From positions 3,906,001-3,970,000 of the forward strand of contig NC_088300.1 of NCBI RefSeq assembly GCF_032854445.1: a stretch of DNA of 64,000 nt. The letters are read 5' to 3'. Position 1 is the stretch's first letter. Every line of letters begins with the position of its first letter. The notes beneath the pieces were generated by a model. It ran no database searches and was not told the origin of the DNA. It worked only from the letters and a program-made list of their open reading frames with translations. The position numbers and the translations under genes were made by a program. Below, piece after piece: positions 1-64,000 of this stretch. This DNA is from Liolophura sinensis (lineage: Eukaryota; Mollusca; Polyplacophora; Chitonida; Chitonidae).

Positions 1-2940
1 GCTTAAATGAATGAGGTATTGCAATTAACTGTTGTACACATACAGCTGTGCTTTAGATTCTATGCCAATGCATCACTGTTGAACTAGATGTACAGAGGGC
101 CTCCGGTATCGTAGATCAAATGTTGTGCTTTCAACAGACTGAATTTGTATAGCAGTTTGTGTAGTATTTTGTTCAGCAAGGAATTCGGTAAACTTTGCAA
201 TAATAGACCATTAATTTGCGGAAATGATGTTGACATTTACTAACTGTATACAGCGTATATCGCAATGGGCCTACAAAATTATACACCCAGTTCTGCTCAC
301 AGTGTGTTCCGAGACCTGTGGCAATAAGCCGGATGCAACGCGCATGTCTTCCACTTCCACTATGATGGTATTGTCATGATAGGATACAGTCAACGCCGTG
401 GTAAGGAAATTGTTTTATAAATGACATTGCACCTGCATGTTATTACATTTCAGCAATTATTACTTAATTCCGCCCAGGAAACTATGTGGTTTCGCCGGTG
501 TCTCTCCCTAAGATTATAGTACTTCGTTTCTTGTTTACTTGCACACTCTCTTCTATGGAAAAGAAGCTGTAAGAATGAAGTAAGTGTCGGTAAAAAGACC
601 ATTGAAAACTGAATCTGAGAATACCTAAACTTATTTTTTTCGGATTTCCCTGAAAAAACAGTTCATAGTTTAAAGGGTTTATTTGAATAATACCCAGATG
701 ATCACCGTGCTGTTAGAATTCGGTCCTCGCGCCATTGAATCTGCATCACCTAAATTAATCGAAAACGGTATAGTTTATTTCTTGCAATATATGCTTTCGT
801 TGACATCAGTATTAATTTAACTTACAAGTATGTATGACACCAGATCGTTTCAGGTGTATTTTATTACTCCATAAAAACGTTATGAATATTCGTACATGTA
901 CCCATCCACATAGGGTATACAATCCAGTGTTAAAGTCATTGCAGTTAAGACAGACTTCTGTATATACAGTGCTGCATATATACAGGCTAACTTTCTAGAC
1001 ATAAAACTCACATGCTTATCGGCGTCTTTTGTAACAAGGGTTTATTTTATCTCCACCTGTCATCTTTTTTATTTCGTAAATACAAATATCGGTCAGTGTG
1101 TCTCAGCTGTTCGGTAGATAGCAGGTCAGATCCCCCGGGGCCATCCTGTAGAGATGGGGAAAGAGCTAGATGTCCTTGGCCCCTTGTCTCTGTGGCAAGG
1201 ATTCGCTTGAGCGACTAGAACCAGTGATCGTGATAAAGCCTGTTAAACTGCTGGCTGCTCTCACTCAAGTGTGTGTATGTCAACCTGTCGTTCAGATGCC
1301 ATCAACATTGTTCCCTTCCGCGGCTTCTTCTCTCAGCTCTACTGTTTAAACATCTACCTGTTGAAAGTTGCAACTTGTTTCCCGATTTTCCGACCCATTC
1401 AAAAAACCATGGCTTAAAGGTAAGATTTCAGTCAGAGAGATCTGTCTGTGGCCACCATCATCTCTTTCCAGTAGTAAGCTTTCACTGGCGGCATTCCGTC
1501 ATCAGACGTAGCCATATACCCGTGTTAACCCTGTACAGTGTTACCTGTATGTCATTTGACACCAGGAATTTTTATGTTTGCCTAGTACTTGATCCTGCAT
1601 AGACAGCTTTTTAATTTTCGAAGATTTAACACATTATCGCAAAGCGGTACCGAAAAAAGTTGGTCTGAACTATGATAGCATGCAGCACGTACAAAGCTAT
1701 ATACCCTGCATGTATAAGCATGGATAGGTCAGGTTTCATGGCCAGAATCAGTTGCATGGTCGCTGCCCGGTAGATGTGCCCTTTTTGTGCATTAAATTGC
1801 CCAGGTTTTATGAATTCATGCATAGACCTTTATTTTATAAAACTTCACCAATGCCTAAGGCTATGGGGCTACTTTAGTGTAGAAGCCTATAGCTTTGACC
1901 TTTATATATGTCTTTAACAGGTTCTTCAAGCTTTTGAAAGAAAGCCCTGCTTCTGCTGGCAAAACATTACGATTAACATAGGGAGCTTGTCAACGTTGTA
2001 AACTGCAGCGTAGAAGATATACACGATATAGTAGATATCCATGGCTATCCAGTCATATTTACGCTCCATTTACATGCTTATAGTATCCTGACACTACAAT
2101 ACTCAGACACTGGCGTAAACATGAGATGTGATACCTGTACAATTGTTATTGTTGTTGTTGTTGTTGCCTTGAACTGCCGGCTCAAAGTAGGTCTACTTAT
2201 ACATGGCTGAATTTCAATGGCATACATATAGGTCATAAATGAACTTGAAAACCTTTATAGGCTTGTGAGGATGGGACGCCTGATAATTAATGTGAGATGG
2301 TGTATAAATTCATCTAAAACAGCACAGCAATTGCTAGTGTGTGAGATAGTCTTATACAACAGATCTGTGTTTTATATATTTTATACATGTTTCATCGATG
2401 AGCGAATACTACTCACTTCTCATCAACAAATGTCATGACATAACTCTGTGTGGTCAGAACTGAAAAACACATGTATAGTCATATTGTATAGGACGATATA
2501 GTGTGTGATGTTAGTATCTAGTTGTAGCTACGAGATCCTCGTACAGTACATAATATTTCTCACAGAATAACTCCCTATCCATTCATAGACTGGTCTTATA
2601 TGTCGTGTCTAACCCTGCCGAAACTACATGTAATGTGAGCTGGAAGGCGAAGTAAGTTAAAGCGCCGCACACACCTGGATCAGCATACAAGCTTCAGCTG
2701 TAACTGAAAAGTGGGGTAATCAGGGAGCCTAGCAGAGATGGTAAAGATTGCGATTTTGGTTATGTACATGTAAACAGAGGAGTATATCCACTTTGAATGC
2801 CTGCGTGGCGAACTGGATAAGGTCTCCTCCTTTTAGATCTAACTCATTGCAGGAAGTAGGATAACATAGCGCCTACGTTCCTCGAACTGTAGCTTTTCAG
2901 TTCTTCTGTGTTAAGGATATGAATAAAAGTGGTTACAGAG
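1..2940. other. Intergenic DNA, no gene recognised
   Basis: AT-rich sequence with only short, unconvincing reading frames on both strands. The only simple structure noted is a (TTG)n microsatellite at about 2142-2167. A tRNA A-box-like string occurs near 2803-2820 but no convincing B box follows. Confidence 0.5.
2142..2167 (+). repeat. (TTG)n microsatellite
   Basis: About eight tandem TTG triplets, partly interrupted at the left edge. Confidence 0.85.
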
Positions 2941-2943
2941 CTT

Positions 2944-3659
2944 GTGTAACAGTCGGAATACAGCCAGTGTTAGCTGAAATGTGTGCTTAGGGTGGTGTAA
3001 AAGTCGGAATACTGTCAGTGTTAGCTGAAATGTGTGCTTAGGGTTTGCTTAGGGTTGTAGCAGTCGGAAGTAGCCAGTGTTAGCTGAAATGTGTGCTTAG
3101 GGTTGTGTAACAGTCGGAATGCAGCCTGTGTAGCTTAAATGTGAGCTTAGGGTTGTGTAACAGTCGGAATACAGTCAGTGTAAGATGAAATGTGTGCTTA
3201 GGGTTGTCCAAAAGTCGGAATACAGTCAGTGTTAGTTGAAATGTGTGCTTAGGGTTGTGTAACAGTCGAAATGCAGCCAGTGTAGCTGAAATGTGTGCTT
3301 AGAGTTGTGTAACAGTCGGAATAAAGCCAGTGTTAGCTGAAATGTGTGCTTAGAGTTGTGTAACAGTCGGAATACAGCCAGTGTAGCTGAAATGTGTGCT
3401 TAGGGTTATGTAACAGTCGGAATACAGTCAGTGTAGGTTGAAATGTGTGCTTAGGGTTGTGTAACAGTCGAAATGCAGCCAGTGTTAGCTGAAATGTGTG
3501 TTTAGGGTTGTGTAACAGTCGAAATGCAGCCAGTGTTAGCTGAAATGTGTGTTTAGGGTTGTGTAAAAGTCGAAATGCAGCCTGTATTAGCTGAAATGTG
3601 TGCTTAGGGTTGTGTAACAGTCGAAATGCAGCCAGTGTAGCTGAAATGTGTGTTTAGTG
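2944..3659 (+). repeat. ~51-bp minisatellite, about 14 copies
   Basis: Tandem units of about 50-52 bp follow the pattern TGTGTAACAGTCGGAATACAG, CCAGTGTTAGCTGAAATGTG, TGCTTAGGGT. Copies differ by single substitutions (TCGGAAT or TCGAAAT) and by presence or absence of one T in GTGTTAGC. Near 3040-3060 a short internal duplication repeats GCTTAGGGTT. Most units carry one TTAGGG hexamer. No coding role is apparent. Confidence 0.9.
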
Positions 3660-3664
3660 TTACA

Positions 3665-4755
3665 TAGCGTACCGGGAATAGGGAGTGCCTGCACTCATTT
3701 TTGAATGCTGCAATAAAAACATTTCGCTAAAGGATTGAACGCTTTGCACGGATACTTTTAGAACTCTATTGAATATGTATAGGGCTTGATACATTGCCAT
3801 TCACTTTTGAAAGTCTTTTTGGAATGGGCGTAATAGCACAACAAGTCGGTTCCAAGTTTGTAAAAAAACACATCACTATCTGCTGTTACGCTGCAGTGCT
3901 TGCGAACAGCCTCTTTGCTTCACGAACACAACTATATACAGAGACAGTACATGTCAAGAGTGCTTGTTACGGACGCGTTTTACATGGACAATGTTTACTC
4001 TTGTCAAACCATCACCATTGCCGTCACTTCAACACTGAGATAATGAAGGCGATTAACAACTTACGCCTTACCCAAAAACATATTTCAACTTCGCCATTCA
4101 GTGTCATTTAATTAAAACTTTCAACCATTTGTGCAGCGAATGACGTAAGTCTATTTGAAACTTGTCAAGGCAATTGCCGAAAGGTAAAAGGTAAGAATAA
4201 ACTTTTAACGTCAAGGATCGGGACGTGTTTCCTGTTTACTAGACGAAAATATATCTCAATTTAAGGTAATTAAACCCCAGACTTGTTTATACTTCTCAAC
4301 CGTGAGACATCACTTGAGGTACGGCCTGTTGTCAATTTACCGGAGTTAGGGTTTTATTCTAACGGTTCTTGTAAATGCTTAGTGTAGCAAATGACAGGCC
4401 CTCTAGCACCATGCGTGGCTCATGCAGAATTATGTAAAAAAAGGTGCGGTGATGTTAATTGCAATAAATTACACGTTACTGGTTACGCATTCAACCTGTT
4501 AACATGGAATGTCATATTATATAGCGGGATGCACCGCTCTCCTAATGATCTGAACATTCGCGAGAATGGTGCAAGAAAACGACGTATGTCAGCCTTTTAG
4601 CCAATTTGACAAGACTGTCGCCATGTTGAATGACAGCAGAAAGGATTTGAACGACTTAATTGTATATCTATAGAAAAAAACTATAACTGTAGAATGCTGC
4701 TAGCTACCTATTTTCATTAGCTGTTTGTATAAAGTATATGATGAAATATTCTGTA
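3665..4755. other. Intergenic DNA, no gene recognised
   Basis: Two plus-strand reading frames of 105 and 69 codons occur but show no domain, signal peptide, splice context or compositional bias that would support coding. Nothing else was seen. Confidence 0.4.
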
Positions 4756-4756
4756 C

Positions 4757-4962
4757 TTATTTCACTTATTCAACGGCGGCCAGAATTATGATGCAGGAAA
4801 CCTGGCCGAACTCGGGGGGAAACCCACTACCACCCCCCGGGCTTCCGGTCGGAAAGGAAGCCAGCATGAGCTAGACTTGAACTCATAACGGCCGCATTGG
4901 CGAGAGGCTCCTGGATCGTTGCGCTGCGCTTGCACGCTAACCACCTCGGCCGCGGAGGCCCC
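4757..4962 (-). mobile_element. tRNA-derived SINE, MetaSINE-like, minus orientation
   Basis: Read on the minus strand, this begins with a tRNA-like head (GGGGCCTCCGCGGCCGAGG, then GTGGTTAGCG as A box and GAGTTCAAGTC as B box). It continues into a conserved central block (GGGTTTCCCCC, CATAATTCTGGCCGCCG) and ends in the ATAAGTGAAATAT-type tail. The central block resembles the Meta domain described for mollusc SINEs, which is recalled family knowledge. This is one of about a dozen copies or fragments of this family in the window. Confidence 0.8.
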
Positions 4963-5516
4963 GTTATAGTGAACGGTGGCGGTAATGGGATGCAATAAAT
5001 TCATCTGTAGTTAAATAAAAAAAAAATCGTGTCGCATGTTTATGTAGAAATTTTTCTAGAAAGGTGAATATGACATTCCATATACGATGCTATTATAGAA
5101 ATAGCTTGCTCCCATTCACCGCTGCATGTAGGATATTTGGTAATATTTTGGAAGTCCATGGCTAACTTTCCTGACATGTCCAGATAGTCCCTTACACAAT
5201 GTGTAGAGTTCTAGGCCGCCAGACTGATAGAGCCCCGACCTGTCGATCATCCCAAAGGTAAATATTCATCCATAATCATGGAGTTCAACTTCTCCGCTCG
5301 ATAGCTTGACCTTCTCAAAAGTGGCCGCCCATCAAACACCCCATCCGGGTTCCAGGTCCACACATTCCTATTGTTTTCAGTCGCGGGGAGAATCGGCGCC
5401 CACATTATCGGCGAAGGCCGCCCGTTCATATTGGCAATGGTTTTATTTGCGCCTGTCATTCACCCTGCCTGATTTTGTTTTGATTGTGCATGTGTAAGTA
5501 CTTTCTAAGACTAGTT

Positions 5517-5733
5517 GTGGAGGCTTCGTGGTTAGCTTGCAACAGCATCTCAGGAGCCTCTCACTGCTGGCTTCCTCTCCGGTCACACGTGACAACCTGC
5601 GGATGGTCATGGGTTTCACAAGGGTTTTGCCCTTTCCTTCAACCACAATGTTGGCCGCAGTCGCATAAGTGAAATATTCTTCAGGATACGGCGTAAAACA
5701 CAAATCAATTAAATAAATAAATCGTACTACTGT
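5517..5733 (+). mobile_element. tRNA-derived SINE, MetaSINE-like, diverged
   Basis: The head (GGAGGCTTCGTGGTTAGC) is shortened and the B box region is lost. The central block (CAACCTGCGGATGGTCATGG) and tail (AAGTGAAATATTCTTCAGGA, GGCGTAAAACACAAATCA, ATAAATAAAT) are clear. It lies inverted to the copy at 4757-4962, about 550 bp away. Confidence 0.75.
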
Positions 5734-5739
5734 ATTTGA

Positions 5740-6740
5740 ATTAAACGGAAATGTCGACTTACATTTCAATCACATCATCATTTGGAGTTATAGTCTATTT
5801 CTTTTTGCCAGTCGCCTATATTTAGCTGTCGGTAAAATCAGTCATATTCACTACCGAAATTGCCTTTAGTTAGTGACACGTAACAAGACAAGCTCTACAC
5901 ATGGACATGTTGAAGAATGGGGTGGGGGCTAATTTGTTTTACAATGGCTGCACCAACAAACGGTTAGATTATAAGCGACTCGCTAAAAGAAATAGACTAT
6001 ACCTCACTGTTGCTCCTCAGAAAACTCCACATATATGAATTACAGTGTACATTTAGGGCGACTTTTGCTTTTTGTGTAAAAAGAATCAAATTCGCGTTCA
6101 AATAGTCGTACCTGTCGTGAACATGCAGTACAATGAGAAACAATATGTCATGGATAATTAAACATTATTAGTTAATATTTTTTTAGTGTCTTTTTCCTTG
6201 TACACTTACCAAATGCCAGTATTAAGGTTTTGACTTATGTTGTACGTGCAGATCCTGGTAGCTGTTTTTGGTTTGCACAACAATATACCGTGTTCTACAG
6301 ATCACATCTTCATGATGAATACATATGCACGTGGCATGACGGAGGAGTCTTTGCATTAAACAGATGCAATGTTTTGCCTCATGTATTTTTAGCTCTTAGT
6401 GCCAGGTATTTGGAGTGTGTATATGGGCAGAGGAGTGGTTCCCAGGCATGCTCAGTATTTTGCTCAGTGATATTGTTTATGTTGTTTGTCTGGGAGGAAT
6501 ACGCCAAGCCTAGACAGGAATATCTGTGTGCTACTATTGCTGCTTTATATGAAACTGAAATACATGTCTATAATTTGTCAATTTCATCGATATACCGGTA
6601 CATTATCCAATTTCAACATAAGTTATACATGCAACTTACATGTCTGGGAACAGCAAGCATTTCGTCCAAGGCGACAGCCCATATTTATATTACAGAATCA
6701 GTGAACAATGCATGTATAGTCATCAGATACATTATGTAAG
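5740..6740. other. Intergenic DNA, no gene recognised
   Basis: A 169-codon plus-strand frame (6230-6739) has no recognisable domain and an AT-driven, Cys/Tyr/Ile-rich composition typical of chance frames. Nothing else was seen. Confidence 0.35.
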
Positions 6741-6742
6741 TA

Positions 6743-6975
6743 TGCTTGGGGTTTTACTTAGTACTTAACAATTTTTCAGTCAAATGACGACGAGAAGTCA
6801 TCAGGTGTGTACAGACATACATACATTGTCTTCTGGTGGCAAGGCGAGTCCATACCGCCAAAGTGCTGCCGCCAGTGAAGTATCATGCCAAAGACACCAG
6901 ACATAGCGCCAAAACACCGCACCCATTCACATTATACTGACACTGGGCCAGCCAGTTTCCATCCTCCAGCCCTCA
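6743..6975 (-). mobile_element. SINE of a second family, diverged, minus orientation
   Basis: The plus strand starts with GGGGTTTTACTTAGTACTTA, ACAATTTTTCAGTCAAATGA, and later has CATTATACTGACACTGGGCC. This matches the inverted 3' part of the copies at 29016-29328 and 47690-48031 (which end CAGTCATATGA, TTGTTGAGCACGACGTTAAA). The middle is heavily diverged. Confidence 0.6.
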
Positions 6976-6994
6976 CTTCTGAGCACCAAGCAAG

Positions 6995-7919
6995 GAGTCA
7001 ACCAATTTTATGATACTAATTTTATTGCATGGAGCTAAAGGCTCTCTTGCATGACGCCTTTTGGGCGTCAGTGTTACAAAAAATATTGGCTATAACATCG
7101 AAGGTTAGAATTGCTATGGCTGTAATATCATACGCTATTACGCAGATTAAAAGATAGGTTTTTGAAAGCTCTTCTACTATCTTGCTTAGAATTTTAAAAA
7201 AGTTAGTTGTTACTTGTACATTCACAAAGTTTTGAAACAGAAAGACCTTCTTCATTGCCTCTCGAGACCCCTAAAAATAACGACTGGCATACACAGACAC
7301 CTGTGTATTTGTTCAATAGAATTTGACCATCCAACGAAATAACATCCAACGAAATAACATCCAACGAAATAACACCTTTGTCATCGTTTTAAGCGTACAT
7401 TTTGTATCATATGACAGGACTGCCGGTATTTCTTAATTATGTATATGTGTGTACAAAGACTTAAGATGTGGACGAATGTTAAAGACTTTCAAAATTTATG
7501 AAACCTTCACTCACGACAGATTTGGCCTGTAGTCTACGTTTTGTTTTCTGATTGAGGCATTTATGATCTTACGTTATTTTATGAGCTGTAAATTTTGTTT
7601 TCATATAACTTATTTTTGTCAACACTGTAAACGTCTGTATACATATCTTTGTAGGCCTATGAGAATGTGATGGTAATCCTAAAGCTGTCTCATATCTTTT
7701 GGAATTTGAGTTTGTACACTCCTTGTTTTTCGTATGGGCTTCAGAATGGCCTGACGGTTTGAACACTTTAAGTCTTCAGACATCATGCACACCAAAATGA
7801 ATTGTTGTTCATTTTCTTTTCGGGTGTGAAATTTATTTTTTGTATGGAGAAAACTGATTTTTGTCACCAAATTAAGATTATATTCTGTTTATAGATGAAA
7901 CCATAATATTATCATAGAG
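6995..7919. other. Intergenic DNA, no gene recognised
   Basis: It contains only the 15-bp tandem repeat listed separately and short minus-strand frames (up to 77 codons) without recognisable features. Confidence 0.4.
7325..7374 (+). repeat. 15-bp short tandem repeat, about 3 copies
   Basis: The unit ATCCAACGAAATAAC occurs three times head to tail without change. Confidence 0.9.
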
Positions 7920-8165
7920 GTAGCCTCCGTGGCCGCGAGGATTAGCAATCCAGCACGGCGTAGTGAAACAGGAGCCTCCCACCAATGCGGTCACTGTGAG
8001 TTCAAGCCCACGTCATGCTTGCTTCCTATGCCGGGAAGGTCTTGCAGCAGCCTGCGAATGATCGTTGGTTTCCCCCGGGCTCTACACACCATAATGTGAC
8101 CGCCGTCGTATAAGTGAAATATTCTTGAGTATGGCGTAAAACACCACTAAAAACAATAAATAAAT
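7920..8165 (+). mobile_element. tRNA-derived SINE, MetaSINE-like, near full length
   Basis: The tRNA-like head (TAGCCTCCGTGGCCGCGAGG ATTAGCAA) has a B box at GTGAGTTCAAGCCCACG. The central block GGTTTCCCCCGGGCTCT follows, then GCCGTCGTATAAGTGAAATA and the tail GGCGTAAAACACCACT with an AATAAATAAATA end. It is a typical copy of the window's main SINE family. Confidence 0.85.
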
Positions 8166-8236
8166 ATTCTCATAGATAATAGTATGCGTTGTCGTAGTGC
8201 AACAACTACAACTCCTTCAGATGACCGGTCTTTTCG

Positions 8237-8490
8237 TCTTTAGCCACGTCAGAACTCGGTTTAATGTTATGCAAGTGACACCATTGAGTCTTTAACAACG
8301 TCAGAGCTCCCTTTAACGCCATACAAGTGACTTCATTGGGCCTTTTACAACGTCAGAGCACGCTTTAATGTCAAGCAAGTGACATTACTGTGGCTTTAAC
8401 AACGTCAAAGCTCCCTTTCATGCCATTGGACGTCATTTGTTGCGACGTCAGTGCTCCCTTTAATGTCATGTAAGTGGTTCATTTGCTCTT
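8237..8490 (+). repeat. ~52-bp minisatellite, about 5 copies
   Basis: Degenerate units are built on CTTTAACAACGTCAGAGCTC, CCTTTAATGTCATGCAAGTG, ACATTATTG. The last two units carry small deletions. An overlapping minus-strand frame (8405-8608) is a by-product of the repeat. Confidence 0.8.
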
Positions 8491-11344
8491 TATCGGCGCA
8501 ATCAGTCCATATAAGAACCTTGTCTGTAGCTGATGGACAAGTTAAATGACATATATCCTTAAAGTCACCATTTGCCTGAAGGCACCTGTACCATGGCCAG
8601 GTTCTCATGTATTCTTATTAGCTGGCTACTTGGTCATTTGAGCGAGTTCACCTACGCTGAGGGAGAACGTTTTGTTACGATAAGCTATCTGGACACATCA
8701 AGCCGAAAACACATATCTAACTGCAAATAATATTTATATGTAGGCTCTAATGCCGTGTCATTTACAGGAAGCTTTTACCAAATGTCCTACTTTGACAAGA
8801 ATCTCCCATATAAAATGTTCCCACAACCAATGGTGGCAAAATATTTCATTAATAAATATATATCCGAAGAGAACATTGATGGTAGGTCAGTATTTCAGCT
8901 TATATTGATTGTAACTGAGATAATCGAAAAGAATAAGTTTTTAAATTTATTCTGAGATACGCTTGCCCAGAAAAAAAAAACGTAAAAAAAACAAAATCAT
9001 TCTTTGCTCCGAGCGGTATTGGTTATGGTGAAGTCTTTTCATGATGAGACCGCCTACGTTTGGGATGCATATATTTTTTTTTGTATGTAATGTCTAAAAG
9101 CAATTTATTTATTCTAAAGTGCTCAGTGAGATAGCAGCAGTTAGTAAAGACTACAACAGGCTGATGGGTGCATCTGTGTGCTCGGTCAGAACCGTTAGCT
9201 TTTCACATGGTTAATCCATTACAGGTATTGCAATCTCACTAATGTCATCAAAAACTTATTCCGCATACTTTAAAACTGTCTTTTGTTCACGCTTACTCAA
9301 GTACATTTTCAATCTGTATAATATGCGCCAGTGCTTTACTCATATGCGCCTGAATCCCATTCCAATGTGTCGTTGCTTGTGACACGGAGAGTTTCCACAA
9401 GTTGCAAGCACCTTACATGTTATACACATGTTCGTGTGTGGTTTACACTGTAGCTAAAACATAACCACAACACCACCTAAGTACACTGATACAAAACTTC
9501 TGATATGATTGTTGCCATAGACCGAAATGCATATATTACATCACTTAAAACTGGCAAGATGATAAATCTTTGACGTGATCAAACGTTTGGTGGACACAGA
9601 TATGACAGGAGCTGGGACTGACTCGGGACTGTGTTGTGATATGACCAGGAAAAGCTCTTGATATCAACAAACAAATTAACAGTGAAACAAGGAAATAACA
9701 GCAGTCAGTTATATCATCTGTATTCGTGCACGCACAATACCCGTTATGATTTTGGTCTACTTTCACTGATAATATTTCTACTAGTATACATATGTACGTG
9801 TATATTAAAGATGAAACTACAAATGATAAATCTTCCTTTTATTCTGAACACTGATTATATATCAATATTTACTGATGACTTTTTAATTTACTTCGTGTAA
9901 GCAACAAGTCTGACATTTCTATACCACTGGTACACCATGAAGAGACGTGCCAACTCCATAATAGATCTTTCCAAAACAACTGCACACACTGCATTGATTC
10001 TCTTAGTTATGAAGAATATGTAAGAAATAATATATAAATTATAATGGAAGCAAGTATTTATCAAAGATCAACCAGGTATATATATATTATTTTAATTATA
10101 AAGCCTTAATTATAAAATTATTTTACTTATATAATTACACTTGTCGAAACCGCATGTCAATATTGATTAAGAGATCGCTCAACTATACATGCGACCTGAT
10201 ATTTGCTTTAATTTCTGTATACAACCTGTCCATTTATTCAGTTTGCAGAAAACGTGTCACAGTTACTTATCATACTTCGACTGAAAGGCTCATCAGCACC
10301 TCAGAACTAATCATTTATGAATATTCGATTTGTGATTGCAAAGTTACAATTACGGTAAAGATTGCTTGCGTCGGTTGACATGAATACAAAAGAATTAAGC
10401 CTGGTGTTTGCAATTAAAATAGTATGCCAACATTTCCAGGTGAGAGGTTTGCAGGTGTGCCTCGGCGTAAAGTGATATACTCGGTCAGATTTACTGGAGA
10501 ATGAAACATGAACATAATGCAAACTTCAAATGATAGAACGTCCTTTTCATATAAGGCCATATTTCCAAATAATTTCATATGAAGTTTGCATTCTCTTAAG
10601 TTTTCTTCTTGTTTTAACACGTTTAGTGGTTTGGTTAGTGTATGAGGTTATGGATTGACTTATTATAATTAGGTTTAAGCATGCTTTTTCGGAGATTGTG
10701 ACAAAATTTTTGCTATTATTATAGAATAACTCAGTAGCTAAAATTTATAAAGCATACTTCATACTTTAGAATCATTTTAACACTTAAGCTATTACATGTA
10801 CGAGTCTCATATTTATTGGACGACAATTTTTTGAACAGCAAAATTTGATTTGATTATCAAAGCAAGGATTTTTCTGCCCAAAATGCCCATACAGCCTCCT
10901 TAAAGCCATATTAACCTGTTTTATACTGTTACTCAGATTGCTCACTCTATAGCTGACATACCATATATTTTGGTGGCGAAAATTTGATCTGGCAACGATA
11001 TCTGACCAGTGACGTCCTGCAGTCAGGTAACATATCTTGACGACCATTGGTTAGAAGGTCAAACGCTTTTAAATCTCTTTGCCACAGCTGAAGCAATCGT
11101 TCCGCTGTACCTATAGCAATGACCTTTTCTTAGACTACAAAATGTCGATTATCCTACATTGTCGAGAAGCAACTGTGGCGTTTCCCTCTTCACCATGTTT
11201 TATGTGGAGTTTCGCCTGTTTTATTGACACAGGAATTGTGCTGCAGTTTAATTGACCTTAACTGAAGTGCATATCCGGAAAATATAAAACATATCATCAT
11301 TTGTTCTCTCTTACGCACATTACAGCAAGTACCCTTTGTCGTTT

Positions 11345-11405
11345 CTGCATATTAGACAGAAAAGTCTTCACTAAGGCGTTAAACAACAATCAAATAAATA
11401 AATAA
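11345..11405 (+). mobile_element. SINE 3' tail fragment
   Basis: AGTCTTCACTAAGGCGTTAA, ACAACAATCAAATAAATAAA resembles the 3' ends of the tRNA-derived SINEs here (GGCGTAAAACACCAATCA plus ATAAATA). Only the tail is preserved. Confidence 0.45.
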
Positions 11406-12984
11406 ATTTAATTATAGGCATGATCTTGGAAGCGGTGTTCTTTACGATTACGACTTGCACTTTTATATTTCACCTTGCATGATACATACCAGTATCTATT
11501 AAGAACAGCAGACTGCTTCGGTGGCCTAATACCTCGAAGTCAGGAGACCTGGATAGCACCGTGAAGACCAACAGAGACAGAGTTACCAATTAAGTCGATA
11601 GCAGTTTCGGTAACTGGTGTCGTCCTCGATCAAAACATATTACTCCGCTCAATACCCAGCATGCCGCGGATTTTTAATAAATATGAAGTGGCCGGAGGCT
11701 ATGATATCTCGCCTTCGAAACGGGTCTTTTGCAGTTTCACATTATGAATTAGACAAAGAGTTTGAATTCATTTTCTGTGCAAAGGATATGAACTATCTTC
11801 ATATCCATATGTAGAGTTGTGCTGTTAAGCGTCAGAACTGAACAGCTGAATACAGACGACTGGCTAAAAGACACATACACAACAGACACAAGGAAGTCAG
11901 GCTGTCGTGAACAATGTTGCTAGAGCTTGTATACAACTCGAATCCCTCGAAATGTCGAATTAGATACATGGCCATCAAGTTGTCTTAAACAGTTAAGATT
12001 ATATGCTTCAGGTACCAAATAAAACTGATTAGAAACCTGACCAACAGTGATGCTTATGCACGCTCTGACTTATGTTTTTAGTAAATCCTAATAGATAATA
12101 GTGGAATTAAAAAGTGATGTGTACATAACTTATGATGGCTGGATAATAAGCCTTAACATAGAGAAGGCGTCACAGAACTGCATAACTAGACAGTGTGCAT
12201 TCCATATACTGATATGATTTCTCTCTACCATGTTGTTTTTGACCTGTTTACAATGTTTTACCATGACTCATTTGATCTACCCTAATGTTTTGATTCATAT
12301 GAATGTCACACGTGAACATAGTAAATGTCAATGAGATATCCTTACTTCGACAGCTCTATTCATGTGACTCCAGAATATAAATAAATGATGTCCGATCGGC
12401 AGCATATTCCTATAATATCATGGCGACGGACATGGCGGGTAAGGATGACTGAACGAATGGGGATTAACGCCCTGTAACGACGGTAGATCGTCCATATCAT
12501 TTGGCGAAAGGCACGACGGGTAATATGAATCCTACAGTTAGTGGCAGCATGAGGGCAATTACCACACGCCGTGCGAGTGAGAAGGAATGACGACAAGATT
12601 TGTACCATTACGGGACAACTTTAACACGTCATTTTAGTGTGCTATACAGGCCGAACGACGATTCGATATTTTCTCAAGGTCTACGTGAAAAAAAGAGGCA
12701 TTCTTCTTGCCTTTACGAGAATCCGTCCGAATTTCTTACTTGATATACTTTCGTAGCTCTTTTTTAGCCAACTTTTCGTAGTTTATGCTGAACGTTGTTT
12801 TGGAAATTGTGGGTTAACTACGGTGGCGTGTTAGTGCCATCCAGTTCCATTTGAATTTTTGGGCTGTTTTATATATACTTGCTCGTTAGACGGCTTGTCA
12901 AGCTGTTTGCTCAGTAAAGATAGTTAATCAGTTTACACAGAAAATAACCTTTTAGCGAAGAAAATTCTTTTTCACATTCGTAGT

Positions 12985-13100
12985 CATGTTTTTCACATAG
13001 GACATCATTTTTACGAGGAAATTATATTTTTTACATAGGAAATCATTTTTACGAGGAAATTATTTTTTTTCAGAGAAAATTGTTTACAAAGGAAAAATGT
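12985..13100 (+). repeat. Short degenerate tandem repeat
   Basis: ATTTTTACGAGGAAATTAT occurs twice with related T-rich pieces around it (unit about 35-40 bp). It is low-complexity sequence. Confidence 0.55.
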
Positions 13101-13814
13101 TTGCACCGCAGTGAGTGTATCCTGTTAAAAATTTAAACGAAGAGAGATGTATTTTCCCTATATAGCAGTTCTTCCATCGTGATGTCAGAGATTCATTAGA
13201 TGGAACTGCTCGATCAGGGACAACTCGCCTATACTTGTACACTTACTGTATTGCTATACCTGTGGTAAATTTAAAGAAAAAAAAAAAAGATTAAATGCGC
13301 CAGTCTTGAGCCAGTGATTGGTGCAGGAGTGAATTTAACTTCCAATCCTTTGAGACATTTTTGACCTTGAACTGTCAAAACCGCGGCATACCTCACAAGG
13401 TACAGTTAGTGTACTCTGAATGAAGCCAAAGTGGTTTGGGTTCATTTTTACCATATTTGCATTTATGCTTCATTTTGATCCGCTCATCGCTTCTTAATTA
13501 CCTCATCTAACTGGAGACTTACTTATTACTTATTTACTTATTGTATAAAAGGGTGTACAGTTTTACAAGAGTTGAATAGTTTACATTTCAAGGTTATCTC
13601 CAAAATCGTGACAGGTCAACTGTGATATCTACGCAAGCCCGACGCATGCTCATTACGATGAAAGGGTAACTGTATTTTACTTCAAGGCTATGGCTATTAA
13701 TTAGAGCGGAGTGGGCGGGCTCTAGTGTTCATCTGTCATCTTATCTAAGCTGAACTTGACTTCAGGTGTAAGTAAACGTGACTGTCCCAGAAAACATTGC
13801 AGAAATGGCCATAT

Positions 13815-14060
13815 TCTGGCCCAGTTACTTTGGTTGTAATGTCCCCATGTCCACAAATTGTGGTGGACCATTGCTCGGCCAGAATAGTTTTACACATCAG
13901 TACAACACTGGCCCATCACAAGCGGCCAGCAGTCGACCACCGTACAGCCTATTCTGGGCCTTCTCCGGAAAGGGACTATCGGGCCAGCTCCGCGTTCTTG
14001 GTTCCGCGCTAACATTTCGCCATAATGGTCCACTATTGGCTTGGCGAATTTTGCCATCAC
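13815..14060. repeat. GGCCCA/TGGCC-rich degenerate repeat patch
   Basis: Repeated TGGCCCA, GGGCC, TGGTCCA, CCACTATTGG and related partly palindromic blocks are spaced at roughly 30-50 bp. The patch is more GC-rich than its surroundings and keeps frames open on both strands, giving spurious overlapping ORFs. It resembles the patch at 14955-15260. The repeat family is not identified. Confidence 0.55.
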
Positions 14061-14194
14061 ACCGCCAGTGTTTACATTTTTCATTGTTATCACTAGCAAA
14101 AGAGGCAATGTACACATTCATTTGCGTCCGTAATTTCGTGAACATTTTATCGTGAACATGTCCTAATCATAACGTAAGGCCTCTTTAAGTTTAG

Positions 14195-14245
14195 AATTCT
14201 TGAGTATGGCGTCAAGAAAATAATGAAATAAATTAATAAATTCTT
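14195..14245 (+). mobile_element. SINE 3' tail fragment
   Basis: TTCTTGAGTATGGCGTCAAG followed by AATAAATTAATAAATT matches the tail of the main SINE family (ATTCTTGAGTATGGCGTAAA). Confidence 0.6.
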
Positions 14246-14954
14246 GAAGTTTAGTGGAATTTCAAGAGAAGATATTGAAAACACAAGTAGAGCAACAGAT
14301 TCTACAGGTATTACTGGGCAACACTAACACCGAAACTTGAACTTTTCTAAAACTCATGTATTAATTTCAAAATAAATCTCATTCCCAACCCAATCCTTGA
14401 AATCAGCCATGTTAAATTATCCATTTCCAGCCTCCTGTCTGTGCATCTCGCCTCTGCATCTCGCTGGTTTTGTCTGCTGCATTTCTGATCCAAAGCATAA
14501 TTTTCTTCTCAACTCTTGGCTGGTTGGGGAAGATGCCGAAATTAAGGTCTTGTGTGGAATGGCTCCTAAAACGATAGTTTTTGTGAGGACTGCTAATATG
14601 GAACAGTATAGGCTACCTTATGGCAACTTAATTAAACAACGGAATTTGCTTGAAAAGTTAACGTTCCAGTATTCATTCAGCATTTGCTAGACAGAACAAT
14701 TCTTAGTGATACTTAAAATGTGCGATTATGTTTGTCTTTGCATACGCAAATCTATATATCGTTCAAGTTAAATTGATGTTGTTGTTGTTTGTGTAAGAAA
14801 GCATTGAAATATCGCGACACTGAATTAAGAGCTAGTGAAGATGTACTAAATTTTAAAAGATTTTAATTTGGGATATCAAAGGTCTTATCCTCTAAATGTT
14901 GAGTTTGCCTCTTGACCAGCGTGGTGTTAAACAGGCAGACAACAAATCGTTATT

Positions 14955-15260
14955 ATGTCAAACTTATTATGGGACACCGGCCCAATAATAGACCAGTAGC
15001 GAAGAACCGGAATAGGTGCATTTCCCACAATTCTTTGCGATCGACCGTACGTTCCAGCATTGACACTATGATGGGCAACATAGCCCAAACAGAATTGGCT
15101 CATAACTTTGGCCCAGTGCTGAGGCGCGTCTTCCGATGTTCAAATGTCGGGTCAACATCGAAACAATACTGGGAAAATTGCGGAGGGCGTATTTTGTTCC
15201 TGCCAGCATTGCCATCGTTAGCCATAAGAAGATCAGTGTAGGCCCAAGTCAACATTGTTT
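14955..15260. repeat. GGCCCA/TGGGC-rich degenerate repeat patch
   Basis: Blocks such as ATTATGGGACACCGGCCCAA, GATGGGCAACATAGCCC, TTTGGCCCAGTGCTGAGGCG and GTAGGCCCAAGTC recur. Similar in kind to 13815-14060. Overlapping plus-strand frames here have no recognisable product. Confidence 0.5.
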
Positions 15261-18200
15261 GAGTCAACACAAACTAACATTATATAATCTGATTTCTGAA
15301 TATCTGTTTGTTGAGTTAACTCAGAGGGTAAGTCAGACTTCCATCATGACTGACTGAAACAGAATAAAATTTTGAAAGCTCGGTTTATTTCATTCTTGGG
15401 GCAGACAATTTATTATTCATTTTTAGCTTAATGGTTTGCTTCAAAAACTTCAGTGCTTTTTCCATTGTTCTCAATCTCCTGTCAGGCGGAAAATCTTTTG
15501 GGGAGGGTGGGGTCACTTCACTGATACATGTACCTATCTTTCATTTGAAACGAAAGGACTGTTTTCATGTTTACAAAGTCCTGTATTTTCATTTGCAAGA
15601 AGATGATATGACCTTGCCTTTAACGTATGCTTCTCAAATTATCAGTGCCAAAGTGAGTGCCAGAGATGTGTTTTTTGCCCTTGGATTTTGAGCTGTGTCA
15701 TCATCCGTGTTTTGACACCGACAAGTTGTTTGTGGGAAAAACTACATCTGTTTTGTATTTTGCCTGAAAATTAATGGCAACTATACTGATTTTAGAGCTA
15801 AATTTGGACATTATGCACTTCACATTCACAGCATGTTGCAAACTAATGACAGCAGCTCCTGTGTGTTACGAAGCTTTAATCTATAACTGTATAATTTTGT
15901 TCTTGGATTTGGTTTCAGTTGTTGTTTTTGAACCTTTTTGAACCTTGTTTTAGGACATTCGACTTTGAACCTTCTGTTTGGGTTTACCGAAAAATCAAAA
16001 TATTCTATTACCATGCATATTGATTCAGCAGAATTATTAACTGAATATGGAAAGCCTTTTACATTGTTTTGGAAATGTGTCTTGGAGGCCCCTTTACGAT
16101 TTACAAAGGTATACGAATACTATAGGCGCTTCGAATCGATTTAATTCGTATAGAAACCAATGAAGTAACGTAGGCCTACAAACCGGACATTTCATTTGAA
16201 AGTTAAATAATTTGAAATGGTTGGACAAAGAGGCTTTAGAGATTTGAAATCGGATATGGGGAGAGATTTAGGATGTTCTCACTGTGAATACACCGAGAGG
16301 CAAGTTCTTTGATCGCAAATGTTGGGCCGCGATTGTCAAAGAGGTGGTCGAAGAGACTTATCCCTAAGGTCTGTATTCTTTGGATGGTGAAAGGTCCAAT
16401 GCATGCAAATATGACTTAAACACTTTGTCACGACTGTTTTGTGTCCAGGCTTTGTGCATCTTCTAAAACGAACCTGTTTAGTTACTGTGCGTCTTTAGTT
16501 CTTACTGCATTCACAACATTTATTCCAAAGGCGTATACATATATTGTTCATTTTTTTTTAATAATTTTTAATATCTTTTTTTTTTCGATGAAGTATATTT
16601 GTCTGCATGGTGTCGGATTATGTATAAAGCAGTTCGTCAGTGTTTTTTCCAAGTTTGATTATGGTTGGTCAGTATTGTCCGAACACGACTGAATTCTTAT
16701 TGAGAAAATACGACTAAGCACATGATAGGTTATGCTTGTGTAATGCCCCCATTCTCTACAGTAATGTGCTAATTTCAGTGTTCTCTATCCTGTACATCAA
16801 CGTGTCAAATTATACAAACCCTAATGTTCCCTGGGGGTGTTGTTTTGTCCTCCGCTCTAGATCTTTACAAACTCTTTCCTACGCTAAATAACCAGCCATT
16901 CATACCAACAGTCTACCGCCCCCTCCAATACATCCCAAGGTCGCTGCCAGAAACAACGTCACGAAGAGAGATCTGTTGCCAAGCCTGCATTCATGTCAAT
17001 GAAAATCCAGCTATGAATCCTAAATTTAACCAGTAAGGTTCTAGCTTTAGCAAGGGGTCCGTGGCCACAGTCTGTGGAGATAGAGCTATATATACGAATG
17101 TGGAGTAATTTAACTGCAGGTGTTTTCGGTTAAAAGAGTCGAGTATATGGTTGAAGGAAACTAGATACCATGAGAAACCAATGCATGTATCTCGCCAAGT
17201 TGTAGACAACCTTAAAATTCAAATCCCAATCCTCAGAGGGGATTTTACACCCTGACCGGAAGTGAGCTCACGCGGTTTGTGATGGTTCTATTGCTGGTAA
17301 GAGTTATGCTTATGATTTTGCGAGAGTTTGTTCATCTGTCTGTTTTCTGTCTCTGTCGGCAATTTTACTTAAAATGTTATACACGGATTTGAATAAATTT
17401 TGATTTGATGGCCTTGAGCTACGGGTTAATCCATTACAGTTTGGTGGTGGTCCTTTTCTGCACTATTGTCAGATAGGACAGAAACCCATTGTTCTCATAT
17501 TGTCCTTTTGTTCTCATTATTCACGGAGGGAACGTGTGCATTTTGCTGGGACACTGATTTGCTCCCTCCATATGCACTCTGGTTTAATCTGGAACACTCT
17601 CTATTATCTTCAGTTTACTATATATTTAAATGAAATATTTTGTTAGTCTTTCGCTCAGAAACTTCATTTCGTTGTTGTCATGCGAATTCACTTAAAACAA
17701 TCCTAAAATGCAACATTCAAATTCCAAAGACAAAATGTTTACTTAGTGCATGTTAACCTAATTAATGACCTACTTCTAAAATGGGTCAGCTTGGCAACAT
17801 TATTCTAACTCTAACAATGACAAATGAGGATTTAAAGAGTCAAATGAGAAGATAAATAAATGTAAGTGACCAGTCCACGTGATATACTGTATACCATACA
17901 CGCACGCATGGTTAATGTGTAGACGTGTAGATGGTATAAAATAATAATGATATATTAATGATATAAAAATTCATTCATTCATTTGTGCATGGGACTGTTT
18001 GAGAAGTAAAATACCAGTTTGTTTGAATGTGGATAGAATTGAAATGTTTTCAGCTGAATACAGAGTAAGTTTTGTGATTTGGTTGATCTCTGACTTTATT
18101 TAACACTCTATTACTGAATTAGTATTGTGGTGTATAAGTGAAATATTCGGCGTAAAACACCAATCAAAAAAATAAATCAATCATCTCGATTCCCTGAAGA

Positions 18201-19100
18201 CCAGAACTGATGATCTAGTCACCAGCATCTTTGGGTACAAACATTTCGGTCACATGCAACAATAGGCGGATCATCATCGTACAGGGTTTGCACTTCGTTC
18301 CCTCTGACGGGGTTTCAAGCATGGGTCCAGGGAGGTCATCTTAGTGCAAAGCGTCTTGTTTGTGTTTACAGTTTATCTACATCACCGATCACCCTTTGCA
18401 CATACGGCACAGCTATCTATGGGCTAATCAGCAGTATATCCGACATTTGTCCCGGAACATGCATGCCCACGCACTATATTGACAACACCCACTGTTGAAT
18501 GACATGAGTTTAGCGCTAACCAAGAATATTCAAAATATTTAAGACAATTTAAGAAATGTCTCTGTTTGATTTTGTTTACTTCTTTTATTCACTGCAAGAA
18601 GCTGTCGTGGGTAAAATGCACTCATTAGGGTTACCTGCTTAATTATGCATATACCAATGCATGTAAAAGAATAAATACATGCGCCGCATCTCTGCATATA
18701 CTTAATCTGCACACTCAAGTGCAACAATAACAATTTATGTAGTGTACTATGTTATCTGCATACATGGTTTTTATAGCCTAAGCCATCATAACAATGTTAT
18801 TCAAAATATCTGCGATTTTGTCTGAAGTATCTACTGTTAATTTCTATCTGCCATCATGGTTTGGCAGCCTGATTATTACCTGAAACTCGGGGCATTCTGC
18901 ATACATTATCCTCTTTTAACATCACAAGTATAAACTGGTGAAAATTGTCAGCTGAAATACTATTTAACGACAGAGAATAATGAAAATGGAATTTGAATGT
19001 TGCAATGTTTGTGTAAACAAAAATGCAACACTGTACGTAACGGGTTTGACGCAATAGATAACATTTTATATTTCCCCTATATTGTAATGTTGAACCCTTC
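15261..19100. other. Intergenic DNA, no gene recognised
   Basis: Frames up to 86 codons without recognisable domains. Contains one SINE tail (18129-18182). Nothing else was seen. Confidence 0.4.
18129..18182 (+). mobile_element. SINE 3' tail fragment
   Basis: GTGTATAAGTGAAATATTCG followed by GCGTAAAACACCAATC and AAAAAATAAATCAATC. It matches the tail of the main family with an internal deletion of the CTTGAGTA block. Confidence 0.7.
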
Positions 19101-19105
19101 TTATC

Positions 19106-19587
19106 CGTGCATATATGTAAATTTCGTTTAAAAGAGTGTAAAAAATTGGTCGTAAATTTGGTTTTCAATATTTTTTTGAGTTTTCCTTAAAGAGAAAAAC
19201 ACACTTGAAAATAATTTTTGTGTGGTGGGTATTTGAGACCACCTTTTGGTATATATAACCTGTGTGTAGGAATAATGTTATAAATGAGGATGTAAGACAT
19301 GTTTAGCAAATGTGTTAAACCTGGATTCTGATAATATTTATATTTTTGATATATTCATAAATATTGCCATAATTTAGATTAAATGCATATGTGTGGATAT
19401 TGGCAAAAAATTTACATTCAAATAAATATCTTAGACATGCATCACATCATCATTTAGAACATTATTATGCAACAATGATAAATACTAAAATGTGGTCCCA
19501 AATACCCACCATACAAAAATATGTTCATGTGCTATTTTCTCCAGAAAAAAAACATCGAAAAAAAATTTTAAAGACCATATATGCAAG
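19106..19587. repeat. ~480-bp imperfect palindrome (foldback, MITE-like)
   Basis: The left arm core TGTGGTGGGTATTTGAGACC (from 19221) pairs with the right arm TGTGGTCCCAAATACCCACC (19491-19510); the 23-bp cores agree at about 20 positions. Pairing continues inward: ATAATGTTATAAATGAGGAT on the left against the complement of the right arm, ATAATGTTCTAAATGATGAT. It continues outward to GTGCATATATG against CATATATGCA at the ends. The centre is near 19346. No gene lies inside. A foldback transposon or MITE is the simplest reading; a structured RNA is possible. Confidence 0.75.
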
Positions 19588-19599
19588 TAAGTTTTGACG

Positions 19600-22520
19600 T
19601 TCTTTCATCTGATTTTGGCATCATTTTTATGTTTTCTTCTCCTTTAATGATACTTGCCGTGGGGCTTTATCACTGTAAGACTGAGTGAAAAGCCTATACC
19701 CACTTAACACTTATGGTAGCCTGTCGACAGTTCAGAGCTCGAAGCCTTGTGGGACCCTTGTTAAAATTTTATGACTTCCTCTGTGGATGATATGATAGCT
19801 AGTTACGCTTCATAGAAGAACACTTCTACAGTTGTACAGGCGTCGCATGTAGAGACTACACTATATTCAGTTATATATTCAGCATAAGTTATGCGGGCTA
19901 TATGTATATATGTATGAAGGATATATAAAGTGAACTTTATATTCACTGGACAGCATTTAATACAGACGGGCCCAGCCTCACGTTCATTGTGACTCTGCAT
20001 TGTTATACAAGTACAATGTATGCACTTGTTCACAAATCTGCACCTCACAATAAGCTAAGAATGTCGCGTCACAATCACTAATCAATCACAACTAATTGAT
20101 TGAAGGCAAAGGTGATTTATATATAAAAGTATCTATAAATATATAAACAGACCCAAATTGTATTATGAGATGTCATATCCTCTTACGACATAACATCGTG
20201 TGTATTTTCTACAGTGCTGGTTAATATACGAAGTGTTTTTAGGAATTTATCTGATTATCCAGAAGCAGTCAGGCATTTGCTGCTTGGTATAAAGCGGACT
20301 GCGGAGAAAAGCTTTTTCCTTAATATACGTTTGTGTCTCTAGGACCATTAGAAAACCAGCATGGGAATAGCGTTTCTTCGTTACATTACTAACCTTGAGG
20401 AGCGCTAAATGACCGACAATTATCCGCCCGTGACTACCCTGAGGTTAGAGAGTTTACTGTCTCTCCAATCCCCTCTCCTCTTATCCTCCTGTAGCCGCCA
20501 GTAAACTGAGGCTGTACCCGTGTGTATCAGCTCAGCCACTGACTCACACAGAGCGTGACTGTAACCAGAGGGATTTCCTCTATATTCTATACATATACGT
20601 ATGCTTAGTACATCGTATTACCCCAGTACAGTATAGTCTACAAATTGATACAGCCGTGCGCTGGGTTTACAATGTGAGGTACGTGGCAAGCTTAAGTAGT
20701 AATAAGTTTTAATTATACTAATTACACGCGTTAACATCAGACAGTTAATCAATCTTCGTACATGAGCAGCCAAGTTATTGCTGTAGTATTTTCTTGACAG
20801 GGTATTTTACTGACAGAGATGTCATCTGTCAAGAAGCTCCTTGACACAATATTGTCTTTTTTTGTAATTCATACAATGTGAAGAGGGCGGAAAGCTCTTT
20901 TCCCTAGCCACTTGTATGAAATTAAATTTATATTTACAGATAGAGTCGAAGTTAAAATTTGGTGATGATCTCTTTCATGTTTTGGTGACAATGGTTTCAT
21001 AACAAGTAGCCTGTACTATATAGACAAAAAGCCAGTTGAGGTCAAGGCATTAATTTGGTTTCATGATCATAAATTGTACAGGCGAAAAGTCAAGACATAT
21101 TGTGATGCATTAAACATGTGCCGGTATTTTAGATCAACGCGGACATTTGTATTTTATGTAACTTACAACTAGCCGCATACCAGATGGAGTGTCGGTGAAT
21201 GTGGAGCGTAACGTGCATGTAACATCAGTGAGCCCACAGCCACGTGGCAACTCATTGCAACTGTTGCATGCATAAAGTCCAAATACCAATAGACTTAAAA
21301 TCCTGAAATTGTTTTAAACCTTTTCGTTGAAATGTAACTGGTCTGCGATTAAGTGTCCTTCTGAAACAGCTACGACCTATGACATTTCTTTCGTCAGTGT
21401 ATATATTTGAACAAGGTGGACTCGAGAATTAAATAAAATATACACACATAACTTTCTAATTGCGTTGTGTACAGGTATGTTTTGCAAGGCGAATCCCTCT
21501 GCCCAACCGCTTTTTAGTCTTGATCTAAACCGAGATTGATTACGTCAGACACGCCTTAATCGTTCTGGTTTTTTAAGTGTATGAGCGTCTTTCACAGATG
21601 CGGCAGAGGTTTTTTAAAGAACACACAGGTTTGTTGCGCCATTTATATTAGTGCATACAAGTATGTTTAGTGCGCAGCCTAAGATCCTCAGACACGCATG
21701 ACCTCCTGTAAACTAAATATACAATTGTGTGAACTGCTGACAATCACATAGATAAACGCGCCATGAATATGGATTCGCTGAGTAAACGATGTCCAGACTC
21801 ACTACTTGACCCACTGTCCCATTATAGATATATATTTGTCTGTACATTTGTTGATAAATCGCGGATTGACCCCTTATTTATATTTAAAGGTATATAACGA
21901 GCACCCTGTGACTATCGCCGTGAGTCTTTGTTGTAGGTTAAACTGATATCTAATGTTCAATTTTGTTGACAGCTCATATCCCTGATCTCAGTCATTGTGT
22001 CTCCCTTATTTTCTGTAGTGGTCAATTTTAAGTTTCCGAGCGATGATGGTACTTGTACGCATAGGTAATTGGTGTATAAATAGCAACACAGCATGATAGA
22101 ATAAAATGCACGGATATGTCAGTCGCATGGTCCGTTGTTTGTGACATGTTTCTATAGGACTTTCTTGTCGGTTTCCTAATTTTAAAAATTCAAAAGTTAA
22201 AAGTATAACATACTCAAGTAGGATTTATGTTACTTCTGCTAGTGATGATCCTTTCTTATAGAGATTAAATATGTTACTATCAAAAGTTCAGATTGTTTAA
22301 AGCTTCTACAAAAGTAGATGGTCTAAACAATATGGATTGCTTTATGCTATTTTTCTGTCGTTGGATAAAAGTACAGAGAAAACACCCAGATACAATTCTA
22401 AGAAAATTTTAGCTAAATATATCCTTGTAAAACTGTCTGTCATTTAGAGATGGGAAAGTAAATGATGGCCATTAGAACTCCCAGTATGATGTCTTTATAA
22501 CACCTTCACTTTTGTTTCTC
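19600..22520. other. Intergenic DNA upstream of the ankyrin gene
   Basis: No coding region recognised. A more GC-rich, pyrimidine-rich stretch at about 20395-20580 stands out from the AT-rich background. It could hold a promoter or 5' UTR exon of the ankyrin gene downstream, since that gene's first coding exon opens after a splice acceptor. No firm signal supports this. Confidence 0.3.
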
Positions 22521-22532
22521 TCAGCCGAAGCC

Positions 22533-23955
22533 ATGGTAGTAACAACGCTTATAGAGACGATGAACGCGCGAAGCGTGAAGAGAGGCGTCTCGTTGTATAA
22601 AGAGAAACGCCTGAACCGATGGCGGGACAAGAGCGATATCGAGCAGGGCAGCATGGTGAGGAAGCTGCCCCCGGAGAGACCCAGGGCTGAGGACCCCATT
22701 CTGATGGCCGAGTTACTCCACCTGAAGAAATACCAGGGAGAGAGAATGGATACCGTCTCAGGTGAGGTCTGACAAACGAATGTCTGTACGGTGTCTTGCT
22801 TTTGTGATTGCAATAAACTGCTATGTAAACTGTAAAATTGCAATGTACATGTAAGTTACCGGTAGCTAATTCCTATGAGTTTATCATGTGAAAATGTATT
22901 TAGAGGTGTTAAGGAGATGGATCATGTCTTTCCATCGAAAAAAAAGTTTCTTCCATGTTTCATGAAATTGTCTTCAAATTATCTGTTAATTGATTTGCAT
23001 GGCGATCTCCCGTAAATATGTTACTAGAAGACGATAGACAATAGCGTGTTATTTCGTTATGCGACGAGCCAATATTTCTGACGCCTAAAAAAAGACTCAG
23101 TTGTGATCATTTTACGAAAGTGTGGTAAAATATTGCAAATGAAGTTCAGTAGGAAACCAGTTCATATTAACACCCTACAAAGGGTTTGATAACTTAGCAG
23201 TGTTTTAAATCGGTTCAAGAACTATCGAAAATTGAAACACTTATCTGCTCGTTTCAGACTGGGAGAACTCGGTTACAGTTGTTCCGATGCTGCACAAGGT
23301 TTGTTTCGAGGGCTATGTGAACACTGCCCAGAAGCTACTGGATGAAGGAGAAGACGTTAATCAGTGTATCGATGATGGACCCAAACTTCTCCGGTTTCTA
23401 CATGGAGGATTCGTGACCTACACTGCTTTCTTTTTACACTCCACTCCACTAATGATGGCCGCTCACCAGGGTCACGTCCCTGTCCTCAAACTGCTGATTC
23501 GCAAAGGTGCAAAAGTGGACCAAAGAGATAGGATGGGCTGTTCGGCATTTTCATTGGCTGTATCCAGTCAGCGGATGGATGCCTGTCGTCTGCTTCTGAA
23601 ACATGGTGCTGACATTAACAACGTCGACCATAAGTATAACTTCACACCTATAATTCTGGCCTGCCGAAAAAATGACACGGAATTAGCGAAGTGGCTGATC
23701 AAGAAAGGTGCAAATGTCAGGTTGACGGACGTGTATGGGAGAAACTCGCTTCATTATGCTGCTTGGAATTATAACCAAGAATTGGTACGCCTGCTGCTTT
23801 CACACCGACTGGATGTGAACGGCCGAGATTTTTCTGGCTGGTCTCCGATTCATTACGCCGTGGGTGAGCTGGAACTCGATCCTACTCTGGAACAGGGAAT
23901 CAGGTCTCTACCCTCCAGGCTGGGGTCTCATGGGAGTCAAGGCCCACATCAATAG
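22533..23955 (+). CDS. Ankyrin-repeat protein, two coding exons (truncated reading frame)
   Basis: Exon A runs from ATG at 22533 (context AGCCATGG, after acceptor TTTGTTTCTCTCAG at 22511-22524) to 22761 before donor GTGAGG. Exon B starts at 23258 after TCGTTTCAG. The split codon joins as Asp and the two parts give 308 codons to the TAG at 23953-23955. The N-terminal ~77 residues are charged and non-repetitive. From about residue 85 come ankyrin repeats with typical helix motifs: STPLMMAAHQGHVPVLKLLI, RKGAKVDQRD, DACRLLLKHGADINNVD, TELAKWLIKKGANVR, NSLHYAAWN, SPIHYAV. About five repeats are visible. Ankyrin repeats mediate protein binding; the specific function is not recognised. The last ~20 residues (from about 23900) look out of frame. 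Ankyrin-like sequence resumes downstream in other frames, so the natural protein was probably longer. Confidence 0.75.
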
Positions 23956-24736
23956 GGGGCCACGGGAAAGGTGGAGAAGAGTGGATGGTCATTGTTGCTC
24001 TAACTGATAATGGAGCGGATCCAAATCAACCTCGATCCTACCGGAAGGAGCCCGCTTCCACATCTTGGCGGAACGACTTCCTTCTGCGGTGCTTTGTGAA
24101 GGTCAAGTGAAGGTCAGCGAACGCAAGAAGAACGAGCTGATTCTCATCGCGATGATGTTGCTGATTGACAAGGGTGGCAACGTCATGAGCGGAATGCCAA
24201 AGGTATGAGCGTCATGCAAGTGTGTAGAGCTCGGGAGAATTTCATGGCCGACCGTCTGTTTGATCAGCTCAACCACTCCCATATCGTTGACACACCCTAA
24301 TACCCCAACAGGAAGTATTTCCATGGGATCCACTACCACCTCTTTGGGATTCTATCGCCATTTTTCCGTAGATGCCATGGAAGAAGAGATCCGCAATCTC
24401 GTCGACATGCTTCTCTTGAAATTGATGACCAACACCAACCGGAGAAGTCTCCGCAAGAAATACAATAAGGGTTGCGTCATCTCATGAATAGGAGAATTTA
24501 ACTTCAGTTGGTGACATTTTGCGATCCGTTTCATTTTTTCCTGGAGACGTGTTTTGAGTACCGAGCCTGGCTTGCTGCGTTCCCCAAGTACAAGCCATTT
24601 GTCGAGTCCAGTAGACATGTCGTTTGTCAACTCCCCCAGGACAAGTGGTATGTCGCTACCCACGGACATTCCACGTGTGGCTTCGGCTGGATACGTCATG
24701 GACTGTGCAGTGAAAGGCGTTGGTGATAATACATGA
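23920..24736 (+). pseudogene. Frameshifted 3' continuation of the ankyrin-repeat gene
   Basis: Protein-like pieces continue in shifting frames. A frame reading ALTDNGADPNQPRSYRKEP near 24000-24055 carries the ankyrin loop motif NGADPN. Another frame near 24050-24205 reads SERKKNELILIAMMLLIDKG, with a further shift near 24206-24209 before GMSVMQVCRARENFMADRLF. A charged C-terminal-like segment lies at about 24345-24487 and a Ser/Pro-rich frame at 24554-24736. At least two or three frame changes are needed over ~300 bp. This is either a decaying gene or indel errors in the assembly. A further intron cannot be excluded, but splice sites that would fix all shifts are not evident. Confidence 0.55.
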
Positions 24737-24739
24737 AAA

Positions 24740-25930
24740 GGTTGTTAGCCATTCCATATGACCGGAAACGTGAAAAGCGTGTTTGGCATTTTCCATTGTA
24801 AAGTTGAGTACGAATTTACACGAGTAGACCACCCGTTGTGTGGGACATTACAAGGAAACCCTGTTGTGGAATTTTGTTCATCACAAACTTCTAAAAGATC
24901 TTGGGAGAAGTCCGATTTTTGACAGGTTATTTTTGTAAAAGGACATGTTTGTAACAAGGGCAGAGAGGCTGAACATTTGACTTTGGTATACGAATATATT
25001 TTGGTGATATTATTTGAATGAAGTAAACTCAGTAACCATTTGTGCATTGTATCAACCAATTGGCTTTGACAATTATCTAGAGAAACACTGTTGTGTATGT
25101 TTTGTATTTAAATAACATTTTCAAGAAGCAAACCTTTTGATTGCACTGCGTTGCATGTTTTACACTTTGAAAATATTGACAAGTATTCAAGTGAATGTGT
25201 ATGCAGGGTTACTGGAATTAGGAATGTCATGTTATGCGGTAGGCACATTTCCTCCTACACTGTTAACAATACTTGATAGAAGACCAAAGACGGCGTGGAT
25301 ACCCAGAACCTGTATTGTAGGAATAAAGGTGTGGCCTAAACAGTTATCTGCATATATTTCGATCCCTTTTGAAATAACTGTTTAATTTGTACTCGTGCTT
25401 TTTCGTTGGATTACCTCATGGATCAGTTAGTCTGCCTTTTTACTAATGATCTAACATGACATTACATGAGATAGCTTTACTGTTAAGGTTCAGAGGCATT
25501 TATCTGCGATTTGTGTAGCATAATCATCCACCGGTTAAAGCTTTCACCCAACTTATATATGTCTAATATTATCAAGACATTAACAAGATAAGTTTTTCTT
25601 GTTAATGTGCCATTCATTTCTGTTGATATATGTTGACAGCGAATTTAAACATAGTTTTCATGTATTGTTTGGCGTTTTCTACTTGGATTGGTGTTTGCTT
25701 CAAAAATGAACATTTTTGTTTGAAAATAATATTCAAGACTTTATGTGGTTATAAACCTTTAATAGTTTGCTGATTCTAAAAAACCCATGACATAAGTCTT
25801 ATTTTGATTTTGGAAAAAATGGCTTCAAATTTGGACATCGGGAGATCGTGAGAAATCATTTTTAGAGGTTGTCTCTTGATTAATCGATTCTTTCCGTCTG
25901 AGAAAAAAACGATGTGCTAGAAATAAAAAC
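24740..25930. other. Intergenic DNA, no gene recognised
   Basis: Frames up to 104 codons without recognisable features. It may include the 3' UTR of the ankyrin gene, but no clear polyadenylation signal was tied to it. Confidence 0.35.
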
Positions 25931-26395
25931 ATCTTTGAGGATTTGCCATTGATGGACACTGTATTGAGGATTTGGCAACCATGAAGGCAGCATTGAGGAT
26001 TTTCCGGAATTTTTAACTTAAGGCAGTATTGGGAATTTGTCATTAGCGGACGCAGTAGTGGAGATTTGACAGTCATGTAGTATTGAGGATTTGTCAGGAA
26101 TGAAGGCAGTGTTGAGGATTTGCCATTAATGGACACGTCGTTGAAGATTTGCTAAAACTGAAAGCAGTATATTAAGGATTTGTCACTAATGGACACTAAA
26201 GTTTTTAGGATTTGACGGCAATGAAGGCAGTATTGAGGATTTGTAAGAAATGAATGCAATATTGAGGATTTACCGGCAGTGAAGGTAGTATTGAGGATTT
26301 GAAAGAAATGAATGCAATGTTGAGGATTTACCGGCAGTGAAGACAGTATTGGGGATTTGTAATAAGGATTTGCCAGTAATCATGGCAATACTGAG
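25931..26395 (+). repeat. ~29-bp minisatellite, about 15 copies, partly 58-bp dimers
   Basis: Units follow ATTGAGGATTTGCCA, then AATGAAGGCAGT or AATGGACACT. At about 26232-26347 two unit types alternate (TTGTAAGAAATGAATGCAAT or TTGAAAGAAATGAATGCAAT, then TTACCGGCAGTGAAGGTAGT or TTACCGGCAGTGAAGACAGT), giving a 58-bp higher-order unit repeated twice. Minus-strand frames across it are repeat products. Confidence 0.85.
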
Positions 26396-26399
26396 TTTA

Positions 26400-27600
26400 A
26401 TGGATCTTGCTCGAACAACTATTCTCTCTAGCATCGGTACACTTGTCACAAAGAGTTTTGTTTTACGTAAGGTTTTCCCACAACTTAGGATTGTTCCTAA
26501 AGCATTTTGGACACAATTATTTTTTAGCAGATACATGTATAACGGTTGACGTTGCCTAGACTTATGTAACTAACGCATGCTTGGTGTTAAATGGAACGCA
26601 TCTGGGCTTATTGTGTACGTCTCTATGCATACTGGTATAGGACAGCAGCAGGTGTTGCCTTGATTGACTTTCCAGATGCTTCTGAATCTGTCAGAGTGAA
26701 TTCAACATATTTTATCTGTTTTCGGATAACTTTAGGAAGTACATCAGGTACCGGTAACCGCAAAGCCACTTTCAAATTAAAGTAGCATCTAAAGGAAATT
26801 ATCAAGGACTATTTGTGACTGTACCGAATCTGAATTCATTCCTTTTGTGCGACTTTTATGGCTGGAGGATTTTGTTTTAATTATTGTTATTTATTTTTCA
26901 TTATTTTTAATTTGTCTAGTGTTATTTGATTTCGTAATATTTGACGATATAAACTTTTGGAATATGTTTGGAGAGCTATTTGAGATGCACATATTTTAGT
27001 TTCTATAGGAACAGATAGATCACTTTTGTCGCAGCCTGTCGTCGAGTGCATTTGCTCTGCCCTACATGTTTATCTCACAACTTGAATTATGAACCCACAT
27101 CCTTTGTAGACGTTATTATGATTTCATTTCTTAATTGGTTGATCACCGATTTGGTTCAAGTTTCAAAACAATTGTTGGGATATTGCTCCGATCTGTTTCA
27201 CAGTCTCTGTTTTTCAATCAATTATATGACTCTTATAGTTTTATTTTCAAGAAAGGATAAGGGTTGTGTTTTATTAATATGCAATACTGAGGAAGTTGTT
27301 GATCATTTAAAATCATGGTCCTACTGTTTTGAGATTGAGAATGTCATTAACAATGACGGCCTTTGTTTTATAACATCATGTACTTTGATGAACTATTGCC
27401 TGGGGCGTTCTTTGTACGGCATATAACGTCTATCCTGTACTAAAATCTACTTTACACAATAAATCTTGGTGCTTCTTCCTCAAGACTGAATTATTTCATT
27501 GTTAAGTAAAACTTGACAAGAGAATGTTTAATGCTAGTATACATGAATGCATTCAGGATGATGGCGGAGGAGGATCATCGCCATATTTCCCGGTTATGGC
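26400..27600. other. Intergenic DNA, no gene recognised
   Basis: A 126-codon plus frame (27046-27426) is Cys/Leu/Ile-rich and AT-driven, without recognisable domain. Nothing else was seen. Confidence 0.35.
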
Positions 27601-27609
27601 AATGGCGGA

Positions 27610-28075
27610 GACAAGGTGGGGGGTGGGGGGCGATGGGACGATGAGACGATAGAGCGAAAAGAGGATGTCCAGAGCGATATGAAATGACTGTGCGATGAGA
27701 CGACGGAGCGAAGAGAGGATACTTTAGAGTGATATGAGGCGACCGAGCGATGAGACGTCGGAGTGAAGAAAGGATAACTAGAGCGATATGAGTGCCCAGA
27801 GCGATATGAAGTAACTGAGTGATGAGACGACGGAGGGAAGAGAAGACACCCAGAACGATATGAGGCGACTTAACGATGAGACGACGGAATAGGGAGAGGA
27901 TACCCAGAGCGATATGGGGCGACTGAGCGATTAGACGACGGAGAAAAGAGAAGGTGCCCACAGCGATGTGAAGCGACGGAGCGATGAGATAATGGGGCGA
28001 AGAGAGGGTGCCCACAGCGATACGAGGCAACGGAGTGATGAGACGACGGAGGGATGAGACGATGGGGGTGATAGG
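27610..28075 (-). repeat. ~54-bp minisatellite, about 8 copies
   Basis: The plus-strand unit is GATGAGACGACGGAGCGAAG, AGAGGATGCCCAGAGCGATA, TGAGGCGACTGAGC. Because 54 is a multiple of three, a 151-codon minus-strand frame (27575-28030) stays open with an 18-residue periodicity (SPHIALGILSLFRRLIV-like). There is no start context, splice site or domain to support translation. Confidence 0.8.
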
Positions 28076-28255
28076 AGCTATGTTACTTTGTAATGAAGTT
28101 CACAAGTCCCTGTTAAAAGTAACTAGCAGTTCCATTTCACGTTTATAAATAACAATTCAAAACAAGGGCATCAGCATTCCTAATTGTCTTAACCTATACA
28201 ATTTCCATGCCCTAGTAAGAATAGTCCAGTGCCCGATGAAGATGGCAGACACACA

Positions 28256-28328
28256 GACAAAGGGCAGACACACTTTCAAACAAAGGGCAGACATACATTC
28301 AAACAAAGGGCAGACACACATTCAAACA
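28256..28328 (+). repeat. 23-bp short tandem repeat, about 3 copies
   Basis: The unit AAAGGGCAGACACACATTCA followed by AAC repeats head to tail with few changes. Confidence 0.85.
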
Positions 28329-28373
28329 AATAGATTCCCAACAGGGTGGTTAAAGACGTCACTTCTCTCAAAG

Positions 28374-28597
28374 CTATATTTATTTATTTGACTGGTGTTT
28401 TACGCCGTACTCAAGAATATTTCACTTATACGACGGCGGCCAGCATTATGGTGGGTGGAAACCGGGCAGAGCCCGGGGGAAACCCACGACCATCCGCAGG
28501 TTGCTGCAAAACCTTCCCACGCACGGCCGGAGAGGAAGCCAGCACGAGCTGGACTTGAACTCACAGCGACCGCATTGGTGAGAGGCTCCTCGGTCTA
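28374..28597 (-). mobile_element. tRNA-derived SINE, MetaSINE-like, minus orientation
   Basis: The plus strand reads TTTATTTATTTGACTGGTGT, TTTACGCCGTACTCAAGAAT, ATTTCACTTATACGACGGCG, GCCAGCATTATGGTGGG and on through the central block to the inverted B box (GGACTTGAACTCACAGC). The outermost tRNA head is missing. A well-preserved copy. Confidence 0.85.
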
Positions 28598-29015
28598 AAA
28601 GCGATATCACACCACATTAACGCCACTAATTACGGTACGCAGTTCGAATCTTGGTTAGAATTTCGAGTTTAGAGGTTTTCTCTGGGGCCAGTAACACATG
28701 TTTTTCCGTCTTGAGTGCCGTAGGGTGCCGTTGAGTGCCGGATATCAGCACGTAGGGCTCACTCACAGTTGAGCCCTATTTTCAGAAAGCTATATAATGT
28801 GAAAAATACATGTATAAACATTTATTGGTTATTTAAGACATTTAATATGTCGAATCAAAAAAAGTTTGTACATATTGACGCAATATGGCTCTCTTCTGGA
28901 ATATTGCCTCCAGTTTCCGGAGCCTTTTGGTATCAATAACTGAAGGTTTTAGCATTGTGAATAACATGTGTCCCAAAAGAAGTTTTGGGACACATATAAA
29001 ACAGAGTCCATCAGT

Positions 29016-29328
29016 GCTTGGGATTTTAACGTCGTACTTAACAATTTTTCAGTCATATGATTACGAAGGAGTCCTTAGAGTGCAGGTACGAGTAATGTGC
29101 CGGACGGATCTCCACCGCTCTTTAATCTAGTGCTGCTTCACTGAGACGACTTACCCAAGGCAAGTAAGCCGCCCCGCCGGGCCATTATACTGATACAGAT
29201 CAACCATTTGTTGCACTATCCCCATTATACTGAAGGCCAAGCGAAGAAGGTACAACTTCCTCCTTTAAAGTGTTAGGTGTGATCCGACCCAGGAATAATC
29301 CTGGATCTACCGTTCCCTAAGCAGACGC
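29016..29328 (-). mobile_element. SINE of a second family, near full length, minus orientation
   Basis: Its inverted 3' end (TTTTAACGTCGTACTTAACA, ATTTTTCAGTCATATGA) and middle (CCACCGCTCTTTAATCTAGT, GCTGCTTCACTGAGACGAC, CCATTATACTGATAC) align with the opposite-strand copy at 47690-48031. The 5' side carries GATCCGACCCAGGAATAATC CTGGATCTACCGTTCCC. Confidence 0.75.
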
Positions 29329-29484
29329 AAAGATATCAATTGTGCTATCGGGGGATGGTCATATAAAAGAGAAGGTAGACGTATTTATATAAAAGATTAC
29401 TATATACTCACTCGACAAAGAAAGGGTGCGTGTCTAACACGATAATACATATAAGGGCTATCTGCCTTTAACCTGGAGGGAATT

Positions 29485-29581
29485 TGCCCTTAGTTTAGTG
29501 GTAGAAACCTGCGCTCGTAAGGCAGAGATCGCTGGTTCACATCTACAGCTGCAAGACTCGCCACACATGGATAAATGTGTC
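29485..29581 (+). mobile_element. tRNA-Thr-like SINE head
   Basis: The stretch TTAGTTTAGTGGTAGAAACC (A box region), CTCGTAA (Thr-like CGT anticodon loop) and GCTGGTTCACATCTACAGC (B box and T arm) reads as a degraded tRNA-Thr. The acceptor stem no longer pairs, so it is not a working tRNA gene. It runs directly into the retrotransposon remnant at 29582. Confidence 0.6.
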
Positions 29582-29657
29582 CGTGAAGTCTTTCTAGTTC
29601 GGTAGATCAATATACAAAACTGGCGATGAGATGAAACGTACCTACGTATAAGGGAAA

Positions 29658-30815
29658 ATGGCAGTTTTCGGGAATCTAGGAGTTTTTGATGAGAGTGTTG
29701 AACTTTTTGAAGATTACACGGACAGATGCGACGCTTTTATGGCAGCGAACGCCATCGAAAACGAGAGGAAGGCAAATTTATTCCTATCGCTCGTCGGTCC
29801 AAAAGCATACAAACTTCTCAAAAACTTGTGTAGTCCAGACGCCCCTAGAACGAATACGTATCAGGAACTGAAGGACCTCTTGAAAGAACATTATGCGCCC
29901 ACTCCAAATGTAATGGCAGAAAGATTTCGGTTTGACAGAGTGTCGAAACAAGGTGACAAGGAATCAGTGGCAGACTTTATTGTCCGTCTGAAGAAATTGG
30001 CTTCTACTTGTGATTACGGCAATTTTCTTTTCGATGCCTTACGAGACAAGCTAGTTTCGGGACTGAATCAGAAGATGTCACGTACTCAGACAAATCTACT
30101 ATCTGTGCGAAATCTTACATTTGACGAAGCAAGAAGGAAATGCCTAGCGGACGAATTAGCGAATGCCGCTAATCGAGAGAGCATGAACGACGGCACGGCG
30201 GAGATAAACCGACTGTTCCCCGGGAGGAGAGGCGGACGTCGAGGCAGAGGACGCGGTCGTGACCAAGCACACCGTAGTACATCCGGTGATGGCTGCAAAT
30301 GCTGTGGTGGGAGAAACCATCGTACTGGAGAATGTCGACTGAGAGACGCTGAGGGTTATGGGTGTAGACAGCGAGGACATATCAAGGCCATGTGTCCGAA
30401 AAGTGATAACACAAATTCTAACAGTGGTGGAAATACCGGCAGCAGAGGTACAAGAGGCGGTCGTGGACATTCGCAAAGTAAGTTCAAATCAAGAAATTCA
30501 GCGAAATACGTGGACATTTCAAATGATGCTGAAGAGTCAAGAGACAGTAATTCTGAATTTGATCATGATGAATTTGGACTCTACGGTAATTATAATGTAA
30601 ATCAAACTCAAAGCATGAAACCTATTAAAGTAGATATTACTGTAGGACATTCTAACATACAAATGGAGCTTGATACAGGAGCCTCACGCTCGACTGTATC
30701 TGAAACATTGTATAAAAATTGTTTAACAATGTTCCCGCTCAGAAATGTAAACATCACATTGCGTAGTTATACAATGAACCTGTACCTATTTTGGGAGAAA
30801 TTAGAGTGCCTGTAA
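29658..30815 (+). pseudogene. Gag-protease part of the retrotransposon
   Basis: A 385-codon frame starts at ATG 29658. The gag capsid-like region covers roughly residues 1-180. A basic Arg/Gly stretch follows (GRRGGRRGRGRGRD), then a CCHC zinc knuckle (C-x2-C-x4-H-x4-C, CKCCGGRNHRTGEC near residue 213). A second knuckle (GYGCRQRGHIKAMC) has lost its first cysteine, Gly standing in its place. The aspartic protease motif LDTGASRSTVSE lies near residue 338. The frame leaves the family pattern near 30773 through a one-base loss and stops at 30815. In the shifted frame an additional stop lies at 30818-30820. The product would package and process the element's RNA and proteins in an intact copy. 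Confidence 0.85.
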
Positions 30816-30847
30816 AGTAACGAGAAAACCCACTTGTAGAACTTGAC

Positions 30848-31702
30848 TTGATTGTTGTAAAAGGTCAGAAACCATGTTTATTGGGTAGAGATTGGTTAAA
30901 ACATATCAAATTGGATTGGCAAAGTATTTTCACTGTAAATGAAGTTGGTCTAACAAAGAAGTTACCTAAACATGTACCGCAGTCTGATGATTTTTCTGAT
31001 TGTTTCAATGAGCTGTTACGACAGAACAGTGTACTGTTTACGTATGAAGGTAATGGTATTAAAGGTTTTAAAGCATCATTGGCATTGAAAGATAATGTTA
31101 AACCAGTATATCAGAAGGCTAGACCTGTACCATATTCTTTGCTAGGAGATGTTGAAAAAGAATATGACCGATTGATTGAATCAGAGATTTTGTATCCAGT
31201 TGACAGTTGTGAATGGGCTTCACCGACAGTCCATGCTGTGAAACCTAATAAGTCTATTAGAGTGTGTGGTGTTTATAAAGCAGTTAATGAATTGATTAAA
31301 GATGATGGATATAAATTACCAAATACTCAAGATCTGTTTGCTAAGATATCCCAGTATGGTTCACAACCAAAAGTGTTTTCAAAACTAGATTTGACTAGTG
31401 CATTTAATCAGCTTTATTTAGATGATGAATCTGCTAAGTTGCTTGTGTTAAATACTCACAAAGGATTGTTAGCAACTAAATGGTTATGTTTTGGTGTCAA
31501 AACAGCGCCTTCCATTTTTCAGGCTACTATGGATAAAATATTGTCAAATATTGATCACGTGCTATGTTACATGGATGATATATTTGTAGCAACTGAAACT
31601 GAGAAAGAGCATTTTGTTGTGTTAGAGAAAGTATTTTCTAAATTGAGGAAACACAATGTCAAGTTAAATGGAGAAAATGTGAATTTTTCAAAGAAAGTGT
31701 GA
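30848..31702 (+). pseudogene. Protease end and reverse transcriptase
   Basis: The frame opens with the end of the protease (KPCLLGRDWLKHI) and continues into reverse transcriptase. Motifs in order: VYQKARPVPYSLLGDVEKEY, SPTVHAVKPNKSIRVCGVYK, FSKLDLTSAFNQL (first catalytic Asp), FGVKTAPSIFQATMD and the catalytic YMDDI box near 31567. It ends at a TGA (31700-31702) caused by a one-base loss in an A-run near 31675. Similarity is to Ty3/Gypsy RT of Mag-type elements. Confidence 0.9.
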
Positions 31703-32280
31703 CATTTTTGGGTCATAAGCTGTGTGCTGAGGGTATAAAACCATTGCAAGGCAAAACAGATGCAATTAGAAATGCACCTAGACCACAGAATGTGTCAGAA
31801 CTTAAGTCATTTCTTGGAATGTTGAATTACTATGGTAAATTTGTACCAAATCTGTCATCAAATTTACATGCTTTGTATTCGTTACTTAACAAGTCAGTAA
31901 TGTGGAAATGGACTAAAGAGTGTGAAACTTCTTTTCAATATGCTAAGACTGTTTTAACAGGTGATAGCGTGCTTATGCACTATAATCCTAAGATGCGTTT
32001 AGTATTAAGTGTAGATGCAAGTCCTTATGGATTAGGAGCTGTGTTAAGCCATAAGTTGAATGATGGTTCAGAAAGACCTGTAGCTTATGCATCACGTACA
32101 TTAAGTTGTGCAGAGAAGAACTATGCACAAATAGAGAAAGAAGCATTGGCAATTGTGTATGGAATTAAGAAATTTCATTTGTACTAGTTTGGTAGGAAAT
32201 TTACTCTTGTAACTGATCATCAACCCCTAACAAGAATTTTTGGTTCCAAATCTGGTATTCCTGCATTAGCAGCAGCTAGG
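31699..32280 (+). pseudogene. RT connection and RNase H
   Basis: In the next frame, FLGHKL marks the RT thumb and connection, followed by SFLGMLNYYGKFVPNLS. RNase H follows with its acidic residues visible: VLSVDASPYGLGAVLSH, then QIEKEALAIVYGIKKFH, then after an in-frame TAG at 32185-32187, LVTDHQPL. The stop lies inside RNase H, so no full-length Pol can be made without readthrough. Confidence 0.88.
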
Positions 32281-33114
32281 ATGCAGCGCTGGGAATTGTT
32301 GCTTAGTGGATATTCGTATGATATTGTCTACAGATCTTCAGAAAATAACGCAAATGCAGATATGTTAAGTAGATTACCAGTGGATGATTCTCACACTGCA
32401 GATCCTGATGAAATGTATATTTGTAGTACAGTATTAAGCGATCTACCTGTGACAGCTAAACAGATAGCTGAATTTTCATGTAAAGATGCTACATTATGTA
32501 AAGTGTTAGATTTTACATCTTCAGGTTGGCCAAATTATTGTACTGATACGACTTTGCAACCATATTGGTCAAAACGAGATGAATTGTCAATTGATGATGG
32601 TTGTATATTATGGGGTAGGAGAGTAGTTGTACCAACTAAACTTCAAGAAATGTTGTTAAATGAATTACATGATGGTCATCCCGGCATGTGTAGGATGAAA
32701 GCTTTGGCTAGATCTTTCGTCTGGTGGCCTGGATTAGATCAAGATATAGAAGACTTAGTCAGAACATGTCCGAGTTGTGTAGAATCACAAAAAGTGCCTA
32801 AGTCTGTACCTTTGTTATTGTGGCCTTGGGCTACAGAGCCATGGCAGAGAATTCATGTTGATTTTGCTGAAATCGATGGTCAGCAATTTTTTATTGTAGT
32901 CGACAGTTATTCTAAGTGGTTAGAATGTTTTCCAATGTCAAGTACCACAGCAAGTGCTACTATTACTGTTCTTCGGTCTTTGTTCGCAAGGTATGGTTTA
33001 CCGCAACAAATTGTTTCAGACAATGGACCCCAGTTCATTGCTGATTTGAATAGCCCATGTTCTGTCATGTTACAGAAATACTCCTCACACTACGACTGGT
33101 ATTACGCCAGCTGA
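32281..33114 (+). pseudogene. Integrase, N-terminal and catalytic part, deleted
   Basis: This shares its frame with the preceding RNase H piece. After the tether come the HHCC zinc-binding region (NELHDGHPGMCRMKALARSF, ending CPSC) and the catalytic core with the first two acidic residues (HVDFAEIDG and VSDNGPQF). The expected stretch with the third catalytic residue Glu is missing. Sequence jumps after PQFIAD near 33045 to a region typical of the integrase core end, in another frame. The internal deletion, roughly 100 codons by family comparison, inactivates the enzyme. Confidence 0.88.
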
Positions 33115-33115
33115 G

Positions 33116-33700
33116 TTGTTTCTGAAGCGAACGCCGCGAACTAGGTTGTCTTTGTTAAAGCCTAACTTACAAAGAAAGGTAGAAAGAAAACAGACAGCTA
33201 GCAAATTTCATCACGATGGTTTGAATCCCACTGTACGTAAATTTGATTTGTATCAGCATGTACGGGTAAGAAATATCAGGGGAGGAAAGGTAAAATGGAT
33301 CCCCGGTACCATTGTTGCAATTAAAGGTCCTCACACTTATATTGTGCGAGTTCCAGGTAATAACAAACGCTATGTTCATGCTGATCATCTTATTTGTGAT
33401 GACTCTGTAAATGTTAAATCTGATCAAAATCCAAATGACGTATTACTAGGGAAGGATACATGTGTTGCACCAAATAATCCAAGCATTGTCAGAAATCCAC
33501 ATGTAAATGATCCGAGTGTACAAACTAATGTGCCAAGTCCAATAAAGGAAGCAGTAGCTTTACCTGAATCTACTAAATGTACACCGAAAGTTTTTGATCA
33601 AGATTGTAAACCTGATGACACTGTGTCATGTGATTCTCCTGTGTTTATTCCTCGAAGGTCTGGTAGAGTAAGTAGACCTCCACGAAGACTTGATTTGTAA
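33116..33700 (+). pseudogene. Integrase C-terminal region
   Basis: The frame begins at the end of the core (FLKRTPRTRLSLLKPNL) and includes a GPY/F-like module (VKWIPGTIVAIKGPHTYIVR, VHADHLI). A Ser/Pro/Asn-rich tail ends RRSGRVSRPPRRLDL before the TAA. There is no chromodomain. It belongs to the same gene as the preceding integrase piece, separated by the deletion. Confidence 0.85.
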
Positions 33701-33949
33701 TATGTATTCATTGCTGCAGCTGTTCTAAAGTTCTGGATACATATGTACTCAGATTTTATGTCTTGGTTGTTGACTGTTTTTTTTAGAGCAAACTTGTGAC
33801 ATTGTTTTAATGTTGGTGTCATAAAATGTATCTTAGTAAAATGAAACATTGTTGTAAGAAACAAAATGTTACAAGGTTTAAAGAAGTTAAAATTGAAATT
33901 GAAACTTGTTAATGTTCTCAAGGTTACTTCGTATCTAAAAAGGGAGGAG

Positions 33950-34151
33950 TGTAATATGTCACGTCTTGTGACGTATCAGTGACGTATCACTTTGCATACT
34001 GATGTACATGCCACGCGGTCTTCTCTGAATAAAGCTGTGCGGCTTGGGGCCTTCAACGATGAAGACGTGTTGTCTTATCTTTCTCTGGTGTATTACTGTG
34101 CTAGACTATAGAATGGCGTGAAGTCTTTCTAGTACGGTAGATCAATATACA
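33950..34151 (+). repeat. 3' LTR of the retrotransposon
   Basis: It begins TGTAATATG directly after the polypurine tract and probably ends ATATACA, so it is about 200 bp. A polyadenylation signal AATAAA lies at 34028-34033. Near its start TGACGTATCA occurs twice 11 bp apart (33969 and 33980), a CRE/ATF-like motif. The right border is uncertain by a few bases, since AAAC is also shared with the left fragment. An earlier end near 34100 (GTATTACT) is a weaker alternative. Confidence 0.65.
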
Positions 34152-34726
34152 AAACGTGTAACATGCATCTTATGTATAATAGTATAACTTTAAGATGAAA
34201 CACTGAAATATTGAAAACAGCTTTCTGCATGGTGTGGCTATCGATAATCTGTATGTTTATCCTGTAGGCCTATAGCCTGTAGGTCTTGAATGTCAATAAG
34301 TCTTAGGCCTAGGCCTACATGTATCAACGGAAATAAGCCTACCTTTAAACTGATATGAAACCCAACAGAAATGAACACTGAACTAATGTACTGGCAACCG
34401 GCAACTGTTGAGCAGAATGCAAACCGTTATCAGGGTGTTTTCAAAAATTAGGAAAACCTCAAAACTAGAGACTTTCGGCGTCTCTAGGGGTCTACTTTAA
34501 CTAAGCTTTCGCCACATCGTACTCCATCTTTTACTGTTTTCAGCACATAGACTGGTCTGTACTTAACTCGTGGAATTAGGTCAAAAAATATGAATGAGAT
34601 ATTTTACGAAAGTGGCCCTGTCGGATTCGATCTCGCTACCTTACCACTTTGACAACTGACAAGCGTGAAAGTGTAGCGGTGAAACCATTTGTTGGCAAAG
34701 GGGAGCAACTCCGCACATGAAACAAA

Positions 34727-34737
34727 AGATGGCGACT
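34727..34737 (+). promoter_or_regulatory. YY1-like site in the NAA20 promoter region
   Basis: AAGATGGCGAC lies about 94 bp upstream of the NAA20 start codon and closely matches the YY1 consensus AAGATGGCGGC, common near starts of housekeeping genes. No TATA box was identified. The transcription start is not known. Confidence 0.45.
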
Positions 34738-34830
34738 CTTGGAAGAGTCAAGCGGGCGACGTAGGACAGCACAGTTCTCGATGCTATGCCCTGGCCACAA
34801 TTTCAAATGTCCTGTGGAAAGTGAAGGACA

Positions 34831-37800
34831 ATGACGACGATTCGGCCATTCACTTGTGATGATCTGTTCAAATTTAACAATGTGTAAGTTTTCTTCCGAT
34901 CAACCTTCAACGTTCATGCCGCAGACCATTCAGAGTCCAATTATCGTGTTGGTATACATGTGTGAATGAGGATAAATGATTTTCTCTTTGGAATGTGTCA
35001 CACCCCAAAACGGCTAGATCCACAGAGAAACAGATGAGTAAAACACGTGTTAGCCTAAGTAAGGCCAGGGGTATGGAATTAAACTTTTATTTCCTGGGTT
35101 AAGACACTCGGTTAACTCATGTGAATTATTCCATTTTCATTGCAAATTTGCATAATAATCACTGGAATCGTTTGCTCTTCTTTTTCAGAAACTTGGATCC
35201 CCTGACGGAGACTGTATCCTTGCATTACACAAGTATTAGTAAATATCAGAATAAATACATGTAGGGCTACTTAAATATGTTTATTTATTTATGTATTCAT
35301 TTGATTGGTGTTTTACGCCGTGCTCAAGAATATTTCACTTATACGATGGCGGTCAGCATTATGGTGGGTGGAAACCGGGCAGAGCTCGGGGGAAACCCAC
35401 GACCATCCGCAGGTTGCTGAAAGACCTTCCCACGTACGGCCGGAGAGGAAGCCAGCATGAGCTAGACTTGAACTCACAGCGACCACATTGATGAGAGACT
35501 CCTGGGTCATTATGCTGCGCTAACGCGCTAACCAACTGAGCCACGGAGGCCCCGCTACTTAAATATACCAGATGATACTGATTTTATAGTATCATAACTA
35601 GTGATGGCCAATTCTTTCTATGGGAGTATTTTATTTTGCATTGAACCCTGGAGAAGTACAGCCTCAGGTGACCAGTTTACTCCTGTCTATGACAATTCCA
35701 TTATAGAGAGAGGAGTGAAATAGCCACTTGGGGCTTGAAGTTTTACAGCAGCATTGTGTTGTATTAGAGTACTTAGCTATCCTGTTTGATTTACAGAGAG
35801 TTATAGAGTGAGACATAATGGAATTGGGCAGGTACATTACTATAGATGTTTAGCTACATATGCAGGGCTAAGAATTACAGAATGAAAGGCCATACTGTTC
35901 AGTGAGACACCAGTTTTAAAAAGATGATGCCTGGCACTGCCTTTCAAGGTACTGCTATAATTATTCACTGCAGCGTCCACATGGTGCTAACATACCCCAC
36001 ACAATGTACCCCGCTTCTCCAACAGAAACCTACCATTGCCTGTAAATTGAAATACTGAAGTATTGCCTGGTTTTGAATTGGACTGGCACAGTAGCATTCA
36101 CTCTGTAGCTCTCTGTCCATCATCATATATAAAGTGGTAGAGCTACAGTAACATATCAAGTTCTGTGAATATGATACAAAGGGAGACACAGCACCAGATC
36201 ATTTAAATACAAGTAACGCTTATTTATACTGGGGCTTACTGTGGCCAAGGCGGTTAGTGTACCAGCATGGCGCAGTGACCCAGGGGCCTCTCACCAATGC
36301 ACTATGAGTTAAAGTCCAGCTCATGCTGGCTTCTTCTGTGGTTGTATGAGTAAGGCCTGCTAGCAACCTGTGGATAGTCGTGAGTTTCTCCAGGGCTCTG
36401 CCCAGTTTCCTCCCATCATAATGCTGGTTGTCGTATAAATGAAATATTCTTGAATATGGTGTAAAACACCAGTCAAAAAATAAATAAATGTCTTTATAGT
36501 GACTCATGGTTAAAGGGGAAAATTTAGCACAAATAAGAATTAATATACATGGGATTTTGGATTCTAGTGTTTTTTGAAAGGGGAGAACACTAACAGCTAA
36601 ACAGTTTATTCCGATTTGGTATGTACAGTAAATTATGGCATTCAAAAGTTGATATTTTGAAATATTTTATGTATGACAATTCAGGAATTTTTACATTCAA
36701 TTGACTTTTATGTCACATTTTGTGTTTTATTTGTTAACCTTATCCCTGTCATCAGTATGGACTACCATTCTATCTTCAGTACTTAGCCCACTGGCCTGAG
36801 TACTTCCAGATTGCTGAGTCTCCAACAGGGGAAGTCATGGGCTACAGTAAGTACAAGTCTATCGGCTGCTAATGCTGACCTTGTATATAACTTAGTATCC
36901 TGTATCTGAGCGACAGACCCGTCAGAGTCCTAAAGGGAGATAACCATCCATCCTAAAGGGAGATATTTCAGGAATTGAAGGACAGCTAAACCAGTAATGC
37001 ATTTGTCCTATTCAGAAATAACATTTTATTGCTTGTTCATGGCATAGGTTTTCATTTGACCAGTAATAAACTTGGAAGAAGTTAAAAAATAAAAAACTGT
37101 CTATATAAGGGAGAGCTATGTGGCCTGACAGAGGAGGTGTTGTTTCTGTTTTGAGCATACACTGATAGGCTGAATCCATTTGATTTTCTGTGATTAACAG
37201 CAATAGAGAACCCACTCATACAATAGCTATGTGCACAATTTTTCAATTCGTTCTCATGTATCCTATAATCCACAATATGCATTTGTTTAGAAGTTTAAAC
37301 AGATTTTTTTTTTAATACGGACATAATTATACTCATTGTTATTGTTTTCCTAAGCCAGTGTGGTAGACAGTGCCATGTTCCCTTTTTTGTTTCACACATT
37401 CAGTGTAGAGTGAATATATGTGTGAAATATCAGAATGTATCGTCTCTCTTCTGACTAAATGATAAGGAACTATTTACTACCATAACCCTTCTCCTCATAT
37501 CACCTATCAGCCACCTGATACGCTGAAGAGGAAGTCGCTTTCATTTTTGTGAAAGGCAGCTTCCAGTTCTACCAGATCATGATAGGTGGATCCCTGGCTT
37601 ACACATGATGACCATCTGGCCCAGTTGGAAACTGCTTTACTGCAGGCTGTCATCCAGGCTGTAATGCTTTAAGAGATACCAAATGAGGTTTTTATGGGTC
37701 TGTTGGTGAGAATCACCAGAGGCCCATGATAGAGGCATGAAAAATTGTGAAGAAACTGCCGGAAGTTGTTTCACTGAAATCAAGTCATCCTAATATCGCT

Positions 37801-40750
37801 CAAAATGTATGGTTTTAATTCTACACCGATCTTCAGTTATTTGTGCTATGTTAAAGTGTCATCGAGGGTACAGTTTTCAACGAGTACAATTATCGGTGAT
37901 TTCTGAGGAGAGAAGCAAATGCAATGAAATACGATCACGAGAACAGCCAGTGTTCAGAAACACTTCAGATTTATCCTATATACTGCCAATAAATAAAGAA
38001 CACATAATAAATTTTTGTCTTCTAATGTAGACCTACATATGGATTTAGAGTCACACATGTATCATGATTTGATCCCAAAACGGCAGTTTCGACAGGTAAA
38101 GAAAATTACCAGTCGCATTAGGCAAGTTACCATAGAATGAAATAATACTGCAACCCCTGCTATCAAAACAAAATGGAAAGGTAAAGTTGTCAATGAGTGA
38201 GTTTTTGGAATAAACCCAGTAGGCCTACAGGTTGAGGTGTAAGAAATAAATGTAGGCCTATGAGCGTGATTCAGATTCATTCCTCGTGAGGAAGAGCTGA
38301 AGTAATTAACTTACTCTAAAATGTTCTGACAAGTTGTAATGACATAGATGTATGCACATGTATGTACATGTATGTCTTTCGATTTTCCCAACCCTCTTCA
38401 ACCAGTCAACTTCACACTTTCCAGGTGTCTTGTTGGGGACTCAAAATAGTAAATGTGTACTGTGGTAGGCTTTCGCCTGAAAATTATCTGTAGCACTGCT
38501 TGATCCCTTGGGTTACAGCCCAATATCTGATCTTACTAATTGCGTGAATGCTAACAGTCTTATTATACAAGGTTTTTCATGGTCCGTTGAGACATTATCT
38601 GTTAAATTGTGGAATGAGCTGTTCGTAATCGTTTGCTGTATGTGATGAACATTTGGATATAATCCTGAAAAGATTGAAAAAAGGTTGAGAGACTGTACAT
38701 GTATTTTATTTGTCCTTGTCATATTTGTACTTTTGAGATACAGCTATACAGTTTAAGGATCAAAACATGTATTGTATTAGGATATGTAGCCTTGGTCTGC
38801 TGCCACATACGGCAGTGGTACAAATAATACCAATAATAATAAATAATAAGATTAATTAAGTTCTCTGTGTACATTTGTTGATTTGTTGACAGTAATGGGA
38901 AAAGCTGAAGGTCATAATGAGTTATGGCATGGCCATGTGACAGCCTTGACAGTGGCCCCAGAATACCGCAGACTGGGACTTGCAGCCAAACTGATGAACA
39001 GCCTTGAGGAGATATCAGAGAGGTAATGTGGCTGCAGGACGAACTGACGGCTGGAAATCCTAACACTTAACAGTCTTAATCATATGACTGAATCCTGCTC
39101 CAGCAAGTAGCTCATTACATCTGGTGGTTGTGCTGTGTAAATACATAGCTTTAATACAGACCTTCAAGGTTCAGGGGCCAATTAAAAAAAAAATCTGTTA
39201 AATTTTAAAGCTTTAATACACTGTATACCTGTACAGCTTGATTTGTAGCTCCAGAAGTTTAAGTCTATTTTAACCTATCACCAGTTAGTTTTAGCCCCTA
39301 GGATCAGAAAGTTTACATTAACTTACAAATTTTGAGTCAAGCCATGCTGTGTTGAATAAGCCCTTGCTATGCAGCTTAGGTTGCTCCTTGTACTAGTGCT
39401 TTCTTAGTGCAGAAGGTGGTACAGTTGAACATAGAGAAGAAGTGTGAGAGGATAGAAATGTTACCAAGAGGCCAATTTTGACAAAAGCAGCTTGTGGAAG
39501 TATATGTCTTCCTCTGTACATGGGATGTGAGTGTTACTGGTAATTCTACATGAACACTGGTTTTGCAGGAAGCATTGTTACTTTGTGGACCTGTTTGTGC
39601 GTGTCTCTAACGAGGTAGCTGTCGAGATGTACCGTGGGCTGGGCTACACGGTCTACAGGAGGGTCATCGAATACTACTCTGGGGGAGTTGACGAGGATGC
39701 TTTTGGTCAGTCACCAACAAATACTCTAACAGATACCTCATACACAGAGTAATACATTTTCCATCGACAGAATTTTGCATTTATTCCAGAGTTGCAACCT
39801 TTGTTAAAGGAAACGAAAATTTTTAAAAATGACACTATAGGCAGAAAAGAGCACATTTTTTTCTATCTGGTGGTGTCTACTGCATAATTTTGCGAGTTTT
39901 CCTCGCCATACACGTAAAGCCTGAAAACGGCAAATTGCTGAGTCCATCGCGTCCTCCATCCTAACACCCTGTAATTTATGTGCTCAGCCAATGAGAGTGA
40001 TTAAAACTGCCGGCTTGTGCCTGTAAACTCGGAATCCACGTCCAACAGCCCGGTTTCCCGATCGTCAAGCGGAAAATGAACTGTACTGTTCGCTACCTTA
40101 TGGGAAGAAGAATTCTACCGGAAATGTAAACGAACTGCACTTCGGTGGTTTCCGACGGTAATTCTCCTCCTAACACACAAGACTTCAGAACTAGTTCATA
40201 AACAAAATGGAGTCACCCACAGCGGATTTTGGCGCTGACTTTATATTAGAATTTTTTTTATGACATGCACCTGCGAGGAAGTGCATACTCATTTCAATGG
40301 TATTTGATTGATATTTAAATTTTCTTTTCCTTTAAGGAATAGTGGCTTCAGATGAAGTTTCCAAGCCTTCATCAATAAGGTTACATGTTTAAACCCAGCC
40401 TTAACTGGCTTGGCAGCATTTTTTGTTTTAGGAGGATTGTCAGATACCTGGCAATGTGCAGTGGTTTCCTTCTTAATCATCTCTGACTGCCGCCAGATAA
40501 GTCAAGAATTGTTGATTACGTTGTTATAAGATGACGCCAGTGTATATAAGTTTGGTGAATATGTTTTGTAGCAAATATTAAACCTCTTGAATAATTCCTG
40601 GTGAAAATTTGTGAGACAAATTTCTGTACGGTATTTCCTATAAAATCTTGTTTATATTTTGCAGATATGAGGAAGGCGCTTTCACGTGACAAAGAGAAGA
40701 AATCAGTGATACCGTTGCCTCATCCTGTTCGACCGGAAGAGTTGGAATAA
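34831..40750 (+). CDS. NAA20: NAA20, catalytic subunit of NatB N-terminal acetyltransferase (6 exons)
   Basis: NAA20, with NAA25, acetylates N-termini starting Met-Asp/Glu/Asn/Gln on ribosome-associated nascent chains. Exons: 34831-34883, 35189-35213, 36756-36846, 38893-39022, 39569-39705, 40665-40750. The joined CDS is 522 nt, 173 residues; human NAA20 has 178. It starts MTTIRPFTCDDLFKFNN. Exon 3 gives YGLPFYLQYLAHWPEYF. Exon 4 carries the GNAT acetyl-CoA loop RRLGLAAKLM after GHVTALTVAPEY. Exon 5 gives FVDLFVRVSNEVAVEMYRGL. The end is IPLPHPVRPEELE. All introns are GT..AG with consistent phases; exon 2 is a 25-nt micro-exon whose donor (GTATCC) is weak. Intron 2 contains two inverted SINEs. 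No break or missing key residue was seen. Confidence 0.95.
35277..35553 (-). mobile_element. Full-length MetaSINE-like SINE in NAA20 intron 2, minus
   Basis: The most complete copy in the window. On the minus strand it starts GGGGCCTCCGTGGCTCAG, GTTAGCGCG, then AGGAGTCTCTCATCAATGTG, GTGAGTTCAAGTC (B box) and the Meta-like block. It ends ACGGCGTAAAACACCAATCA in mirrored form (plus strand TTGATTGGTGTTTTACGCCG) with a T-rich start on the plus strand. It lies 64 bp downstream of micro-exon 2. Confidence 0.9.
36231..36489 (+). mobile_element. MetaSINE-like SINE in NAA20 intron 2, plus
   Basis: GGGGCTTACTGTGGCCAAGG, CGGTTAGTGTACCAGCATGG is the tRNA-like head. GAGTTAAAGTCCAGCTCATG covers the B box, and the tail ends GTGTAAAACACCAGTC plus AAATAAATAAATG. 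It is inverted to the copy at 35277-35553, with about 680 bp between them. Confidence 0.88.
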
Positions 40751-40752
40751 CT

Positions 40753-40908
40753 ATGACTCCGATGGATTACTATAGGAACCAAACCAACAACATGCTGATG
40801 CTTGGAGTTTTAGTGTTTGCCATTTCTGTTTTTGTTCTAACGCTGACGATCATCTTTCAGTCTGTAAGTGTAAAATACCCACCACGTCGATCCCTGTCAG
40901 ACTTGTAG
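40753..40908 (+). CDS. Putative single-pass membrane microprotein (51 aa) just downstream of NAA20
   Basis: An ATG two nucleotides after the NAA20 stop opens 51 codons to TAG 40906-40908. The N-terminus MTPMDYYRNQTN contains an N-glycosylation sequon (Asn9-Gln-Thr). Residues about 14-35 form one hydrophobic segment (MLMLGVLVFAISVFVLTLTI), long enough for a membrane helix. The C-terminus is basic then Ser-rich (KYPPRRSLSDL), which suggests a cytosolic C-terminus by the positive-inside rule. A donor-like GTAAGTG (40864) lies in frame after Ser37, so the segment could also be an exon continuing elsewhere. No family is recognised. It would share the NAA20 mRNA, translated by reinitiation or from an alternative transcript; chance is not excluded. 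Confidence 0.45.
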   Translation: MTPMDYYRNQTNNMLMLGVLVFAISVFVLTLTIIFQSVSVKYPPRRSLSDL

Positions 40909-41141
40909 TGGAACCAAGCAACCATCGAATCAAAGAGTAGTAACTATCCTGTCATCGCTTAAATCTTTAGGAGTTATCTCCCTTGAAATTTGTACTGGTT
41001 GCCTTATTCTGCCAAACCCCTCAAGTTACGAGTCGCTTGCAAACAGTGGTACTTTTAAAAAATAATGTATGAAACCATAGTGTCCATCGGAGTATAAACA
41101 TTGTGTTAGGGAATGAGTTCTTTGTATTTTGTGGGAAATGA

Positions 41142-41147
41142 AATAAA
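41142..41147 (+). terminator. Polyadenylation signal AATAAA downstream of NAA20
   Basis: AATAAA about 390 nt after the NAA20 stop and about 235 nt after the microprotein frame. It is the first canonical signal noticed downstream and the likely 3' end of the shared transcript. Confidence 0.5.
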
Positions 41148-41465
41148 ATTCACATTTTCTATTCATATGTGTACTGTTTGTCGTTACAAAATTGTTGTAT
41201 TCCGAGGTGAAAACTGTGTTTTCTGGTCGCTTGTTTGCCCATTCGCTTTGTCTGGACATCAAATACGAGCAGTGGTATCAACAGCTAGGTGTTCGATGTG
41301 AAAACACAGATATTTCTCCTAATTAAACACTGTTTGATTCTTTGTTGCTTAACCTCATACTCACTAATTGCTCCCTCTTTGGTAAAGAAAATCGGAGTGC
41401 CCTGCGTAATCCACTGACCTTGAGCAAATTACTATCGAACTTTCTCGTCATAAGTGACGTATAGG

Positions 41466-42897
41466 CAGGGTGCGCACAGTCCTTGAAACTCCTTGAAAGT
41501 GCTTGAAAAATACACTTTCATTTTCAAGTACTTGGAAGTCCTTAAAAATGCGAGTACTCCTGGAAACTCCTTGAAAATCTTAGTTTTTCCGAACTTAAAT
41601 ATTGTCTGCTGACCGCCCAGTATGTATATCGGGAGCTCGCTGATAATTCTCCCATAATCAGGGCTTCCGCTGGCACTCGCCATTGTCGCAAATTTAGAAC
41701 TATTATGAAATGGCTATAAAATGTGAAAAAAATGCGAATGTTTTTGGCGACAAATTTATGCACTTAAGAAAAAATACAAACGTTATACAAATTCTTTCAA
41801 GTGAGTTTTCTGGGGGTTTTAGCAGATTTTCGCAATTTTTCTTACGAAAATAATCCACTTACTTTGACTTCAAACGGCTTCATCTCGGCAAAACAACACA
41901 GTTGTATGGCGATTACTTGACAGAAATCTACAGTGGAGTCAGCATTGTTGCAAGTTGACTTACATTAAATAACGCTTGAAACCATTTCCGTTAAATAACG
42001 AATGAGAATCATGGCATTTTGGGGGATGCCTTTCATCGCCAGTTGTAGCAAAAAAGCTATCAAGGGAAATAAATCAAGGTAGAATTACGCCTGTAAATGA
42101 AGTTGCCTCCCATGAAAAAATTAAACTTTTCCACTTAATAAACTATTTTTGGGGGGATCCGAAGTAAATTAAATGTTTCAGAATATGTGCCGATACATAA
42201 ATGTGTACGCCGTCTGGTTTTCTCCTGCCAGACTGCATTTAATTAAACTGAATTCACAAATTTATTTCGTAACAAATTTTTCTGATAGCGGAAATTACAT
42301 TTACTAGGATCTTACAGATAGGTTGAAAAAAGGAGTGATTTTTTTTCTCAAAAAACAAAAACATGCTGCCAAGCATTTCTCCATTATTTTGAGGGCAGTT
42401 GTTCTAAATGTAACGTTTGATAAACTCCAGATATAGCTAGAAGAGACCAAACTGATTCTAGCAGCTACACCAAGGTAGATAAAAACGAATTACAGAAGGA
42501 GACCTACAAGAGTCATGGCCCGCTAAGGAAGTATGGCTAAAGAAAATAGTATTTACTACAAAATCTGATGAGTGGCTACAGTGACTGGCTAAGAAAAATA
42601 CTGACCCAGAGGAAGCCCTGTATACTGATATATGCCGTTCATTTTTTTTATTTATTATTATTATTTTTTTTTTTTTTTGACTGAGCCAAGGCTGGGTGAA
42701 AGATTGTGTCGCATTACAGAGATGAACGGCAGATATTTCTTGCAAAAGCAAGCGTATTATTCTAATATACATGCATACAAATTAAAGCGTCTATGATTCA
42801 GTCTATAATTTGCATGGTATGTTTAAACTAGCCCTGAAAATGACAAAAAACTCCTTGAAAACTTGAATTTCATTCTCATATACCTGCACGAACCCTG
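41466..42897. mobile_element. Non-autonomous hAT-like DNA transposon, ~1.4 kb
   Basis: The left end CAGGGTGCGCACAG and the inverted right end CAGGGTTCGTGCAG agree at 11 of 14 positions and start with the CAGGG type seen at hAT termini. Near both ends recur CTCCTTGAAA and CTTGAAAA motifs (41485-41585 and 42850-42870). No transposase domain is visible inside; an 83-codon minus frame at the left has none. The 8-bp flanks (CGTATAGG and ATAGATTT) do not match, so no target duplication is preserved. A T-run with TTATTATTATT lies at 42640-42680. Confidence 0.6.
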
Positions 42898-43059
42898 ATA
42901 GATTTGCGCTAGATATTGGCGAAAGACAAGTCGTCTTCAACGAACACAGGCGGCACAAGAAGTCGCATGTCCGCCGTCGGCCGTATGTGCGACATAGATG
43001 GCTTATTTTCAGCGCGGCCCTTACGAGCAGTGGAACTTGGGAAATCTACAAATTTTCTA
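42898..43059. other. Short unique spacer, nothing recognised
   Basis: It includes a 63-codon plus frame (42916-43107) that runs into the tRNA-like sequence and has no recognisable product. Confidence 0.3.
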
Positions 43060-43143
43060 TCCAAGTCTGGGATTGAACCCGTACTTCGTGTGCCTCGTAG
43101 TTATTAGTCGCACACCGCACTGAGATACATACCAACCACTCTA
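43060..43143 (-). mobile_element. tRNA-Ile-like SINE head or tRNA relic
   Basis: On the minus strand TATCTCAGTGCGGTGTGCGA, CTAATAAC (Ile AAT anticodon loop) and ACGGGTTCAATCCCAGAC (B box/T arm) resemble tRNA-Ile. The acceptor stem does not close well, so a working tRNA gene is unlikely. Confidence 0.5.
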
Positions 43144-43149
43144 TGGACG

Positions 43150-44280
43150 CTGGGAAGTTAATAGGTCACCGTTAATTCGGAGGTTAGAGTCAGTCAGAAC
43201 ATCAATCACCTGGCTTCTTTTAGTGATTTTGATCATTTTCATTTATTACTTCAACACATTTAAACCTACTTTTCCCACCATTATTTAAAAGAATAAATTT
43301 TTTTCAAGACGCTACCATTCATATGTTTATTTTTGTGGGGTTTTTTGTGTGTGTTATTTCTGTGTATAATATATTTGTAATCTTATCTAACATCACCGAG
43401 TGTGTACCTTACTCTCATTTTCGCCTTAATCCCTGGAAGTTTCTTGTCAATGTCCCATGCATAACTTTCCGCCCATATTGAACTTGATCGCCGGCAGTAA
43501 ATGAAACATGCCGATAATAAGATTTATCGTGTAATGAAATATAGATTTGTTCAGCTTAAGAACTATGAGATAAGAAATCGTCGCATGGTGGCCACAGCGT
43601 CAGTGTGAGGTTGGGTTGACAAGTACGAATATGAGATGGCTAACACACGATTGTCTTTAATATCGCTGAAGACTAAGACAAATTATTTCGAAGGCAGGCA
43701 TACAGCCGTGCAGGAACCTTTACATATATTACACCAGCGGGCAGCCATCACACGGCTAATTCATGCCGGTTATGTTATCAGTTACACAGTCGGTACACGC
43801 TGTTTAACCCACGCCCCACGTCGTTATCGTTAACTGCGCCACAACACAGCCAGTGTGGGATGGATTGCGTTTTAACGACACTGGAGTTGAGCTTGTCTGT
43901 CTCAGTTGCCCGTGAGGCGGTGATAATAGTTCTGCAGGAATACAGCTGCCTCTTCAAATCGGACGACTGTTCGTTCGTTCTGACATTGTTACCATTTTTG
44001 TTTGTGGTGGGTGTCTGTAATTCTGCCTTGAACAAACAAGCCAGCAGGGCCTGATGGGCTTATTTCTACCCGCTGTGTGTTTGTGTTTTTGGTATATATA
44101 CCGACAGTCGGCTGCGGCAGGTATACTGTGATCACTGGAAGTGTCCACCATTGTTTTTCAGGCGCCATTTTTCCCGATCGTCTTGATCTTCGTTCGCTAG
44201 TTCAAGATGCATACAGCTGATACTTGTCACAGAGTCCAAGTTTCCGAAATTGTTCACGATGACCGAGCAATATAATATAT
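43150..44280. other. Intergenic DNA, no gene recognised
   Basis: Overlapping short frames on both strands (62-85 codons) without recognisable features. Confidence 0.35.
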
Positions 44281-44282
44281 CT

Positions 44283-44486
44283 AGGTTGTCCAGGGACATA
44301 CATCTAGCCCTTCAGGTAGCGCCCTCGAGTCTAGCTCCGGCTCGTAGTAGGTTTCACAGTCTTACATGCAGAAGGCTTGACGTGTGCTTGTGCACGGAGG
44401 TATTAGGAATTCTGCGAGCTCCGCCTTGGTATAAGTGAAATATTCTTAAGCACGACGTAAAGCACCAATCGATAAAATAAACAAAT
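44283..44486 (+). mobile_element. SINE, third head variant with shared tail
   Basis: The 5' part (CAGGTAGCGCCCTCGAGTCT, TAGGTTTCACAGTCTTACAT, GTGCACGGAGGTATTAGG) differs from the main family. The 3' part GGTATAAGTGAAATATTCTT, AAGCACGACGTAAAGCACCA, ATCGATAAAATAAAC is the common tail. This suggests different heads joined to one tail that a LINE reverse transcriptase recognises (inference). Confidence 0.6.
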
Positions 44487-44632
44487 ATTAGTGCGTGTGA
44501 TCGGATTGTACAATTTGAGCGATTTGAGTAATAGTGAAATGGATAGCACGGAGTCGGAAAGCGATTGGAGGAGTTATGGCGCAGTAAGGGTCTAAATGAA
44601 TTTGACGATGAGTAATTTCTTAATTCAGTTGT

Positions 44633-44930
44633 ATGCTTGGGAGTATGACCAGTGGGTGGTCAGCAAATTGTTGGTCTGCTGCTTGCAGAAGAGTTCCCAT
44701 TAGACGTATGGTTGACCACTACGGTGTCTGGGTAGAACCTTGCTGTGACCGACATGGACACCGAGGATTGGTCAGCAGAAGTACAATCAATGGTGACCAT
44801 TATGTGAGGATTGGTCATCTAAGTATGAACCACGTTGACCAATAAATGGGGACCAACCGCAGACCATTAAGTGAGCATTGGTCATCCAGGTACAACATCC
44901 GCAGACCATTATGGTACAAGTGACTGCTAC
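44633..44930 (+). repeat. GACCATT/TTGGTCA degenerate tandem repeat
   Basis: Blocks such as GGTGACCATTATGTGAGGAT, TGGTCATCTAAGTATG and GCAGACCATTAAGTGAGCAT, TGGTCATCCAGGTAC recur with spacing of roughly 40-70 bp. Related in style to the GGCCCA patches near 14-15 kb. The family is not identified. Confidence 0.5.
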
Positions 44931-45961
44931 AACTAGTTTATATTGTTGGTAGAAGATAAGTGATGTATTTCAACACCTGACGGCCCAAATAAACATTTAC
45001 CTTTCTGTTTACCTGGTGAAAAGCTTTATTAGTTTGTTGGCTTCTCAGGGAGAATCTTCCTCTATTCTCCTTCCCAATCTGTTAGCGCCTTAACATCCAC
45101 ATGTAAGGAAACACTTCCAGGCTGTGTGGTTTTTAACAAAGATATGTGGGCCGACATCATTTGAGGTGGTGAAGGTATTTCGCATGTTTCCGCGAGAGGA
45201 GTGCGCTTCGAACTCATCACACCACAAATCAAGCGATTAGGAATTAGACACGAACTTTTCTTTAACTCTGTTTTGCTGCTCGGGCAAGATTTTCAATTAA
45301 CCTTTTTTAGTTTTGCCGCAAACAGGTGGCGTATTAAGACTGTTTGCACTGTGTTCTTCCGCGTGACCTGTGCGTGGGGTCTTCTCTCCTTCACAAACAT
45401 CTGATGGACTAATCTAATTAGGAACAACCCACACCTGTCTATAAAATGTAACACGTGTTTCTTTATGTAGTATTTATGCTACCGTTAAAAGTAGAGCGCC
45501 AAAATAAACAGCTTGGGTAATGTGGTTGAGTCATGTAGACACCGTTTGATCTTACCCTGCATGCATACAACGGCCATCTACTGAAAGCATAGCCTCAGCG
45601 TAATAACCGCATCACCGATTTAATTCTGCGCAAATTCTTGATTTATGTAAATCAGGAATCAGGTAAAACTCTAACTTCATCAAAAGCCAACCCGTTCATA
45701 TGTCTCACTAACCAGCATTCACTGTGACTATCTAATCATGTCAATACTATCTATCCTTCATCTTTCACCGATAGCCGAACGTTCCACTTCCGATAATAAT
45801 AACCACCCAGTCCCTGTTCTCTCACTCAGCAACTTCCATCAACACCTTTGGTTTTATCCAATAACGATCATCTAATAACAGTTCAGCCTATAATTGCCTT
45901 GCATCACTTTTCCATGGCTACGCATTGATAAATATAATCTTAAATACTATAATGTTAGTCT
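44931..45961. other. Intergenic DNA, no gene recognised
   Basis: Nothing beyond a 67-codon frame without recognisable features. Confidence 0.35.
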
Positions 45962-46128
45962 TCATCCATCACTACCACTCAGTCTGTCACTCTTCATTCG
46001 TAACAACCAGCCAATTTGTCAGTCTTCATTCGTAACCACCACCCAATTGGCCAGTCTTCATTCGTAACCACCACCCAATCGGCCAGTCTTCATTCGTAAC
46101 CACCACCCAATCTGTCAATCTTCAATCA
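45962..46128 (+). repeat. 32-bp minisatellite, left block
   Basis: About five units of GCCAGTCTTCATTCGTAACC, ACCACCCAATCG with minor changes. Separated from the larger right block by about 300 bp of unrelated sequence. Confidence 0.9.
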
Positions 46129-46429
46129 AAGCGCGACTGAGATACTTGTTTAATTGTTTTTTGACGTGGAACACATTCATGGAAAACGAATTTGAGCTTT
46201 GATATGGAATTCATGCCTGGAATATCCACTGTCTGCCCGGCATCATTGAAAAATGATGACCGCTTCTCTCTTGTGTGTTACCCGCTGTATTTCCTATTTG
46301 TATAATTTCTTTGGGAGCTAGTGTTAAACGTTGTTTTGGAAATGGATCTTGCGATTATCGACTTGGAACGCCCTTTACGGACTACGAATGGTGTATGAAT
46401 GTCGGACATGACGCTTATATTCAACCGTC
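46129..46429. other. ~300-bp non-repeat segment interrupting the 32-bp array
   Basis: Unique-looking DNA between two blocks of the same array. It contains AACGTTGTTTTGGAAAT, a 17-mer also present near 12791. No terminal repeats were identified. Confidence 0.45.
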
Positions 46430-47560
46430 ATCAGCACTCAATCTGTCAGTCTTCATTCGTAAACACCACCTAATCTGTCTGTCTTCATCCGTAACCACCA
46501 CCCGATCTGCCTGTGTTCATCCATAACCACCAACCAATCTGTCAGTCTTCATCCGTAATCACCACACAATTTTCATCCATAACCACCACCCAATCTGTCA
46601 GTCTTCATCCGTCACCACCACTCGATCTGCCAGTCTTCATCCGTTACCACCACTCAATCTGTCAGTCTTCATCCGTTACCACCACTCAATCAACCAGTCT
46701 TCATACATAACCATCACCCAATCTGTCAGTCTTCATCCATAAACACCACTCAATCCGTCAGTCTCCATCCGTAACAACACTCAATCTGTCAGTCTTCAAC
46801 CATAACCACCACACAGTCTGTCAGTCTTCAACCATAACCATCACTCAACCCACCAGTCTCCATCCGTAACCACCACTCAATCTGTCAGTCTTCGTCCATA
46901 ACCACCGCCCAATCTGTCAGTCTTCATCTATAACCACCACCCGATCTGTCTGTGTTCATCCATAACCACCAACCAATCTGTCAGTCTTCATCCGTAATCA
47001 CCACACAATTTTCATCCATAACCACCACCTAATCTGTCAGTCTTCATCCATAACCACCACTCAATCCGTCAGTCTCCATTCATAACCACCACTCAATCTG
47101 TCAGTCTTCATCCATAACCACCACACAATCTGTCAGTCTTCCACAGTAATCATCATTTAATCTGTCAGTCAATATCCATAAACACCACCCAATCTGTCAT
47201 TCTCCAACCGTAACCACCACACAATCTATCATTCTCCAACTTTAACCACCACTGTCAGTTTTCATCCATAATCACAACCCAATCCGTTAGTATTCATGCA
47301 TAACTCTCACCCAATCTGTCAGTATTCACCCATAACCCCCACCCACCCTGTCAATCTTCATCCATAACCACCACCCAGTCTGTCAGTATTCATGCGTAAC
47401 TCCCACCCAATCTCTCAGTATTCATACATACCCACCACCCACTGTCAATCTTCATCTATAACTACCACCTAATCCGTCAGTATTCATACAAAACTCCCAC
47501 ACAATCTGTCAGTGTTCATCCATAACCACCACCCAATCTGTCAGCATTTATCCATAACCA
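46430..47560 (+). repeat. 32-bp minisatellite, right block, about 35 copies
   Basis: Units follow CAGTCTTCATCCATAACCAC, CACCCAATCTGT. A truncated unit (CACACAATTTTCATCCATAA) flanked by the same variants appears twice, 439 bp apart (about 46562 and 47001), indicating that a long segment of the array was duplicated. Degeneracy rises toward the right end. Confidence 0.9.
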
Positions 47561-47689
47561 GCATCCAGTCATACGGAGTCGTATTAATTGCCACCATTCA
47601 ACCCTTCAGTTTTAATCCAATACCGATACCGGGTGGTAGTTATGATTTAAACACTAGTGCCCAAGGATTGGGTGGTAGCTGGGATTATT

Positions 47690-48029
47690 ATATACAGTGG
47701 AGAGTCCGCTTCGAGAGCGATAGATCTTGGATCAATCCTGGGTGGAGTCACGCCTAAGACTTTAAAAGAAGAAGTTGTAACTTCCACACTTGGGGTTCAG
47801 CATGAAGGGGATAGTACAACTACTGGTTGACCCGTAACAGTATAATGGCTCGGGCGGGACGCCTTACTTGCCTTCGTCTCAGTGAAGCAGCACTAGATAA
47901 AAGGGCGGTGGAAATCCGTCCTGCAACAAGGAGGTACATTACATATACGCTAAGGATTCCTTCGTCGTCATATGACTGAAAAATTGTTGAGCACGACGTT
48001 AAACCCCAATCACTCACTCACTATTACAT

Positions 48030-48031
<2 letters not shown>
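47690..48031 (+). mobile_element. SINE of the second family, near full length
   Basis: TAGATCTTGGATCAATCCTG, GGTGGAGTCACGCCTAAGAC, TAACTTCCACACTTGGGGTT, AACAGTATAATGGCTCGGGC, GTCTCAGTGAAGCAGCACTA, GTCGTCATATGACTGAAAAA, TTGTTGAGCACGACGTTAAA, CCCCAATCACTCACTCACT. It aligns over most of its length with the inverted copy at 29016-29328. The CACTCACTCAC end leads into the (AT)n tract. Confidence 0.8.

Positions 48032-48089
<58 letters not shown>
48032..48089 (+). repeat. (AT)n microsatellite
   Basis: About 28 uninterrupted AT dinucleotides directly after the 3' end of a SINE. Confidence 0.95.
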
Positions 48090-48092
<3 letters not shown>

Positions 48093-50930
48093 GTCCCAGG
48101 TGGTAGTTATCAGTGAAGACGGAAGGGCTGAATGGTGCGTACTGATAAACACTTAGTCACTAATACACGTAATTAGACGGTCGTAACTAGAAACATCATT
48201 AGTCATGTATTCCCCACTTCAGTCTTGCCACGTATATGCCTGTACTCGGTTCAGTTTTGTATTTTCATGTTTATCTTAGTTTGTAACACTGTCACAGTAT
48301 TTATTATTTATTTCATTAGTGTTTTTAAGAGTCAAACTTGGAACCATATCAGTTGGTCACCTTTGCTTAATACAAGAGGAGCTCGTAATTTTGTACAATG
48401 GCCGGTTTTATATTTTGCATTCATTTACAAAGATTGACAAGTTCAGCTTTATCCCCCCCAGAACATAAATTAAAACCTCATTTACATTTACAGAAACTGT
48501 CTGAATCAGAATCAAAAAATATTGTTACTTGTAAGGAAAGAAAAGGACATGTATAGATTTAGTAAATGAAATAATAATCTGAAATTTGCCATCTGCTCTA
48601 CCCAAGTGACTGTCCAGGACGGCAAATATCTACACCTTTTCAAAAGAACGTGGTTTTTTTCTTGACAAAAACTGTTTGGAGCGTACAAAGGCTGAGATTA
48701 TGGTGGAATTCACAAAGCCGACTAAAATGAGCTTAGGCTGACTGTGCACGGGCAGAACGAGCTCTGTTCATGCATAGACATTTCCGCGATCATGACCTGG
48801 CATTAATTACAGGGATTAACAAAACCAACCAAGACTGGGGGATTAAGGAAGACGTTAAGTAGCACCAATATCCTCTAGAGATCAAGACAAAGCCAAGGCC
48901 AATCTGGCTAGCAGTGACCAAATCGCGTTCTCTTCCAGTCTTGACAAGCACACCAGCGTGCATTGAAACGTCAGCCAGTGAACACTTCACATACAAAAAG
49001 ACAGCGGCCTTTTAATTTGATCACACACTGGCTAACTGCCATGTATTAACCAATGGCAGGGGGAGTTTCATGATAACTCAGCCAGATGTTACGGAGTCCT
49101 CCAGGCTTGGTGTTTGCTCAGTGCGCCAGCCCGCCTCTGTCGTTCTGTATACGCAAAATAAATTGTTTGGGCTATACCATAGTCCTATGCCAGGCAATTT
49201 AAGTACAACAATGAAATCTTTATTCACTAAAAAGTATCTCCATTCTGAGAAGCAATCAACAAACAGAACGCCTAGGCAACCTAAATAAGAACCCATACGT
49301 TTATACACGAAGGGTTATACAAAGAAACCAGTCGATCTATAGACGGGTGATTGTGCTGTGGTCTGCAGTTATTCTGTCTGAATAGACCTTTTTTAAATGA
49401 GTTCGATTACTTCAGAATTTTCCTCATTTCCGGTCCACTAGAACCTCAGAGGAAAACAGAACAGAGACATCTTTTACTGGATGAAAAGCAAACCGAGACA
49501 ATAATCTCTCACATAATGTTTTCTGAATCGCGATCGATATATCCATGCAATACGTATGATAAACAATGATCTTCCAGAAAGAAATCAAATTAGTTACAGG
49601 TGACAAGTTACACGATTAAAGCAGAAGTGAAATCGCACTTAGCTATACAAGTTACTATTATCACGGTTAAGGTGTTCGAATTCACATCAATTTACCTCCA
49701 TAGTTAGCGGTGGTAGCTCTACATTTCTAATCTGTACAGTATATGCAACCTTTTGCTTTTTTAAATGTGTAAAATACGAAATTTAGTACCAGCCGATAAA
49801 ACACAGGCATCGTGCAGGGCTCAAATGTATGTTTGCATTAACACATTGTTTAAACATTTTACCATGCTCAACATTACGATTGTCGGCAAACGAATAACCT
49901 TTCAGACATAAAACAATATTACAATAACTGAAAAAATCTTTATTAACATAAAGTGTATATTATTCAAACATGAGACATTGGAAATCTACGGGCACACACT
50001 CCCGCATATTTGAAACAAAGCAGTTTCAACTACTCGGTATCAGTTAAAACTAACTATACATACCCGCAAGTGTTACCATATAGCGTCTGGTTATAGCGTG
50101 TTGTTAGCTTAGGCGCGAGTAAGACATGCATAACTCTGCACTGAGTATTGGTCGTTGGCATACGCTTATAATTTGTGGTAAAAGAACAAGAAAAATGACA
50201 GTCCTAAATTTACAAATATATATAAGAAATATTCGCCCATCAATGTCTATATCGGAAACGGAAAACACGATTTCTTCGAAATATGCATGTACCGTAGACT
50301 ACTACATGTGCTACTTTTATCACGATTATGAATATTTTTCCGTGATTGTATGACACGACACAAAATATGATTTTCTTACCCTTCCCTTATGAATCAAGTA
50401 TAAGGGAAAACAATCAAATGACCTTCTCACATTTTACTACGTTTATCATCACACATTAGACATAACTAATCACTAATCACACATCTACCATTTCTTAATC
50501 CTGTCTATATAAAACATCACTCTAAGTATCACGTCTCCAGCCGTCGCACCTAACTACGTCACACTGTTGTCACCCATAAAAACGTTGGTAAGGTTTACGG
50601 GTCACGAAAACCGGCCTGTACAGCCACGGTCTCTTAGAACCATACTTTAGATAGTGTAAAGCAACGTTTTGATAACAAAAACAATGCTAAGACTCCCGGG
50701 GCAATTTGTTTGAAAAACTCTTTTGTAAACGTTCTAGTTTAAATATAAGATATCTTGTATATGATAGCTGATCTATTTTAGAGATTGTTAGGAGCACAAA
50801 ACTTACAGGGGAGTGTTGAAAAGAGCATACCATTACAAATGTTTGCAGTAACTACACTTTTCACTAGAATAAAAATGCCCGATTCACAATGATATGCGGT
50901 TAAATTTATGTGATTCTGTCCATTCAGTTG
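48090..50930. other. Intergenic DNA, no gene recognised
   Basis: Frames up to 76 codons on both strands, none recognisable. Nothing else was seen. Confidence 0.4.
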
Positions 50931-50937
50931 CGAAACA

Positions 50938-51150
50938 TTGACAGCGAGACCATGGTAGAGAGACACTGACACCCAGACACAGATAGTGACACAATGGCAG
51001 CTAAACAAGGACAGTGAGACAACGGCAGCCAGACAGTGACAGTGAGACACAGGTAATGGGACTCTGGCAGCCAGACAAGGATAGTGAGACAATGGCAGCC
51101 AGACCATGACAATCAGACACAGGTAGTAGTCAACAGGCCGCAACACACTG
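50938..51150 (+). repeat. ~29-bp minisatellite, about 7 copies
   Basis: Degenerate units built on GGACAGTGAGACAATGGCAG, CCAGACAAG. The minus-strand frame of 141 codons (50778-51203) that crosses it reads Leu/Ser/Cys/His repeats (LAAIVSLSVSGCQCLS) and is a repeat product. Confidence 0.75.
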
Positions 51151-51159
51151 ACAGCAAAG

Positions 51160-51590
51160 CCTGACAACGTGACTGTGACAAAGTTGCAGTAAAAACAAGA
51201 CACACCGAAAGAGAGTCAATGGCTACGGAATACTGGCAGGGAAATAGTTTGTCCTGCTTTTGATTTGTTTGGTGGCTTATCTAGATTTCAGTTTAATAGC
51301 TTGAGATAACAATCTAGCCATCATGGTAATAGGTCATGTTATGTTGTATAAAACCCTGTAAAATTTCAACTCTGTGCATATATATCATGGAGTTATATTC
51401 CTAGGCTTATCAACTGCAGAATAAAGAACTGAAAATATTACAGCGTATTTCTCATTGATACGCGCGTCAGGTTTACTACCTATTGTTCTCCAATGACTAT
51501 ATTTTTGATACTTGTTCAAAGTCCAGTCTCGTGAAACCCAACAATAGGTAACAACAAGCCTTTACACCATCAGCAGTCTTAACTACGAAT
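51160..51590. other. Intergenic DNA downstream of the follistatin-domain gene
   Basis: Nothing recognised. On the minus strand this lies beyond the likely polyadenylation signal of the follistatin-domain gene. Confidence 0.35.
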
Positions 51591-51592
51591 TT

Positions 51593-51598
51593 TTTATT
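51593..51598 (-). terminator. Polyadenylation signal AATAAA (minus strand)
   Basis: The plus strand TTTATT reads AATAAA on the minus strand about 185 nt after the stop codon of the follistatin-domain exon. It is the probable 3' end of that mRNA. Confidence 0.5.
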
Positions 51599-51780
51599 AC
51601 CTACTCGCTCTTCATCACATTATAGTACCCAGCATACTTTGCGTGTACCATCAATGGAATCATGTTTTCCATACATCCCTGGATTCAATGGCGCCATGAA
51701 CGCCAATATCTTTCCCATTTATATTTCCTACAGGGTGTACCGCTTGATGCACCAGCTTGAGCCTCCCTTGTAATATCCAA

Positions 51781-52301
51781 TCAGTATCTATACGGTAGGA
51801 ATTTGTACTTCCGCGAGACACGGCGAGACTTGTAGTGCATCCGCTTTCGCCTTTTGTTCCTCTTTCGTCGCTTTTGTCGGCGATTTTTTCGCCTGCTGCG
51901 CTTGCCATTAACTTCACTGCTGTCGCGTTGCCGCCCTTCGACCCGCTCGTCGAACTTGGCCAGTTTGTCCTGCGACAAGGTTTTCTCCTGTTTGGATTTC
52001 TTCTTCTTCCTCCGCTTGATCTTGCGCTTGTTCGTCCGTCTCTTCGGTATGTTTTGTTCTCCTGCTTGAATCTCGTCTTCCGTGCACGCGTCCTTGTGGC
52101 GCACTTTGAGCCTCTTGCCCAGGTTGCAGGCGGCGATGCGTAGGTGGCAACGGGAATGGTACGTCAGGTTATCCGTACCACACACCTCCTTGCGGCGCCG
52201 CCTGCAGGAATACACACTAGGGCACGTGCACAAAGGTAAACCCTGCATGTTTTCCATACAGATTTTATATTTAGGGCAATTAACGCTATCACATGGGCTG
52301 T
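51781..52301 (-). CDS. Follistatin/Kazal-domain protein with basic tail, last coding exon (partial gene)
   Basis: The minus-strand exon starts after acceptor TTTATATTTACAG (AG at 52302-52303) in split-codon phase and ends at TGA 51781-51783. Its first ~70 codons hold ten cysteines in follistatin-module order: an EGF-like half (PCDSVNCPKYKICMENMQG, LCTCPSVYSC) and a Kazal half (EVCGTDNLTYHSRCHLRIAA, ending in Cys). The ~100-residue tail is very rich in Lys and Arg (RRTNKRKIKRRKKKKSKQEK, KRRKRNKRRKRMHYKSRR), as in heparin- or matrix-binding tails. Such modules occur in secreted proteins such as SPARC, follistatin-like and agrin families, where they bind growth factors or inhibit proteases. The signal peptide and other domains must lie in upstream exons, at higher coordinates; none was recognised up to 64 kb. 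The exact family is not assigned. Confidence 0.8.
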
Positions 52302-52435
52302 CTGTAAATATAAACAAAAAAGAATGGATTAGTCTTGCACACAATTGTCAACAATTGACCTAGAAAAATTATTTTGTTTTACACAATGAAACCATGATGA
52401 CATGTTAGTATGGCAACACGTTTTACTTTTTATTC

Positions 52436-53310
52436 CACTTTTCGTGATATCTTAAAATAATTTAAGATATCTTCAAATAAATTAATAATATCTTTAAATA
52501 ATTTAAGATATCTTAAAATCATTCCAGATCTCACAATTTCATTCCTGATATCATAAATTAATTTCCGATATATTTAATTGAATTACTGATATGTTGGTGT
52601 CTTTTGAGATATCATGAAATACTTTACAGATATCAGAAAAAGAATTAAAAATATCAATAATAGAATTAAAGATATCAACAAATACTATCTATTTCCTGAT
52701 ATCACGAATTCATTTCAAGATATCATTTAAGATGGCGGATAGAAGAACAAAACTGTTCCATGTGAAATAATTGAGAAATTCAGAAATAATCTCACAAAAA
52801 TTAACGCTCAAGTCTTGAGGCATAAAGGTTAGTGTAAAAAGATCCTAGGATCTTATTATTTTGGTTCATGGACATGCGCCGGACTGCTGGCTGACTGAAA
52901 TGACGGCAAGCACGAGTTCGCCGGATTCTAGTGCTGGTCTTGAGATTTCGTCATACTTTTCCCTGCTATGGGTTGTGGATATTCTCCTCAAATTGGCCAG
53001 TGACAAATTTAGCCTTTCCCTAGGAACTCCTAAGTCACCACTGTCCGAAAACAAGCGTTGAACTTCACGTAATGTCTTACTAATTCTGTCAAGAGTTGAC
53101 CGAGCTGTAGTTTGCTAGTCCGCCGTTTTGGCTAGATCGCACGCAGTGAGTTCTGGGATAGATGGCACCGCCATCTTTAATGATATCATTAATTGAATTC
53201 AAGATATCAAGAATTAAATTCAAGACATCAAGAAATGGTCAGTATTCCAGATATCATTAAATGAATTCATGATATCATAAATTCATTTTGTGATATTATT
53301 TTAATTAATT
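52436..53310. repeat. GATATC-rich array enclosing a unique core with inverted YY1-like ends
   Basis: GATATC or close variants recur every ~20-25 bp at 52436-52730 and again at 53180-53310, spaced by AATT/TTTAAT-rich sequence. The ~440-bp core between them is bounded by an inverted repeat: GATATCATTTAAGATGGCGG (about 52717) and CCGCCATCTTTAATGATATC (about 53171), one mismatch in 20. A 14-bp perfect palindrome AGATCCTAGGATCT lies at about 52842. The core has short frames on both strands (66 and 62 codons) but no recognisable product. It looks like a mobile or foldback element that is not identified. Confidence 0.6.
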
Positions 53311-53456
53311 AATAGGTATTAAAACTCAGAAACTTCTCACCCTTAGACTGAAGTCAACACACTATCGAGCCGATTTGCTGAAGACAAAAATATAGCTACG
53401 ATATTTACATGCCATATGCAGGACCCATTGGTATAATTCGTCATTATCTGAATCGT

Positions 53457-53572
53457 GATATACTCAAGAATATTTCACGTATACGACGGCGGCCAGCACA
53501 ATGTATGGTAGGAGGAAATCCATGGCCATAGGAAACCCAGAGCGGCCATCCGCAGGATGCTGGACCAAAATA
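53457..53572 (-). mobile_element. MetaSINE-like SINE fragment, minus
   Basis: ATACTCAAGAATATTTCACG, TATACGACGGCGGCCAGCAC, then GGCCATCCGCAGGATGCTGG. The inverted tail and central block are preserved and the tRNA head is missing. Confidence 0.75.
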
Positions 53573-53579
53573 GTGCAAC

Positions 53580-56500
53580 GGTAAATTATGATGCTGTATT
53601 ATGATACTCTGTGGGTACTGATTGAAGAGAGATCGTTATACCCTTCAGACAAACTTAATGTGCGGTATTATAAAGATTTATGTTTAATTGATTCCCATAT
53701 TGGTCAGGGATACTTTTGGTGATGACTGTGACTTACAGGAATACAGAACTACCATTTTCATAGGTCACAAGGATTTTCCACTAACACGATGACGACCAGT
53801 CTCATATGGGCCACAGAAACCGAAGTAAACCACAAAATTCTGGCAAGTTATTGGCAAACATTCCCACTATGCGATATACGTCATGTTGGCGGGAGGCAAA
53901 CGGTCTCCACACCGTGAACTCAAATACCGCTTACAGTGGCTGGTGCAGAAAATTTATATCTAAAGGATTTTATGTTCATTTTTTGGTTGTTGTAGGTGAT
54001 AATATAGGAGTTATAATAGATTTAAAACTCATGCTTGTCAAGCCTTGTAGTTTGTGTGACAATATAACCGGGTGCAAATCTTACGGCGATATTTACACGA
54101 TGTATAGTGATAAGTATGTGGTGAGAAATGCGGCTTTAGTGCCTGTCGATGAACTATTCGATGAACTACCCTAGCAGACGTATCACGTGCCCAGAACCTA
54201 CCCCTGCCATTACATTCCTCAGCTGATGTGCTGTTTTCTTTCTGGCATTTACCAGCAAAAATCCCGTGGTGAATCGTCACAAGTATCCGCGCCAAGTATT
54301 TCACAACTTGAAAACCAGCCCAAGTGCCAATAGGCCTGTTCAGTGAGCCAACTGAGTGAATAGGAAGGGCACATGCTTCCCGTATTACTCCACTGTTAAC
54401 TAAAGACATACGGCTGGTATCAACCCTATGGATAACACATGCTGTAAGTTCACTGCCCGTGGAGAAACTACAAATTTAAGAAGTGCTAGAATTTCTTAGA
54501 CTTCATGACGTCTTCCCTGAACAATTTCCCAGCAAATATTGACAAATTCTTGTCCACGGGATTTCGCCATTCTCTAATATATTACATTTATTCCTTGTTT
54601 TCTTAAGGACACGACCATTCTCCACAAATAAATAAAAGTGCCATTGTTCTGTGAGAGTTTGACGCAGTTATTATGTGTTTACGTACCCAGATGGTGTGAA
54701 TGTAGCACGGACGTTATACACAGTAGCATTGTTTTCCTCCTCACCGCTTTTAATGCAGCAACGGCTTCATCAAATACATATACAGTCTGACTGTTTCTGT
54801 ATAGCGCTACAGCTTTGTTCAATCGGCCACTTTACACTGCCACCGGGATTAAAGGAGAAGACCGGAGAAGTTGAAAACCTAGACATGACTTACATGAATT
54901 CAGAAGGGTTAGCAAATAATTGCTGCGATCGGTTATATAGATTGAAAATGATGCAATCTAAGATTGTATAGCCAGTTGGATTGGGGCCTCCACTTTGACA
55001 GATCATGTGACCTATCAGAGCATGGACGTATTTTCCCACTTGCACAATGATTAATAGATGTAATCTTGTTTAACACTGTTACAGGGTACAGGCTCATGAG
55101 ATTTAGTTTCATTGGAGAATTAATGTTTGCTATGAAAAGGTTTAACGCAACGGCGTGCAACAATTGAATATAGGTGAACAGTATATGCTCCAGAGCAAAC
55201 CAATCTCCTCAGGCCTGACGTTTAGGGAGGTAGCCGCCCTTGAGGCTCACAACGAGCACATTTCTTAAATTTGTACATGTATAAGTTAAAGGGGAAAAAG
55301 TATTATTGTCCAATTTAACGCCCTGAAACGTTCATCTTAATTCAGTCGAAGTTTTACCTCTCCTGACTTTCCCTTGATAAAAATCTGTTATGATGAATGG
55401 ACAGCGTTAATTATAATTTATGCATGTTCCACATATGCAGGCTACCATTTATAGCACATTTGTAGAACTATGGACGGTCAACGTAATATCACAAGTCGCC
55501 CAGATGTGATGATCATAAGAGTACACCTCACACACGAATTCACAACTCATTCAGCTACCAACTCCGTGCACCGCATTTCTACGTCGTCATTATACACGCA
55601 GATCATCCCATGCAATCAAACAAAGCTTCAATGAGTCGCACAACGCCACACAGCTGCGATGGAAAGGTTTTAAATCAAAACATTTTGATTTTTTCCCACG
55701 CCATCGACTATCACTAAATCTTCCCTTCGATCTTCGATCAGCACTATACATTGACGTGACAGCTCTCTCCGACGAACCCTTAACAGATCATAACGTCCTC
55801 GTCTTAACGAGGCAAACTATAGCGTTATGCTTGCATCGCATGATGAAGAGTTGTAGGCGTTTATATATGGGCATGGTTCTGTACTACAATCAAATTTAAA
55901 ATAAATTAGTAAATATTACCACATAGTTCATGAGAAAAATGTTTTACGACAATCTGTTTTTACATTTATAAAAGGATTTAAACCATTAAAATATGATACC
56001 GAAGAACGCTAAACCATGCATATTCTCACAGCAAAGAAAAACTGATTTATTATACCATGAAACCCTATGCAAATATGGGCCATAAAGTAAAGCCCACTCA
56101 CAATAGTTCAGAAATTTCATTTTTGAAAACTGATTTCAAGAAATTTCAACAATTCCTCTGTTCATAGATATGTAAAGAGGTACAAATTATTTCTACAAAC
56201 CAAAATAGTACAGGCCAAATGAAAAAACCACCAGGTTGATAAATTGCTGCATATATGGGGCATGTCTAAGGTATTTTCGGACAATGTTTCCAAGGTTTCC
56301 AACTTTAGCGCGTATGTGTAATCTTAATACCGGAGAATATTATCACCTCATGTTACGGGTTAACGGTCATAAATAGCCGGCTGGCGGTCTTTACACTTAT
56401 ATATCACATCAGTCTCTACACTTATATACCACCGGCAGTCTTTACACTTATATATCACCGGCAGAGTGATATATACAGGCACCCACAGGCTCTAACTGAA

Positions 56501-57540
56501 CAAGCAGAAGTCCATTAAGGCTGTCGGTACATATGGGGTTCCAGACAGCTGGCAAAGCGAAGGCTGAGCATGTGCACCCCATCAGGGAGAATGGCAGATG
56601 CCAGCTCCGAGCAGACCTGTGCCTTACTTGGACTGATGAATGGGTATATAATCAGACTAATTGATTTAAATGACTCTTTCACCCAACAGACTTGTGCTAG
56701 GTATGCTCCACTGCCGTATGTTCTCTCGCTATAGCGACGGCCCAGTTTGGGCCATCTACCAAATGAGAGGAGCACACTTTGAAGTATACCACCATATGAC
56801 AGCCATCTACCACCGTGTTCGCTAGACGCTGTCACTGATCAAATAAACTTTCTTATACCAAACACACAACTTGGCCAGAGTGTGTTAAACAAGTTAAGGA
56901 CATTTTTCATTCAACACATGAATCACACTTAGAAACAGTTTAAATCCAGACAAGCAACCCTCCTACAGCATTAAATGGACGAATGTATAGGGTTTGTAGT
57001 CCTGTAACGATAAACCCAGCTTTATATGGTGACGCTTTGAAATGTAAAGATAGTCTAAATATAGAGCTCGCTCGCTAATTTATGTGACAATAAATATTTC
57101 ATTCGTCATATAAAGTCTAACTGGTCACGTAATTAGTGCTGACACCTTCAATGTGTCCGTTACTGTACCCATGTGAAACCAATGTGTCCCTTACTGTACC
57201 CATGTGAAACATCAGAACAGAAGCAGAAGATTTCATATGGCCAGTTTTAATTTCTCTGACTCTATCTTTAGCAAAATTTTAATACAAAGAGAACAAATAA
57301 AACCAATTCAGGCAGACTTTATAAGTTTGTCGCTGCTAGGAATTATCCTGAGAAACACCCCGTTTGATAACATGCTCGAGGACCAATTTGTGTGTTCTGT
57401 TAGGTTTTATTCGTGTGCTTCATTCTCTGTTATATCAAGGACAATTTGAGTTGCACTATCAGCTGAGTTCTTGTCAGTAGTTGTCGTTCACTTCAAACGT
57501 TGATGGAAGTTACGGATACTTTCTATTGCTGTAGTTGATT
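53580..57540. other. Intergenic or intronic DNA, no gene recognised
   Basis: Two opposed frames, 122 codons plus (53806-54174) and 123 codons minus (54038-54409), and a 106-codon minus frame (56515-56835) have no recognisable domain. If the minus-strand follistatin gene extends upstream, this could be its intron. A short ~33-bp repeat lies at 56385-56465. Confidence 0.35.
56385..56465 (+). repeat. ~33-bp short tandem repeat, about 2.5 copies
   Basis: Units such as CCGGCAGTCTTTACACTTAT, ATATCA occur with variants. Confidence 0.65.
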
Positions 57541-57544
57541 TATC

Positions 57545-58950
57545 TCTATGTGGAACCAGAGGTGTGTACTGGCTTTCAGGCAGGATCTCCATTAGGAACA
57601 GCAATGTGTACTGACTGTCAGTGTGCACTGGGTGTTAGGAAGGATCTCAATTCGGAACAGCAGTGTGTACTGCCTGTCAGGGTGTACTGGGTGTCAGGAA
57701 GGATCTCCATTAGGAACAGCATCGTGTACTGGCTGTCAGTGTGCACTGGGTGTCAGGGAGGATCTCAATCCGAAACAGCAGTGTGTACTGGCTGTCAGTG
57801 TGCACTGGGTGCCAGGAAGGATCTCAGTTGGGAACAGCAGTGTGTACTGGCCGTCTATGTGCACTGGGTGTCAGGAAGGATCACGGTTCGGAACAGCATT
57901 GTGTACTGGCTGTCAGTGTGCACTGAGTGTCAGGAAGGATCTCAATTCGGAACAGCATTGTGTACTGGCTGTCAGTGTGCACTGGGTGTTAGGGAGGATC
58001 TCAATTCAAAACAGCACGGTGTACTGGCTGTCAGTGTGCACTGGGTGTCAGGAAGAATCTCATTTCGGAACAGCAGTGTGTACTGGCTGTCAGTGTGCAC
58101 TGGATGTCAGGAAGGATCTCTATACGGAACAGCAGTGTGCACTGGCTGTCAGTGTGCACTGAGTATCAGGGAGGATCTCAATTCGAAACAGCAGTGTGTA
58201 CTGGCTGTCAGTGTGCACTGAGTGTCAGGAAGGATCTCAATTCGGAACAGCATTGTGTACTGGCTGTCAGTGTGCACTGGATGTCAGGAAGGATCTCTAT
58301 ACGGAACAGCAGTGTGCACTGGCTGTCAGTGTGCACTGAGTATCAGGGAGGATCTCAATTCGAAACAGCAGTGTGTACTGGCTGTCAGTGTGCACTGAGT
58401 GTCAGGAAGGATCTCAATTCGAAACAGCAGTGTGTACTGGCTGTCAGTGTGCACTGAGTGTCAGGAAGGATCTCAATTCGAAACAGCAGTGTGTACTGGC
58501 TGTCAGTGTGCACTGGGTGTCAGGGAGGATCTCTCTTCGGAACAGCATTGTGTACTGGCTGTCAGTGTGCACTGGGTGTCAGGAAGGATCTCTCTTCGGA
58601 ACAGGATTGTGTATCTCCATTTGGAACAGCTTTGTGTACTGGCTGTCAGTGTGCACTGTGTGTCAGGAAGGATCTCTCTTCGGAACAGCACTGTGTGCTG
58701 GCTGTCAGTGTGCACTGAGTGTCAGGGAGGATCTCTATACGGAACAGCATTATGAACTGGCTGCCAGGACGGCTCCCTATCCTGAACAGCATTGTGTACT
58801 TACTGGCTGTCAGGGTGCACTGGGTGTCAGGAAGGATATCTCTTCGGAACAGCATAGTGTGCTGGCTGTCAACGTGCACTGGGTTTCAGGGAGGATCTCT
58901 ATTCGAAACAACATTGTGTACTGTGTGTCAGAGAGGATCATTATACGGAT
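57545..58950 (+). repeat. 59-bp minisatellite, about 24 copies, with 177-bp higher-order units
   Basis: The unit reads TGTGTACTGGCTGTCAGTGT, GCACTGGGTGTCAGGAAGGA, TCTCAATTCGGAACAGCAT. Since 59 is not a multiple of 3 and the unit contains few stops, up to 228 codons stay open in each plus frame, with a 59-residue period (SVHWVSGRISIRNSSVYWLS). A three-unit block at about 58097-58240 is repeated almost unchanged 177 bp later. Units near 58600-58620 and 58740-58800 are truncated or expanded. The frames are repeat products, not evidence for a gene. Confidence 0.92.
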
Positions 58951-58959
58951 TAGGCTTCA

Positions 58960-59180
58960 CAGATATTGGTAAAAGAATTCATATTCAATAATAATATTCA
59001 CTCGTATAAGTATCGGTTACAAATACTGAAGTAGCTTCGAGTGCGTTTAAAGCTGTCTTATAAATGCAGAAGAGAAACAGAATATGTGTAATGGGCATTT
59101 TCCAAGTACAAACCTGCCCTTGACGCTTTCTGACAAACTGAAACTTAAACCAATAAAACGATTAGCTCTAATCACTACCA
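58960..59180. other. Spacer, nothing recognised
   Basis: AT-rich sequence between the minisatellite and a SINE fragment. Confidence 0.3.
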
Positions 59181-59316
59181 GGCCTGACAGCAACCTGCAG
59201 ATGGTCGTGGGTTTCCCGCGGGCTCTGCCCGGTTTCCTCCCACCATAATGCTCGCCGCCGTTGTATACGAGAGAAATATTCTTGAGCACGGCGTAAAATA
59301 CCAATCAAATAAATAC
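59181..59316 (+). mobile_element. MetaSINE-like SINE, 3' two-thirds
   Basis: GGCCTGACAGCAACCTGCAG, ATGGTCGTGGGTTTCCCGCG, GGCTCTGCCCGGTTTCCTCC, CACCATAATGCTCGCCGCCG and the tail GGCGTAAAATACCAATCAAA with TAAATAC. The tRNA head is missing. Confidence 0.85.
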
Positions 59317-59319
59317 ACG

Positions 59320-60640
59320 AAACTTATATCACTACCACATTGAACTCTGTGCTCAGCGTTGTTATATCTTGTGAACTATAAAAGTTGCAATAAAACATTA
59401 AAAATAACATACTACAAATATTTGTGTAATGTGTAATGCGTACAACTACAAAGGTCTGAGAAACCAGTTAGTATCTGGGCTTAAAGCGTCCCTTTTTGTA
59501 AAATCAAAATATAACTTCACTTGAGCACATGTTCCCTATTAAATAAAATGTCAAAAAATAAATAAGTGAAAAGAGATGCAACTATAGGAAGGCATGATGA
59601 AGTGGATAAAAGGTCAAAAGGTGGATGTAATATACAATATTGGGTCTTTAAACCAAAAACAAGGTGTTTTCACTGTTGACAATTTTACGAAAAGCTGCTG
59701 TTGTTTTTTTTTTTTAAAAAAGAGGATTTAGTTTTTACCTGGTTGGCAAAGTTAGCCGCGATGCATCAACGACTGTATGGTGTCTACACTTCACAAGGAC
59801 CCTGCGTCACGTGATCGCCCAGACGAGAATTGTTCGTCATGTCATCAATCAGAAATGTGACAGACAGCAATCGACACAAGGTTAGCCCCGGCAGCAACTA
59901 TTTCAGACAATCTCCGAGAACACATTAAAGCAGTAACATGATACACCCACGAAAAAACACATCTGATATATGTACTAATGAGTATGCACTCAAGTTAAAC
60001 CTCTAATACAACGTCATACACAGCCTAATTAAGACATCTTCAGAGAGGAAAAAACCTCTTAATTCTAAACCGAGATGAAATTAACAGCAGACACGCAGAC
60101 ATCGCTACAGGCCATAAATCTTTTAACTTGAATTTTTAAAATGAAATTTTGGAAATAATAAGAGCCTGCACATGTTGTTATCTATGACAGAAAAGATATA
60201 ACCAACTTTAAATCTTACCCGAGAAGACTACTGCCTAAAACACCATCTAGAGCGTATGAAATAGCACTCGCAAAAATGAAAGGATCTAGCGAAAAAAATT
60301 GTAAACCGTAATTTTAGAGCTTTCTAGTTCTAGTATTATATTCATATATGTAGAATCCCACAGGATCGGGATATCTACTGCACAAAATTGTAGTTTGATA
60401 TAGAATTTAGTTCATGGCACCTAAATCTTAGCAGGGCTACTAAAACTTCTGCGTGTCACGTATCAGCACAAAGTGTTAAGTGTGGACGCATTAGGACATA
60501 TTCACCCATCATGGTAGCTCCAAAGTAACAACGTTGATACCTTCAGATCTGGAATCCAAGGCAAACACTTCGCACACACTTAAGATCTGAATCAATGACG
60601 GTAGAACTTATGCATACGTTACACTACAAGTAAGTCAACG
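59320..60640. other. Intergenic or intronic DNA, no gene recognised
   Basis: AT-rich sequence with no frame worth reporting. Nothing else was seen. Confidence 0.4.

Positions 60641-60700
<60 letters not shown>
60641..60700 (+). repeat. (AT)n microsatellite
   Basis: About 29 uninterrupted TA/AT dinucleotides. Confidence 0.95.
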
Positions 60701-60702
<2 letters not shown>

Positions 60703-61021
60703 AACCAAATGATGCATCGCTATAAAATTCGGTATTCCAGTGCTTAGACTTGATCAAACCGATATATAAACGCCGTAGACCAGAATTGTCGACCTGAATC
60801 CCTGCACGCTGTAAGGGTCTTAACAGCTGGATGTTTGTCCCTGTAACTGATTATGACCATTATACATTTGGATATGCTCAGAAAAAAAAGTATTAAATGA
60901 GGTAATCAATAAGACTGCCATTACCATAGCCCATGCTGTATATTTTTATTCATCGGATCAACGAAGTTTTTACCGAGCATATCTCACCTTCACAATGGCG
61001 GTTAAAGCTTCATTAGTGGAA

Positions 61022-61150
61022 TGAATGAATGAACTAATGATTGATTATGGCTTAACGCCACGTCGCCAATGATTTAGCCATATCGTGGCGAGCTTCGCCA
61101 GTTATGAAAAGGCAAACTATGCCTATAAACCTTACAGATAGGCACACTGT
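61022..61150 (-). mobile_element. SINE fragment, minus, diverged
   Basis: GAATGAATGAACTAATGATT, GATTATGGCTTAACGCCACG, TCGCCAATGATTTAGCCATA, TCGTGGCG resembles an inverted SINE 3' domain of another family (tail, ACGCC, CAATATTTC-like, GGCGGC-like order as in the main family). Confidence 0.5.
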
Positions 61151-61201
61151 GTTCAAACCACAAAGATAGTGACTTTCGAAAAGCTTATGAATCAGTTATA
61201 T

Positions 61202-61415
61202 GACTCAGGAGCCTTGCAACAATGCGGCCGCTGTGAGTTTTAAGTCCAGCTCATGCTGGCTTCCTCTCCGGCCATACGTGGGAAGGTCCGTCATCAACCA
61301 GCGGATGCTCGTGGGTTTCCCTCGAGTTCTGCGCGGTTTCCTCCCGCCATAATGCTGATCGCCATCGTCTAAAGGAAATATTCTTGAATAGGCCAATCAC
61401 ATTAAAAAAATAAAT
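61202..61415 (+). mobile_element. MetaSINE-like SINE, plus
   Basis: AGGAGCCTTGCAACAATGCG, GCCGCTGTGAGTTTTAAGTC (B box with one inserted T), CAGCTCATGCTGGCTTCCTC, GGTTTCCTCCCGCCATAATG and the tail TATTCTTGAATAGGCCAATC. The first part of the tRNA head is missing and the tail has a deletion. Confidence 0.85.
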
Positions 61416-61419
61416 CCAA

Positions 61420-64000
61420 CATATGGAGTACTTGCTAAATGTTTTAACTATAAAAATATACCAACAAAAACTGTACCCAATAAACGTGAATATATACCAT
61501 ACACAAATAAACGCAAATTCCACGCGGCAAATGAAAAGAACAATTTGGGTATCCTGCCTTGAAGATGCCCATACAGTTATCCTGACGAATGAAAAACAGT
61601 AACCAAATTGCTATATCACGTTTAATTACAATTAATGTATTAATTTCTTACACTGTTGTTTCTGAGACATATGTTTTTGATTAGATTATTGGTTGACGGT
61701 ATAGGCGTGCGAGTGTTTAGGATGTGGACGTTCTGGTCATGTAGTGTAGTTGCCTAGAGCATGGGTGTGATGCAGGGCAATGCGTTAGTTTTCCACAAAG
61801 ATATACAATCATAACAAGCAATCAGATCTCGCCGTCAAACTGTCCAGTAAAACAGACCTACATCGATATGACAGTCCCTAACTGCCCGGATACTGACCGT
61901 CTGATTTGTACTGAGTTTGACAACTACTTCTGGCAGTTTGGACAACTGGCCAAATTGTTATCAACCAAAGATAACTGGTCAGAACGATGCTGTCTCCCAA
62001 TGACAGTTCGCATATACATAGTAAGAGTTATCAATGCCACGTGCTGTCCTGATCGATAACCAATCAGTTAAAGGTTGTGATGTGATAATCCCATACTATC
62101 AACAGCGCGCAGTAGCATAGTTATCGAGACTAATATCCCGTTAAGAGCTGTCAGTAAACAGTCACAAACCTACCATGAAAAACCTCCTAATCAGCTCAAC
62201 CCCAAAGAAACGCTATTCTTGAGTACGCTAACAAGGGCGTATAAAATACATTGTAATAAGTATAAATACAGAAATATCTTCTAAATATTAATTGTCTTGT
62301 ATTTTAAAAATCATTACTACAAAGTAACAGTGATGCTGACAAGTTTGCAAGTAAATACGTTTGAATAAATATTATAGAATATTACTACATGGTTTGAGGA
62401 AGGCTGAGTGCAAAGTTGGTAAGTATCCGCTGTATACTGCACAAAATATGCACGCTTAATCTGACGAGGTCAGGCACGATGAGCGACAATCACAGCTACA
62501 ATCACAGCTACAATCACAGCTACAACCACAGCTAGTCTTCCCTACAGATGCATTTTCTTTAAAAACATAAGATAAAGGTGAGTGAATTCATTTCTCGACA
62601 GGGTTGCACAGTTTAATTCATCTGGATATTCGAATCATTGCAACTCTGATGACCTTCCAAAAATTCTGGTATGTTGTTACACTTTTGTCTCATTGATGAC
62701 ATTGTATTTTTCACGCCTTTATAAATATAAACCCGAATCCAACATTTTTTTTTTAATTTTGACAAATTATTTAACGTCTTAACAATATGATGTCAACAGT
62801 TAACGACGTCGAGATATTCCTATATACACCGAATTTACTGTTCTTCGCCTGCCACTGTATAAAACTTCAATCTATTTTGTGACAAACAGCGACATCTTAC
62901 TGGTAATATCCGATATGTCCGCATGTATGCCGCTCGATTCATCCATTTAATATCTCAAGGCTACATTATCAACTATCACATAACACGGGTGTTGTATAAA
63001 CTGTTTTCTGACCGCGAAATCTTCATATCTATCTTGACGTCTTTTCTATCGCCTTCCAGAAAAAGACGCTAGGTCTTGATTTCGTCTCATTAGTTAGCTC
63101 ATTAGCCCTCTATTCCGCCAAGGTCATCAAATTGAGTGGATGCGGCATTTAAAAGTCATTTATAGGGTTGCTAAAATCAGAACGATCATTTAATCACTCT
63201 CAACGGTTTGAACAGTAGTTTGAATAATATAAAGATTCCATCTTGCCATTTATCATGTCACACAAGTGTAAAGCTTAAAAAGCTACCACTGTAACGACCT
63301 CAGATGAGAGTATAATTATACCTACGTGATGCTGCCGCTATGCGTAAATCAAACGTTTTCAGGTTTCTTAACATCAAACACGTGTTCGTCACCACAGTCA
63401 CTCATAAGCTAAATTCTCTCAATGTCACGCCAAAATAACGTCCCAATTTCAACAACTGCAATTGTTCTGTACATCAGGGAAATGACGATTTGGTGCTACA
63501 AATGAAAGTGACATAAGCTGGTATGAAATCAGCAGGTCAAATTACCATCCACATAACCGTCATCTGGCGAGTGAGGTCACCATGACACGTGTTGGCTTGA
63601 CAGATATATATATATTATGTCACAGTTAGTTAATACCGAGACACCACAAGCTCTGACTCCAAACTTGTCCCTCAACTATGCCTGGGAGTGGCGTACAACT
63701 CATACGACATGCTTAGCACTGGGTTGTACACGTTCCACGGAGCGAAAACACGTCCCTATAACAGTACACTTTGTATCATCCGATCTAGCTGGAGTCATCG
63801 GCAGTTCATCCTACTCTCTCGAACAGGCTCCAGCGCCTCGCAACACGTCTTGAGCAGGGATTAAGGGGTATTCTTAAGGGGACCGCTTTTCGTTTTTACG
63901 ATACTGAAGTTGCTGATTCCCGAGAGGGATATAACAGATTTCTCTCAGCTGTTTACCGTAACACGAGTATTACAGTATTCGTTCTGCTTGTATACACTGA
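61420..64000. other. Intergenic or intronic DNA, no gene recognised
   Basis: It contains a 12-bp tandem repeat (CAATCACAGCTA, about four copies, 62487-62535). Short frames up to 78 codons have no recognisable features. Confidence 0.4.
62487..62535 (+). repeat. 12-bp short tandem repeat, about 4 copies
   Basis: CAATCACAGCTA repeats head to tail, the last copy with one change. Confidence 0.9.

Follow-up and report, generated by a model that had tools for sequence, protein, structure and literature searches.

An open reading frame of 51 codons starts two nucleotides past the stop codon of NAA20 in the chiton Liolophura sinensis, and we tentatively read it as a genuine second cistron of the NAA20 mRNA, which would yield a 51-residue single-pass membrane microprotein by inefficient termination-reinitiation. 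In our judgement, and by no calculation, this reading has nearly an even chance of being right; the co-transcription, the restart of translation, the membrane topology and the function of the product are what we infer from the DNA. The main rival is that the NAA20 3' UTR carries the open frame by chance and no selected protein is made, an explanation that is credible and carries a probability clearly short of even. The window (the whole stretch of DNA analysed, 64,000 nt of contig NC_088300.1, positions 3,906,001 to 3,970,000) gave a single match when searched against its own genome.

The host gene lies on the plus strand between 34831 and 40750 and comprises six coding exons, assigned from the match to human NAA20 and the splice boundaries, with a PDB match in addition for exon 5 and direct reading of the sequence for exon 6:
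34831-34883, plus strand, NAA20 exon 1, coding part
35189-35213, plus strand, NAA20 exon 2
36756-36846, plus strand, NAA20 exon 3
38893-39022, plus strand, NAA20 exon 4
39569-39705, plus strand, NAA20 exon 5
40665-40750, plus strand, NAA20 exon 6, coding part, with the TAA stop codon (40748-40750) at its end

The spliced reading frame of 522 nt encodes 173 amino acids, which are 81% identical over their whole length to human NAA20, and the exon 5 stretch alone finds human NAA20 in the PDB with an E value of 1.2e-14. Conservation extends to the C-terminus, with 24 identities to human in the final 28 residues, and the search of the chiton genome with NAA20 gave five matches, all of them at this one gene. 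Judged by its sequence the protein is NAA20, the catalytic subunit of NatB, the identity holding over the whole protein, and the first-pass annotation, which had named the gene and placed its stop codon at 40748-40750, is thereby confirmed. Neither NAA20 alone nor its alignment with the human protein found relatives in the prokaryote and viral collections, which were searched for stray animal DNA.

Several other features were recorded in the window. A retroelement (29652-33111, plus strand) whose three frames, each scanned by itself, match gag, reverse transcriptase, and RNase H plus integrase is located about 1.7 kb 5' of NAA20 exon 1. An ankyrin-repeat frame of 239 codons (23236-23952, plus strand; Pfam Ank, 6.9e-35) and a frame encoding a Kazal-type protease inhibitor domain (51784-52347, minus strand; 1.4e-9) were found, as were two stretches of repeats. 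One consists of about 36 copies of a 32-base repeat (46435-47567) and coincides with a strong GC skew of -0.38 at 46001-48000; the other is a long tandem array of a 59-base unit in about 18 copies (57562-58931, also read as period 177), which lies inside two frames (228 and 210 codons) without a match in Pfam. The palindrome GTAGGCCTAC is present in two copies, at 16170-16179 and 38219-38228, with 0.02 expected by chance.

Directly behind the NAA20 stop codon the sequence reads CT (40751-40752) and then ATG, which opens 51 sense codons closed by TAG (40906-40908), exactly as first described, to the base:
40753-40908, plus strand, frame of 51 codons with its stop codon, a candidate single-pass membrane microprotein, read directly from the sequence
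40762-40764, plus strand, second in-frame ATG (offset 533 in the spliced sequence, counted from the NAA20 start), from which translation would yield a Met-Asp N-terminus
40792-40860, plus strand, hydrophobic segment, codons 14-36, from Kyte-Doolittle values and codon-position counts

The predicted product, MTPMDYYRNQTNNMLMLGVLVFAISVFVLTLTIIFQSVSVKYPPRRSLSDL, opens with a polar N-terminus (13 residues), continues with the hydrophobic segment (14-36) and closes with a basic tail (15 residues). Its highest Kyte-Doolittle mean over 19 residues is 2.79 (residues 17-35), while the remaining two forward frames of the hydrophobic stretch reach 1.22 and 0.69 (stops omitted). Within the segment T occupies 74% of the second codon positions against 22% of the first and 39% of the third, a distribution that is to be expected of any hydrophobic reading frame. 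The claim of one strong hydrophobic segment followed by basic residues thus stands, with K41, R45 and R46 on its C-terminal side. The Asn-Gln-Thr sequon said to precede the segment is also present (N9-Q10-T11), yet only two residues, N12 and N13, separate it from the segment. As a rule N-glycosylation needs about 12-14 residues between sequon and membrane segment, and by this rule the sequon would probably be too near to be glycosylated. According to the positive-inside rule the basic side of a membrane segment faces the cytosol, and therefore the predicted topology is N-out/C-in with the tail cytosolic. On its sequence the product has what is looked for in a single-pass membrane protein, one strong hydrophobic segment of helix length with a charge bias. 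As to the start contexts, ATG 40753 has A at -3 and ATG 40762 has G at +4.

Whether such a frame is expected by chance was approached with shuffled, simulated and real sequences. Among 5000 dinucleotide shuffles of 40751-41165, an ATG fell in the first 30 nt in 2328 and opened an ORF of the same length (51 or more codons) in 87; none combined such an ORF with an equal membrane segment. Two further source stretches, shuffled in the same manner, reached the length in 22 of 3000 and 32 of 1500 cases and the length with a membrane segment in none, and over the three source stretches together the frame with its segment was reproduced in none of 9500 shuffles. This result argues against a chance frame, as do the polar N-terminus and basic tail that flank the segment as they do in real single-pass proteins, and the special site of the frame, whose ATG is placed two bases past the stop codon of a conserved gene and inside its predicted mRNA.

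The other controls point both ways, the simulated frames at the 3' UTR make-up and the receptor genes speaking for a real frame. With the conditioning on open frames being approximate only, a hydrophobicity of 2.79 was reached by 956 of 1,000,000 simulated runs of 51 open codons at the dinucleotide make-up of the 3' UTR, by 428 of 1,000,000 at the make-up of the window, and by 4.7% when the base make-up was that of the hydrophobic stretch. UTR sequence rich in T is easily read as a hydrophobic peptide. In 77,148 bases of receptor-gene flanks from the same genome, which may include real exons, one of the 128 ATG-initiated ORFs of 51 or more codons equals the hydrophobicity of the frame, a rate above that predicted by the simulations. 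The 30 receptor genes (17 of the loci on the minus strand, read on their proper strand) include 15 in which an ATG occurs no more than 30 nt from the stop codon and one in which an ORF of 51 or more codons starts in that range (57 codons, hydrophobicity 0.83); a membrane segment like that of the 40753 frame follows the stop codon in none of the 30. In the window the frame at 40753 is the only one of 127 ATG-initiated ORFs of 51 or more codons to reach 2.79, and among 385 open stretches one other equals or exceeds its value, a plus-strand stretch of 68 codons at 26793-26996 with a hydrophobicity of 3.22 and the TTTTAATTAT repeat. That stretch and a plus-strand ATG frame of 52 codons at 43323-43478 (hydrophobicity 2.66) are reminders of the chance background.

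Taken per gene, the probability of a chance case is from about 2e-5 (87/5000 x 956/1,000,000) to 1.4e-4 (87/5000 x 1/128). The genome, published under the name Liolophura japonica, holds 28,010 predicted protein-coding genes (PMC11068029); the species was renamed Liolophura sinensis by correction (PMC12441733). About 0.5-4 chance cases are therefore expected genome-wide, and a reader who scans many windows picks the most protein-like of them. The frame exceeds chance at a single gene, yet not decisively across the whole genome of genes.

Codon usage says almost nothing on the matter, as the codon choice of the frame does not discriminate coding from noncoding sequence, which leaves room for a chance frame. 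The synonymous codon log-likelihood ratio is 1.48, with means of 2.29 for coding and -0.58 for noncoding segments and a spread of about 2.7 in each; 36% of the 242 coding segments, which double as the training set, score at or below this value, and 22% of the 58 noncoding segments, which overlap in steps of 7 bases, score at or above it. NAA20 itself attains just 1.09 per 51 codons.

As was the case at first reading, no family could be recognised, since no Pfam or NCBIfam profile passes its cut-off with the microprotein. The best Pfam match is PsbT (17.3 bits against a cut-off of 22.4), TolR being also among the families below the cut-off, and the best in NCBIfam scores 15.8 against 162. The PDB gave nothing better than E 0.99, the phage records one match at E 8, the viral contigs no relative, and the chiton genome nothing else better than E 0.16; this last match (39%, on C5, with one internal stop) was set aside as hydrophobic similarity. 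The lack of a significant relative in these collections is consistent with a chance frame; the sets searched were Pfam, NCBIfam, PDB, phage, viral and prokaryote sets together with the chiton's own genome, the only animal genome among them, and the absence of relatives in them says nothing against the frame. Literature searches on NAA20 with microprotein, NAA20 with bicistronic, and mollusc bicistronic smORF brought up, among the papers listed, no report of the frame in titles and the beginnings of abstracts.

The presence of the frame on the NAA20 mRNA depends on the 3' end of the transcript and on its splicing:
40864-40870, plus strand, in-frame GTAAGTG at codon 38, a possible but unsupported splice donor, from sequence reading and an acceptor scan
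41142-41147, plus strand, AATAAA as the predicted poly(A) signal, TG-rich on its 3' side, from a motif scan

The AATAAA, which had been noted as lying within 240 nt of the frame, is found 234 nt 3' of the frame stop and is the sole AATAAA or ATTAAA in 40665-41321, the next being ATTAAA at 41322. The only such signal in this range thus falls beyond the frame, and the NAA20 mRNA, with this predicted end, most probably contains it. The suggestion of an alternative spliced form from the GTAAGTG at 40864 found no support. Acceptors 3' of this donor are modest, with at best 14 of 20 pyrimidines, and a hypothetical join to the acceptor ending at 40970, the best placed, would give 37 + 33 = 70 codons. 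On the exon side of that acceptor is a 12-base motif, which we take to be one known from molluscan repeats; it has one match in the window, on the minus strand, with 0.14 expected and one found in 13 of 100 shuffles. Trans-splicing that would separate the two cistrons was also set aside, as no pyrimidine-rich acceptor was seen by eye directly 5' of ATG 40753, and none of the matches listed in the literature search was by its title a paper on chiton operons.

A further reading makes the frame the C-terminus of an alternative NAA20, which would close with a membrane anchor and arise from an alternative exon 6 acceptor or a -1 frameshift. The open frame that contains 40753 is indeed free of stops from 40690, spans 72 codons and overlaps the final 61 bases of NAA20, and, by a count made by hand, the AGs that end at 40696, 40699 and 40741 would be in register with it. 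By eye, however, these AGs have no pyrimidine tract before them and there is no classical slippery heptamer, and the fusion would lose much of the C-terminus that is so well matched in human NAA20. We consider this origin very improbable.

For a second cistron on the NAA20 mRNA the way in which ribosomes would reach it is of consequence. In the proposed course, ribosomes would finish NAA20 at the TAA and a minority of 40S subunits would remain on the mRNA, shift by 2 nt and begin again at AUG 40753, or else at AUG 40762; the microprotein would insert with its N-terminus out and the basic tail in the cytosol, and its output would be low and track the NAA20 mRNA. The NAA20 coding sequence contains 14 AUGs, six of them in frame (the NAA20 start included) and several with A or G at -3 or G at +4, because of which leaky scanning is very unlikely. 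Nor do known aids to reinitiation appear: TGGGA, the core of the TURBS motif, is absent from the final 150 nt of spliced NAA20 coding sequence, so that no TURBS of the viral kind can be recognised, and the RNA structure across the junction of NAA20 and the frame is not unusual, folding no better than shuffles (z -0.21). A Drosophila study, as cited in PMC4528330, tied effective translation of the second cistron to a first cistron that lacks in-frame AUGs, a condition from which NAA20 departs. According to the review PMC5972666 reinitiation after a long ORF is presumably very rare.

The same rarity speaks for a further possibility, that the microprotein is real and made from a transcript of its own, either by way of an internal, alternative promoter or first exon of NAA20 with splicing to exon 6, or through a start within exon 6. 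AUG 40753 would then come early, as exon 6 holds just one AUG (40667) before it, and no restart after a long ORF would be needed; of 159 Drosophila dicistronic loci, moreover, just 45 depend on dicistronic transcripts alone for both proteins (PMC4528330). Such a promoter or first exon is not known, though, and we regard this origin as unlikely. If the protein is made, the simplest route is low-level reinitiation at the AUG that lies 2 nt away, and after it comes an mRNA starting inside the gene. The earlier proposal that the NatB subunit and a membrane microprotein come from one transcript thus retains part of its support, in the frame, its position, its segment and the predicted 3' end beyond it, and is weakened where translation of the second cistron is concerned.

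Dicistronic architecture has precedent in the approximately 2.5% of Drosophila protein-coding gene models that include a polycistronic transcript (PMC4528330). The dicistronic genes of FlyBase resemble the chiton case in that two frames are proposed per processed mRNA, some conserved ORFs having only 20-30 residues, and differ in resting on cDNA, RNA-seq and cross-species conservation (PMC4528330), whereas the chiton frame is read from the DNA. In Drosophila sloth1/sloth2 (SMIM4 / C12orf73) the second cistron starts 5 nt past the first stop codon (2 nt here) and encodes a small membrane protein with one segment; the first cistron there, itself a small ORF, has a start codon that is not optimal, and leaky scanning was supported in reporter assays (PMC9681215), while NAA20 has 173 codons. 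A bicistron of the sloth type, in which few or weak AUGs precede the second start, does not fit the AUG count of NAA20. Influenza B M1/BM2 and caliciviruses are alike in working only, in that ribosomes restart beside the stop codon that closes a long ORF. At the M1/BM2 junction, where stop and start overlap (UAAUG) and TURBS is needed, about 10% of the ribosomes that terminate start again; the UGGGA core is described for caliciviruses (PMC3035654 and PMC5972666). Human STREMI-SLC35A4 likewise places a microprotein and a larger partner on one mRNA, except that the small frame comes first there (PMC13303939, in its main text); in that main text, on human bicistronic transcripts, NAA20 has no occurrence.

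If real, the frame would join the animal dicistronic microproteins, which are already known, and would be unusual among them for its NAA20 partner and the long first cistron. The start at 40762 gives only a suggestion of a closer tie, in that NatB acetylates Met-Asp N-termini and the product begun there would carry such a terminus. That the microprotein is evolutionarily kept and tied to the NatB catalytic subunit by the shared mRNA, so that through the 40762 start one message would give by reinitiation the enzyme together with a substrate or partner bound to the membrane, seems to us improbable.

Small frames inside 3' UTRs are easily overlooked in annotation. If the frame next to NAA20 is not conserved, it would be an instructive case of a protein-like chance frame in a 3' UTR; if it is conserved, it would provide a natural test of restart after a full-length cellular ORF and name a new partner candidate for NatB.
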